This document shows, in pieces, positions 1 through 50,372 of a stretch of 50,372 nt of DNA. The notes beneath the pieces were generated by a model. It made no database searches. It saw nothing but the letters and a program-made list of their open reading frames with translations, and was not told where the DNA came from. Position 1 is the first letter of the stretch. Every line of letters begins with the position of its first letter. Source of the DNA: Candidatus Adlerbacteria bacterium (lineage in GTDB: Bacteria; Patescibacteriota; Minisyncoccia; Phycocordibacterales; SBAW01); the NCBI GenBank assembly GCA_903819895.1, contig CAIJFH010000015.1:1-50372 (forward strand). The letters are read 5' to 3'. Made by a program: the position numbers and the translations under genes.

Positions 1-1782
1 GATTGTGGTGAGTGTTGAACCAATTGATGACGACGCGATATCAGTATGTGTGTTAACCGCCGACGCAATGCCACCTGTTGCTGAGTCGGTATGTCCGTTC
101 ACTACAGCGGCAATCGAGCTTGATGCGCTCGTGAGTGTGCTCGAAAGTGTGCTGATTTGTGAATCAGTGTGGCTATTAACACCCGATGCAATCCCGCCGG
201 TTGCACTGTCGGTACGTGCATTAACCAGAGCAACGACCGAGGATGATGCGGTCGCGACGGTTGAGTCGGTGTGACTATTTATACTTGAGGTGATGCCGCT
301 CGTGAGACCAGAGAAGACACTGTCTACATTTGTGGCGAGTTGTTGGCCAATCGATCCGGCGCTGGTGAGCGTGCTTGCGGTGATGTTCCACACGGCGAGC
401 GGTAGTGCTGCGATTGAGGTTGCAATCGACGTCAGCGATGACCCAAGTGACGACGATGCAGCGGTCACAACCGTATTCGTATTTGTATTAACTGCCGACG
501 CAATGCCACCTGTTGCCGAGTCGGTATGTCCGTTCACCACTGCGGCAATCGAGCTCGATGCCGTCGTGAGTGTGCCAGAGAGCGTGCTGATTTGCGAATC
601 GGTGTGGCCATTGACTGTTGATGCGATACTGCCCGTTGCACTATCCGTATGACCATTGACCACCGCTGCAACCGACGAGGTTGCTACGCCGAGTTGTGTG
701 TCGGTATGCCCGTTGATGAGGGTTGCAATTGACCCGGACATGCTCGAAAGGACGGTGTCAATATTAGTTGCAAGCAGTTTGCCAATCGATCCAGCGCTAG
801 TGAGTGCGCTGACGCTTACGTTCCATACTGCCAGCGGGACCGCCGTGATCATCGAGCCGATAGAGGTCGAAGCAAGGTCGGTGTGTCCGTTAACTACTGA
901 TGCAATAGACGACGATGCAGTGGTAAGCGTCCCAGAGAGTGTACTTACTTGTGAGTTAGTATTTCCATTGACGACTGCAGCAATTGAGCTTGATGCGGTG
1001 GAGAGTGTGCCAGAGAGAGTCGAGACCTGTGAGTTTGTGTTGCCATTGACCACTGCGGCAATCGAGCTCGATGCCGTTGTGAGTGTGCTCGAAAGTGTTG
1101 TCACTTGTGAATTGGTATTCCCATTGACCACCGCTGCAACCGACGAGGTTGCTACTGCCAACTGCGAGTTGGTATTGCCATTGATGTTGGTCACTGCGGT
1201 GGTGATCGCGCTGGTGACGCCAGAGATAGCTCCGTCGACATTGGTAGCAAGTCGTGCGCCAATCGACCCTGCTGTGGTAAGCGAGCTAGTGAGCGCGCCC
1301 CACACCGAGGTTGCTGCGGCAGTAGCAATGGTCGAGGGTGAGTAGTCCGTGAGTGTACGCGCATTGCTATTCCATACCGCGGTGGCGATGGTCGATGTGG
1401 CTGCGATTGTGGGGCCGACCACAAACGAGCGATCCTCTTTGACCAAGTCGCTGGTGCCCGCGCTCCCGCAGGTCATGGTAGCGGGCCACAAGCCCTCTGT
1501 TTCGTTGCTGGGTATGGCGTATTGGTAGTAGTGCCAACCGGTCGTGGCGTTGCTGGTCATGCTGCCTGCGGTCACCACCTGTGTCCCGCTCGGGTCAAAG
1601 ATGTTGACGGTGCATGCGCCGTTGCTCGCGTTGTAGGAGTCGTCGTAGACAAAGTCGCCAATGGTGATGGTGTCGCCCAGCGCGACGCGTTGGTAGTCCG
1701 CGTGCGCAGTCGCCGCATGCGCGCCCCACACGGCAATGCAGACAAACAAAAAAAGGGACAGCGTACGTCTGCTGCTAATCAT
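1..1782 (-). CDS. Secreted repeat protein, phage tail-fibre/adhesin-like (3' end beyond left edge)
   Basis: Reverse strand is open from ATG at 1782 to the left edge: MISSRRTLSLFLFVCIAVWGAHAATAHADYQRVALGD... (signal peptide), then repeats such as VNGHTDSQISTLSGTLTTASSSIAAVVNGNTN and LAVWNxxxxxLTSAGSIGxxLATNVD. Absent from the ORF track because it has no stop in the window. Confidence 0.85.
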   Translation of the reverse strand, partial: MISSRRTLSLFLFVCIAVWGAHAATAHADYQRVALGDTITIGDFVYDDSYNASNGACTVNIFDPSGTQVVTAGSMTSNATTGWHYYQYAIPSNETEGLWPATMTCGSAGTSDLVKEDRSFVVGPTIAATSTIATAVWNSNARTLTDYSPSTIATAAATSVWGALTSSLTTAGSIGARLATNVDGAISGVTSAITTAVTNINGNTNSQLAVATSSVAAVVNGNTNSQVTTLSSTLTTASSSIAAVVNGNTNSQVSTLSGTLSTASSSIAAVVNGNTNSQVSTLSGTLTTASSSIASVVNGHTDLASTSIGSMITAVPLAVWNVSVSALTSAGSIGKLLATNIDTVLSSMSGSIATLINGHTDTQLGVATSSVAAVVNGHTDSATGSIASTVNGHTDSQISTLSGTLTTASSSIAAVVNGHTDSATGGIASAVNTNTNTVVTAASSSLGSSLTSIATSIAALPLAVWNITASTLTSAGSIGQQLATNVDSVFSGLTSGITSSINSHTDSTVATASSSVVALVNARTDSATGGIASGVNSHTDSQISTLSSTLTSASSSIAAVVNGHTDSATGGIASAVNTHTDIASSSIGSTLTTI

Positions 1783-1896
1783 TATCCATCTATCATACCA
1801 AGCAAGTGCAATCTATACAGCACGGCTTATCCACTTTTTGGTGGTCGAGCGCGATATAGTGGGGTGCCCGAGCGTGCTACACTTTTTTATAAGCGC

Positions 1897-2586
1897 ATGA
1901 TGATACGATGGCTTGATAATCGACACTCTTTTCGGTATGTACCGCAGGCCGCTTTGCACAAAGGTGTCAGCGTCGTTTCGAGTGCGCGAAAAAAGAAATC
2001 TTCATCTCGAGTTGTGCGAGCAGCGTCGACATCGACAAAAAAACCAGAAGAGAAAAAAGGACACGTCCCGGTGCGTGACAAAAACAAACGCCTCTTTCTC
2101 AAAGTAATCGGCGGAGTAGGGGCAGCACTGCTGGCATCGTCGGTGTTCCCCAAGCGGGCCGAGGCCTTGGTGTTGGGGAGCACCCCTGGCACCAGTGTGG
2201 TCGGGCTCAAGAGTAGCTCCAATGCGCGCATCGACCCAGCAACCGATGGGAGCGTCCAGGCGCTGTTGCCGGGTCTTGGGGTCACCAAGGCAACCGTGTC
2301 TCTCTCGAGCCCGGGTGGCATTGTGCACACCACCACCTCGCTCAAGAGTATGCGTGTCTACAGCATCCGCTTTTCGGTTGCGACCAACACCACATCGGTC
2401 ACATTCCGTTTCGGTGACGCAGGAAGTGGGACCGACATCGAGACCTACCTCCTGCCCATGGCGGGTGGGTTGTATGGGTCGCGAAATCATCCAAACTTTG
2501 TGCAGGGGAGCGCGAGCACCAACCTGTACTGTATTGTGTCAGGAGGGTCGACCGTACAGGTCAATGTCGACTACACCGAAGTGTAA
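1897..2586 (+). CDS. Secreted protein with Tat-like signal (NKRLFLKVIGGVGAALLASSVFPKRAEA) after a long basic N-region
   Basis: In-frame ATG at 1897 inside ORF 1522-2586; K-R-L-F-L-K motif, hydrophobic stretch and a basic c-region before A-E-A. Confidence 0.75.
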   Translation: MMIRWLDNRHSFRYVPQAALHKGVSVVSSARKKKSSSRVVRAASTSTKKPEEKKGHVPVRDKNKRLFLKVIGGVGAALLASSVFPKRAEALVLGSTPGTSVVGLKSSSNARIDPATDGSVQALLPGLGVTKATVSLSSPGGIVHTTTSLKSMRVYSIRFSVATNTTSVTFRFGDAGSGTDIETYLLPMAGGLYGSRNHPNFVQGSASTNLYCIVSGGSTVQVNVDYTEV

Positions 2587-2598
2587 CTATAATTACGT

Positions 2599-4773
2599 AT
2601 GGCAACCAGAGCATTAGTACAACGATTAGGAGCATTGACCAGCTACCGCTACGGCGTCGATAGCTACGACTCTACCAAACTGGGGTTGGGGCCGTTGATG
2701 ACACAAAACAATGGCGGTGCCGAAGCGTCCTACGCGGGGCCAGTGCCGATTGGTGTGGCGCACCCGGCTGAGCAGGCCGTGGCGATACCAGCCACGTATC
2801 CTTGGAGTATGCGCTGGCAGGCAAACGCAGCGGGCGATATCGACTGGGTGTTTCTTGCTGATAACGCTGCTGCTGCGGCAACGCGCCGAATTATGATGTA
2901 TACGTTTGATCGACGACTCGGCCTCTGGTCGTGGGTTGGGTTTGTGACGGTAACCTTTCCTACGGGTACCAACTACACTATCCGTGGTTTTGAGATGACC
3001 TACGATCTCTACACAACAGGCACGGTTACAGGTAGTTCGGGTTCTACTGCAATCACTGGCTCGGGCACGGCGTGGTCGACCTCGCGCATTCCAACTGGCT
3101 GCCGCATTGGGTTTGGCTCGACCGACCCCACACAAATTACGGTCTGGTATGGTATCGCGACTGTTGGATCCGATTCATCGATTACGCTTGCGACAAACCT
3201 TGCTAGTAATGTAAGTGGCGCGTATGTAATCGAGGATCTGCGTGCGGTCATGGCCACTACAAATGCAACCACTACCAACGGCGGGTTGTGTGTTGTGAAA
3301 GGACTCCGCAAAGAGTTGTTTACCAGTTTGGGTGGCGCGGTGCCGGCAGCAACGACTGTCGACAGTGCGCTTGGATGTTACTGGATTGCTGACGCATCGA
3401 CTGTCTTAAATATTGCAGCACTGGGGCTCGCGCTTGCTGCTAAGACCGGTTGGACAAATCAGACCGCCTATGTAATCGACGCAACATCGACCCCAACTAT
3501 TTTCGCATACAACATCCGTGGTGCACTAACCTTGTCAGGAGGTAAAGATACCACATCGTTGCTGTTTAGAACGGGCGCGACCACAGCTATTGCCGGTGGT
3601 ACGCCGTCACAGCTCAACAATTTTGAACTGGCAACCGCCAACCATGGCCCTGGTGCGGGCAAGTCCTGTCTCTATTTTACCACTCCAGCCCGTGTGTATC
3701 GGACAATAGAGGTAGGAGCGATCACCACGGGCTCAACCTTGTGGGTTGCTGATGCAATGGTCGAGACCCCTCCGGGCGGCCTCAACACCTATCCGGCTGG
3801 TGGCAACTTCCAGACCCTTGCGTACATAGCCAGTATCGATAAGTTTGTCATTACCCAAGCAACGGGTACCACTGCGTATCGCAACTACGTCACACAGTAT
3901 CGTACCGATTCTGCCCCCCTAGATCGCGCGTGGGGTACTGATATTCGCCAGACCGATATCACCACTACCGACTCAAGTGTTACGCCGGTTCCATCGCATT
4001 CGACACAGGTGCATACCGTATATTGTGACACGGGTATGTGCTACTTGGCGGGGACTGGTGGGACCGCAGCGACCAACCGTGTGTATGCAGTGCCGTTTGG
4101 TGCCGACTGGGAATACACTGGCGCGCCCAACAACACTAAGTCCTATTTGGTATTGCCCGCATGGACTATGAACGATGCAGTGCAGTTTACCAACGTGTTC
4201 GTAAACGATGTGCAGGTCTTGGGCGGCAAGACCGGCAACAACCTGGGGCTGGGCACCGAGCCCCTGCGCGTGAGCTACCGCACCAGCGGCATCTCGGACG
4301 ACTCTGGTGTGTGGACTCCGGTCGACTCAACCGGAGTGATCACCGACGTGGGGTCAACACAAATCCAGTTGCGTATCGAGTTTCGCACCATTGGGGTCAC
4401 GTGTATCCCCGCGCGCGTGTGTGCGGTCGGGGTCGTGTACAACGACATTACTACCGACACACACTATCAACCATCGGTTGCAAACTCCAACACCTTTAAC
4501 AAGCAATTTGCATGGCGATTTGCCACCGCGTTTGGTGGCACCGTGCCGACACTGCGTGTGCGATTGTACGACGCTGTCAGTGGCGGGTTGTTGGTTGATG
4601 ACAACACAGCGTCGCCCACGGGCACTTGGGATAAGTCGACCAATGGTGGCACAACCTGGGCGGGCGTATACGACACGAACGACAAAACAAACGAGACGAC
4701 CTACATCCGCTACACGCCCGCGGCGTTGGGGAACAACACCAAGGTGCGCGCATTGTTGACGCTTAACGTATAA
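2599..4773 (+). CDS. Large conserved paralog 1 (MATRALVQRLGALTSYRYGVDSYDSTKLGLGPLM...)
   Basis: 724-aa ORF, 12 nt after previous stop; homologous along its length to the ORFs at 5276 and 7634; no signal peptide evident. Confidence 0.9.
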   Translation: MATRALVQRLGALTSYRYGVDSYDSTKLGLGPLMTQNNGGAEASYAGPVPIGVAHPAEQAVAIPATYPWSMRWQANAAGDIDWVFLADNAAAAATRRIMMYTFDRRLGLWSWVGFVTVTFPTGTNYTIRGFEMTYDLYTTGTVTGSSGSTAITGSGTAWSTSRIPTGCRIGFGSTDPTQITVWYGIATVGSDSSITLATNLASNVSGAYVIEDLRAVMATTNATTTNGGLCVVKGLRKELFTSLGGAVPAATTVDSALGCYWIADASTVLNIAALGLALAAKTGWTNQTAYVIDATSTPTIFAYNIRGALTLSGGKDTTSLLFRTGATTAIAGGTPSQLNNFELATANHGPGAGKSCLYFTTPARVYRTIEVGAITTGSTLWVADAMVETPPGGLNTYPAGGNFQTLAYIASIDKFVITQATGTTAYRNYVTQYRTDSAPLDRAWGTDIRQTDITTTDSSVTPVPSHSTQVHTVYCDTGMCYLAGTGGTAATNRVYAVPFGADWEYTGAPNNTKSYLVLPAWTMNDAVQFTNVFVNDVQVLGGKTGNNLGLGTEPLRVSYRTSGISDDSGVWTPVDSTGVITDVGSTQIQLRIEFRTIGVTCIPARVCAVGVVYNDITTDTHYQPSVANSNTFNKQFAWRFATAFGGTVPTLRVRLYDAVSGGLLVDDNTASPTGTWDKSTNGGTTWAGVYDTNDKTNETTYIRYTPAALGNNTKVRALLTLNV

Positions 4774-4777
4774 ACCT

Positions 4778-5269
4778 ATGATTGACCTCACCCAAGGAGA
4801 TACATTGTACGACCGCTCTGATTTAGTGATCGCGTCACCCACGGGCTCGTATGAGGATATTGATCTAATCTTGTGCGCAACCGTAGACAATCCAACGTTT
4901 CCCATCTGCATGTTCCAAGCGCAGTATGTGCGCTATGGCGGGCAGGTGTACGCGGTCAACACGCCACAAGAAAAAGCCGAAGTAATCGCTGCGATAGATG
5001 CTGACATCGCTGATGATGCGACAACGCCGGACACAACACCCGATGCGGTCGACTCAACTCCTGCACCGGTTGTCGACACTCCACCCGCAACAACAACGCC
5101 AGATACGAGTACCGCCTCGACAACGCCGCCGATACAACCCGACACTGGGTCGGCAACCTCTACCGACCCGTTGCCGGACATACTCAACACGGGTGTTTCC
5201 TCGACAACGCCACCAGTAGTCGTGCCGCCCGCCGCATCCTCGACCGATGCAACATCCACGCAGCAATAA
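4778..5269 (+). CDS. Hypothetical protein with Asp/Thr/Pro/Ser-rich low-complexity C-terminal tail
   Basis: 163-aa ORF tightly packed between paralogs 1 and 2. Confidence 0.75.
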   Translation: MIDLTQGDTLYDRSDLVIASPTGSYEDIDLILCATVDNPTFPICMFQAQYVRYGGQVYAVNTPQEKAEVIAAIDADIADDATTPDTTPDAVDSTPAPVVDTPPATTTPDTSTASTTPPIQPDTGSATSTDPLPDILNTGVSSTTPPVVVPPAASSTDATSTQQ

Positions 5270-5275
5270 TTTTGT

Positions 5276-7459
5276 ATGGCAACCACTCGTGCAGTTATCC
5301 AACGTCTCGGCGCTCTCGCGACCTATCGCTATGGCGTCGACAGCTACGACTCCACCAAACTTGGGTTGGGGCCCTTGATGGTACAAAACAACGGCGGTGC
5401 CGAGGCGTCCTACGCGGGGCCGATGCCGATTGCGATCGTGCGCCCATCGGAGTCGCCCATTAGTACCTCAACCAGCTTTCCGTGGAGTATGCGCTGGCAG
5501 GCAACCGCAGCGGGCGATATCGACTGGGTGTGTATGATTGACAGTTCCGCTGCCGCCGCGACGCGCAAGTTGAGCATGTATACGTTTGATCGTCGCGCGT
5601 CGGCTTGGACGTGGGTTGGATACACAACCATTACCAACCCCTCCTCGGGTAACATGACCGTGCGCGGGTTCTCCATGACCTACGATCTCTACACGACAGG
5701 TACGGTCACGGGCAGTAGTGGTAATGCAGGTATCACGGGCTCGGGCACGGCGTGGTCGGCTTCGCGTATCCCAGCGGGTTGCCGCATTGGGTTTGGCTCG
5801 ACCGACCCGACGCAGATCACCACGTGGTACGTGATCTCATCCATCGGCTCTGATACGGCGATTACACTCACAGCGACCTTGAGCGGCAATGTAAGCGGCG
5901 CGTATGTGATCGAGGATCTGCGCGCAGTGTTGGCGATGACCTCGGGTGCGGGTACCAGTGGTTTATTTGTCGTCAAAGGTCTATACAAAGATTTTTTTAC
6001 CACCAATGGCGCCAACTCAATAGCGGCAGCAACGAATGCCGACAACATCCGCGCCTGTTACTGGCTTGCTGATGCCGCTACCGACACCAACAACACGCCA
6101 ATTGGGCTTGCGGTTGCAGCCAAGACCAGTTGGACAAATCAGCTGGTATATATCGTTGACGGTACCTCGACACCATCACTCTATGTGTACAATCTGCGTG
6201 CGGCACTTACGCTCGCAAGCGGTAAGGACACCACTTCCTTGGTAGTAAAGACAGGTACTATCCCAACTGCGCTTGCGGGTACGCCGTCCCAGCTGAACAA
6301 CCTTGAGCTCGCCACTACCAACCATGGTCCTGGTATCGGCAAGCCGTGTCTCTACTTCACCACCACGACTCGCATGTATCGCTCCTACGACGTGAGCACG
6401 ATTACAACCGGCTCTACCACCTGGCTTGCGGATGCTATGATCGAAACCCCGCCAGGAGGTATCAACACCTACCCCACGGCCGGCAACTTTCAAACCCTTG
6501 CGTATGCAGCCAGTATCGATAAATTTGTTATCACTCAGACGACCAGCAGTACTGGGTATCGCAACTATGTCACGCAGTATCGCACCGACTCTGGGCCGAT
6601 GGACCGCGTGTGGGGTGTTGACGCACGACAAACGGATGTGGCTGCGGCAGATGGGACCACCACTCCCATCCCAACCGACTCCGGTCAGACGATGAGTGTC
6701 TATTGTGATACGGGTATGTGCTATCTCGCGGGTGTTGCCGCCACTGCGGCGACCAACCGTGTGTACGCAGCGCCGTTTGGTGCCGACTGGGAGTATACGG
6801 GTGTGCCAAACAATACCAAAAGTTGTTTGGTGCTCCCCGCGATTAGTACTGCCGACGCGGTGCAGTATACCAATATCATCCTCAATGATGTGCAGGTGGT
6901 TGGGGGGAACACGGGCTACAATTTGGGGCTCAGCACCGAGCCCTTGCGTGTGTGGTATCGCACCGCGGGCATCCTCGACGACTCCGGTGCGTGGACCCTT
7001 GCCGACTCTACCGGCGTGCTCACCAAAGCGGCGGGGACAAAGATCCAATTGCGCATCGAGTTTCGCACTATTGGGGTCGCCTGTTTGCCCGCGCGTGTCT
7101 GCGCGGCGGGTGTTGCATATACCGACATCGGGGTTGATGTGCACTTTCAGCCATCGGTGGGGAAGTCGAGTGCTGCTAGTACACAGTTTGCCTGGCGGTT
7201 TGCGACCGCGTTTGGGGGCGCGGTGCCCGCACTGCGCCTGCGCTTGTATGATAGTGTAACTAATACGTTGTTGGTCGATGACAACACCACCGCGCCCGTT
7301 GGATTATTTGAAAGCACGACAAATGGTGGCACGTCCTGGAGCACCTACAACCAAGCAAACAATATCAGTGACAAAGGCAACGAGACGACCTACATCCGCT
7401 ACACGCCCGCGTCGCTTGGGAGTGGTATCAAAGTCCGCGCATTACTCACGCTGCAATAA
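5276..7459 (+). CDS. Large conserved paralog 2
   Basis: 727-aa ORF homologous to 2599-4773 and 7634-9853. Confidence 0.9.
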   Translation: MATTRAVIQRLGALATYRYGVDSYDSTKLGLGPLMVQNNGGAEASYAGPMPIAIVRPSESPISTSTSFPWSMRWQATAAGDIDWVCMIDSSAAAATRKLSMYTFDRRASAWTWVGYTTITNPSSGNMTVRGFSMTYDLYTTGTVTGSSGNAGITGSGTAWSASRIPAGCRIGFGSTDPTQITTWYVISSIGSDTAITLTATLSGNVSGAYVIEDLRAVLAMTSGAGTSGLFVVKGLYKDFFTTNGANSIAAATNADNIRACYWLADAATDTNNTPIGLAVAAKTSWTNQLVYIVDGTSTPSLYVYNLRAALTLASGKDTTSLVVKTGTIPTALAGTPSQLNNLELATTNHGPGIGKPCLYFTTTTRMYRSYDVSTITTGSTTWLADAMIETPPGGINTYPTAGNFQTLAYAASIDKFVITQTTSSTGYRNYVTQYRTDSGPMDRVWGVDARQTDVAAADGTTTPIPTDSGQTMSVYCDTGMCYLAGVAATAATNRVYAAPFGADWEYTGVPNNTKSCLVLPAISTADAVQYTNIILNDVQVVGGNTGYNLGLSTEPLRVWYRTAGILDDSGAWTLADSTGVLTKAAGTKIQLRIEFRTIGVACLPARVCAAGVAYTDIGVDVHFQPSVGKSSAASTQFAWRFATAFGGAVPALRLRLYDSVTNTLLVDDNTTAPVGLFESTTNGGTSWSTYNQANNISDKGNETTYIRYTPASLGSGIKVRALLTLQ

Positions 7460-7471
7460 TCTATCTCGCAT

Positions 7472-7630
7472 ATGCCCACCGACATTTGTTTTTGCCTAGG
7501 AGATAAACAGGGGTTCATCATCGAACTGGCAGCGGGCTCGCTTAACGCGCCGGTTGATATTCTTGCCGAGGCCAGTGGACGTGCCTTGGTCGAAGAGACG
7601 AGCGGCGGTATTATTTTTATTACCGATTAA
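7472..7630 (+). CDS. Small hypothetical protein, 52 aa (MPTDICFCLGDKQGFIIELAAGSLNAPVDILAEASGRALVEETSGGIIFITD)
   Basis: Open frame filling the gap between paralogs 2 and 3; below the ORF track size cutoff. Confidence 0.55.
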   Translation: MPTDICFCLGDKQGFIIELAAGSLNAPVDILAEASGRALVEETSGGIIFITD

Positions 7631-7633
7631 TAT

Positions 7634-9853
7634 ATGGCAGTCACCGCACTCATCCAACGTCTCGGCGCTCTCGCGACCTACCGCTATGGCGTCGACAGCT
7701 ACGACTCCACCAAACTGGGGTTGGGTCCCTTGATGGTACAAAACAACGGCGGTGCCGAGGCGTCCTACGCGGGGCCGATGCCGATTGGTGTGGCGCACCC
7801 GTTTGAGCAAGCGGTAGCAAATGCCACGTCGCTTCCTTGGAGTATGCGTTGGCAAGCAAATGCGGCGGGGGATATTGACTGGGTATTTTTTATTGACAAC
7901 TCGGCAGCATCCACGACAAGAAAACTCACCATGTACACGTTTGATCGTCGCGCGTCGGCCTGGACGTGGGTTGGATATACAACCGTAACAACTCCATCGG
8001 GAGGTAACTTGACCGTGCGCGGGTTTTCGATGACCTACGATTTGTATACCGCAGGCACTGTCACAGGCACTGCAGGAACGACATCGATTACCGGTACGAG
8101 CACAGCTTGGTCGACATCACGCATCCCAATTGGTTGCCGTATTGGGTTTGGTTCAACCGACCCGACACAAATTACGGCGTGGTATGAAATATCGGCGATT
8201 GGGTCGGACACAACGATTACGCTCACGACGAACCTTGCGGGTAACGTGAGCGGCAACTATGTTATTGAGGATTTGCGGGCTGTTTTTGCGATTACGAGTT
8301 CGACGGCAAACAGCGGCGGGTTAATTGTGGTAAAAGGTTTGCGAAAAGAACTATTTACAACCACTGGTATCACGGCAGTTGGTGCTTCCTCTGGTACCGA
8401 CGGTGTCCGTGGTTCGTACTGGCTCGCTGACGCAGCGACCGCGACCAACAACACCGCATTTGGTCTGGCGGTGGCAGCCAAGACCAGTTGGACAAGCCAA
8501 TACTGTTACATCATTGATACTACAACGACACCGATTATCTATAAATATGATGTGCGTGCAGCGCTTACGTTGGCGAGCGGTAAGTCGACCAGTGCGTTTT
8601 TGTTTAAGACCAACACCAATGGTACGCTCTCGGGTACGCCATCGCAGTATAATAATTTGATTTTAGCGACCACCAACCATGGCGCAGGGTCAGGGAAGCC
8701 ATGTTTGTATTTTACAACGACGACCTATGTGTACCGCACCGCAGATGTAACCACCATTGCCAATAACTCAAGCAACTGGCTCACCACGAATGGCGACAAA
8801 ATGACCGAGATCCCGCCGGGTGCCACGGGAACTTTTGTTGCGTCCAGCAACATGCAAACGCTTTCTTACTTGGCGAACATCGACAGTTTTGTGATCACTA
8901 CAGCGAGTAGCACCACAGGGTATCGAAACTATGTAACCAAATACTACAACGATGGCGCAACGCAAATGGATCGAGTGTGGGGAGTTGATATACGTCAGAC
9001 CGACATCACAACAACCGACTCAACGGTGACACCGGTGCCGTCCTACTCGACGACGGCATATACCGTCTATTGTGACAACGGGTTGTGTTACTTGGCGGGT
9101 GTGGGTACCGCAGCGATTACTGATCGTGTCTACGCGGTGCCCTTGGGTGCCGACTGGGAGTACACGGGTGGCACTACGGTGTCCAAATGTTACCTCGTGC
9201 TTCCTGCACAGAGCGTGAGTGATGCGACCGTCTTTACCAATGTGTTTGCCAATGATGTGCAGGTGTTGGGCGGCAAGACCGGCAACAACTTGGGGCTGGG
9301 CACCGAGCCCTTGCGCCTCAGCTATCGCACCAGCGGCATCTCGGACGACTCGGGCTCGTGGGCCGCGGTCGACTCAACGGGGGTGATCGCGGCAGCGACT
9401 GCAACTCAGATCCAGCTGCGGGTCGAGTTTCGCACCATTGGCCTTATGTGTATCCCCGCACGTGTGTGCAGTGTTGGTGTGGCGTACGAGGACGCGACCA
9501 CCGACTCGCACTTCCAACCATCGGTCACCCTGTCGGATATCACCAACAGCCGATTTGCGTGGCGCTTTGTCACTGCGTTCAACGGCACGGTGCCCGCCAT
9601 GCGCGTTCGCCTCTATGACGCAACGTCACCGGGCTCGGCGGCGATTATCGACGACAGTATCTCTGTCCCCGCATCCCCAGCCGGCACGTTTGAAAGTAGT
9701 ACAAACGCAGGCACCTCCTGGAGTACCTACGACAGTACGCATGCGCTTGCCGATAAAAGCAATGAGACAACCTATGTGCGGTACACCGTGGCCTCCGCAT
9801 CGCTTTCAAGTATCAATGGAAAGACAATCCAAGCGGTGCTCACGCTTAAGTAA
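7634..9853 (+). CDS. Large conserved paralog 3
   Basis: 739-aa ORF homologous to the two preceding large ORFs. Confidence 0.9.
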   Translation: MAVTALIQRLGALATYRYGVDSYDSTKLGLGPLMVQNNGGAEASYAGPMPIGVAHPFEQAVANATSLPWSMRWQANAAGDIDWVFFIDNSAASTTRKLTMYTFDRRASAWTWVGYTTVTTPSGGNLTVRGFSMTYDLYTAGTVTGTAGTTSITGTSTAWSTSRIPIGCRIGFGSTDPTQITAWYEISAIGSDTTITLTTNLAGNVSGNYVIEDLRAVFAITSSTANSGGLIVVKGLRKELFTTTGITAVGASSGTDGVRGSYWLADAATATNNTAFGLAVAAKTSWTSQYCYIIDTTTTPIIYKYDVRAALTLASGKSTSAFLFKTNTNGTLSGTPSQYNNLILATTNHGAGSGKPCLYFTTTTYVYRTADVTTIANNSSNWLTTNGDKMTEIPPGATGTFVASSNMQTLSYLANIDSFVITTASSTTGYRNYVTKYYNDGATQMDRVWGVDIRQTDITTTDSTVTPVPSYSTTAYTVYCDNGLCYLAGVGTAAITDRVYAVPLGADWEYTGGTTVSKCYLVLPAQSVSDATVFTNVFANDVQVLGGKTGNNLGLGTEPLRLSYRTSGISDDSGSWAAVDSTGVIAAATATQIQLRVEFRTIGLMCIPARVCSVGVAYEDATTDSHFQPSVTLSDITNSRFAWRFVTAFNGTVPAMRVRLYDATSPGSAAIIDDSISVPASPAGTFESSTNAGTSWSTYDSTHALADKSNETTYVRYTVASASLSSINGKTIQAVLTLK

Positions 9854-9875
9854 GTAAGACGGTATACTGTGTGGT

Positions 9876-10577
9876 GTGGTGCGCTGGACGACAAAACTAA
9901 AACCATTTTTCCCGTATCTCGAGGACTTGCGGCGGCGGCTCTACGCGACTGTCGTCCTGTTTTGTATCCTCTTTGGAGTTGGTATCTTCGCGTCGCGCTG
10001 GGTGATCGCCTACTTGCTCATCTTCTTTCATATCAAGGGTGTGACCGTGGCGACGACATCGCCGTTTCAACTCGCGGGGCTGGCAGTGGATGTAGGGTTT
10101 TTGTTGGCAACCTGCATCACGCTGCCGGTGTGTATGTTTTTGCTCTATCAATTTGTCTCGCCCGCAATCACGCCGCGCGAGCGTTGGGCGATTATCTTGT
10201 CGGTCCCGGTGAGCATCTTGCTGTTTGTGTTCGGTGCGGGGTATGGATTCCTCATCCTGTACTACTCGCTGGATGCGCTTGCACTGTTTAATCAGAGTTT
10301 GGGACTTGCAAACATCTGGGACATCGGCTCGTTTATCTCGGAGGTGTTGGTGACGTCGCTGTTGTTGGGGCTCGTGTTCCAATTCCCACTCATCATGAGC
10401 GCACTCTTGCGTGTGGGGTTGATCGACACCGCCTTTTTGCGCCGCCATCGTCGCGAGGCGTACTTCGCCATCGTTATTTTTGTCGCGCTCCTGCCACCCA
10501 CCGATGGATTGTCACTTCTTATCATGACCGCACCATTGCTCCTTTTATACGAGGTGGTACTATTAACTCATTACTAG
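9876..10577 (+). CDS. tatC: Twin-arginine translocase subunit TatC
   Basis: Multi-TM protein with TatC-like features (PYLEDLRRRL N-terminus, SPAITPRERW, LPPTDGLSLLIMTAPLLLLYE); GTG start after TATACT. Confidence 0.88.
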   Translation: MVRWTTKLKPFFPYLEDLRRRLYATVVLFCILFGVGIFASRWVIAYLLIFFHIKGVTVATTSPFQLAGLAVDVGFLLATCITLPVCMFLLYQFVSPAITPRERWAIILSVPVSILLFVFGAGYGFLILYYSLDALALFNQSLGLANIWDIGSFISEVLVTSLLLGLVFQFPLIMSALLRVGLIDTAFLRRHRREAYFAIVIFVALLPPTDGLSLLIMTAPLLLLYEVVLLTHY

Positions 10578-10604
10578 TTCTTAACGTGCATCCTCATCAC
10601 TACT

Positions 10605-10772
10605 ATGTTTGATTTTATCGGTATGAAAGAGCTCATCGTCATCGCGATTATCGCGCTGCTGCTCTTTGGCTCGAAGCGGATCCCACAGTTGTCCGAAGAT
10701 GTGGTGCAGGCGATTAAGCACTTCCGCCGCGCATTCAAAGACGACGACACCAAAGAAGTCAAAAAGCGCTAG
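10605..10772 (+). CDS. tatA: Twin-arginine translocase subunit TatA/E, 55 aa
   Basis: MFDFIGMKELIVIAIIALLLFGSKRIPQLSEDVVQAIKHFRRAFKDDDTKEVKKR: N-terminal TM, LFGSKRIP hinge, amphipathic helix; below ORF-track cutoff. Confidence 0.9.
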   Translation: MFDFIGMKELIVIAIIALLLFGSKRIPQLSEDVVQAIKHFRRAFKDDDTKEVKKR

Positions 10773-10805
10773 CACGCTCGTTCGTTGCGGCGTATCTCTG
10801 CCCGC

Positions 10806-10833
10806 TTGACCGCGTCCATAATTTGCCTATAGT
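10806..10833 (+). promoter_or_regulatory. Sigma70-type promoter for groES-groEL
   Basis: TTGACC - 16 nt - TATAGT about 50 nt upstream of groES. Confidence 0.6.
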
Positions 10834-10886
10834 TAAGGCGATTTGGGCGCGTTATTAGTAGTGGTCGGTAATCACCATTTTTCGCT

Positions 10887-11294
10887 ATGAAGAAAAAAGT
10901 ATCTGCAAAGAAAGCAAAATCTAATGTAAAGAAATCAACAGTGCGAGTCGCAACAAAGAGTGCAGCGACACCGAGCAAGCACACCGTCAGCTACTCGTTC
11001 GGCGCGCTTGGGGTAATCCCGCTTGGCGACCGCATTTTGCTCAAGCCAATCAAGCCCGAGACAACCACCTCGTTTGGTCTGGTGATCCCCGACTCGGCAA
11101 AAGAAAAACCCGAGCAGGGCGAGGTGGTCGCGGTTGGCCCCGGCAAGCGCACCGACTGTGGCGAGATTATTCCAGTTGCTGTCTCTGTTGGTGACAAGGT
11201 TATGTTCTCGAAATACGGTTTCGATGAAGTAAAAGTGCAGGGTGTCGAGTACTACCTTGTGCGCGAGGACAGCATCAGCTTGATTCTTGAGTAA
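10887..11294 (+). CDS. groES: Co-chaperonin GroES with Lys-rich N-terminal extension
   Basis: IPLGDRILLKPIKPETTTSFGLVIPDSAKEKPEQGEVVAVGPG...GDKVMFSKYGFDEVKVQGVEYYLVREDSI. Confidence 0.95.
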   Translation: MKKKVSAKKAKSNVKKSTVRVATKSAATPSKHTVSYSFGALGVIPLGDRILLKPIKPETTTSFGLVIPDSAKEKPEQGEVVAVGPGKRTDCGEIIPVAVSVGDKVMFSKYGFDEVKVQGVEYYLVREDSISLILE

Positions 11295-11315
11295 TCAACA
11301 TTAGTATCCCGCTAA

Positions 11316-12980
<1,665 letters not shown>

Positions 12981-12984
12981 AAAA

Positions 12985-13005
12985 TACATAGGTCCGTCCT
13001 GTGTA
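12985..13005. repeat. Dispersed inverted repeat TACATAGG-TCCGT-CCTGTGTA
   Basis: 8-bp stem (one G.T), same core at 34974-34992. Confidence 0.6.
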
Positions 13006-13007
13006 GC

Positions 13008-13036
13008 AAAAACCACCCCACACTGGGGTAGTTTTT
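13008..13036 (+). terminator. Rho-independent terminator after groEL
   Basis: AAAAACCACCCC-ACACT-GGGGTAGTTTTT. Confidence 0.8.
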
Positions 13037-13071
13037 GTACACAACAGTGCGATTTGGTATACTACTGGTGT

Positions 13072-13632
13072 ATGACACTTCTATATATTGTGCTCGCGGT
13101 TTTAGCAGTAATTGTGCTGTGGGTCGTGTTTGCGTATAACCATTTTGTCACGATGGTGCAGCGGGCGGGGGAGGCATGGGCCGATATTGATGTGCAGCTC
13201 AAGCGTCGCTACGACCTCATCCCCAACTTGGTCGAGACGGTCAAGGGCTACGCCACACACGAAAAGACCACATTTGAGAATATCGCAGCAGCGCGCTCGG
13301 CGGCGATGGGTGCACAAGGTCTCGAGGCAAAAGGTGCTGCAGAGAATCAGCTGAGCACGACACTCAAGTCGCTCTTTGCGGTCGCTGAGGCGTATCCAGA
13401 GCTCAAGGCAAATCAAAACTTCCTCTCATTGCAGGGCGAGTTGTCGGATACCGAAAATAAAATCCAGGCCGCTCGCCGCTTTTACAACGGCAACGTCCGC
13501 GACCTCAACACTGCGCTCGCGAGTTTCCCTGGCAATATAATCGCAGGCGCATTCCATTTCGAAAAGCGCGAGTTCTTCGAGCTTGGCGACGCCGATGCTG
13601 CTGCGCGCGAGCCGGTTGCCGTAAAGTTCTGA
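13072..13632 (+). CDS. lemA: LemA family protein
   Basis: N-terminal TM, WADIDVQLKRRYDLIPNLVETVKGYATHEKTTFENIAAARSA; ATG at 13072 is preferred over the track start at 12862. Confidence 0.93.
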   Translation: MTLLYIVLAVLAVIVLWVVFAYNHFVTMVQRAGEAWADIDVQLKRRYDLIPNLVETVKGYATHEKTTFENIAAARSAAMGAQGLEAKGAAENQLSTTLKSLFAVAEAYPELKANQNFLSLQGELSDTENKIQAARRFYNGNVRDLNTALASFPGNIIAGAFHFEKREFFELGDADAAAREPVAVKF

Positions 13633-13645
13633 TATACTTCTGAGT

Positions 13646-14065
13646 ATGGAGAACCCAGTCGAGACAATGCAGCGTAAGGTGACCTACGCGGCATGCACGT
13701 TGCTGGCGTTTATTCTCTCATTGCCGCCATTGGCTGCGGTGGTTATCACTCCGGTGGGGCGCATGTTCGGCTGTAGTGGCGGTTTTTTTAATACGCTGGT
13801 CGAGTGTCATACGGCAAACGAGTTGGTCGTGTCGCTCTACAACGCGCTCTCGCTCGCGGCACTCACCGGGATGCTGTTTGGGGTGGTGTTTGTCCCGCTC
13901 GCAATCGGCCTCTCGGCGATCTCGGCCGAAAAATTGTCACATACGCCGGGCAGCCGGGTGCTCGCGGGCGCAGCGTGGTCGGTGCTGCTGCTCCAGGTGT
14001 TTGCGATCTGGTTCTTTTGCGTGGTGGTGCTCATCCCGCTGCTCTCCTACGTGTCTCATGCGTAA
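13646..14065 (+). CDS. Hypothetical membrane protein (about 3-4 TM)
   Basis: 139-aa hydrophobic ORF; TATACT 7 nt upstream of ATG. Confidence 0.65.
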   Translation: MENPVETMQRKVTYAACTLLAFILSLPPLAAVVITPVGRMFGCSGGFFNTLVECHTANELVVSLYNALSLAALTGMLFGVVFVPLAIGLSAISAEKLSHTPGSRVLAGAAWSVLLLQVFAIWFFCVVVLIPLLSYVSHA

Positions 14066-15806
14066 GCAATCCATCGTCATCGTATGCATGGCGCTCGCAC
14101 TCTGCGCTGTTGGCGCGGTGGGGGTGGCGCATGCGCAAACAAGTACACACCCAACTGCGCAGGCGGGCGGCGAGCATATCGAGCATTTTGATGTGACCGC
14201 GCATGTGCATGCCGACGCGACCGTCGCAGTTGTCGAGACAATCGCATACGCCTTTGGTGGGGCACAGCGGCACGGTATCTTCCGTGACATCCCGGTGCGC
14301 TACGCGACGACGCTGGGCCAGCAGTCGATCGCCCTTTCCAATATCTCGGTGGTGGATCAAAACGGCACACCGCAATCGTTTACTATTTCCTACCCCGGCT
14401 CCAACGAGGAGTTGAAGATCGGCGACGCCAACACGCTCGTGACCGGCAACAAAACGTATATCATCTCCTACACCGTCTCGCGCTCGGTTGGCTATTTTGC
14501 CGATTACGACGAGTGGTATTGGAATGTCACTGGCAACGGCTGGCAGGTGCCTATCGACGAGGCGAGCGCCGAAGTATTTTTGCCTCAGGCCGTGGCGCCG
14601 CTCGATGCGCGTGTTGCTTGCTACCAAGGCCCTGCGGGCAGCAATGAGCAGTGCGCGACAACCCAAGGCAGCGCTTCGATCGACAAAGTGTTGTTTGCTG
14701 CGTCACGCCCACTCGCGCGGGGCGAGGGGCTCACGGTCGCGGTCGGGTTCCCCAAGGGGATTGTCGAGCAGCCGTCGGTGTGGGCAGGAGTGCTCCAGGC
14801 ATTTCTCGACAACAGCATCCTGGCACTGCCGTTTATTATTTTCATCGCGATGTTTGTGCGTTGGTACAACAAAGGTCGCGACCCGCGCGGCCGCGGCACC
14901 ATCATCCCCGAGTACGACGCGCCAGACAATCTCACGCCCATCGAGTGTGCGACGGTGCTCCATAGCCGTGTACACGATGCAGCAATCTCTGCCGAGTTGA
15001 TCTCGCTCGCGACGCGCGGCTACCTCACCATTACGCGCAGCGACGAAAAAGTATTGCTCTTTACACACACCGACTATGTGCTCAACCGGCTCACGCCAAG
15101 TGGTGGCGAGGCATTGAGCACGTTCGACCAACTGCTCCTCGACGCACTCTTTGTTGATGGTGCGACCGAGCGAAAACTGTCGGATCTCAAAAATAATTTT
15201 TATACACAACTGCCCGCAATTAAAACAGCAACACTCTCGGCGCTGGTGACTAAAGGATATTTCCCCGAAAACCCCACCGCAGTGGTGGGCGCGTACCTCA
15301 CAATGGGAATCCTGTGCATTGTTGCTGGCTTTTCGGTGGCGTACCTTTTTGGTGCGCTGTGGTGTATCAGTTTGATCGTGTCAGGCAGTATTGTCGTCGC
15401 GTTTGGGTACCTGATGCCGCGCGTCACGCAGCAGGGGGCGGTCGCACGCGAGCATATCAAAGGGCTCGCGCTGTATCTTGATGTTGCCGAAAAGTCGCGC
15501 ATCGCGTTCCATAATGCGCCCGAGAAAAATCCTGCACTGTTTGAAAAACTGCTGCCCTATGCGATGGTGCTCGGTGTCGAAGAGCAGTGGGCAAAACAAT
15601 TCGAGGGCATCTACACCACGCCACCCAGCTGGTACCACGACCCGCACGGCGGCGCGTTTAATGCAATCATCCTCGCCGACTCGTTGCATACCTTCTCGAC
15701 CAGCGCCTCGTCGACACTTGCTGCCGCGCCCAGTGGCGGCTCGGGCTCGATGGGTGGCGGGTTTTCGGGTGGTGGTTTTGGTGGTGGGGGAGGCGGGAGT
15801 TGGTAA
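14058..15806 (+). CDS. DUF2207 family membrane protein with Gly-rich C-terminus
   Basis: In-frame ATG at 14058, signal peptide MRKQSIVIVCMALALCAVGAVGVAHAQ, TM segments, C-terminal GGGFSGGGFGGGGGGSW; located next to lemA. Confidence 0.85.
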   Translation: MRKQSIVIVCMALALCAVGAVGVAHAQTSTHPTAQAGGEHIEHFDVTAHVHADATVAVVETIAYAFGGAQRHGIFRDIPVRYATTLGQQSIALSNISVVDQNGTPQSFTISYPGSNEELKIGDANTLVTGNKTYIISYTVSRSVGYFADYDEWYWNVTGNGWQVPIDEASAEVFLPQAVAPLDARVACYQGPAGSNEQCATTQGSASIDKVLFAASRPLARGEGLTVAVGFPKGIVEQPSVWAGVLQAFLDNSILALPFIIFIAMFVRWYNKGRDPRGRGTIIPEYDAPDNLTPIECATVLHSRVHDAAISAELISLATRGYLTITRSDEKVLLFTHTDYVLNRLTPSGGEALSTFDQLLLDALFVDGATERKLSDLKNNFYTQLPAIKTATLSALVTKGYFPENPTAVVGAYLTMGILCIVAGFSVAYLFGALWCISLIVSGSIVVAFGYLMPRVTQQGAVAREHIKGLALYLDVAEKSRIAFHNAPEKNPALFEKLLPYAMVLGVEEQWAKQFEGIYTTPPSWYHDPHGGAFNAIILADSLHTFSTSASSTLAAAPSGGSGSMGGGFSGGGFGGGGGGSW

Positions 15807-15824
15807 ATTTGGTATAGTGGACAC

Positions 15825-15879
15825 ATGGCAACGCTCTACACGCATCAGACAGAAAATAGCGCCAAGACGTGGGTCTTGA
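15825..15879 (+). repeat. Duplicated htpX 5' end, copy 1 (truncated ORF MATLYTHQTENSAKTWVLN*)
   Basis: 54/55 nt identical to 16756-16810 (G/A difference at 15866 versus 16797). Confidence 0.95.
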
Positions 15880-15886
15880 ATTGAGT

Positions 15887-16735
15887 ATGAAATCTCTTGA
15901 ACGAAAGCACATTGTGTCTAGAATGGAAAGTCAGGAAAAACCTGCAACTGGAAAGATACTTGCTTGTGTTGGCACAATCGAGCAGTTTAATGCGGACACT
16001 GATGACAAAGTATCTCTCCTAGAAGCTGGTGCAACCCCAGTTGATTATTATGGAAATGACGCAGTGTGGAAGCAATTTAATCAGAGGAATGCGGGAGTTG
16101 ATTCTTATGTGATATCGGCTCTTGATTCTTCAGACAAAAAATCGGCGGGGTATGCCGATTGCACGGGGCTTGTTGCAGTTGGTATAGACAAGGAAACTGG
16201 CAAAAATATCTCTATTCTCACCCATCAGGATAGTAAATCTGTTCTCAATCGCAATATGCCTGATGCGGGACGAGATACATTCATTGCCGACCTTTCGACG
16301 AGTTTGACTGAGCTACGGACTCGCTGCGAGAGTGGGAGTATAGATACGGTTGTATTTGGTGGCTGGACAGAAGGGGTCGGTTCTTCTGTGTATCCCTATA
16401 GTGCGGAGGAGTATAAAGAGATGGTAATGCTGATTGGTTCATTGAGTCAAAATGTTTTGGGTATTGATCCTGTTGTTGTCGTTGGTCCAAATCTTGAGCA
16501 TAATATTTTAGGAAATGGAATGGACGAGGACACTGTGCGGTCGCTTAAATCAGGTGGGCAAACTATAATGGATAGAGACCCACGGGATAAAGACGTCAGT
16601 GTTATCTTTGATACACAAAGAAGGCGTTTATACATGACTCGTCCAGGACAGTATGGTGCCGGAGATTACACTTTTCCTGCATCGCGAGTCAAAGAGATGG
16701 AGCAGAACTGGACTGATGACACATGGATGGATTGA
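15887..16735 (+). CDS. Hypothetical cargo protein
   Basis: ATG 2 nt after the TGA of the truncated htpX copy; the track start at GTG 15869 lies inside the duplicated segment; visibly lower GC than flanks. Confidence 0.75.
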   Translation: MKSLERKHIVSRMESQEKPATGKILACVGTIEQFNADTDDKVSLLEAGATPVDYYGNDAVWKQFNQRNAGVDSYVISALDSSDKKSAGYADCTGLVAVGIDKETGKNISILTHQDSKSVLNRNMPDAGRDTFIADLSTSLTELRTRCESGSIDTVVFGGWTEGVGSSVYPYSAEEYKEMVMLIGSLSQNVLGIDPVVVVGPNLEHNILGNGMDEDTVRSLKSGGQTIMDRDPRDKDVSVIFDTQRRRLYMTRPGQYGAGDYTFPASRVKEMEQNWTDDTWMD

Positions 16736-16755
16736 TAATTAAGTACTAATAGAAT

Positions 16756-16810
16756 ATGGCAACGCTCTACACGCATCAGACAGAAAATAGCGCCAAAACG
16801 TGGGTCTTGA
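16756..16810 (+). repeat. Duplicated htpX 5' end, copy 2 (start of intact htpX)
   Basis: 54/55 nt identical to 15825-15879. Confidence 0.95.
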
Positions 16811-17649
16811 TGGGCGTCTTTTTGGCGGTCGTCGTCGCGGTCGGCTGGGCCGTGTCGTGGTATTTCCATAATCCAGGACTGCTCATCTTCGCGATCATCT
16901 TTGCGTTTGCGATGAACATCGGCAGCTACTGGTTCTCGGACAAATTAGTGATCGCGATGGCGGGCGCCACCCCTGCCGATGGTCCCGAGTATATCGAACT
17001 CAATCGCATTGTCGAAAATCTGTCCATCACCGCGGGGCTGCCCAAGCCAAACGTGTATATCATCGACGACCAAGCGCCGAATGCGTTTGCTACGGGGCGC
17101 AACGCCACGCATGCGGCGGTCGCCGTCACCACGGGGCTCTTGGCGATGATGAACAAGCAGGAGCTCGAGGGTGTGCTCGCGCACGAGCTGTCGCACATCG
17201 GCAACCGCGACATGGTTGTCTCGACGGTCGCGGTCGTCTTGGTTGGCATCATTACACTTGTTGCCGACTTTTTTCTCCGTGCGTCACTTTTTGGTGGTGA
17301 TGATCGCGAGGAGCGCGGCGGCAACCCATTGTTGACGATCCTCGCCATCGCCTTTGTGGTCCTCTCGCCCATCTTGGCGACGATGCTACAGCTCGCAATC
17401 TCGCGAAAGCGCGAGTTTTTGGCCGACGCCTCGGGCGCACTGTTGACCCGCTACCCCGAGGGGCTCGCCTCGGCGCTCGCTAAAATTGGCGCGTATGCAG
17501 AGCCAATGGAGCATCCCAACAACGCGACCGCACACCTGTACATCTCCAACCCGTTTGGCGCGCACGCGGCGATGAGCGGTATCTCCAAACTGTTTATGAC
17601 ACATCCGCCGATTGAGGACCGTATCAACGCATTGGTGGGGGACAAGTAG
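16756..17649 (+). CDS. htpX: HtpX family M48 metalloprotease
   Basis: HELSHIGNRDM (HExxH), N-terminal TMs, SRKREFLADASGALLTRYPEGLASALAKI. Confidence 0.95.
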   Translation: MATLYTHQTENSAKTWVLMGVFLAVVVAVGWAVSWYFHNPGLLIFAIIFAFAMNIGSYWFSDKLVIAMAGATPADGPEYIELNRIVENLSITAGLPKPNVYIIDDQAPNAFATGRNATHAAVAVTTGLLAMMNKQELEGVLAHELSHIGNRDMVVSTVAVVLVGIITLVADFFLRASLFGGDDREERGGNPLLTILAIAFVVLSPILATMLQLAISRKREFLADASGALLTRYPEGLASALAKIGAYAEPMEHPNNATAHLYISNPFGAHAAMSGISKLFMTHPPIEDRINALVGDK

Positions 17650-17651
17650 GG

Positions 17652-17680
17652 TTGACGCTTTTGCCGCGCGGGAGTATAAA
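17652..17680 (+). promoter_or_regulatory. Near-consensus sigma70 promoter
   Basis: TTGACG - 17 nt - TATAAA. Confidence 0.65.
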
Positions 17681-17733
17681 AGCTCTTGTCGCCACCATAA
17701 CGGTGTCGACGTTTCGTTTTGGGGAGTTCGGTT

Positions 17734-17901
17734 ATGAAACGAGGTCGTGCAGGCCGTGTTGCTGCTGCGTTGAAACAGAAGCCGATTGCCGACAAGGCGG
17801 TGCAACAGGCAGCGCGAGCCGCAAGCGCACTGCTCGTTAGCCGCAAGCCTGGGCACGGTCACGAGCGCGAGCGGCGCGGCAGCGTTAATCAGGGGCAGTA
17901 G
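17734..17901 (+). CDS. Small basic protein, 55 aa (MKRGRAGRVAAALKQKPIADKAVQQAARAASALLVSRKPGHGHERERRGSVNQGQ)
   Basis: ORF downstream of a strong promoter. Confidence 0.45.
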   Translation: MKRGRAGRVAAALKQKPIADKAVQQAARAASALLVSRKPGHGHERERRGSVNQGQ

Positions 17902-18039
17902 CCCCCAAGTTCGACGGGTTCCGCCCTGTGCATGTCGCACGGGGCGGGGCTCAAACTCTCTAGTTAGACGTGACGTGCGTACGGTGTTCAGAGATTTTTC
18001 TGACACAGAGGCCTATGTATTGAAAGGTAGGTAATTAGA

Positions 18040-18231
18040 ATGGTTAAATTTGAGGATGGTATTTATTCGATGGGTCCAGAAGAGTTGGGGCCATTGATGT
18101 CTCAGTTTACAAAAAGCACGCCGAGTAATCGGGAGGTGCAACGTTCTTTAGAGATATTACGACCAGCTACGACTGCATCAACCAGCAAGGTTGGTGGCAG
18201 ACGAATAAAGGGGAAGAAGCGCCGTTATTAG
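18040..18231 (+). CDS. Small hypothetical protein with basic C-terminus (KVGGRRIKGKKRRY), 63 aa
   Basis: ORF followed directly by a terminator. Confidence 0.55.
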   Translation: MVKFEDGIYSMGPEELGPLMSQFTKSTPSNREVQRSLEILRPATTASTSKVGGRRIKGKKRRY

Positions 18232-18252
18232 CGCCCCTCCCTGACTACCGGG

Positions 18253-18278
18253 CGGCTCTTTTGTGAGCCGTCTTTCTT
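18253..18278 (+). terminator. Rho-independent terminator
   Basis: CGGCTC-TTTTGT-GAGCCG-TCTTTCTT. Confidence 0.8.
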
Positions 18279-18308
18279 GTATATAGCCCGCTGGTGCCGG
18301 ATTTTGGT

Positions 18309-18396
18309 TGGCGGAGGCGGAGAGATTCGAACTCTCGGTGGGTTGCCCCACACAGACTTTCCAGGTCTGCGCACTAGACCGCTATGCGACGCCTCC
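18309..18396 (-). tRNA. tRNA-Ser (anticodon GGA), CCA encoded
   Basis: GGAGGCG...CAGAC-CTGGAAA-GTCTG...variable arm...GAGAGTTCGAATCTCTC-CGCCTCC-G-CCA. Confidence 0.93.
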
Positions 18397-18508
18397 ATAG
18401 GTATTCTTTTTTTCGCACAGACCAACGCAACCACACCATCATGCGCTAAAAACACTTTTTTCTCAAGGCGCACTATTTTTTTGAAAAAGATTCCTAAGAC
18501 GTGTTGTA

Positions 18509-19060
18509 TTATTCTATCTCCACCAGCACTTCGTGGCGAGTCATCCAAGGTGGCGTCCATGGCGGATTGTATCCGGCATACTGCGGCTCGCCGTGTGTCA
18601 CCACGTTGTCGCGTGTGAGTGCTGCGCGTAACTCGTGCTTTTTTGCCTCTACACGGTCAGCGGTGCGCAGCCAGGAGAATCGTATCACCGCCATTTTTTT
18701 CTCTGGGATGGTAACGATTTTCACTCGTGGGTCGGTTGGGGTCGGCAGGGTGGCGAGCGTGTAGGAGCGCGGCATGCCAAAGGATATGGTGTGTGATTCG
18801 CCCTCGATGCTTGCCAATACCGGCGCGGTCATGGCAATTCTCTCACCTCCTTTTTGCTCGACCACAGGCGCGGTCATCGCGATGCGCTCCTTTTTTCTAT
18901 TGCCGCCAAAGATGTAACCGGCCACGATGCGGAACCCTTGGTTGAGCGCGCGGCGATACGGCCCCTGCACCACCGTTTGTGCCACGATGTGTGCAGAATA
19001 GATGCGTATCTCGTACCCCTTCTCGGATCGCACGACGGTGTACTCGGCTTGTTCAGTCAT
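18509..19060 (-). CDS. SOUL family heme-binding-like protein
   Basis: YEIRIYSAHIVAQT...RIAMTAPV (twice)...VAVIRF-like and WLRTADRVEAKKHELRAAL; internal ATG (MTEQAEY) chosen. Confidence 0.85.
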   Translation of the reverse strand: MTEQAEYTVVRSEKGYEIRIYSAHIVAQTVVQGPYRRALNQGFRIVAGYIFGGNRKKERIAMTAPVVEQKGGERIAMTAPVLASIEGESHTISFGMPRSYTLATLPTPTDPRVKIVTIPEKKMAVIRFSWLRTADRVEAKKHELRAALTRDNVVTHGEPQYAGYNPPWTPPWMTRHEVLVEIE

Positions 19061-19189
19061 ACGAATACAATAGCACCTTATTATTGTATAGAAAATAAAA
19101 AAGAGCGGCTCACCAACTGGCAAGCCGCCCCTATAGGCACTCTTTTCTTGGAAATTTTCCCTCTTATTTATTATGCATGAATCAGTTTT

Positions 19190-19366
19190 TTAGCTGAAAC
19201 GGCGCGCGAGTTCTTCGATTGTCTCTGGGTTGCTCAGATGGTCGTCCTCCTTTGTGGTCGTTTTTCTTGCCGCAAGGACACCCTCGTTATAAACCGCCTC
19301 GAAACGCCTAGCGGTTTCTTCATCTTCTTCTTCGAACTGAGGCGCTTCGTCGTTTCCGAAATCCAT
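19190..19366 (-). CDS. Small acidic hypothetical protein, 58 aa
   Basis: MDFGNDEAPQFEEEDEETARRFEAVYNEGVLAARKTTTKEDDHLSNPETIEELARRFS with AGGAGG upstream. Confidence 0.65.
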   Translation of the reverse strand: MDFGNDEAPQFEEEDEETARRFEAVYNEGVLAARKTTTKEDDHLSNPETIEELARRFS

Positions 19367-19439
19367 TAGAACCCTCCTGTTTGTGCAAGACGCGGAACAT
19401 GCCGCGTCGAGTTGAGAGTAGGATATGTATGATTGTTTG

Positions 19440-19994
19440 TCAAACACCAATCCGCACATACACCGCGTACCAGTCGGTGGAGATTTCTTTTTGGGCGTCG
19501 GGGAGGGAGAGTTTGCCCGAGCATACTTGGTCGTGGAGATAATTTTCGACCACATCTTTTTCGTGGAAGCCGGGTCGGGGCAGCGCGGGCTCGGGCCACA
19601 GGTTGGTGATGTCGTTGGATCCGCCCAGCTCGAGCGAGATAAAATGGTCGGCCTCGTAGCTGCCTGCTGGTTGTGGGTAGGCGAGGTGATACTCGGCGTA
19701 CACTTCTCTTTTTTCTGCAACGGGCACATTGCGCACCGACGTGGCGTAGCCCGGGGCGCAGACAGTTGCCGCATCGGTGGTGAGCACGGCGCCCGGCGTG
19801 AGCGCAGGGTCGGGGTAGAGGTTGGCAGCGCCCGCTTTGGCGTTGTTCGTATCACTCGTGCTCGTTGCTGCGCCGGCACTTGCCACCAGGTTTGTGCGAG
19901 ATGGCTGCAGCGCGGTAGTGCTCTGTTGGTGCAGCGCCCAAGAGCCGCACACGATGATAATCGAGACAATACTCAGCAGTGTCCGCAGGCGCAT
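19440..19994 (-). CDS. Secreted/membrane-anchored HNH-like nuclease candidate
   Basis: Signal/TM MRLRTLLSIVSIIIVCGSWAL; YEADHFISLELGGSNDITNLWPEP HNH-type motif. Confidence 0.7.
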   Translation of the reverse strand: MRLRTLLSIVSIIIVCGSWALHQQSTTALQPSRTNLVASAGAATSTSDTNNAKAGAANLYPDPALTPGAVLTTDAATVCAPGYATSVRNVPVAEKREVYAEYHLAYPQPAGSYEADHFISLELGGSNDITNLWPEPALPRPGFHEKDVVENYLHDQVCSGKLSLPDAQKEISTDWYAVYVRIGV

Positions 19995-20030
19995 GAGGAT
20001 ATGATAGCAGGGATTTGCACAGTGTCTCGT

Positions 20031-20210
20031 TTGCACTTTTTTACACCTCTGATATAGTCGAGACACATGAACGCAACCCACGCACATCGCCGTCGTGGTA
20101 TGAAGTGGCTTCTCCTTAGCACGAGGAGCGGGTTTTTTGCGTCTGTAGAAAAGTAATACATACAAACGCAACTGCAAGAAAACCCGTTCCTCTAACCAGG
20201 AGCGGGTTTT
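20031..20210 (+). promoter_or_regulatory. Promoter, leader ORF (20067-20156) and attenuator-like terminator
   Basis: TTGCAC-16-TATAGT; mini-ORF MNATHAHRRRGMKWLLLSTRSGFFASVEK; AGGAGCGGGTTTT at 20124-20136 and 20198-20210 both complementary to AAAACCCGTTCCT at 20079 + 100 (20179-20191). Confidence 0.55.
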
Positions 20211-20255
20211 CTCTTTATAAAAATATCTCTGTATCAACTTAATCAGCAACACATC

Positions 20256-20678
20256 ATGACCATCATCTTCGACTTCAATCGGACGATATACGACCCAGAG
20301 ACCGACACGAGCGTGCCTGGTGCGATTGAAGTGCTCAACACATTGTATATACGCGGCGAAACGCTACATCTTATTTCTCGCCGTGAACAGGGTCGCGAAA
20401 AACTTCTTTCCGATCTTGGTATCGAACACATGTTCGCCAGTGTTTCATTTGTAGACGAAAAAGAGATAGCAATACAAAAAATTATTCGAGAAAGTAGTGA
20501 TCCTGTGTATGTCGTTGGTGATCATCTGCACGACGAGATGTGCGCAGGCAACAAGCATGGGGCGCGTACGGTGTGGCTTAAGCGGGGGAAGTTTGCAGAG
20601 TTGCAGCCGGAGACAGATGCGGATGTGCCGTGGCGAACGATTGAGAGTATGCATGAGTTGTTAGAAATCATTGCCTGA
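20256..20678 (+). CDS. HAD-superfamily hydrolase-like protein
   Basis: IIFDFNRTIYDP motif I, VYVVGDHLHDEMCAGNKHGARTVWLKRG motif IV. Confidence 0.75.
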   Translation: MTIIFDFNRTIYDPETDTSVPGAIEVLNTLYIRGETLHLISRREQGREKLLSDLGIEHMFASVSFVDEKEIAIQKIIRESSDPVYVVGDHLHDEMCAGNKHGARTVWLKRGKFAELQPETDADVPWRTIESMHELLEIIA

Positions 20679-20685
20679 TTGTTGC

Positions 20686-20729
20686 CCTGCTGGCGGGGTC
20701 TAGAAGCCGCCAGCAAGGTGCCCAGCAGG
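20686..20729 (+). promoter_or_regulatory. Two mutually exclusive hairpins upstream of 20769 gene
   Basis: TGCTGGCGG(20688-20696)/CCGCCAGCA(20707-20715) versus CCTGCTGG(20686-20693)/CCAGCAGG(20722-20729). Confidence 0.5.
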
Positions 20730-20768
20730 ACACCATAGTTCTTTCACACCATTCCCTGGAGGGAAGTT

Positions 20769-22004
20769 ATGGATACAACGTGCGTCATGTCGCAGACAGT
20801 TGACCTTGGGTTCGACCGCGCCGACCTCGAAATGTATCTCTCCCAGTGTGGATATTGGGGAGATGCAGAGAAGCGTCGGCGGCATGCCTATGTGCTTTCG
20901 CCATCCGCATACACTATGTCCGCGTCGCAGGCGGCAAATATGGAGCGTCTCGCGGTCGCAACTGGTGCGGCAGTGAGTGAGCTCAATCAGCACCTGTGCG
21001 CATGTGCCAATGTTAAACACCCGCCCCATTACGAGGCAGAGATGCTTCGGTTTGCGAGCAGCGCATCGCGAGGGTTGTTGCTCCCGCGTGATGGTGAGTT
21101 GCGCATCCCGCCAGTGTTCAAGGTCGACATTGTTCAGGATCGCTTCGGCAGGTTCCAAATCGTCGAGGTGGATGTCTACAATCCGCGTGGGTTTGGCTAC
21201 GCAGCGCTGCTCGAAGAAAGTATGTCTGGTGTATTCGGCACACGTCGGTTCCCTGGTGTCGAGCAGTTGGTGCGGATTCTGCATGCGCATGGTGCCGAGG
21301 ATGCTCCGTTCTATGTGCTTGTGTCGGAACACGAGCGCTACTACGAGACATGCTTTACAATCTTGTGCAACACGCTTCGGCGGCGCGGTATCGATGCGCG
21401 GATGGTCCGGGAGTGCGAACTCTCAAATCAGGCGACGTTGTTCGACGGCGTGCTGCTCGCGATTCCTGATACGCTCCGCGATACGAATCTCCGCGAGCGG
21501 TTGGTTGCGCAGTATCGCTCGGGTGCACTTCGGGCGGTGTTCCCGCCAGTTGCGTATTTGGGGTCGAAGGCCTATCTGCCGTTCTTGCGTGAGCAGGATG
21601 GCATGAGTGAGTTCATGCCTCCGACGGCGCTGGTATCGAAGAAACACCGGCAGTGGTCGTCCATTTGCGACTCTGGCTCGTCGAGTGTGCTCAAGGCGGT
21701 TGTTTCCTCGGGTATGAAAGGGGTGTACTTCTCCGATCTCGACCCGCAGGAGTTTGGTGCTCGTCTCGCACAAGTGAGCGACATCAAACATGCGGCATGG
21801 ATTCTGCAGCAGCAGGTGCCGCAGACGTCAACTCCGATTGTTGTGTTCGACGAACAAGGTAATCGCTGTGTTGGCGACTACTACCTCCGGCTGGTTGCGT
21901 ACGTGACAGCAGACGGCGTCCTTGATGTCGAGGTTACCGGCCGCCCCGACCGCAAAGTGCATGGTGCGCCCGATTGCATCCAGATCCCCGTCGTTCTCTC
22001 CTGA
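20769..22004 (+). CDS. ATP-grasp-like / glutathionylspermidine-synthase-like protein
   Basis: FKVDIVQDRFGRFQIVEVDVYNPRGFGYAALLEE, FPPVAYLGSKAYLPFL, WILQQQVPQ...GDYYLRLVAYVTADGVLDVEVTGRPDRKVHG. Confidence 0.5.
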   Translation: MDTTCVMSQTVDLGFDRADLEMYLSQCGYWGDAEKRRRHAYVLSPSAYTMSASQAANMERLAVATGAAVSELNQHLCACANVKHPPHYEAEMLRFASSASRGLLLPRDGELRIPPVFKVDIVQDRFGRFQIVEVDVYNPRGFGYAALLEESMSGVFGTRRFPGVEQLVRILHAHGAEDAPFYVLVSEHERYYETCFTILCNTLRRRGIDARMVRECELSNQATLFDGVLLAIPDTLRDTNLRERLVAQYRSGALRAVFPPVAYLGSKAYLPFLREQDGMSEFMPPTALVSKKHRQWSSICDSGSSSVLKAVVSSGMKGVYFSDLDPQEFGARLAQVSDIKHAAWILQQQVPQTSTPIVVFDEQGNRCVGDYYLRLVAYVTADGVLDVEVTGRPDRKVHGAPDCIQIPVVLS

Positions 22005-22024
22005 AAAGGCGCGAGCGGCAAACA

Positions 22025-22050
22025 CCCCCGAGCAGCGATGCTCGGGGGTT
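22025..22050 (+). terminator. Terminator hairpin
   Basis: CCCCCGAGC-AGCGAT-GCTCGGGGG-TT. Confidence 0.7.
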
Positions 22051-22056
22051 CGCTAT

Positions 22057-22698
22057 CTACCGCTGTTGTCGAAACACGATGTATGAATATGCGACGCAGA
22101 TAATCACTGCGGCAAGGAGGGGGATGATGCTGAGTGCGAGGGCAAGTGGTGGCGGGGTAAAGGCAGCAGCGAGGATACACAGCGCGGCAACTTCAAACAG
22201 TGTGCGGCCAAGCAGGTGCGTCTTGTTCCACACACGGTCGCTCGAGATGGTCCATGGGGTGCGGATGCCGACAAACCAATTGCGCTTGAGCCGAGGCAGC
22301 AGCGCGCCGAGAATGGCGATGAGTGCGGCAAGTGCCGGCAAGAGCGCGGTCGTCATGTTGAAATGAATCCCTAAGTTGGCCAACAGTGTGAGCGCATACA
22401 CATAGGCAAAAAACGCGACGATGAGAAAGAAGATAAAGTCGTATACGTAGCGAAACCCTTTCATGCTCGGCGCAAGTGGGTCAATTTTTGGTACGACTGC
22501 CCACAGGATAATGCACACCAGCATGATAATCGGCAGCAATGCCACGCCCCACAACTTGCTCATTGTGCCATTGACCTGCCCGCCCGCGCCCCAGTGCGAG
22601 GCGACCATCGCAGGCAGTGTTGGGTACACCAGTGCGCCCGTCGCAACACATGCGAGCAGGATGACAATCATCAATGTGCCAACAAATTTTGGATGCAT
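22057..22698 (-). CDS. SdpI/DUF1648-like membrane protein
   Basis: Multi-TM; LPAMVASHWGAGGQVNGTMSK and NWFVGIRTPWTISSDRVWNKTHLLGR. Confidence 0.82.
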   Translation of the reverse strand: MHPKFVGTLMIVILLACVATGALVYPTLPAMVASHWGAGGQVNGTMSKLWGVALLPIIMLVCIILWAVVPKIDPLAPSMKGFRYVYDFIFFLIVAFFAYVYALTLLANLGIHFNMTTALLPALAALIAILGALLPRLKRNWFVGIRTPWTISSDRVWNKTHLLGRTLFEVAALCILAAAFTPPPLALALSIIPLLAAVIICVAYSYIVFRQQR

Positions 22699-22775
22699 AG
22701 GGTAAGTATACTACCTAGTACAGATTGTGTGCTTGCAAACTAGGCCACATGTAGTAGTTTAGTTGCAAGATTTAT

Positions 22776-25505
22776 ATGATTGAAGCAATTGTAGAGTTTG
22801 CCGTGCTAGCAATATTTTTCCTGTCATTATGGTTGATTGATTTTGTGTTTGATTTGCGTAGAAATATTGCAACACAGAAATTTCGTAATCAGAGTTCTTG
22901 GGTGGCATACTTATGCCCAACTATCGTTGCTACTGATATATTGATGCCGATATTTTTCTATTGGTTATTGCGCGTTGATATGCGTATAGCTGTATCAGAT
23001 TTTTTTATTCTATCGTTCTTCTCTCTAATATTTTTTGTGTGGTATTGGAGCATTGATGTGATTGAATTGAAAAATTTATCACCAATGCGGTTTGCGGCTG
23101 GTGCGATTGGTAAAGAGGGGGATATGTTTGATTTTAAGGATTCCGCAGAAAGTGTGGCGATGCGTCTGATGGGAGTGAAACAGCATGTTAACGTTATTGG
23201 CATATATGGGTTTCCGGGGTTTGGAAAATCCTCTTTTGCACGAATGATAATCGAGCACTTGCCCCAAGAAGAAACGCTCTACACTTTCATATCACTCACT
23301 GAGACAAATGAAGCCAAAGATTTCTCGATTTTGTTTGCAGAAAGGTGGTTTGCTTCACTGAAAGAAAGGTATCCAAAGTTCGATACGACTCTTGCTGTGC
23401 CATTTATGCAATCTATTTTGCGCGAGTCAGGTAATGGGATTCTAGCGTCAATCTTTGAGCTTTTACCTGCCCTAAATAAGGGTCTACAATCTACAGAGGC
23501 AGCAGTGTGCGACTCAGCGCTACCGCCTCCAGGTAGGAAATTAGTGACACCTGAGATTGCAAATGTGTTTGGAAATGTCCAAAAAGTCCAAGAGAAGTTA
23601 TGGGTTGTGATGATCGATGAAATTGAACGCGCTCGGTTTGATGAAATATATCGAGTGGTTGAAATCATTGAGCGCTTTAAAAACGAAGGACGCACGGGAA
23701 TGCCTGTTCGAGTCGTGTTTATGTTATGTGTTTCTGACGCTAGTCTACGACGATACTTACAAAAATATAACCCCACAAATGAATTAACGCACCTCATTTG
23801 GGATTTTTTCTTCGGTGGTTCAAAAAGTTTGACTTTGTCACCTATTTTCTTACCGCCCGTATCGTATGAAAATAAGTTGGGATATTTCAAAGATAGATTA
23901 ATTACATTTAATAACTCACTTGATGAGAATCAAAGAAAACCAGACCTAGAAAATAATTTGGAGTATGCGTATTTTGACACAACATCTCTTCCTTTCGAAA
24001 CTGAAATAGAAGAAAGGGGCAGAATCTCTCGCGTGTTTGGAATAATTGGATTTTCGCCTCGATTAATTGATCGTTGTATAAATGGGCTCTATTTCACCTT
24101 TGGTACGTATAGGAGTGAGTCGTACGTATCAAAACCAACCGTAAGAATGAGCGATTTACTCATTATGGAATATGTCCGAATTGAGTATCCACACATCATA
24201 CCTTTTCTGACAGAATATGCCGACGACTTTCGCTCCCAATTTGCCAACCGCGGGCTCACTATGCAGGGGCTCGATTCTCACTTTAAGCGAAGAGATCTTA
24301 AAGAAGGTAAAGGCAGGGTTGCTGATCAGGTTGCTCAAGCGTCGAAGAAGTATGACATGGACGAGAATGAGAAGAGCCGTGTTGAAGAACTCGTTGCTTT
24401 TATATCGTATACGGCATATGAATTTTGGAACTCATATCGTGATATGTCCGTTGACTCAAAGAGGTCACGTTTCGGAACATTGTCAGATCCCTACGAACTT
24501 TGGAATTATTTGCACATGACAGATGGTGAAGAAGGGTCTCCTTATGCACGACTAGACGCTCTATACTTTCAGCACCAGCAAGGTCAGTTAATTCTCCCGA
24601 ACTTGTCGTTGTTGGAGTTGCACGAGTATTCGCGTTTTTCAGATGAGATTACTGATGCCAAGATGGAAACGCATCTTGGTGTGCTCCAAGATGTAAAGCG
24701 GCGGTTAGTAAACGGAGAGGTCGAGGTTCGACCAGGAGATATTGGCGATACCATTTACGACACAATTATATACGATTTCGTCCACACACTTCTTGTTCTT
24801 GTAGAGAAAGCTAAAAATACTGCTGGAGAGGATACGAAATATTCCTCGCATATTATGGATGAAGTTGTGAAGGCGCTAGACCAACTAATGAGGTCACCAA
24901 AGATTACTATTGGTGGAAAATTTATTATACTCAACTCGTTTGCTAATGATACGCGAGGGGGTGTTAGTGATATACATCGACGTTTTCGTGAAGCGTTCGC
25001 ATATATGCTAGAGCAAAACAAACCAATAATAATCCACATGATTAAGAGTGTGTTTGATGAATATGAGCAAAAATACGTGAGAGGCAATGAAAGTTTGTAC
25101 GATTATGAAGAGAATTTCTTTTACGTTATGTATCAAGGATGGTCTGGAGATAATAGTAGGGACAAAGAAATTAGGGACATACGTGATATGGCAAAACGAG
25201 GACTCGGCTCACACCCTGTCGCTCTCGAAAAGTACTGGGATCGTTATAAATCAAACGGAAAGAACTTCCAGGAAGTACTAAGGAATGATTTTGATGATAG
25301 AAACAACAATGCGCTATATATGCCCCTTGCAACTTTAGTTGAAATCACGGAGAAGGTAGATAATCTCCCCGAGAAGATTCAACAGAAACTTGCCTTTTGG
25401 AGACCCGCTGTAGATGCGCTTATGTTCCAGGCACGAGAGCAACTAGAGAGCAGTAATGAAACTTTGAGATATGTGCTTATTAAAAAAGGTCTACTTGAAA
25501 AATAA
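22776..25505 (+). CDS. KAP-family-like membrane-anchored P-loop NTPase, 909 aa
   Basis: N-terminal TM helices; Walker A GIYGFPGFGKSSFAR; Walker B-like KLWVVMIDEIERARFDEIYRVVEIIERFKNEG; low GC relative to neighbours. Confidence 0.72.
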   Translation: MIEAIVEFAVLAIFFLSLWLIDFVFDLRRNIATQKFRNQSSWVAYLCPTIVATDILMPIFFYWLLRVDMRIAVSDFFILSFFSLIFFVWYWSIDVIELKNLSPMRFAAGAIGKEGDMFDFKDSAESVAMRLMGVKQHVNVIGIYGFPGFGKSSFARMIIEHLPQEETLYTFISLTETNEAKDFSILFAERWFASLKERYPKFDTTLAVPFMQSILRESGNGILASIFELLPALNKGLQSTEAAVCDSALPPPGRKLVTPEIANVFGNVQKVQEKLWVVMIDEIERARFDEIYRVVEIIERFKNEGRTGMPVRVVFMLCVSDASLRRYLQKYNPTNELTHLIWDFFFGGSKSLTLSPIFLPPVSYENKLGYFKDRLITFNNSLDENQRKPDLENNLEYAYFDTTSLPFETEIEERGRISRVFGIIGFSPRLIDRCINGLYFTFGTYRSESYVSKPTVRMSDLLIMEYVRIEYPHIIPFLTEYADDFRSQFANRGLTMQGLDSHFKRRDLKEGKGRVADQVAQASKKYDMDENEKSRVEELVAFISYTAYEFWNSYRDMSVDSKRSRFGTLSDPYELWNYLHMTDGEEGSPYARLDALYFQHQQGQLILPNLSLLELHEYSRFSDEITDAKMETHLGVLQDVKRRLVNGEVEVRPGDIGDTIYDTIIYDFVHTLLVLVEKAKNTAGEDTKYSSHIMDEVVKALDQLMRSPKITIGGKFIILNSFANDTRGGVSDIHRRFREAFAYMLEQNKPIIIHMIKSVFDEYEQKYVRGNESLYDYEENFFYVMYQGWSGDNSRDKEIRDIRDMAKRGLGSHPVALEKYWDRYKSNGKNFQEVLRNDFDDRNNNALYMPLATLVEITEKVDNLPEKIQQKLAFWRPAVDALMFQAREQLESSNETLRYVLIKKGLLEK

Positions 25506-25584
25506 TGTTCTAAAAACACACTTGATGGTATCGAGTTGTATGCCCTGCCGAGTTTTAGATACGGAGGACGGATTTCCGTGGCAG

Positions 25585-26262
25585 TTACATCCCAATTGAT
25601 TTAAGGAGGATGCTCAGCTCGCCGGATTGGATCGGGCGGTACTCGCCGGCTCGCAGGCGGCCGAGAGTGACATTCATAATGCGAACACGCTTGAGGTCGA
25701 CCACGTGCTGGCCGAGCGCTTCGCACATGCGGCGGATCTGATGCTTTTTGCCCTCGGTAAGAATGATGGCAAATACGCGCGAGCTGCGCACTTCGACCTG
25801 GCAGGGCAGGGTGACGTGGTCGCCGATGTCAACGCCGCGCTCCATCTGTGTGGCAAAGTTGGGTGGTAGTGCGTCGCGGCAGGTGACTTCGTACTCTTTC
25901 TCGTGCACATATTTTGGGTTGAGCAGCGGGTCGGTGATCCGGCCGTCGTCGGTAAGGATGATGAGCCCGTAGGAATCTTTGTCGAGCCGCCCGATAGGGA
26001 AGACACCCGCAATGGGCACGATGTCCTCGATCGACTCCTCGTCGCCCTGTGGCGAGTGGGTGATGATGCCGCGCGGTTTGTGGTAGGCAAAGTAGCGATA
26101 CTTTTTGGGGCGAAAGGTCACCTCGACCACGTCGTCCTCGCCCACTTGGTCGCCCAGTTTGGCCGGGGCGCCATTGAGCATGACGCGCCCACGAGAGATC
26201 ATCTCGTCGGCCTCGCGGCGTGTGCAGTACTTTTGCATCGCGAGATATTTATTGATCCGCAT
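25585..26262 (-). CDS. RluB/RluF/RsuA family pseudouridine synthase
   Basis: S4 domain MRINKYLAMQKYCTRREADEMI; GRLDKDSYGLIILTDDG; GKKHQIRRMCEALG. Confidence 0.93.
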   Translation of the reverse strand: MRINKYLAMQKYCTRREADEMISRGRVMLNGAPAKLGDQVGEDDVVEVTFRPKKYRYFAYHKPRGIITHSPQGDEESIEDIVPIAGVFPIGRLDKDSYGLIILTDDGRITDPLLNPKYVHEKEYEVTCRDALPPNFATQMERGVDIGDHVTLPCQVEVRSSRVFAIILTEGKKHQIRRMCEALGQHVVDLKRVRIMNVTLGRLRAGEYRPIQSGELSILLKSIGM

Positions 26263-26342
26263 CGCGTATATATACCACAGAGAACCTTTGTGCGATATGT
26301 GGAGTTATAGTAGCGTTCTCGTGTCTCGCATAGTTTAGAGTA

Positions 26343-27050
26343 ATGAATACGCTACCTCATACCCCCACGTGTGTCGGCATTATCCTCGACGGCAATCGCC
26401 GCTTTGCACGCGAGCACGGCGTGCCCGTTGTCGAGGGGTATCGCCGTGGGTTTGATGCGCTCGAGCGAGTGGTGTTGGCAGCGCAGGAGCGGGGCATCGC
26501 ACACGTGGTGGTGTACGGGTTCTCGACCGAAAATTGGCAACGGCCCGAGGGAGAGGTTGCGTCGTTGATGCAGTTGTTTGAGATGATTGCGCGCGAGGGT
26601 TTGGGGCAGATTATGCAAAAAGGTGTCGCGCTGCGGTTTGTGGGCCAGCGCGAGCGATTCTCCCTCGAGCTGCAGCACTTGATGGATGGGCTCGAGGAGC
26701 GCAGCCCCGCCAACGCACGCTGCACCTTGTGGGTGTGTCTCTCCTACGGTGGCCGTGCAGAAATTGTGCACGCGGCGCAGCGTGCTGCGCAGAGTGGCAA
26801 GGAGATTACCGAAGAGACATTGGCAAAGTATTTATGGACAGCGGGTTTGCCCGACGCCACGGTGGCGATGCCCGACCCCGATCTGATTATCCGCGCTGGC
26901 GGCGAGCAGCGGCTCTCCAACTTTTTGCTCTGGCAATCCGCCTACAGCGAGCTCTTTTTTGTCGACACGTTGTGGCCCGCGTTTACGGTTGACGACTTTG
27001 ACGCAATCCTCGCCGAGTACGCCACGCGCTCCCGCCGCATGGGTGCATAG
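26343..27050 (+). CDS. uppS: Isoprenyl (undecaprenyl) diphosphate synthase
   Basis: GIILDGNRRFAREHG...VYGFSTENWQRP...PDLIIRAGGEQRLSNFLLWQSAYSELFF. Confidence 0.96.
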   Translation: MNTLPHTPTCVGIILDGNRRFAREHGVPVVEGYRRGFDALERVVLAAQERGIAHVVVYGFSTENWQRPEGEVASLMQLFEMIAREGLGQIMQKGVALRFVGQRERFSLELQHLMDGLEERSPANARCTLWVCLSYGGRAEIVHAAQRAAQSGKEITEETLAKYLWTAGLPDATVAMPDPDLIIRAGGEQRLSNFLLWQSAYSELFFVDTLWPAFTVDDFDAILAEYATRSRRMGA

Positions 27051-27055
27051 CAAAT

Positions 27056-27697
27056 TTAGGCCCCTTTCTTTTTATTGCGGGCAGTAAAGGTGGCGATGCG
27101 CTGCAACATGTTAAAGGAGCCCGGCGTGGTGTTAAAGATAACCGGCAGGGCAAAAAACAGGAGCGAGAAGTCGTCGTGGATGAGTGCCGCCGCGACACCC
27201 AAGGTCGAACAGCCCAGGGTGAGATAGGTGCGCAGGATACCGCGTCGCAGCATGCTCGGGCTGATGTCGGAGGTGTCTATCTCGTCGCTCGCCTCTGCGT
27301 AGTTGATGATGATGAGCGTGACAATACTGATGATGGCAAGGTTTACGCCATAGACCACGCCCGACAGCGGCATCTCGGGGTAGGTACCCAAGAGTTGTGC
27401 CGAAAAGGGGATGAGCGCGATGAACGCAAGGTAGAGGATGTTGAGCAGTGCCAGCACGCGGTCGATATTTTTGGTAAAGACGCTGTAGATAAAATGGTGC
27501 GAAAGCCAAAACATCGCGAGCACAAGAAACGACACGAAGTAGGAGAGGAAGAGTGGTCCCAGCGCCAGCAGTGCGCTCCACAACCCGGCGTCGGTGCTGC
27601 CACTCTGGAGCGTCGGCACCTTGATTGAGAAGACGAGTATCGTCATCACGATTGAGAAGACGCCGTCGGAGAGTGCCTCAAGCCGCGCTTTATTCAT
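27056..27697 (-). CDS. TMEM175/DUF1211 family channel-like membrane protein
   Basis: MNKARLEALSDGVFSIVMTILVF, FLVLAMFWLSHH. Confidence 0.88.
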   Translation of the reverse strand: MNKARLEALSDGVFSIVMTILVFSIKVPTLQSGSTDAGLWSALLALGPLFLSYFVSFLVLAMFWLSHHFIYSVFTKNIDRVLALLNILYLAFIALIPFSAQLLGTYPEMPLSGVVYGVNLAIISIVTLIIINYAEASDEIDTSDISPSMLRRGILRTYLTLGCSTLGVAAALIHDDFSLLFFALPVIFNTTPGSFNMLQRIATFTARNKKKGA

Positions 27698-27743
27698 ACC
27701 TAGTACTATAGCACGCAACTTTTTTGATGTAGAGACGTCACAT

Positions 27744-27776
27744 CGGTTCACGCCCGGTTCACGCCCGGTTCACGCT
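27744..27776. repeat. Three tandem 11-bp repeats (CGGTTCACGCC)
   Basis: CGGTTCACGCC CGGTTCACGCC CGGTTCACGCT in the divergent intergenic region. Confidence 0.85.
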
Positions 27777-27847
27777 GTCTTTTTATACTGACGGTGCAGC
27801 GTGTTGTGCGTTTTATCAGCATTATCAACGTAACAAAAGTACTAGGT

Positions 27848-30031
27848 ATGATGAAAAAATTACTTCTCTCGGTCTCTGCGTCGTTGTTCGCTGCGGCACT
27901 GCTTGTGGTGCCGGCGGTGAGTTCGGCAGCGCTGGTGCCATCACCAGCGCCGTGTGCCGTCGTGGGCACGCCGTTCCTCAACATCACGCAGCATATTACT
28001 AACGACCCCGACTCGGGTAACCACGGCAACTGGGCGACCGATGCCTTTACCGAGCATGTGAGCGTTTGGGTGGGCACCGATGGTGCGACGTGGTGTGCCA
28101 ACGCGAGCACGACCGACGGCACGTTTGTGACCACCGGGCCGCTTTCGCCACAGGCAGGCGTGGCATTGGGTTCGGGTGTCACGGGCACCTTCACTGGCGG
28201 TGAGAATTACACCATCCCCTCGTCGGTGACGCTTGCGCCAAGCTACAGCACTACGACGCCGCAGTCGATTGTCTTGCCAGACAGCGCGGTGGCGCAGTTT
28301 TCGTGGTGGGTTAACCAAGCGTTCCCCAGCGTTGCGTCCACCTCGGGCTCGTCCTATGTCAACAGCTACTACCTGACGTATGTCACGCCCAGTAATGGCT
28401 CGTGGATAGATGCCGACACGGCGTCGCTGGGTGATCAAAACCCCGGTGACATCACTGGCTCGTCAACACCTGTTGCACCGCAGACAGTGACCGTCACTAT
28501 CGACAAGTTTGTTGATGGCAAAGCAGCATCATCTACTGCGTCGACCACGGCATCCTTCCCGATGCATGCGTCGTGGGTCATTGGTGGCGTTGCGGGGAGC
28601 GGCGACTTTGCGCTTGGTACCGTGGGCTTCAATAGTCCTAACGCCTACGAGGCGGTTACGGGGGCGATGGCGACGAGCTCCAGCTACTCGGTCAACGAGG
28701 ATACAACGGGCGCCGTTGTTGGTGCAAGTTGTAGCACTGGCGACCCGTACGCGTTGGTGGGCTACTCGACTGGCGCCACCTTGGCCGCAGCGAAAAATGG
28801 TGTCGTGAGTACCACTACGCCAAACTTCGCAACGCTGCCAAGTAATGAGTATGTCATAGTGTGGAATAAGAGTTGCCCGAAAACTCCACCGCCAGCAACG
28901 ACGCTCAAGGTGCACATTCTCAAGTATCTTGATGGTGCGGTTGCGACTGCGGCAAGCTCAAGCAACTATCTCTTCCCAATGACAGCAACGTGGAGTGCGA
29001 CAAACATCGGCGCGGGCGCCGGCACGTATGTGCTTGGCGCCAACTTCGGTGGCGCATCAAACCTCTATGGTGCTGACACGGCTGCGATGAGCACGCCTGC
29101 CGACTACACGATATCGGAGATCACCAACGATGTTGATAGTTCAAGCAAGGTGTTGCCCACAACTGCCGCATGTGCGGTCGGCAACTATCGACTCGATGGC
29201 TACAAGACCAGCGCGGTGAGCTTTGCGGACGCAGCGACACAACCATTGTCGACGACGACGCCAAACTTCTCGCAGATTAGCAATGATCGCTATGTGATCG
29301 TTGCTAACGAGACGTGTACTGCGACCACCACACCACCCACCACGGGGGCAGGCGAGATTCGTGGCATCAAGTATGCCGACCGCGATGGCGACGGTGATGC
29401 GGATGATATGCACCAGCGTATCCCGGGTGTGACTATCTACCTCGACACCAACAACAATGGTGTGCTCGACCCGGGTGAGCCGTCGATGGTCACCAACGCG
29501 CAAGGCGTCTACGACTTCACCAACCTGGCGCCGGGCACCTACTATGTGCGCGAGGTAGTGCCGCCGGGCTGGATGCAGACCATGCCACACAGTGGTGTCT
29601 ACAAGGTTGTCTTGGGTGCAGGCAAGATTGTCCGCAACAAGAACTTTGGCGACTTCAAACTCGGAACGATTTCGGGTATGAAGTATAACGACGCTAATGC
29701 CAATGGCCGCAAGGATGCAAACGAAGTTGGGCTTTCGGGTTGGACAATCAACCTCAAGGGGCCACATGGGTTCAGCACCTCAACCGTGACTGATGCAAGT
29801 GGCGACTACTCGTTTAGCAACCTCGGGGCTGGGTTGTACACGCTCTCGGAGGTGCAGCAAAGCGGATGGACGCAGACCGCGCATCCGGGGTTTGTCTGGA
29901 TTCTCTCGGGTACCACCTCCACCAACGACAACTTTGGTAACACACAGCAAAAACCAAAGAGTGGTAAGGGTGGTAGATGGAACGATGATTGGGGTTGGAA
30001 TAATCAAGGCAACATCTGGTCAGACAACTAA
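27848..30031 (+). CDS. Secreted protein with SdrD-B-like repeats
   Basis: Signal peptide at in-frame ATG 27848; GIKYADRDGDGDADDMHQRIPGVTIYLDTNNNGVLDPGEPS...YYVREVVPPGWMQT; GMKYNDANANGRKDANEVGLSGWTI. Confidence 0.9.
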   Translation: MMKKLLLSVSASLFAAALLVVPAVSSAALVPSPAPCAVVGTPFLNITQHITNDPDSGNHGNWATDAFTEHVSVWVGTDGATWCANASTTDGTFVTTGPLSPQAGVALGSGVTGTFTGGENYTIPSSVTLAPSYSTTTPQSIVLPDSAVAQFSWWVNQAFPSVASTSGSSYVNSYYLTYVTPSNGSWIDADTASLGDQNPGDITGSSTPVAPQTVTVTIDKFVDGKAASSTASTTASFPMHASWVIGGVAGSGDFALGTVGFNSPNAYEAVTGAMATSSSYSVNEDTTGAVVGASCSTGDPYALVGYSTGATLAAAKNGVVSTTTPNFATLPSNEYVIVWNKSCPKTPPPATTLKVHILKYLDGAVATAASSSNYLFPMTATWSATNIGAGAGTYVLGANFGGASNLYGADTAAMSTPADYTISEITNDVDSSSKVLPTTAACAVGNYRLDGYKTSAVSFADAATQPLSTTTPNFSQISNDRYVIVANETCTATTTPPTTGAGEIRGIKYADRDGDGDADDMHQRIPGVTIYLDTNNNGVLDPGEPSMVTNAQGVYDFTNLAPGTYYVREVVPPGWMQTMPHSGVYKVVLGAGKIVRNKNFGDFKLGTISGMKYNDANANGRKDANEVGLSGWTINLKGPHGFSTSTVTDASGDYSFSNLGAGLYTLSEVQQSGWTQTAHPGFVWILSGTTSTNDNFGNTQQKPKSGKGGRWNDDWGWNNQGNIWSDN

Positions 30032-30055
30032 ACACATCTATTTGGTGTGCGATAC

Positions 30056-30086
30056 AAAAACGTCCTGCCTCGTGCGGGGCGTTTTT
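30056..30086 (+). terminator. Rho-independent terminator
   Basis: AAAAACGTCCTGCC-TCGT-GCGGGGCGTTTTT. Confidence 0.8.
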
Positions 30087-30229
30087 GTGTGGGGAGGGAA
30101 GGTGCTCACTCTATACTCATCCTGATGTACTACACTCTAGGGAGTCGAAGGATTTCTAACAACCTGTGTCACGCTATGGCGGTTCTTTTCTTTTATTTTT
30201 TACCAGAAGCACTAACTACTACTACTTGT

Positions 30230-30886
30230 ATGAATAACGCAATCACGTCTCGTCGTATGTCTACCCCCGTTCGATATGTCGCTGAGGTCGGAGTGGGCTC
30301 GGTGTTGTTGCTCGCGATGCTGCTCCCATTTGTGGGTCATGCCGATGTACTCACTCGTCAACTTGATCTTGGTGCGTCGGGCGCGGACGTCTCGTCGCTC
30401 CAAACCTACTTGGCACAAGACAACACCATCTACCCGCAGGGTTTGGTGACCGGATATTTCGGATCCCTCACTGCGTCTGCTGTATCAAATTTCCAGAGTG
30501 CGAACGGGTTGTCGCCCGTTGGCCGTGTTGGCCCGCAGACCCTCGCGGTGCTTAATCTTAAGATAGGCGGCGGTGCGGCTGCGCCTACCATCTCGGGTGT
30601 CGCTGTGGGCACGACCGCAAACAACGCCACAGTAAACTGGATGACCAACGAGAACGCAAAGGGCGTCGTCTACTACAGCGCGAGCCCGCTTAGCGTCACC
30701 GAGCAGCCGCACTCGGCAATTGTGAGCGGTATGACCGCAATGACGGATACCAACCTCCGCACGTCGCAAAGTGTCTCGCTCTCGGGGCTCCAGCCACACA
30801 CGGTGTACTACTACCTGATCTACACAACCGACCAAAGTGGCAACGTGAGTGTCACGTGGCCGTCGACCTTCCAAACGACGAGTTAA
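30230..30886 (+). CDS. Exported peptidoglycan-binding (PG_binding_1) plus Fn3-like domain protein
   Basis: In-frame ATG 30230; LGASGADVSSLQTYLAQDNTIYPQGLVTGYFGSLTASAVSNFQSANGLSPVGRVGPQT. Confidence 0.85.
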   Translation: MNNAITSRRMSTPVRYVAEVGVGSVLLLAMLLPFVGHADVLTRQLDLGASGADVSSLQTYLAQDNTIYPQGLVTGYFGSLTASAVSNFQSANGLSPVGRVGPQTLAVLNLKIGGGAAAPTISGVAVGTTANNATVNWMTNENAKGVVYYSASPLSVTEQPHSAIVSGMTAMTDTNLRTSQSVSLSGLQPHTVYYYLIYTTDQSGNVSVTWPSTFQTTS

Positions 30887-30973
30887 GCAATCGTCCAAGG
30901 TAGCCAGGAATCGCTCTCAACTACAGTGAGGGCGATTTTGGTATATGTGGTACACTAGAGTCGTGACACCGCT

Positions 30974-32011
30974 ATGACCTATTTCCCGGGCGACGACCCA
31001 TTCGCCGACACGCAGCTTGGCAACGCGCTCACGCGTGCCATTGTCAACACCATCCACGAACCATTCTTAGTGCTCGACTCGGACTTGCGGATTATTGTCG
31101 CAAGTCGTTCTTTTTATACAAAGTTTCAGGTCACCAAAGCAGAGATCCAAGGCGAATTGTTTTATGAGATCGGCGATGGTCAGTACAACATCCCTGCGCT
31201 GCGGCACTTTCTCAGCAACATCATCCCCGAGCACTCGGCGTTGAAAGAGTACAAACTCCAACACGACTTCCCGGCAATCGGGCGGCACACGCTACTGATT
31301 AGTGCGCGCGAGGTGCTCTATGAAAACAGCGCGCGCAGGCATCTCTTGCTCACGATAGGGGATATTACAGGCCAAGAACTCATCGAAGAGGAGCGAGAGA
31401 AGTTGTCAAAACAAAAGGATCTGATGATCAAAGAGATGAAGCATCGCATGGCAAACAGTTTGCAGTTGATCGCGAGCATCTTGATCCTGAAGTCCGAGGC
31501 GGTCGAGTCGCCCGAGGTGCGCTCGCATCTCCAGGATGCACACGAGCGCATCATGTCGATCGCGACGGTCGAGCAGTTTCTCGACACGACTAGTTTAAAC
31601 GAGGAGGTCGAGGTGGGCCCCTACCTCACCGAATTGTGCGGCAGTTTGGCAACGAGTATGATTAGTGAGGGCAGGCCATTGGCGCTTGTCGTAGAGTCGG
31701 GTGGCGGCATGGTCACTTCGGCCGAGGGCATTAGTATCGGGCTCATTACGGCAGAGTTGGCTATTAACGCAATCAAACATGCGTTCCCCGGGGATATGCC
31801 CGGCACGATTGTCGTTGCGTTTAAGATAAGTCCAGGCGGATGGTTGCTGTCGGTGACCGATAATGGCGTTGGCATGCAGACACGCGTGGCGCGCAAGGAG
31901 GGTCTTGGCACCACGATTGTCCAATCGCTCGCGCGACAACTCGACGCGACGGTAGAGACCACGACCGGGCCGCAGGGTACTCGTGTTTCGATTATACACA
32001 CAACACTATAA
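30974..32011 (+). CDS. Sensor histidine kinase, PAS-like plus HisKA_2-type
   Basis: MIKEMKHRMANSLQLIASILILKS H-box; ELAINAIKHAFPG N-box; VTDNGVGM; GLGTTIVQSLARQL. Confidence 0.88.
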   Translation: MTYFPGDDPFADTQLGNALTRAIVNTIHEPFLVLDSDLRIIVASRSFYTKFQVTKAEIQGELFYEIGDGQYNIPALRHFLSNIIPEHSALKEYKLQHDFPAIGRHTLLISAREVLYENSARRHLLLTIGDITGQELIEEEREKLSKQKDLMIKEMKHRMANSLQLIASILILKSEAVESPEVRSHLQDAHERIMSIATVEQFLDTTSLNEEVEVGPYLTELCGSLATSMISEGRPLALVVESGGGMVTSAEGISIGLITAELAINAIKHAFPGDMPGTIVVAFKISPGGWLLSVTDNGVGMQTRVARKEGLGTTIVQSLARQLDATVETTTGPQGTRVSIIHTTL

Positions 32012-32015
32012 AACT

Positions 32016-32393
32016 ATGCAGGATATGCCACAAAACGAACAAGAGTGGAAGGAGCGGTTGACACCCGAGCAGTACGCGGTGCTGCGCCAGCGGGGGACAG
32101 AGGCGCCGTTTTCGGGCAAGCTGTCTGCGCCTGGCGCGGATGGTCAGTACCACTGCGCTGCGTGCGACAACCCGCTCTTTGCCGCAGATGCCAAGTTTGA
32201 GTCCGGCACCGGCTGGCCAAGTTTTGATCAAGCCATTCCTGGCGCGGTCACGCTTGTCCCCGACACATCGCACGGCATGTCACGCACCGAGGTGGTCTGC
32301 GCGCGCTGCGGCTCGCACTTGGGCCACGTCTTTAACGACGGCCCCACCGCAACCGGCCAGCGCTTCTGCCTCAACTCCGTGTGTTTGGTGTAA
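32016..32393 (+). CDS. msrB: Peptide-methionine (R)-S-oxide reductase
   Basis: YHCAACDNPLFAADAKFESGTGWPSFDQ...CARCGSHLGHVFNDGP..GQRFCLNSVCL. Confidence 0.95.
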   Translation: MQDMPQNEQEWKERLTPEQYAVLRQRGTEAPFSGKLSAPGADGQYHCAACDNPLFAADAKFESGTGWPSFDQAIPGAVTLVPDTSHGMSRTEVVCARCGSHLGHVFNDGPTATGQRFCLNSVCLV

Positions 32394-32403
32394 ACATAAT
32401 CGT

Positions 32404-32901
32404 ATGCGTACGCGAATCATCCTACTTATATTTGTAGTGCTGGTTATTGCAATTGGAGCGGCGGTATACGTTGTGCCGCGGGAGCAGAAACAGAATGTAG
32501 ACGCGTTTGCAATCTCGGGGCAAGCAACACTTCCTATGCAACAGATTACGATTATCACAAAAGGCGGGGCGGTGTCGGTTGCTGCAGAAGTTGCGTCAAC
32601 GCGGGAGGAGCAGATGGATGGATTGTCCAATCGCGCGGGGCTTGCCGACAATGTGGGCATGCTGTTTGTATTCAACCCACCAACCATGGACGGCTTTTGG
32701 ATGAAGGATATGCGCTTTCCGCTCGACATCATCTGGGCAGGTAGCGATGGCACGATTACGACGCTGTACAAAAATATCTCGCCCGACACCTACCCAACAT
32801 CGTTTTACCCCAGCGTGCCGGCGACCTATGTGCTCGAGGTTCCTGCTGGTTTTGCCGATGAGCACCAGGTTGCCATCGGCAGTAAAATTGTGGTACAATA
32901 G
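32404..32901 (+). CDS. DUF192 family protein
   Basis: N-terminal TM; EEQMDGLSNRAGLADNVGMLFVFNPPTMDGFWMKDMRFPLDIIW. Confidence 0.9.
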   Translation: MRTRIILLIFVVLVIAIGAAVYVVPREQKQNVDAFAISGQATLPMQQITIITKGGAVSVAAEVASTREEQMDGLSNRAGLADNVGMLFVFNPPTMDGFWMKDMRFPLDIIWAGSDGTITTLYKNISPDTYPTSFYPSVPATYVLEVPAGFADEHQVAIGSKIVVQ

Positions 32902-32907
32902 CGTCTA

Positions 32908-33205
32908 GCGTGCTGGGTAGCTACTCTGGCGGAGACGCTGGAGAGGAAAGTCCGAACACCAACTCTGCATAAGAGTTAAAAGGGTAGCAGGTAATCCCTG
33001 TCAGTCGCTCGTGGCGGGCGACAGAGGTGCGAACAGTGACGAATCCCTTCAGTGGGAGTGAAACGGCTAAATCCTTACCTGGGTGCAAGGCCGTGTCCCG
33101 AGATCCGCCAATTGGCGGCATCGAGGGAAGAGCCGCTCGATCTCGATGGCGACATCGAGACCAGATAAATTGTTACCCACGACAGAATTCGGCTTACAGG
33201 CACGC
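32908..33205 (+). ncRNA. rnpB: RNase P RNA, bacterial type
   Basis: GAGGAAAGTCCG, ACAGAATTCGGCTTA, P1 pairing GCGTGC/GCACGC; TACAAT -10 at 32894-32899. Confidence 0.93.
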
Positions 33206-33220
33206 GCGCCATTGTGTAGA

Positions 33221-33243
33221 CGCCCCGCGAGAGCGGGGCGTTT
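33221..33243 (+). terminator. Terminator after rnpB
   Basis: CGCCCCGC-GAGA-GCGGGGCG-TTT. Confidence 0.8.
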
Positions 33244-33297
33244 GCGCGCCCGGTGTGTGTAGAGCGCATCTTTTGATTTTGAGTTAGAATAGGCAAC

Positions 33298-34971
33298 ATG
33301 GTTCGGTCCTTGTTGCAGGTGTTTAGCAAAGAGGTGCGCGGGATGCATCAGGCGGCATATGTGCTCGCGGCCTTTGCGCTTGGGTCGCAGCTCTTGGCGC
33401 TCGTGCGCGATCGTTTGTTGGCTGCGCACTTTGGCGCGTCGCATACGCTCGACCTCTACTATGCCGCGTTTCGTATCCCCGATTTTTTGTTTGCGACCGT
33501 GGCGTCGCTCCTGTCGCTCTATGCGCTCTTGCCGATTTTGACGAAGTATGAAAAAGAGGGTGGCGGCCGCATGCTGTCCTTCTTGCGACAAATCCTGTTT
33601 GTCTTTTTTGTGGGGATGGGTGTGATCGCGGCAATCGTCTTTGCGTTTGTACCCAGCATCACCGCGCACTTAGCACCCGAGATCGCGAGCCCCGAGTTGA
33701 CGCTCTTGGTGCGGATACTCTTGCTCCAACCAATACTGCTTGGCGCGTCTAACATCTTGGCGTCCTACACCCAGTTGCGCAATCGGTTCTTTCTCTACTC
33801 GATCTCGCCGCTGTTGTACAACATCGGCATCATTATCGGCATCATGGTGCTCTACCCTTTGGCGGGTGTCGCGGGGCTTGGCTGGGGTGTAGTGCTTGGT
33901 GCGGCGCTGCATCTGTTGGTGCAGTTACCATTTTTTACGAGCGAGAAAGCGACCGAGCATGTCCCCGCGCGCGTGGTGTGGCGCGACTTGCTGCAGGTGT
34001 TGGGGTTGTCGGTGCCGCGCACCTTGGCGCTCGCGGCGGGGCAGCTGTCGCTCTTGGCGCTGGTGTCGCTGGCGTCCTACCTTGCCACGGGCTCCATCTC
34101 TATCTTTATGTTTGCATACAACTTGCAGGCAGTGCCGCTCACGATCATCGGCGTGTCGTACTCGGTCGCAGCGTTCCCCACGCTGGCGCGGATGCATGCC
34201 AATGGCGAGCATGCCGAGTTCTCGCGCTACCTCGAGACAGCATTGCGGCATATCTTTTTTTGGGCGATACCAGCGACCGTGTTTGTCGTGGTGCTGCGCG
34301 CGCAGTTGGTGCGCGTGATCCTTGGTGCGGGCGCGTTCGACTGGTCGGCAACGCGTCTCACGGCGGCGGCGCTCGCGCTGTTTGTGCTCTCGCTCGCGGC
34401 GCAGTCGGTGACCTTGCTCATTGCGCGCGCCTACTACGCGGCGGGCAATACCAAAAAGCCGCTCTACTGGGGCGCGGCCAATGTGGTGGTGTCGATTTGT
34501 TCGGCGCTTGGGTTGGTCGCGCTCTTTCACTCGAGCATATTTCTCCGCTCGTTTATCGAGGTGTTGCTGCGCGTTGCCGACATCCCTGGCACCTCGGTGC
34601 TCATGCTCGCGCTCGGCTATGCACTTGGTGCGATACTCCAGTTTACGCTCGGGTTCTATTTCTTTACGCGCGACTTTCGTGTCGACCGGACACGCATCGG
34701 CGCGCTCGTATTCCAAAGTTTTGCCGCGTCTGTCATCGGCAGCGCGTGCTCCTATGTTGTGCTTGCGCTCACGGGCACCGCAGGGACAATCAACACCGCG
34801 CTCGGGTTGGTGACACAGGGTGCTGCAGCAGGCATCATCGGGCTTGGCGTCACGGGGTTGGTGCTCTACTCGCTTAAAAATCAGGAGTTGTGCGAGGCAT
34901 GGACCGCGCTCCATCGCCGCTTTGCTCCAGCCCCCGCCGTCTCGATCGAAACCACCGACATCTCGTCGTAA
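33298..34971 (+). CDS. murJ: Lipid II flippase MurJ/MviN
   Basis: 557-aa polytopic protein; RDRLLAAHFGASHTLDLYYAAFRIPDFLF. Confidence 0.9.
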   Translation: MVRSLLQVFSKEVRGMHQAAYVLAAFALGSQLLALVRDRLLAAHFGASHTLDLYYAAFRIPDFLFATVASLLSLYALLPILTKYEKEGGGRMLSFLRQILFVFFVGMGVIAAIVFAFVPSITAHLAPEIASPELTLLVRILLLQPILLGASNILASYTQLRNRFFLYSISPLLYNIGIIIGIMVLYPLAGVAGLGWGVVLGAALHLLVQLPFFTSEKATEHVPARVVWRDLLQVLGLSVPRTLALAAGQLSLLALVSLASYLATGSISIFMFAYNLQAVPLTIIGVSYSVAAFPTLARMHANGEHAEFSRYLETALRHIFFWAIPATVFVVVLRAQLVRVILGAGAFDWSATRLTAAALALFVLSLAAQSVTLLIARAYYAAGNTKKPLYWGAANVVVSICSALGLVALFHSSIFLRSFIEVLLRVADIPGTSVLMLALGYALGAILQFTLGFYFFTRDFRVDRTRIGALVFQSFAASVIGSACSYVVLALTGTAGTINTALGLVTQGAAAGIIGLGVTGLVLYSLKNQELCEAWTALHRRFAPAPAVSIETTDISS

Positions 34972-34973
34972 GT

Positions 34974-34992
34974 ACATAGGTCCGTCCTATGT
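34974..34992. repeat. Dispersed inverted repeat ACATAGG-TCCGT-CCTATGT
   Basis: Same core as 12985-13005; directly follows murJ stop. Confidence 0.65.
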
Positions 34993-35041
34993 GTGGCGGA
35001 GAGATGGTTTTTGGGGCTAGAAATGGTACAGTTGGTGCGTT

Positions 35042-36919
35042 ATGCAGCAGATCCGCAACTTTAGTATTATCGCGCACATCGACCACGGCAAGTCGACGCT
35101 GGCCGACCGCATGCTCGAAATTACGGGCACTATCGAACGTCGAAAGATGCGCGACCAGGTGCTCGACTCGATGGACCTCGAGCGCGAGCGGGGGATTACC
35201 ATCAAAATGCAGCCGGTCAAGATGGTGTGGCGCGACACGATGCTCAACCTCATCGACACGCCGGGGCATATCGACTTTTCCTACGAAGTGTCGCGCGCGC
35301 TGACCGCGGTCGAGGGTGCGGTGCTCTTGGTTGACGCGACACAGGGTGTGCAGGCGCAGACGTTGACGACGCTGCGCACTGCGCGCGAGCTGGGGTTGGT
35401 CATCGTCCCTGCGCTCTCCAAAATTGATTCGCCGCTCGCCGAGGTAGACGATGTGCGCGCGCAAGTTGCAGCACTTCTCGAAATCGACCCCGACGAGATT
35501 CTCCTCTGCTCGGGCAAAACCGGCGAGGGGGTTGAGAAATTACTCGAGGCGGTTATTACCAGAGTTCCTCCGCCGAAATCAGCCGACTACGGGCACGGCG
35601 ATTTTCCTGCTGAAAAATCGCCTGAAGTTCTCGCGCCGTCGCGCTCGAAACTCCCTCCGTCAGCTATTTCGGCTCCGCGCGCGCTGGTGTTCGACTTTCA
35701 ATACTCCGACCATCAGGGCGTGATTGTCTACCTGCGTCTGTTTGAGGGGCAGATTAAAAAAGGTGATGTGCTCGAGTTTGCTGCCACGGGTCGCAAGTTT
35801 ACTGCGCTCGATGTTGGCAGTTTTTCTCCGACGCCCGTCTCGCTCCCTGGTGGGTTGTCAGCGGGGATGATCGGCTACGTGGTGACCGGCATCAAAGAGC
35901 CGGGGCTCGCACGCGTGGGCGACACGGTTCGTCTCAATGGTTCAAAAACGGCACCACTGTCGGGCTATGCCGAGCCACGGCCGGTGGTGTGGGCGAGTAT
36001 CTACCCCGAAAGTCAAGATGATTTTACTGCCCTGCGCCAAGCACTGTCGCGGCTGCGGCTCTCTGACTCGTCTCTTTCCTTCGAGGAGGAGTCGTCGGGG
36101 ATGCTTGGGCGCGGATTCCGCTGCGGATTGCTCGGCATGCTCCACCTCGAGATCGTCACCGAGCGTCTGCACCGAGAAAATAATTTGTCACTCGTCGTGA
36201 CCACGCCGACTATTACCTATGAGGTCGAGACAAAAGACGGCAAGCGGCACACCGTGTACTCGCCGCCACAATTCCCCGACCATGGGATGATTCTGCAAAT
36301 CTGGGAGCCGTTTGTGTCGGCAGAGATTTTGATCCCCGCCGAGTACTTGGGTGCCTTGATGCCACTCCTCTTTGAGCACGAGGCAGCGACCGAGTCGACC
36401 GAGACCTTCTCGGGTGGTGGCTTGTCCTCGCCACATGGGGGCAGGGTGATGGTCAAAGTGGTGATGCCGCTGCGCGAACTGATGCGCAACTTTTTTGATA
36501 AGTTAAAAAGTGTGTCGTCCGGCTATGCATCAATCTCCTACGAGCAGCGCGAGTTGCGCGTTGCTGAGGTGACCCGGCTCGACATCCTTGTTGCCGATGA
36601 GTTGGTGCCGGCGTTTTCGCGCATTATCGCGACGCACCGCGCCGACGAGGAGGCGGTCGCTGCGGTCGAAAAATTGTATAAAATACTTCCGCGCCAGCAG
36701 TTTGCCACCAAGATCCAAGGCCAGGCGCTGGGGCGCATCATCTCCTCGCGCACACTGTCGGCACTCTCCAAAGATGTCACTCAACACATGTACGGTGGCG
36801 ACATCACCCGCAAGATGAAGCTGCGCGAGAAGCAGAAAAAGGGTAAAGCTCGCATGAAGGCCGCCGGCCGCGTCAACATCCCCGAGGATGTCTTTTTGAA
36901 GATGGTGAAATCAGAATAA
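35042..36919 (+). CDS. lepA: Elongation factor 4 (LepA)
   Basis: NFSIIAHIDHGKSTLADRML, DTPGHIDFSYEVSRAL, FRCGLLGMLHLEIVTERL; about 30-aa insertion after RVPPPK. Confidence 0.96.
   Translation: MQQIRNFSIIAHIDHGKSTLADRMLEITGTIERRKMRDQVLDSMDLERERGITIKMQPVKMVWRDTMLNLIDTPGHIDFSYEVSRALTAVEGAVLLVDATQGVQAQTLTTLRTARELGLVIVPALSKIDSPLAEVDDVRAQVAALLEIDPDEILLCSGKTGEGVEKLLEAVITRVPPPKSADYGHGDFPAEKSPEVLAPSRSKLPPSAISAPRALVFDFQYSDHQGVIVYLRLFEGQIKKGDVLEFAATGRKFTALDVGSFSPTPVSLPGGLSAGMIGYVVTGIKEPGLARVGDTVRLNGSKTAPLSGYAEPRPVVWASIYPESQDDFTALRQALSRLRLSDSSLSFEEESSGMLGRGFRCGLLGMLHLEIVTERLHRENNLSLVVTTPTITYEVETKDGKRHTVYSPPQFPDHGMILQIWEPFVSAEILIPAEYLGALMPLLFEHEAATESTETFSGGGLSSPHGGRVMVKVVMPLRELMRNFFDKLKSVSSGYASISYEQRELRVAEVTRLDILVADELVPAFSRIIATHRADEEAVAAVEKLYKILPRQQFATKIQGQALGRIISSRTLSALSKDVTQHMYGGDITRKMKLREKQKKGKARMKAAGRVNIPEDVFLKMVKSE
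35572..35673. repeat. ~100-bp imperfect palindromic element inside lepA
   Basis: Outer IR GCCGAAATCAGCCGAC/GTCAGCTATTTCGGC; core CGATTTTCCTGCTGAAAAATCG; core plus right arm shared with 42964-43013. Confidence 0.85.
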
Positions 36920-36931
36920 TAAAAAGCAAAT

Positions 36932-36957
36932 CCCCGTCGGCTTGGAATCCGACGGGG
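36932..36957 (+). terminator. Terminator-like hairpin after lepA
   Basis: CCCCGTCGG-CTTGGAAT-CCGACGGGG, no clear T-tract. Confidence 0.5.
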
Positions 36958-36974
36958 TGTGCACTGTTTGCCCT

Positions 36975-37163
36975 TTAATACAGAACAGCTTTACTCATGT
37001 GCGCTAAATATAGGCACGTGAAGATGAAAGCTAGCGGTATAAAAGTTCCTAGGAGAATGTACCTCATTCGTTCTAGATTTTCATGTTCGATATTCGATGC
37101 TCCCACCAAACACAAAACAAAGATGAGTATGAGACATAGATGGAGACATCTCCAGTATTCCAA
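36975..37163 (-). CDS. Possible small membrane protein, 62 aa
   Basis: MEYWRCLHLCLILIFVLCLVGASNIEHENLERMRYILLGTFIPLAFIFTCLYLAHMSKAVLY, two hydrophobic segments. Confidence 0.35.
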   Translation of the reverse strand: MEYWRCLHLCLILIFVLCLVGASNIEHENLERMRYILLGTFIPLAFIFTCLYLAHMSKAVLY

Positions 37164-37320
37164 AGGTCGCCGTAAAAATTAATGCGCAAGTGAAAGCGAT
37201 CAGGGCGGAGAAAATCTCCGGGGATTCTTTGTTCATCACACGCTCCATCAGTTTGCCGCCCCACTGCAGGGCGGTTCTGGGTGGACAATACTATAAAAAG
37301 TTGCGGCTTGTCAACTGCGC

Positions 37321-37425
37321 TTAAAACAGCAGTGAGAAGTAGCTCAGCACCATGCTGGCGATGATGATGATGCCAAGGATGCCGGTAAAGATCTTGAGCC
37401 AGCGCTGGTGGTGTTTTCCAAACAT
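37321..37425 (-). CDS. Small single-TM protein, 34 aa (MFGKHHQRWLKIFTGILGIIIIASMVLSYFSLLF)
   Basis: Short ORF divergent from 37447 gene with a -10 6 nt upstream; below ORF-track cutoff. Confidence 0.6.
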   Translation of the reverse strand: MFGKHHQRWLKIFTGILGIIIIASMVLSYFSLLF

Positions 37426-37431
37426 AGTGAG

Positions 37432-37439
37432 TGTATACT
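37432..37439. promoter_or_regulatory. Overlapping divergent -10 elements centred on GTATAC
   Basis: + strand TATACT (37434-37439) 7 nt before ATG 37447; - strand TATACA (37437-37432) 6 nt before ATG 37425. Confidence 0.65.
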
Positions 37440-37446
37440 AGCATAT

Positions 37447-37836
37447 ATGCGCGATTTTAAAAAGCGGCGGATGCAAAAGAAGGATACCGGCCGATTTGCG
37501 CTTCGTTTGGTTGGTGTAGCGCTCTTGGCTGTGGTGACATTCACCGCGGCGCACTCGGCGTGGGATATGTACGGCAAGCTCGTGCGCGCGACCCAGCAGC
37601 AAGAGGAGACACAGCGCCAACTGGCCTTGTTGACCGCGCAGGCCAACCAGGTGCAGGCATCGGTCGCGGCGCTTTCCTCCGGCCGTGGCGTCGAGGAGCA
37701 GATGCGCGAGCGGTTTGGCGTCGCCCGCCCCGGCGAGGGGGAGATCACGATTGTCGAGAATACGACCACCGCCTCGTCCACCGCGCCGGAGCCGTCGTGG
37801 TGGCAGCGTCTGTATCATACGCTCTTTGTATGGTAG
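37447..37836 (+). CDS. Septum formation initiator (DivIC/FtsB-like)
   Basis: TM followed by coiled-coil QQQEETQRQLALLTAQANQVQASVAAL, then REEMRERFGVARPGEGEI-like region. Confidence 0.65.
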   Translation: MRDFKKRRMQKKDTGRFALRLVGVALLAVVTFTAAHSAWDMYGKLVRATQQQEETQRQLALLTAQANQVQASVAALSSGRGVEEQMRERFGVARPGEGEITIVENTTTASSTAPEPSWWQRLYHTLFVW

Positions 37837-37876
37837 ATTAGGCAGGACTCTCGGTCGCGAAGCGGTAGCGGGCCTG

Positions 37877-37909
37877 CCCGCCGTAGCTCGCGAGGCGAGC
37901 GAAGGCGGG
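37877..37909. repeat. Compound palindrome overlapping the tRNA-Gly 5' end
   Basis: CCCGCC-gta-GCTCGC-gag-GCGAGC-gaa-GGCGGG. Confidence 0.7.
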
Positions 37910-37975
37910 ATTCGTTTAGTGGTAGGACAGCTGCTTCCCAAGCAGCAAGCGCGAGTTCGATTCTCGCATCCCGCA
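37905..37975 (+). tRNA. tRNA-Gly (anticodon CCC)
   Basis: GCGGGAT...GCTGC-TTCCCAA-GCAGC...GCGAGTTCGATTCTCGC-ATCCCGC-A. Confidence 0.93.
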
Positions 37976-38025
37976 CAGAGTTCGACCCGCCTGCCGGCGG
38001 GCAGGTTCTCCCTATCCGCACCAGC

Positions 38026-38048
38026 GCTGGGAGGTGAAACCTCCCAGC
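38026..38048. repeat. Perfect hairpin GCTGGGAGG-TGAAA-CCTCCCAGC
   Basis: 9-bp perfect stem. Confidence 0.7.
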
Positions 38049-38100
38049 ATGTCTTGGATATGGTATACTGTCTCAACTAGCAATTAAGCATCATAATCGT

Positions 38101-38340
38101 ATGGAAAACGTCACCATCTACAGCACCCCAACCTGCCACTACTGCAAATTGGCTAAGGACTTTTTTGCCGAGAAAGGTGTTCAATATACAGCGTATGATG
38201 TCTCGACCGACGCGGCTCGCCGCGAGGAGATGATCCAGATGACCGGCCAGCTCGGCGTGCCCGTGATTGTCATTGGCAACACAACGCTCGTTGGCTTTGA
38301 CCGCGAGAAGGTCGCCGGCAAGCTTGGGTTGGCGGCGTAA
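38101..38340 (+). CDS. Glutaredoxin-family protein
   Basis: VTIYSTPTCHYCKLAKDFF...GQLGVPVIVIGNTTLVGFDREKV. Confidence 0.92.
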   Translation: MENVTIYSTPTCHYCKLAKDFFAEKGVQYTAYDVSTDAARREEMIQMTGQLGVPVIVIGNTTLVGFDREKVAGKLGLAA

Positions 38341-38368
38341 CCCGCCTTGTTGTCGGGCAAGCAGAAGA

Positions 38369-38440
38369 GCCCTCGTAGTTCAATGGATAGAACAGCCCCG
38401 TCCTAAGGGGTTGATGTGGGTTCGATTCCTGCCGAGGGCA
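38369..38440 (+). tRNA. tRNA-Arg (anticodon CCT)
   Basis: GCCCTCG...CCCC-GTCCTAA-GGGG...GTGGGTTCGATTCCTGC-CGAGGGC-A. Confidence 0.92.
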
Positions 38441-38492
38441 CCGTTTGTGTATTGCATGAAGTATGCAGAAAAACCCGTGCTATCATAGTTGC

Positions 38493-38837
38493 ATGGACGC
38501 AGATATCGAGGAAGTTAAAGCGATTGCAAAGCAGGCGCTTTCCGTTGCCGAGGATACCAACCGCATGGTGCGCGGGATGCGGCGCTCGCAGCAGTGGGGG
38601 CACTTCTTCCAATTTGTTTGGTGGGCGTTGATTATTTTTGTGTCAATCTGGTCGTACTATTACTACCTCCAGCCGTACGTCGGCAAACTCGAGGAGTTGT
38701 ACGCGCAGGTGCAGTCGACGAGCCAAGAGGGTCAGAACATCGGCTCACAGCTACAAGCATTGCCTAGCGGGTTGCTGCAAAACATCATCAAGAGCGTTGC
38801 CGCGCCAGCTACGAGCGCCCCTGCTATCCCAAAGTAA
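38493..38837 (+). CDS. Small single-TM hypothetical protein
   Basis: In-frame ATG 38493 (MDADIEEVKAIAKQALSVAEDTNRM...FFQFVWWALIIFVSIWSYYYYLQPY). Confidence 0.7.
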   Translation: MDADIEEVKAIAKQALSVAEDTNRMVRGMRRSQQWGHFFQFVWWALIIFVSIWSYYYYLQPYVGKLEELYAQVQSTSQEGQNIGSQLQALPSGLLQNIIKSVAAPATSAPAIPK

Positions 38838-38864
38838 CGTACAAAGGACTGTCCTTGGTACGTT
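38836..38864. terminator. Long near-perfect inverted repeat after 38493 gene
   Basis: AACGTACAAAGGA-CTG-TCCTTGGTACGTT, 12 of 13 pairs. Confidence 0.5.
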
Positions 38865-38935
38865 GGGGTGCGTGGTTGTCTCAAACGTATAAAATTGGTA
38901 GGATAAGGAGGCGCTTTGGTAGAGATAGAAAATAT

Positions 38936-39008
38936 GCTTGGGTAGCTCAGTTGGTAGAGCATTTCCCTGAAGAGGAAGGGGTCGCCGGTTCGAGCCCGGC
39001 CCCAAGCA
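38936..39008 (+). tRNA. tRNA-Phe (anticodon GAA)
   Basis: GCTTGGG...CTGAAGA loop...GCCGGTTCGAGCCCGGC-CCCAAGC-A. Confidence 0.94.
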
Positions 39009-39025
39009 CAGCGGGCACACTAGGT

Positions 39026-39529
39026 CTAGTTTGATTTAATTTTGAGCTTTGCTTGACGGCCTTTGTCGAGCTTGGGCAGGCGGATCGTGAGCAGGCCGTG
39101 CTTCTCGGTTGCTTCGGCGGCCTCGATCTCGACCTCTTGTGGGAGCATGATGGTGCGTGCAAACGAGCCCCAATAGAGCTCAGAGAAGAAGAAATCGCCC
39201 GAGCCGCCCTCGGTGTGGCGCTCGCGCTTGCCGCGCAGGGTGACCATGTCGCGGGTAATCGAGACATCTAAATCCTCGGGGCGTACACCAGCAATCATCG
39301 CCTTGATGATGATGTGTGTCGGTGTCTGGTAGACATCAACCGCCAACTCGCCCTCGGTCTCTTCCTCGATCTCTTGGATAGGCACCGAGCGATGCACCGC
39401 AGGTGCGGTTTTGCTACTGGTTGGTGGGGCGTAGTGGCCGTTGCCGCTTTCGAGATCGTCGAACGCGTACTCATCGGGGCCGGAGCCGCCGGTTAGCCAA
39501 TCGAAGAGTGATTTTTTATCGCGTGCCAT
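39026..39529 (-). CDS. Hsp20/alpha-crystallin family small heat-shock protein
   Basis: VDVYQTPTHIIIKAMIAGVRPEDLDVSITRDMVTLRGKRE...LTIRLPKL. Confidence 0.93.
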   Translation of the reverse strand: MARDKKSLFDWLTGGSGPDEYAFDDLESGNGHYAPPTSSKTAPAVHRSVPIQEIEEETEGELAVDVYQTPTHIIIKAMIAGVRPEDLDVSITRDMVTLRGKRERHTEGGSGDFFFSELYWGSFARTIMLPQEVEIEAAEATEKHGLLTIRLPKLDKGRQAKLKIKSN

Positions 39530-39551
39530 AGGTGTAGATGTGAATGATTGC

Positions 39552-40232
39552 TCAACAATAATCCCGGTCGGGCAGTTTTACCTTCTCGGTAAAGAGGAGG
39601 AGGATCACGATGCCGACCCAGATGCACAGGAATATGCCGAACACCGCATTCCCTTCGTTTAGTATAAGAAAATTAAACAACGTGTGCAAGCCGATGGCGA
39701 GTATAACTCCGGCGAGTGTGTACATTTTTCGTATCGCTGCGGGCGCGTAGAAGGACAGTGCCATCGCGACACCAATCGTTGCCGAGGCAAGTGTGTGCAG
39801 CAGCATCGCGCCCATAAATCGCAGGTCGCCAACGGCGATGATATGCACCGCGTCGCCCTGTTGGAGCGGCTGCCAGAGAAAGAGCGCGTTCTCGAGTGCA
39901 GAAAAACCAAGCGCGGCGGTCACGGTGTAGACAATGGTGTCGATCGGCTCGTCGCAGACACGCCGGCCGAGCGCGCCCGCGTATGCGGCAGCAAATTTAA
40001 AGGTCTCTTCGAGGATCGCCCATACAAACAGCAACGCGCCACCAGAGAGAAACTGCATCGCATACCGCTCGGGGAAGTAGACCCCAACCACCGCGAGCAT
40101 CCCCAGCACAAAACACAGCGCGATGTAGCGCTTGGGCTCGGGCTGGCAGCGGTCTTCGAGTAGCCAAAAGTACAGCCAGATAAACGCGGGCACAAACCCT
40201 CCCAAAAACGCAATGAGTGCGAGTAACACCAT
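39552..40232 (-). CDS. PrsW-family intramembrane protease-like protein
   Basis: AILEETFKFAAAYAG (EExxK), ALGFSALENALFLW, LLHTLASATIGVAMAL, multi-TM. Confidence 0.85.
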   Translation of the reverse strand: MVLLALIAFLGGFVPAFIWLYFWLLEDRCQPEPKRYIALCFVLGMLAVVGVYFPERYAMQFLSGGALLFVWAILEETFKFAAAYAGALGRRVCDEPIDTIVYTVTAALGFSALENALFLWQPLQQGDAVHIIAVGDLRFMGAMLLHTLASATIGVAMALSFYAPAAIRKMYTLAGVILAIGLHTLFNFLILNEGNAVFGIFLCIWVGIVILLLFTEKVKLPDRDYC

Positions 40233-40248
40233 GCGTATAGTATAACCG

Positions 40249-42432
40249 CTATTTTTCGGGCCAGCGCTCGACCATCAACAGTCCGTGTGCGTCTGGCAGC
40301 GAGTCCCAGATTTCTTCGGTGATAAACGGCATGAAGGGATGCAAGAGTTTGAGCGAGCCCTGCAGGATGTGCATCAGTGTTGCTTGGCGTGCGGCTTTGG
40401 CGTTGCGTGCTTGTTCATCAACAGTTGTGTCGATTTTGAAGATTTGCTTACTCTCCTCAAGTATCTCGCTCGCGAAGCGATCCCATACATAGTGGTAGAG
40501 TTTTTCTGCAGCAAGGTAAAAGTGAAACTGCTCCATCTCGCGCGTCACGTCGGCGGCCAGTGCGTGGAACTCCCAACGAAGTTCCTCGTCGCGTGCGGGC
40601 ATCGCGCCAACAGAGGTCAGTGTGTCGTCGCGGTTCTCGAGCACAAAGCGGGTGATGTTCCACAATTTATTGGCAAACTTTTTATACGCCTCGATTTTTT
40701 TTGGGTCGAGGTTCATGTCAGCGCCCGGCACATTGCCGATAGTGAGCCCCATCCGCAGTGCGTCGGTGCCGTACTGGTCGGATACCTCGATGGGTGAGAT
40801 TACGTTGCCTTTGCTCTTGCTCATCTTTTTGCCCTTGGCGTCGCGCACCATCCCGTGCAGGTAGACATATTTGAATGGTACATTGTCGGTGCGGTACAGC
40901 CCGAGCATCAGCATCCGCGTCACCCAAAAGAAGAGAATGTCCGCGCCGGTCTCCATCACCGTTGTCGGGTAGAATGTCTTGAAGTCGGGCGAGTCGGGGT
41001 AGCCGAGCGTCGCGAACGGCCACTGCCCGGAGGAGAACCACGTGTCAAAGGTGTCAGGGTCTTTGGTCACCGCGCCGCCGCACTTCGGGCACGAGTGTTG
41101 TGTGTCGTCGATGTCGACAAAACCGTCTTGGCACTTCTCGCACAGCTTGGCAGGGATGGGGATACCCCACACCACCTGGCGCGAGATGTTCCAGTCCTGG
41201 ATATGCTCCAACCAGTGCAGTGCAATTTTTTCGTGCTGCTCGGTGAGGATATTTACTCGCTTGTCTTTGATTGCCTCAATCGCTTTTTGTGCAAGCGGCT
41301 CTGTCTTGATAAACCACTGCGGGCGCACTTGTGGTTCGATCTCGCGCTCGCACTTGTAGCACACGGGCACCTCGTGCGCGTATTGCTCATCGACTTTGAC
41401 CAGCAATCCTTTCTCTTTCAACTTCTCGACAATTTTTGCGCGCGCGTCTTTGATGTTCATGCCAGCAAACTCGCCTGCGATGGGCAAGAGCTTGCCGCGC
41501 CAGTCGATCACTTGCTCAAAGGGGAGGTTGTGTCGCTGCGCAATGTCAAAGTCGGCTTGGTCGTGCCATGGGGTGATCGTCATCACGCCTGTCCCAAACG
41601 CCATGTCGATTGCTTCGTCTTTGATTACTGTTGCGGTGATGGGGCCATTGATCCACTCGAGGGGAATTTGTTGACCTTCGGTATACTGCGCATAGCGTGC
41701 GTCGTCGGGGTGCATCACGACATACTTGTCTCCAAACTTCGTTTCAGGCCGAGCGGTACCAATCACAAACGGCCCGTACTGGAAGTAGTAAAAATTGTCG
41801 ACGCGAGAGGTACGTTCTGTTTCAAGATTCGACAGCGATGTTTGATGTTTGCAGCACCAGTTGATGATGCGCGAGCCACGGTAGAGCAACCCATCGTCGG
41901 AGAGTTGCTTGAATGTCTTGTAGACAACCTCGATGACGCGCTCGTCGAGCGTGAACATCTGTCGCGACCAGTCGCACGAGGCGCCAAGTTGTCGCAGCTG
42001 CCCCTCCATAAACGACTTGCTCGCCATGGTAAAGTCGTAGATTTCGCGGTACAAGTCCGCCGGCTGCATATCAAAGCGCGAGCGACCCTCCTTCTCTAAC
42101 TTTTTTTCATACACGACCTGTGTCTCAAATCCGGCGTGGTCGGAGCCCGGCAGCCAAAGCGTCTTCTTGCCACGCATGCGCTGGTAGCGCGTCATGATAT
42201 CTTGCAGCGTGACAAACAGCGCGTGCCCGGCATGGAGCGAGCCGTTGGCGTTTGGTGGCGGCATGATGATGGTAAACGGCTCGGCGTCGGGCGAGGTCAC
42301 ATCCTTGGCGACGCACACATCGGGGTTATAATAGCCGCTGTCCTCCCACTTTTTATATATCGTCGCCTCGACCGCTTTCGCGTCATAGGGTTTGAGAAAT
42401 TTATCCGGCACACGGTTTGCTGTCGGTTCCAT
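40249..42432 (-). CDS. valS: Valyl-tRNA synthetase
   Basis: MPPPNANGSLHAGHAL, LPGSDHAGFETQ, KMSKSKGNV. Confidence 0.95.
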   Translation of the reverse strand: MEPTANRVPDKFLKPYDAKAVEATIYKKWEDSGYYNPDVCVAKDVTSPDAEPFTIIMPPPNANGSLHAGHALFVTLQDIMTRYQRMRGKKTLWLPGSDHAGFETQVVYEKKLEKEGRSRFDMQPADLYREIYDFTMASKSFMEGQLRQLGASCDWSRQMFTLDERVIEVVYKTFKQLSDDGLLYRGSRIINWCCKHQTSLSNLETERTSRVDNFYYFQYGPFVIGTARPETKFGDKYVVMHPDDARYAQYTEGQQIPLEWINGPITATVIKDEAIDMAFGTGVMTITPWHDQADFDIAQRHNLPFEQVIDWRGKLLPIAGEFAGMNIKDARAKIVEKLKEKGLLVKVDEQYAHEVPVCYKCEREIEPQVRPQWFIKTEPLAQKAIEAIKDKRVNILTEQHEKIALHWLEHIQDWNISRQVVWGIPIPAKLCEKCQDGFVDIDDTQHSCPKCGGAVTKDPDTFDTWFSSGQWPFATLGYPDSPDFKTFYPTTVMETGADILFFWVTRMLMLGLYRTDNVPFKYVYLHGMVRDAKGKKMSKSKGNVISPIEVSDQYGTDALRMGLTIGNVPGADMNLDPKKIEAYKKFANKLWNITRFVLENRDDTLTSVGAMPARDEELRWEFHALAADVTREMEQFHFYLAAEKLYHYVWDRFASEILEESKQIFKIDTTVDEQARNAKAARQATLMHILQGSLKLLHPFMPFITEEIWDSLPDAHGLLMVERWPEK

Positions 42433-42447
42433 GAAGCCGATTGTACG

Positions 42448-43656
42448 TCAAATTTGTTGAGAAAGCGAGAGGTTGCCCGTGGCGCGTATGGTCTCTGGTG
42501 GGGGCACCTTTTGTGCGGCAGAGTTCGTCTCGTCAAGCACGATGTGTCCCATCAGGCAGTGAGTCAATGCCGCCTCGGCAATCATGACCGCGTTGTCGCC
42601 GGTGATAGTGCGTTCGGGGAGGCGGTAGGTGACGTCGGGGAACTCATCGGCAACCAATTTCCCCAACATCTCGCGGATGCGCGTGCTCGCGGCGACACCG
42701 CCACCAATCACAAATGTTTTTGCACCTGTTTGCTCGAGCGCTTGGCGGGTTTTGGTGACAAGCACATCAACCACGGCGTCCTCAAATTCCAAGGTAAACT
42801 CGGCGCGTTCACTTTCGCTCAACATATGCACACCACCACGGTCGCGGATCGCGTACAGCGCCGCCGTTTTGAGTCCCGAGAAAGAGAAATCACAGGTGCC
42901 GCTGTGCAGCATCGGGCGTGGGAGCTTCGGTGTGCTTCGCAAAACCAAATCTCGAGAGGTACTCGATTTTTCTGCTGAAAAATCGCTCAGTTCTCGCGCC
43001 GTCGCGCTCGAAAGCCCTCTCTCGACTTGTTTTGCTTCGCGTTTCTTTTCGCGCGCTGCTGCTGCGTGTTTGGAGATATGCGGGCCGCCGGGGTAGGGCA
43101 TGTCGAGCATGCGTGCCACTTTGTCAAACGCTTCGCCAACTGCGTCGTCGAGTGTTTTGCCAATCAGTGCATAGTTGAACCATTCGCGCATCAGGACAAA
43201 CTCGGTGTGCCCGCCAGATATCAGCAGTGCGAGCACGGGCAGCTCAACATCTTTTAGAATAAAGTTTTGGGCTAGAGAAGAAATCATGTGCCCCTCCATA
43301 TGGTTGACGGGGATGAGTGGCAGGCCGTATTCGCCAGCGAGCTTTTTGGCAAACTCAACACCGGTCCACAGTGCGGGCTCGAGCCCCGGGCCATGCGTCA
43401 CCGCGATTGCGTCAACATTAGCTACGCTGATGCTTGCTTCTGCGAGTGCCTTTTCCAGCATCAGCGGCAAGTTTTTTTCGTGTTCGCGCTTGGCGAGCGT
43501 GGGGTAGACGCCACCATACTCGGCATGTAGCGCCGCCTGCGACAGCAGCGCATTCCCAAGCACGGTAAACACAAGCGAGCCATCATCATGTGTGATGCCC
43601 TCCAAAATGGCAATGCCCGTCTCGTCGCAGCTGGTTTCAATTGAGAGAATAATCAT
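42448..43656 (-). CDS. tsaD: tRNA N6-adenosine threonylcarbamoyltransferase TsaD, with internal insertion
   Basis: IIILSIETSCDETGIAI, VTHGPGLEPALWTGVEFAKKLA, NHMEGHM, DFSFSGLKTAALY, GGGVAASTRIREML. Confidence 0.95.
   Translation of the reverse strand: MIILSIETSCDETGIAILEGITHDDGSLVFTVLGNALLSQAALHAEYGGVYPTLAKREHEKNLPLMLEKALAEASISVANVDAIAVTHGPGLEPALWTGVEFAKKLAGEYGLPLIPVNHMEGHMISSLAQNFILKDVELPVLALLISGGHTEFVLMREWFNYALIGKTLDDAVGEAFDKVARMLDMPYPGGPHISKHAAAAREKKREAKQVERGLSSATARELSDFSAEKSSTSRDLVLRSTPKLPRPMLHSGTCDFSFSGLKTAALYAIRDRGGVHMLSESERAEFTLEFEDAVVDVLVTKTRQALEQTGAKTFVIGGGVAASTRIREMLGKLVADEFPDVTYRLPERTITGDNAVMIAEAALTHCLMGHIVLDETNSAAQKVPPPETIRATGNLSLSQQI
42939..43035. repeat. ~100-bp imperfect palindromic element inside tsaD
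   Basis: Outer IR GCAAAACCAAATCTCGAGAGG / CCCTCTCTCGACTTGTTTTGC; core CGATTTTTCTGCTGAAAAATCG; core plus right arm shared with lepA element. Confidence 0.85.
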
Positions 43657-44273
43657 ACTGTAGTATCGGTGTTTGTGTTTGGTGTTGCAAACATATCCTG
43701 ATGCTTGGCAAGTGTGTCGAGTAAATCGGTAAGGTAGTGTGCAATGAGTGGATCAGTTATCTTTTTGGATTTTTCAATTGCAGTCATCTCAAGTGTGACG
43801 CCGTGCGCCTTCCACGAGCGGCCGCCATCTTTGTAGATATTAATCACCGGCAGCAGTTTGTCGAGCGAGTAGAGAAACTTCGCTTCGTCGTCGCCCTGTT
43901 TCTCATAGGCCGCGAGTGTCTCGTGGAGTTTGGGGAAGTCGGGGAACTCGCGTGCAATGCGCTCTGCTGCCATATGCTCCGCCTCTTTCTTCTTCTGATC
44001 AGCGGCAGCGTCGCGGTAAAAGTAAGTGTCGCCTGCGTATGCCTCGACGAGGTCATGCACGAGCGCATACTGCAGCAATTTTTCCTTATTGAGCGGCAGC
44101 GCGTGCTTTTCCGCCAAGTACCACGCAACGAGCGCCAGCTGGTAGCTGTGCTCGGCGTCGTTCTCCATCCGGTCCTCGCCGGTCGCATGTATCACTCGCT
44201 TTGTTTGTTGAAAGCGATGCGTCAGATCCACAAACGCGAGCAGATGGTCGAGATGTTTCATTTTTTTCGGCAT
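43653..44273 (-). CDS. HD-domain hydrolase (YfbR/5'-nucleotidase-like)
   Basis: RMENDAEHSYQLALVAWYLA, ALVHDLVEAYAGDTY; 4-nt overlap with tsaD. Confidence 0.85.
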   Translation of the reverse strand: MPKKMKHLDHLLAFVDLTHRFQQTKRVIHATGEDRMENDAEHSYQLALVAWYLAEKHALPLNKEKLLQYALVHDLVEAYAGDTYFYRDAAADQKKKEAEHMAAERIAREFPDFPKLHETLAAYEKQGDDEAKFLYSLDKLLPVINIYKDGGRSWKAHGVTLEMTAIEKSKKITDPLIAHYLTDLLDTLAKHQDMFATPNTNTDTTV

Positions 44274-44512
44274 GACCTATTAGGGTGGCTTTCCGAACTC
44301 TCGAAGCAGCGGGAGTGGATTGCTCTTAGTGTACGGGAGCTTGGCGCGATAGTCACGCCCCAAGTGTAAACGCTGCGGAAAACACCGCTTTTATCGCTTT
44401 GCGCCCGTGTTGATACGGGGGGGTACCCCAATACCCGAATTGTGGCGAACGAAAAACAGAAAAAGCCCCTAACAACGAGCGCGACTAAAAATCGCACTTG
44501 CGAAGAGTGTTG

Positions 44513-45277
44513 CTATGAGTTTTTTGCTTTTTTGCCATAGATTACATAGAGGGTGGCTCTATAGACAACAGAGCTCCAAAACAACACCCAGAGCAATACC
44601 ACCAAGATAGGGATCAGCGTCCAAGATGCAATATCATCAAACACGAGCCCGAAGTTAGTACTCCCCACCAATTTTACCTTATTATCATTAAGGTTATCTA
44701 GCGCAGTTTGGTACGCAGAATACGCAGGGTCTGCATGCTCTGCGATTAGATTATTTTTCCAGCAAGCAAGCCCAGCACGCTCTTCTGCTGACATTTGTGT
44801 TGTAGCAGAGTCTTGCCCCAAGATTTGATCGAATGCAGCAATTTTTTGTAGAGTAATGTTGCTACCAGCCGCCTTTAGAGGAAATTTAGCACAGTCGGCA
44901 ACATATTTACCATCCAGTCCGGATTGTTTCCACAAACGTTCGCTTGCTGTTTCTCGAAGCGCGTAGTATCGCGCCAACTCCTGATCAGACAAGATAACTT
45001 CACCGCACTTAACCCCCTTATCGTTCCAAGACTCAAGAGTAGGCTCACACAAGACTTCTTTTCCTTGAGCTTGCTCATAATTTGGTTCAAGACTGAACGC
45101 AACAGGGCGATACGAAACCCAAGCATTATTAGTGCTCTCAAGGGTCAAAAAGATGGCGAGCAGCAGCAACAATATCGACGTGCCACCAAGTAGGACATGG
45201 AAAAGACGGTCCCACCATTTGTTTTTCGTTTCCTCTCTTTTTACGAACAAGATACGCAGTAGCTTTTTCATATTCAT
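44513..45277 (-). CDS. Hypothetical membrane protein (N- and C-terminal TM, Cys-containing ectodomain)
   Basis: 254-aa ORF in a low-GC block. Confidence 0.65.
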   Translation of the reverse strand: MNMKKLLRILFVKREETKNKWWDRLFHVLLGGTSILLLLLAIFLTLESTNNAWVSYRPVAFSLEPNYEQAQGKEVLCEPTLESWNDKGVKCGEVILSDQELARYYALRETASERLWKQSGLDGKYVADCAKFPLKAAGSNITLQKIAAFDQILGQDSATTQMSAEERAGLACWKNNLIAEHADPAYSAYQTALDNLNDNKVKLVGSTNFGLVFDDIASWTLIPILVVLLWVLFWSSVVYRATLYVIYGKKAKNS

Positions 45278-45305
45278 TTTAATTAAATGGAGTAGTCAGA
45301 AGACT

Positions 45306-45713
45306 TTAGCGGTTAACATACTCTTCTCCTCCTTGGGGTGTTGTATAGCACATATCGTCATAACCTATATATGGATGTGTGGGGTCTGTACAACCACCCT
45401 CCTGTTTTTTCTGGTAAATATAAGCTGTCGAACATGTATGGCTGGTAGTCAATAACGAGCTGTCATTAATAACATGAACACATTCACCGTCCATAACCAC
45501 TCCTTTTTTTGTCTTCTCATAGTTGCATGTAAATTGGTTAACATATGTTCTCCAGCTGTAATCAGCTATTGTTATAACTTGACGACAATCCCCATAACTA
45601 ACTGTGCCAGTATTTTCCATGTGGAAACTAACACCAAGAAGCCATAAAATTGCACCCAGTACTAAAAGCACTATCGCAAGTATACCGACCCCTCCTCGTT
45701 CCTCGTTGGTCAT
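45306..45713 (-). CDS. Hypothetical single-TM Cys-containing protein
   Basis: 135-aa ORF, GILAIVLLVLGAILWLLGVSF TM, 6 Cys in ectodomain. Confidence 0.6.
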   Translation of the reverse strand: MTNEERGGVGILAIVLLVLGAILWLLGVSFHMENTGTVSYGDCRQVITIADYSWRTYVNQFTCNYEKTKKGVVMDGECVHVINDSSLLTTSHTCSTAYIYQKKQEGGCTDPTHPYIGYDDMCYTTPQGGEEYVNR

Positions 45714-45777
45714 AGTGAATATTCCTAATTACCCTAGAATAATAGAACGAATAACAAAGAAAGCAGCGACGTCATGC

Positions 45778-46092
45778 TTAAGCGAAACCGCCAAACTGCC
45801 ACCACTTCTTTTTTATAATAGGAGCATTTGGGTCGACGTTCTTCCTCGTCATTTTCTTGTACACCTTGTTCCCAATATATACACCGGCGATTAAGCCGAA
45901 TATATTCCCAACGTCTTGAGATGTTTGGACATTGTCGGGACCGTGTACGCCCGCGATACCTAGAACAAGTGAACAAACCACGCCTATTGCCACCATCAAA
46001 ATTTTCCCAGATATTGCAAATACAACCAGCCCCAAGATAAACCCCAGAATGGTCCGGCCCATTTTCGTTGCTTTGGAATCGTTCATATTCAT
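45778..46092 (-). CDS. Hypothetical membrane protein, 104 aa
   Basis: Hydrophobic ORF downstream of the hairpin at 46174. Confidence 0.6.
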   Translation of the reverse strand: MNMNDSKATKMGRTILGFILGLVVFAISGKILMVAIGVVCSLVLGIAGVHGPDNVQTSQDVGNIFGLIAGVYIGNKVYKKMTRKNVDPNAPIIKKKWWQFGGFA

Positions 46093-46173
46093 TGCAATAG
46101 TTATTAATTACTTACACAAAAAGCCCGCCACGGGTTCCCGGCTGGGGCCGAGCATATCAGTTTCCCGATATGG

Positions 46174-46215
46174 CGAGTAAAGCAACCCCATGACGGGTTT
46201 TTTATGCTTTACTCG
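46174..46215. repeat. Nested hairpin: 11-bp stem enclosing a terminator-like hairpin
   Basis: CGAGTAAAGCA...TGCTTTACTCG around AACCC-CATGAC-GGGTTTTTT. Confidence 0.75.
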
Positions 46216-46323
46216 ACTTTTCGCCATGCCACCTGTTGCCAGATGGTTTAGGCTACTTTCGCACGTATTCAGTTGTACCCTACCAATGTAGCACAAGTTG
46301 TGGTCTCCTGCTATCCTAGCGGT

Positions 46324-47205
46324 ATGGGGAATAAGGGGAAAACAAAACGATCAAGTGGGAGTAAAAATAGCAACGTTCGGAGCGGTCAAGCTAAAGTTGC
46401 TCAAGAAAAGGCACTCGAATTTGATGAAAAATACCGCACCGTCGCCAAATTCAAGCGAGATCTGCTGTCGTTGCGCGCACAATACGGAGATGGGAAAGAT
46501 TTTAGATTTCAAGGAGGAAGCCGCCGTGCGGTCCCTGTATATTCTGAAGAGGAAATTGATGACTATATATCCCGGGTTATATCTCAGAAAGCAAAGATGG
46601 ACCGTGACACGATTTCTTCTTATCGATTCGCTATTGATGCGCTTATGCTGCAGTACGATTTTAGCCGTGAGTGGCGACCACACTTCGAGCTGCTTATTTT
46701 GACAGGTTTGTACATGGTTCCACGTACGCACTATTGGATCGAGAGTGACGACAACGACCCTAAAAAAGTATCTATCGTTGTGGGTCCGCAAACAAAGCCC
46801 GATGATGTTAAAGAGGCGCTTTTGCAAATACAAAAACAATTACACTGGGGGCGCAAGGGACACGGTTATGCCAAATCCTATTCATGGATAAATGACCCTC
46901 TTACGGTAGATGCCCTAAAAAAGACGAGTGTACCTTATATCAACATAAACTCGCTTACGAACGAAGAAGAAAAGGTACTTTATGAGAAACACCGCGACGA
47001 TCCGGTCGTCGCCTCAGATAAAATACTAGCGCGTCGGACGAAATACAGAAAGGCGGGAGAACGTGCGCAGACTGGCAGACCAAAGTTTGTAACTGAATTG
47101 AGCGACAGAGAATATTTTAAAAAAGTCGGCGGCTTAAAAAAAGGCGAGCTCACCCAGGCGGTCGAAACACTCAAAAAACGGAGGGCAAAATATAAAGACC
47201 AGTAA
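46324..47205 (+). CDS. Hypothetical basic protein, 293 aa
   Basis: In-frame ATG 46324 (MGNKGKTKRSSGSKN), TATCCT 6 nt upstream. Confidence 0.65.
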   Translation: MGNKGKTKRSSGSKNSNVRSGQAKVAQEKALEFDEKYRTVAKFKRDLLSLRAQYGDGKDFRFQGGSRRAVPVYSEEEIDDYISRVISQKAKMDRDTISSYRFAIDALMLQYDFSREWRPHFELLILTGLYMVPRTHYWIESDDNDPKKVSIVVGPQTKPDDVKEALLQIQKQLHWGRKGHGYAKSYSWINDPLTVDALKKTSVPYININSLTNEEEKVLYEKHRDDPVVASDKILARRTKYRKAGERAQTGRPKFVTELSDREYFKKVGGLKKGELTQAVETLKKRRAKYKDQ

Positions 47206-47233
47206 ACCCGGGCACTTTATAGAGCGAGGATTG

Positions 47234-47261
47234 TTCCCTATCTAAAAATAGGGAATTTTTT
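47234..47261 (+). terminator. Rho-independent terminator
   Basis: TTCCCTAT-CTAAAA-ATAGGGAA-TTTTTT. Confidence 0.8.
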
Positions 47262-47401
47262 GTATATCAATTTTTCCCTTGTCGCAGAAAGTGGCGCTAT
47301 AGAGTCTTTGTTAAGGGGAAACAAGTCCGTTGTCTGTGCGGCAGATTTTATCCCCTTAGGATCTGCTGTGCCGAGAGCGGATTTTATTATTTAAACGAAA
47401 A

Positions 47402-47662
47402 ATGACAATGAAAAAAGAATTTGTGCGCGAGAGTGACTTGTTCGAGAGCAGCGATCTGTCGCTGATTGCGACGCTGTATTGCTATGGGGCAACTATCGAG
47501 TGTGTGGACCGCACCACTGGTCCGCGGGCTGTGTTCTGTATAAAGCGCCAGAGAGGGTTGGATCAAATCGTACAGGCGTTTTACGCACGCGAAATAAAAG
47601 TCGACCCGCTGGATTATTTCAACGCATTAAAACAATGCAAAACAAGGCTCTATGACCGATAA
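47402..47662 (+). CDS. DUF5659-like small protein
   Basis: FESSDLSLIATLYCYGATIECVDRT...RAVFCIKRQRGLDQIVQAFYAREIKVDPLDYFNALKQCKTRLYDR. Confidence 0.6.
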   Translation: MTMKKEFVRESDLFESSDLSLIATLYCYGATIECVDRTTGPRAVFCIKRQRGLDQIVQAFYAREIKVDPLDYFNALKQCKTRLYDR

Positions 47663-47680
47663 CAACTAACAAAAATTACT

Positions 47681-48700
47681 ATGACGGCAAATGATAAAAA
47701 TGCAGCACCAAATATGCTCGACGAGGCACTCGCGTACTTGCGGCGAGGGTGGTCAATAATCCCGATTCACCTATCGCAAAAAGGTGACAAGTGTGAAAAG
47801 AAACCACTTATCAACTGGACCGAATACCAGAAACGACTACCAACCGAGGATGAGGTGCGGGAGTGGTGGCGACGTTGGCCGTCTGAGGGCATAGCGCTGG
47901 TTACTGGCAAACTATCGGGCGTGGTTGTTGTAGACGTAGAGAAAGGCGGGCCAACCGATGGACTCACGCCCACAGTGATTTCCAAGACAGGCGGAGGCGG
48001 TTTCCACTATCTCTACAGGCCACCAGAAGCACCTATAAAAAACAGCGTCAAAAGCGTTGCAGAGCTTACAGACGTGCGCGGCGAGGGTGGGCTAATTGTT
48101 CTCCCACCCAGCATGCACGGCTCTGGCAATCGGTACGAGTGGCTTATTTCCCCGGACATGTCGGATCTTGCTGAGTTGCCGCAGTGGATACTTGAGAAGA
48201 GCAGGGATACCAAAGGCAAAGCACCGAGGGTCGACTGGGAAGTACTCGCAGCATCAGAGGTCCCCGCTGGAGGACGCAATGCGACAGCGACACAGTATGT
48301 CGGCGAACTCTTGCACTACCTACCACCAGAATTATGGGAGACAGTGGGCTGGCCAGCATTACAAGCGTGGAACGCGCAACACTGCAAACCACCGCTCGAC
48401 ACCAAAGAATTGCGCTCGGTATTCGACAGTATTGCAGGCCGTGAAGCAGCGAGCCGCGCCAAAAAGGCAAAGCCGGAGGGCGAACAAGACACGACACAGG
48501 CGGGACAGTTGGTACGCTATGTGACCGAGGACACCAGCGCCCTACTTTTCCACGACGAGCTCGGTATACCGTATGTGCGCCTTGCTGTGGGCAACCACAA
48601 AGAAACGTGGGGATGCAATAGCACGCAATTCAGGCTTTGGCTCGCAAAAAAATACTATGTCACCGCGCGCAAACCGATTGCAAGCGGCACTATGGTATGA
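47681..48700 (+). CDS. Bifunctional primase-polymerase (prim-pol) N-terminal part, prematurely terminated
   Basis: ALAYLRRGWSIIPIHL...KKPLINWTEYQ...PSEGIALVTGKLSGVVVVDVEKGG...SKTGGGGFHYLYRPP. Confidence 0.8.
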   Translation: MTANDKNAAPNMLDEALAYLRRGWSIIPIHLSQKGDKCEKKPLINWTEYQKRLPTEDEVREWWRRWPSEGIALVTGKLSGVVVVDVEKGGPTDGLTPTVISKTGGGGFHYLYRPPEAPIKNSVKSVAELTDVRGEGGLIVLPPSMHGSGNRYEWLISPDMSDLAELPQWILEKSRDTKGKAPRVDWEVLAASEVPAGGRNATATQYVGELLHYLPPELWETVGWPALQAWNAQHCKPPLDTKELRSVFDSIAGREAASRAKKAKPEGEQDTTQAGQLVRYVTEDTSALLFHDELGIPYVRLAVGNHKETWGCNSTQFRLWLAKKYYVTARKPIASGTMV

Positions 48701-49913
48701 CCTATGCGACACACAGTGGCGAGCGGTACGCATTACCGCAGCGGGCTGGAGTATCGAAGACAATTCGCCACCAGTCTTTCGTCGGTACTCACACCAAGCA
48801 GCACAGGTTGAACCTATCGAGGGCGGCACTGTTGCTGATTTACTGCCATTCTTGAACCTACAGAGCGACGACCAGAAAATACTCTTTTTGGTCTGTGTGG
48901 TTGCTTTCTTTATCCCCGGATTTCCACACCCAATACTGTACATATACGGGCCGCAAGGATCGGCAAAGTCCACTAACTCAAAGAGTGTGCGAACGCTAAC
49001 CGACCCGTCGAAGATTGAGGTTGTGAGCATGCCAAAAGACGAAGAGCAGCTAGTACAGCAGCTGTCGCATCATCACACTTTGTTTTTCGATAACGTATCG
49101 AAGATTAGTGATGCTATTTCCGACCTGTTGTGTCGCGCAGTGACTGGCAGTGGATTCTCAAAACGAAAACTCTATACCGACGACGAAGATGTGATATATA
49201 CCCTGCTCGCAAATATCGGCATCAATGGTATTGAACTTGTCCCAAGCAAGCCCGATTTACTGGAGCGCAGTGTACTGATTGAGCTTTGGCGCATAGCCAA
49301 GGGTGAACGTCGGCAGCTGCACGAATTGGAAGCGGACTTTGAGCGGGAGCTGCCGCGGCTCTTGGGTGCAATCTTTACCGCCGTATCAAAAGCACTGGCA
49401 CTGTATCCGTCGGTCCATGTGGATGAACTGCCACGCATGGCGGATTTCACACAGTGGGGCTGTGCTATAGCCGAGGCTCTCGGATACACACAGCAAGAGT
49501 TTCTCGACGCATACCGGCGCAATATCGGGCAACAAAACGATGCAGTTATCGGGGACCATATCGAGGCGGCAATCATCATGGAATTTATGTCGGACAAGGG
49601 TGTATGGACTGGTAGTGCGTCGGCGTTACTCGCTGCGCTCAAAGAATCAAACCCTGCGAACGTCGGGGAACTCCCCAAGCAAGCCAACGTGTTTAGTCGC
49701 AATCTGTTTGCACTCAAGACCAATCTCGAAGAGGTCGGCTTGCAGCTGAGCCGGTCGAACGGATCAAAGCGCACCATCACTATCCGCAATCTGAACGTGC
49801 CCGAAGCTGTCGCACCACAGAGTGACCCAGACTGGTTTGAGGGGCTCGACAGCACCCAAAGCGATACCAGCGATATGAGCGATATTTTACCCACTACTGA
49901 CACGCTGCTATAA
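48573..49913 (+). pseudogene. D5/prim-pol-associated helicase-like C-terminal part in another frame
   Basis: Recognisable sequence starts near 48690 (LWYDLCDTQWRAVRITAAGW); Walker A YIYGPQGSAKSTNSK, HHHTLFFDNVSKISDAISDLLCRAVTGSGFSKRKLYTDD. Confidence 0.7.
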
Positions 49914-49915
49914 GT

Positions 49916-50050
49916 ATGCGCAAGTATAAATACCTCGAAAAATGGGTTACGCAGTGTCTGTGCTTGAAAAGACAACGTGCGAAGTGGGAGCGTGAGCAAA
50001 GAAAAAGGCGGCTAGATACTCCAGACGAACCTAAACAATTTCGGCAATAA
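49916..50050 (+). CDS. Small basic hypothetical protein, 44 aa
   Basis: MRKYKYLEKWVTQCLCLKRQRAKWEREQRKRRLDTPDEPKQFRQ, 2 nt after previous stop. Confidence 0.4.
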   Translation: MRKYKYLEKWVTQCLCLKRQRAKWEREQRKRRLDTPDEPKQFRQ

Positions 50051-50052
50051 AT

Positions 50053-50372
50053 ATGCGAGGCGGACACAACACCAAGGGCAAAAGGGAGGCGGACATGCTC
50101 AAGCAGATCTCTACGACGATGCTCAAAAAGTATGGGTATTTCTCTGGCTTAGGATCAAGAGTGGTGACATGGACCAACCAGATGACTGGGGTGCAAAGCA
50201 GCATTTCGGTTGGTGTCACCATGCGCGGCGCTGGCGGGGCTGTGCGGCTTGTATACAACGTCACAGACAGGGTTACTGGCGAAAAGCAGCATTTGGATTA
50301 TCAAATACCGCTCACGTCGACACCATGCGCATACGGCGGGAGGCGCTACTGGTTTATATGCCCGTGGGATAC
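50053..50372 (+). CDS. Hypothetical protein with GGRRYWFICP motif, 3' truncated by window
   Basis: Open from ATG 50053 to right edge: MRGGHNTKGKREADMLKQISTTMLKKYGYFSGL...LTSTPCAYGGRRYWFICPWD; absent from ORF track. Confidence 0.65.
   Translation, partial: MRGGHNTKGKREADMLKQISTTMLKKYGYFSGLGSRVVTWTNQMTGVQSSISVGVTMRGAGGAVRLVYNVTDRVTGEKQHLDYQIPLTSTPCAYGGRRYWFICPWD

Follow-up and report, generated by a model that had tools for sequence, protein, structure and literature searches.

The window analysed here, a stretch of 50,372 nucleotides from a Candidatus Adlerbacteria genome, carries within its lepA and tsaD genes two copies of what we interpret, with a probability of about 0.7, as a mobile non-autonomous palindromic DNA element of Patescibacteria that spreads into both intergenic DNA and the linkers of core genes. 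We named the family of this element P (Table 1). The genome holding the window (G000) is small and patescibacterial, with 837,506 bases in 38 contigs, and is 96.4% complete. A preliminary description based on the window alone had reported that the two genes share a core of about 50 bp, lying in each case within a palindrome of about 100 bp with differing outer arms. This was borne out: the cores read as claimed at 35599-35650 in lepA and 42964-43013 in tsaD, and the arm pair of each copy is self-complementary. At up to 3 mismatches, the window contains TCGCGCCGTCGCGCTCGA twice, against a chance expectation of 0.09. The third-best match in the window to R1, a covariance model derived from 44 P copies, scores just 11 bits, after 81 for tsaD and 65 for lepA.

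Table 1. The two P copies of the window and the genes that host them, in window positions
Feature	Positions	Strand	Evidence or remark
lepA (elongation factor 4), 625 aa, host of P copy 1	35042..36919	+	NCBIfam TIGR01393, 688.8 bits; ORF
P element in lepA, whole palindrome, 100 bp	35573..35672	- (folded strand, antisense to lepA)	R1, 64.6 bits
lepA copy, outer arm P1, left	35573..35593	.	pairs with 35653-35672
lepA copy, hairpin P3, AGCA tetraloop (+ strand TGCT at 35608-35611)	35597..35622	-	covarying helix
lepA copy, near-invariant hairpin P2, GAGCGCGACGGCGCGAG (minus strand)	35630..35646	-	almost unchanged family-wide
lepA copy, outer arm P1, right	35653..35672	.	pairs with 35573-35593
tsaD, 402 aa, host of P copy 2	42448..43656	-	NCBIfam TIGR03723, 333.6 bits
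P element in tsaD, whole palindrome, 97 bp	42939..43035	- (folded strand = tsaD sense)	R1, 81.2 bits
tsaD copy, hairpin P3 with AGCA loop	42964..42985	-	
tsaD copy, near-invariant hairpin P2	42993..43009	-	

Elsewhere in the window we noted a LOOT RNA (Rfam RF03000, 92 bits; 46137-46254, minus strand), an RNase P RNA (32905-33212, plus strand) and, at 2598-9525 and 39-1326, large diverged tandem repeats that probably belong to repetitive surface-protein genes, with three copies about 2.4-2.7 kb apart that are 70-80% identical, as well as 435-bp and 78-bp repeats. A 55-bp duplication (15825-15879 versus 16756-16810, 98% identical) begins with ATGGCAACGCTCTACACGCATC; starts resembling it also come after the P copies L009 and L031.

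Searching the whole genome and its relatives with the core, as the preliminary description had suggested, recovered further copies. Four exact copies of the 23-mer TTCTCGCGCCGTCGCGCTCGAAA are present in the 837 kb of G000 (0 of its reversed control): in lepA, in tsaD, upstream of a MetG-beta-like gene (the C12 copy) and between genes that, as read from their translations, are dksA/traR-like and comM-like (the C37 copy). The core at up to 3 mismatches, a search that also admits chance matches, is found in 23 of the 41 family genomes; R1 detects copies in 35 of these 41, with exactly 4 in G000 and the most, 36, in G006, a member of the same genus. In a phylum-wide sample, at least 28 of 380 genomes have R1 copies at E <= 1e-6, including at least 12 of the 17 from the element's own order and otherwise scattered; these counts are lower bounds, 12 candidates having been scored per genome. 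The named hosts of the core are Patescibacteria, Ca. Adlerbacteria among them. The matches listed in a scan of named genomes come mainly from Nomura-, Kaiser-, Adler-, Yonath-, Zambryski-, Taylor-, Niyogi-, Colwell- and Magasanikbacteria, with Rickettsia absent from those listed. The core matches that we inspected in other phyla are due to chance: they fall in coding sequence, and neither the AGCA hairpin nor the arms accompany them. Rfam contains no described family matching the P element, and 2.9 million viral contigs gave 1 match for P and 0 for a second family, Q (see below), which speaks against a phage-borne element.

The majority of P copies are intergenic. A mobile cassette bounded by P copies was considered and rejected, since the three copies in G006:C21 sit among housekeeping genes. 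Certain copies have distinctive surroundings: several in G006 are closely trailed by a second repeat, GCAAARCAAAACAAGTTTGACGGAAYGTTGAGAGGCA (L036 in G006:C21, L006 and L039); inverted pairs about 120-150 bp apart are seen at L304, L305 and L306 (G018:C5, G018:C3 and G006:C25); and four copies of genus g3 (L051, L297, L298 and L299) lie directly upstream of a promoter-like TTGACA-N17-TATAAT. L089, of the subtype with 20-nt spacing (see below), lies beside a tRNA gene and is flanked by a 20-bp direct repeat of the 3' part of the tRNA (AGTGCGCGGTGAGGGACTTG), the one P copy at which such a repeat was noted by eye.

Relative to the core in the window reading, the folded strand of the element is the opposite one. 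It forms a three-armed hairpin in the order outer arm, P2 (GAGCGCGACGGCGCGAG), a joint, the AGCA-loop hairpin (P3), G(U/C)(A/G)C and outer arm. P2 is composed of GCGC-GACG-GCGC between tandem GA/GA mismatches and is almost invariant across the family; beyond the genus, most lineages have an A bulge in the AGCA-loop hairpin; and the spacing from core to AGCA loop, mostly 14, 15, 16, 18 or 20 nt, delineates subtypes. Both window copies fold more strongly on the minus strand than on the plus strand (lepA: -49.5 kcal/mol, z -5.4, versus -36.2 kcal/mol, z -3.3; tsaD: z -3.7 versus -1.8). Across alignment A1, 84.6% of cells pair versus 70.6% after shuffling, and the covariation score is 0.398 against 0.165 for shuffled alignments and at most 0.177 for structures slid by 1-3 columns. 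On the folded strand the P3 helix, whose register needs no alignment choice, shows 16 G.U versus 1 A.C in 112 elements, and the outer arms, scored without a preference for G.U, show 101 versus 30. This excess of G.U over A.C on one strand indicates that a folded single strand is preserved, beyond a symmetric duplex. At the same time, orientation relative to genes, as judged from simple ORF calls, is random: among codirectional neighbours the folded strand is sense in 22 cases and antisense in 24, copies within ORFs have it sense in 19 and antisense in 15, and 14 intergenic copies lie between divergent as against 11 between convergent genes. This lack of bias rules out an mRNA element and argues that P acts as mobile DNA.

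Within genes, the insertions are in frame and recur at the same sites. The residues that the lepA copy had been said to add after RVPPPK are indeed extra: the linker has 38 aa here versus 12-16 aa in many LepAs of the same genus, and the added segment was not found in the LepA/EF4 chains of the PDB. In the AlphaFold2 model, which is weak to moderate overall (pLDDT 64), this insert (residues 179-208) belongs to a disordered linker (pLDDT 25-37) that connects a helix to the strand with which the next domain opens. Relatives with an empty TsaD linker have 13 aa there, to which the copy of G000 adds 33. At both sites, alignment with orthologs yielded relatives without the insert; with the further copies described above, neither of the outcomes that the preliminary description had named as refuting its reading was observed. 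Thus, lepA and tsaD are insertion hot spots, with linkers that are either empty or filled, in frame and in either orientation at the same site, by P, by Q or by unrelated palindromes. For instance, the LepA linker holds P in one orientation in G000, G027 and G028 and in the opposite one in G023, and has Q or unrelated palindromes in other relatives; the TsaD linker, where empty, spans 13 aa (14 in a few relatives), and elsewhere contains P, Q or other palindromes. Additional in-frame insertions were placed via PDB alignments in uvrB (P), argS (Q) and rsmI (Q), and are also present in polA, recJ, dus and a mutY-like gene, as identified from translations. Most inserts translate without in-frame stops, which disfavours both in-frame termination and intron-like removal; the tsaD match of G028 shows one TAG.

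Further irregularities were observed in the same genes. TsaD matches break near residues 75-90 in G027, G028, G026, G032, G033, G001 and G040, which suggests a second insertion hot spot in tsaD, and L320, the ArgS of G025, seems to contain a further insertion, DTSEQSVSAEKCALRAARPSPTHFSTGTDYSEEDP, towards its C-terminal part. Three empty tsaD linkers (L215 and L220, of 13 aa, and L225, of 14 aa) contain perfect palindromes of at least 11 bp, which may be scars or template-switch products.

Comparison of G000 with its close relative G027 documents how individual copies change. The C37 element is inverted in place with respect to both flanking genes, an inversion that comes with a compensatory change in the outer arm; at C12 the core is gone from G027 and a short hairpin, GCAGTTGAT-AGTATCTTCA-ATCAACTGC, remains; and the tsaD copy survives there as a remnant only. 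These losses argue against the elements being indispensable. Copies that persist are strikingly uniform: the lepA insert is identical at 101 of 101 positions, with the remaining lepA at 88% and 85%, and the inverted C37 copy is identical over its inner 91 nt between flanks that are 83.5% identical. Such better conservation of the inner elements than of their flanks counts against a decaying selfish insertion; it could reflect either constraint in place or exchange that homogenises the elements. As these copies are common by descent, the pair reveals losses rather than gains and had to be set aside as a source of empty-site insertion boundaries, and no recent insertion was seen between the near-identical genomes compared. 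In genus g3, the same arms are found on copies at several loci with unrelated flanks, indicating that whole elements duplicate.

The most unusual property of the family is that its outer arms are often locus-specific. This is also seen in family Q, whose core is unrelated to that of P and which is defined by the pattern GGTCCTCGG-N-CCAGACCATTTG, with 19 exact-pattern copies in 10 genomes; its G.U/A.C bias (10 versus 3) marks the strand opposite GGTCCTCGG. Three Q copies of G025 have identical 63-bp cores and unrelated arms that are perfectly complementary over 26, 26 and 28 bp from a CAAA/TTTG foot and end sharply; similarly, G026 has two near-identical Q cores with unrelated arms of 25-28 bp. 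Over all 19 copies, ungapped complementarity at arm positions 8-22 is 0.82 within a copy versus 0.375 when left and right arms are taken from different copies, and arms of different copies are 0.39 identical. Within P, the pairs L068/L141 and L098/L116 have cores that are 100% identical and arm identities of 0.30 and 0.40, respectively. Identical cores with unrelated arms make gradual compensatory change an unlikely source of the arms.

The length of the insertions bears on where the arms come from. In argS (L320), the phmmer alignment to 6ao8 ends at ...VAEELAKIL and resumes at ESLPALSF, and by hand count NPRE and FIEK are still separated by their native spacing; the insertion is 30 aa (90 bp) and the palindrome 107 bp, so about 17 bp of one arm occupy native positions. 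In rsmI, an insertion of about 30 aa accompanies a palindrome of 103 bp. The empty linker of tsaD is well defined in length, and there the palindrome span exceeds the insertion by 12-33 nt, approximately one arm, in 9 filled sites; one P copy with perfect 22-bp arms shows a difference of 22. In lepA, G033 (LepA 90% identical to that of G032) has an unfilled linker to which the right arm of the G032 Q copy can be aligned, although this linker may instead represent a later deletion. The inserted length in argS, and as a rule in tsaD, is that of the core and one arm, so that the second arm looks like an inverted local copy. There are counter-examples: the tsaD P copies of G000 and G028 give differences of -2 and -5, so that the window copy looks like a whole-palindrome insertion, and the 40-aa insertion in uvrB has both arms extra. 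Together with the shared arms of g3, the window tsaD copy indicates that manufacture at the target does not account for every arm.

We propose that P probably spreads as a folded single strand, comprising the near-invariant G.A-mismatch hairpin, the covarying AGCA-loop hairpin and a closing stem, into intergenic DNA and tolerant surface linkers of core genes; inside genes, insertions of frame-keeping length would survive. The folded strand would be joined to one target end, whereupon its free 3' end could fold back on the flanking strand, copy about 15-25 bases in inverted form and rejoin, resulting in X-core-X'. The copying of the arm would amount to self-primed or template-switch synthesis, the closing stem would often be target-built, and the net insertion would be the core and one new arm. 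P and Q of Patescibacteria, two unrelated core families at the least, might represent a class of mobile hairpins that build their own terminal inverted repeat from about 15-25 target bases, i.e., by inverted target duplication; we advance this tentatively, at somewhat below even odds. No mobiliser gene was found adjoining P elements, the vicinity of eight Y1 loci included. A reverse-transcriptase-carried element was discarded as RVT_1 occurs in just 14 of the 41 family genomes and is absent from G000.

Fold-back copying during insertion has a close rival in template switching at a resident hairpin, whereby ordinary replication would make and repair the arms of a mobile hairpin core after its insertion, rendering a dedicated step unnecessary. 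Such switching yields perfect hairpins and compensatory changes (PMC8794818), and the perfect 11-bp palindromes in tsaD linkers of unaltered length (L215 and L220) speak in its favour. However, repair alone would remove the conserved bulge and the G.A mismatches, yet both persist, and the arms have sharp ends and similar lengths; we accordingly rate this reading as possible but the less likely of the two.

Two other readings differ in what they take the element to be. If P were a structured RNA functional in place, such as a regulator or small RNA that has spread, selection on the RNA locus by locus would account for the covariation of its stems. The one-strand covariation and G.U bias, the conserved tandem G.A and AGCA loop, and the conservation of elements far above their flanks between G000 and G027 all fit this notion. 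It is nonetheless improbable, being at odds with the unbiased orientation to genes (antisense in lepA), the patchy distribution with two losses in G027, the in-place inversion at C37 and the lack of an Rfam match; moreover, gradual compensation would hardly yield identical cores with unrelated arms. That last observation is equally unexplained, where the arms are perfect, by a REPIN or MITE moved by a REP-associated tyrosine (Y1) transposase whose arms diverged afterwards. Y1_Tnp ORFs, many of 210-290 aa, are present in 29 of the 41 family genomes, including G000, mismatch-bearing hairpins recognised on one strand typify the REP/Y1 system, and the g3 copies have arms in common. Yet there is no R1 match near the eight Y1 loci tested, 8 copy-bearing genomes lack a Y1 match, a genome with nine Y1 matches has no copy, and the GTAG/CGTC end tag is absent, leaving this the most doubtful of the readings and mobility as a folded single strand the one that we prefer.

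Rickettsia is the group best known for protein-coding palindromes. That the ultra-small Patescibacteria have a counterpart of their own, independent and phylum-wide, suggests a recurrent route to new protein segments in reduced genomes. Furthermore, the origin and spread of such palindromes become testable from sequence where identical cores carry unrelated self-complementary arms, and the P element offers an annotation marker for odd inserts in essential patescibacterial proteins. We found no prior description of these elements in Patescibacteria or of spread by arm copying, which is weak evidence as most subscription journals lie outside the literature searched.

The preliminary description had likened the element to the Rickettsia palindromic elements (RPEs), as a coding-sequence-invading palindrome in an unrelated lineage. 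Its dispersed copies, empty orthologous sites and in-frame insertions in core genes agree with this, as do the occurrence of both orientations at one site and the additional palindromic families that insert likewise. RPEs are palindromes of about 100-150 bp, in several families, found in frame in unrelated core genes (PMC10969869), with intragenic cases including uvrB (PMC3733652). P is also a dispersed palindromic repeat family with several copies, in frame in lepA, tsaD and uvrB (argS and rsmI by Q) and absent from orthologs. However, it belongs to an unrelated lineage and is likened to RPEs by behaviour and description, not by sequence; its near-invariant structural core is one and the same across many orders, and locus-specific arms on identical cores are a feature of P and Q. 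RPE-like behaviour is supported, whereas membership of P in the RPEs or REPs is not. With the REP/REPIN elements and their RAYT (PMC3116915, PMC3733652), P shares dispersed hairpins, a strand-specific fold and some intragenic copies, but it lacks the GTAG/CGTC tag at the hairpin foot: the apical loop of P2 contains CGTC, and P3 is followed by G(T/C)(A/G)C. It also has few copies per genome, none of them beside a Y1 gene (eight loci). Unlike MITEs, P has no fixed terminal inverted repeats, its arms varying by locus; of the target-site direct repeats that also mark MITEs, a single case was noted by eye, at L089. The RHE of sponge mitochondria (PMC2800124) are likewise hairpin elements that apparently invaded compact genomes repeatedly, but are described as intergenic, whereas P is bacterial and also lies in frame within genes. 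Finally, the coding palindromes of nematomorph mitochondria (PMC6649704) are perfect inverted repeats in translated genes; there both arms encode conserved protein regions, whereas the inserts of P and Q are extra sequence built on a dispersed core.
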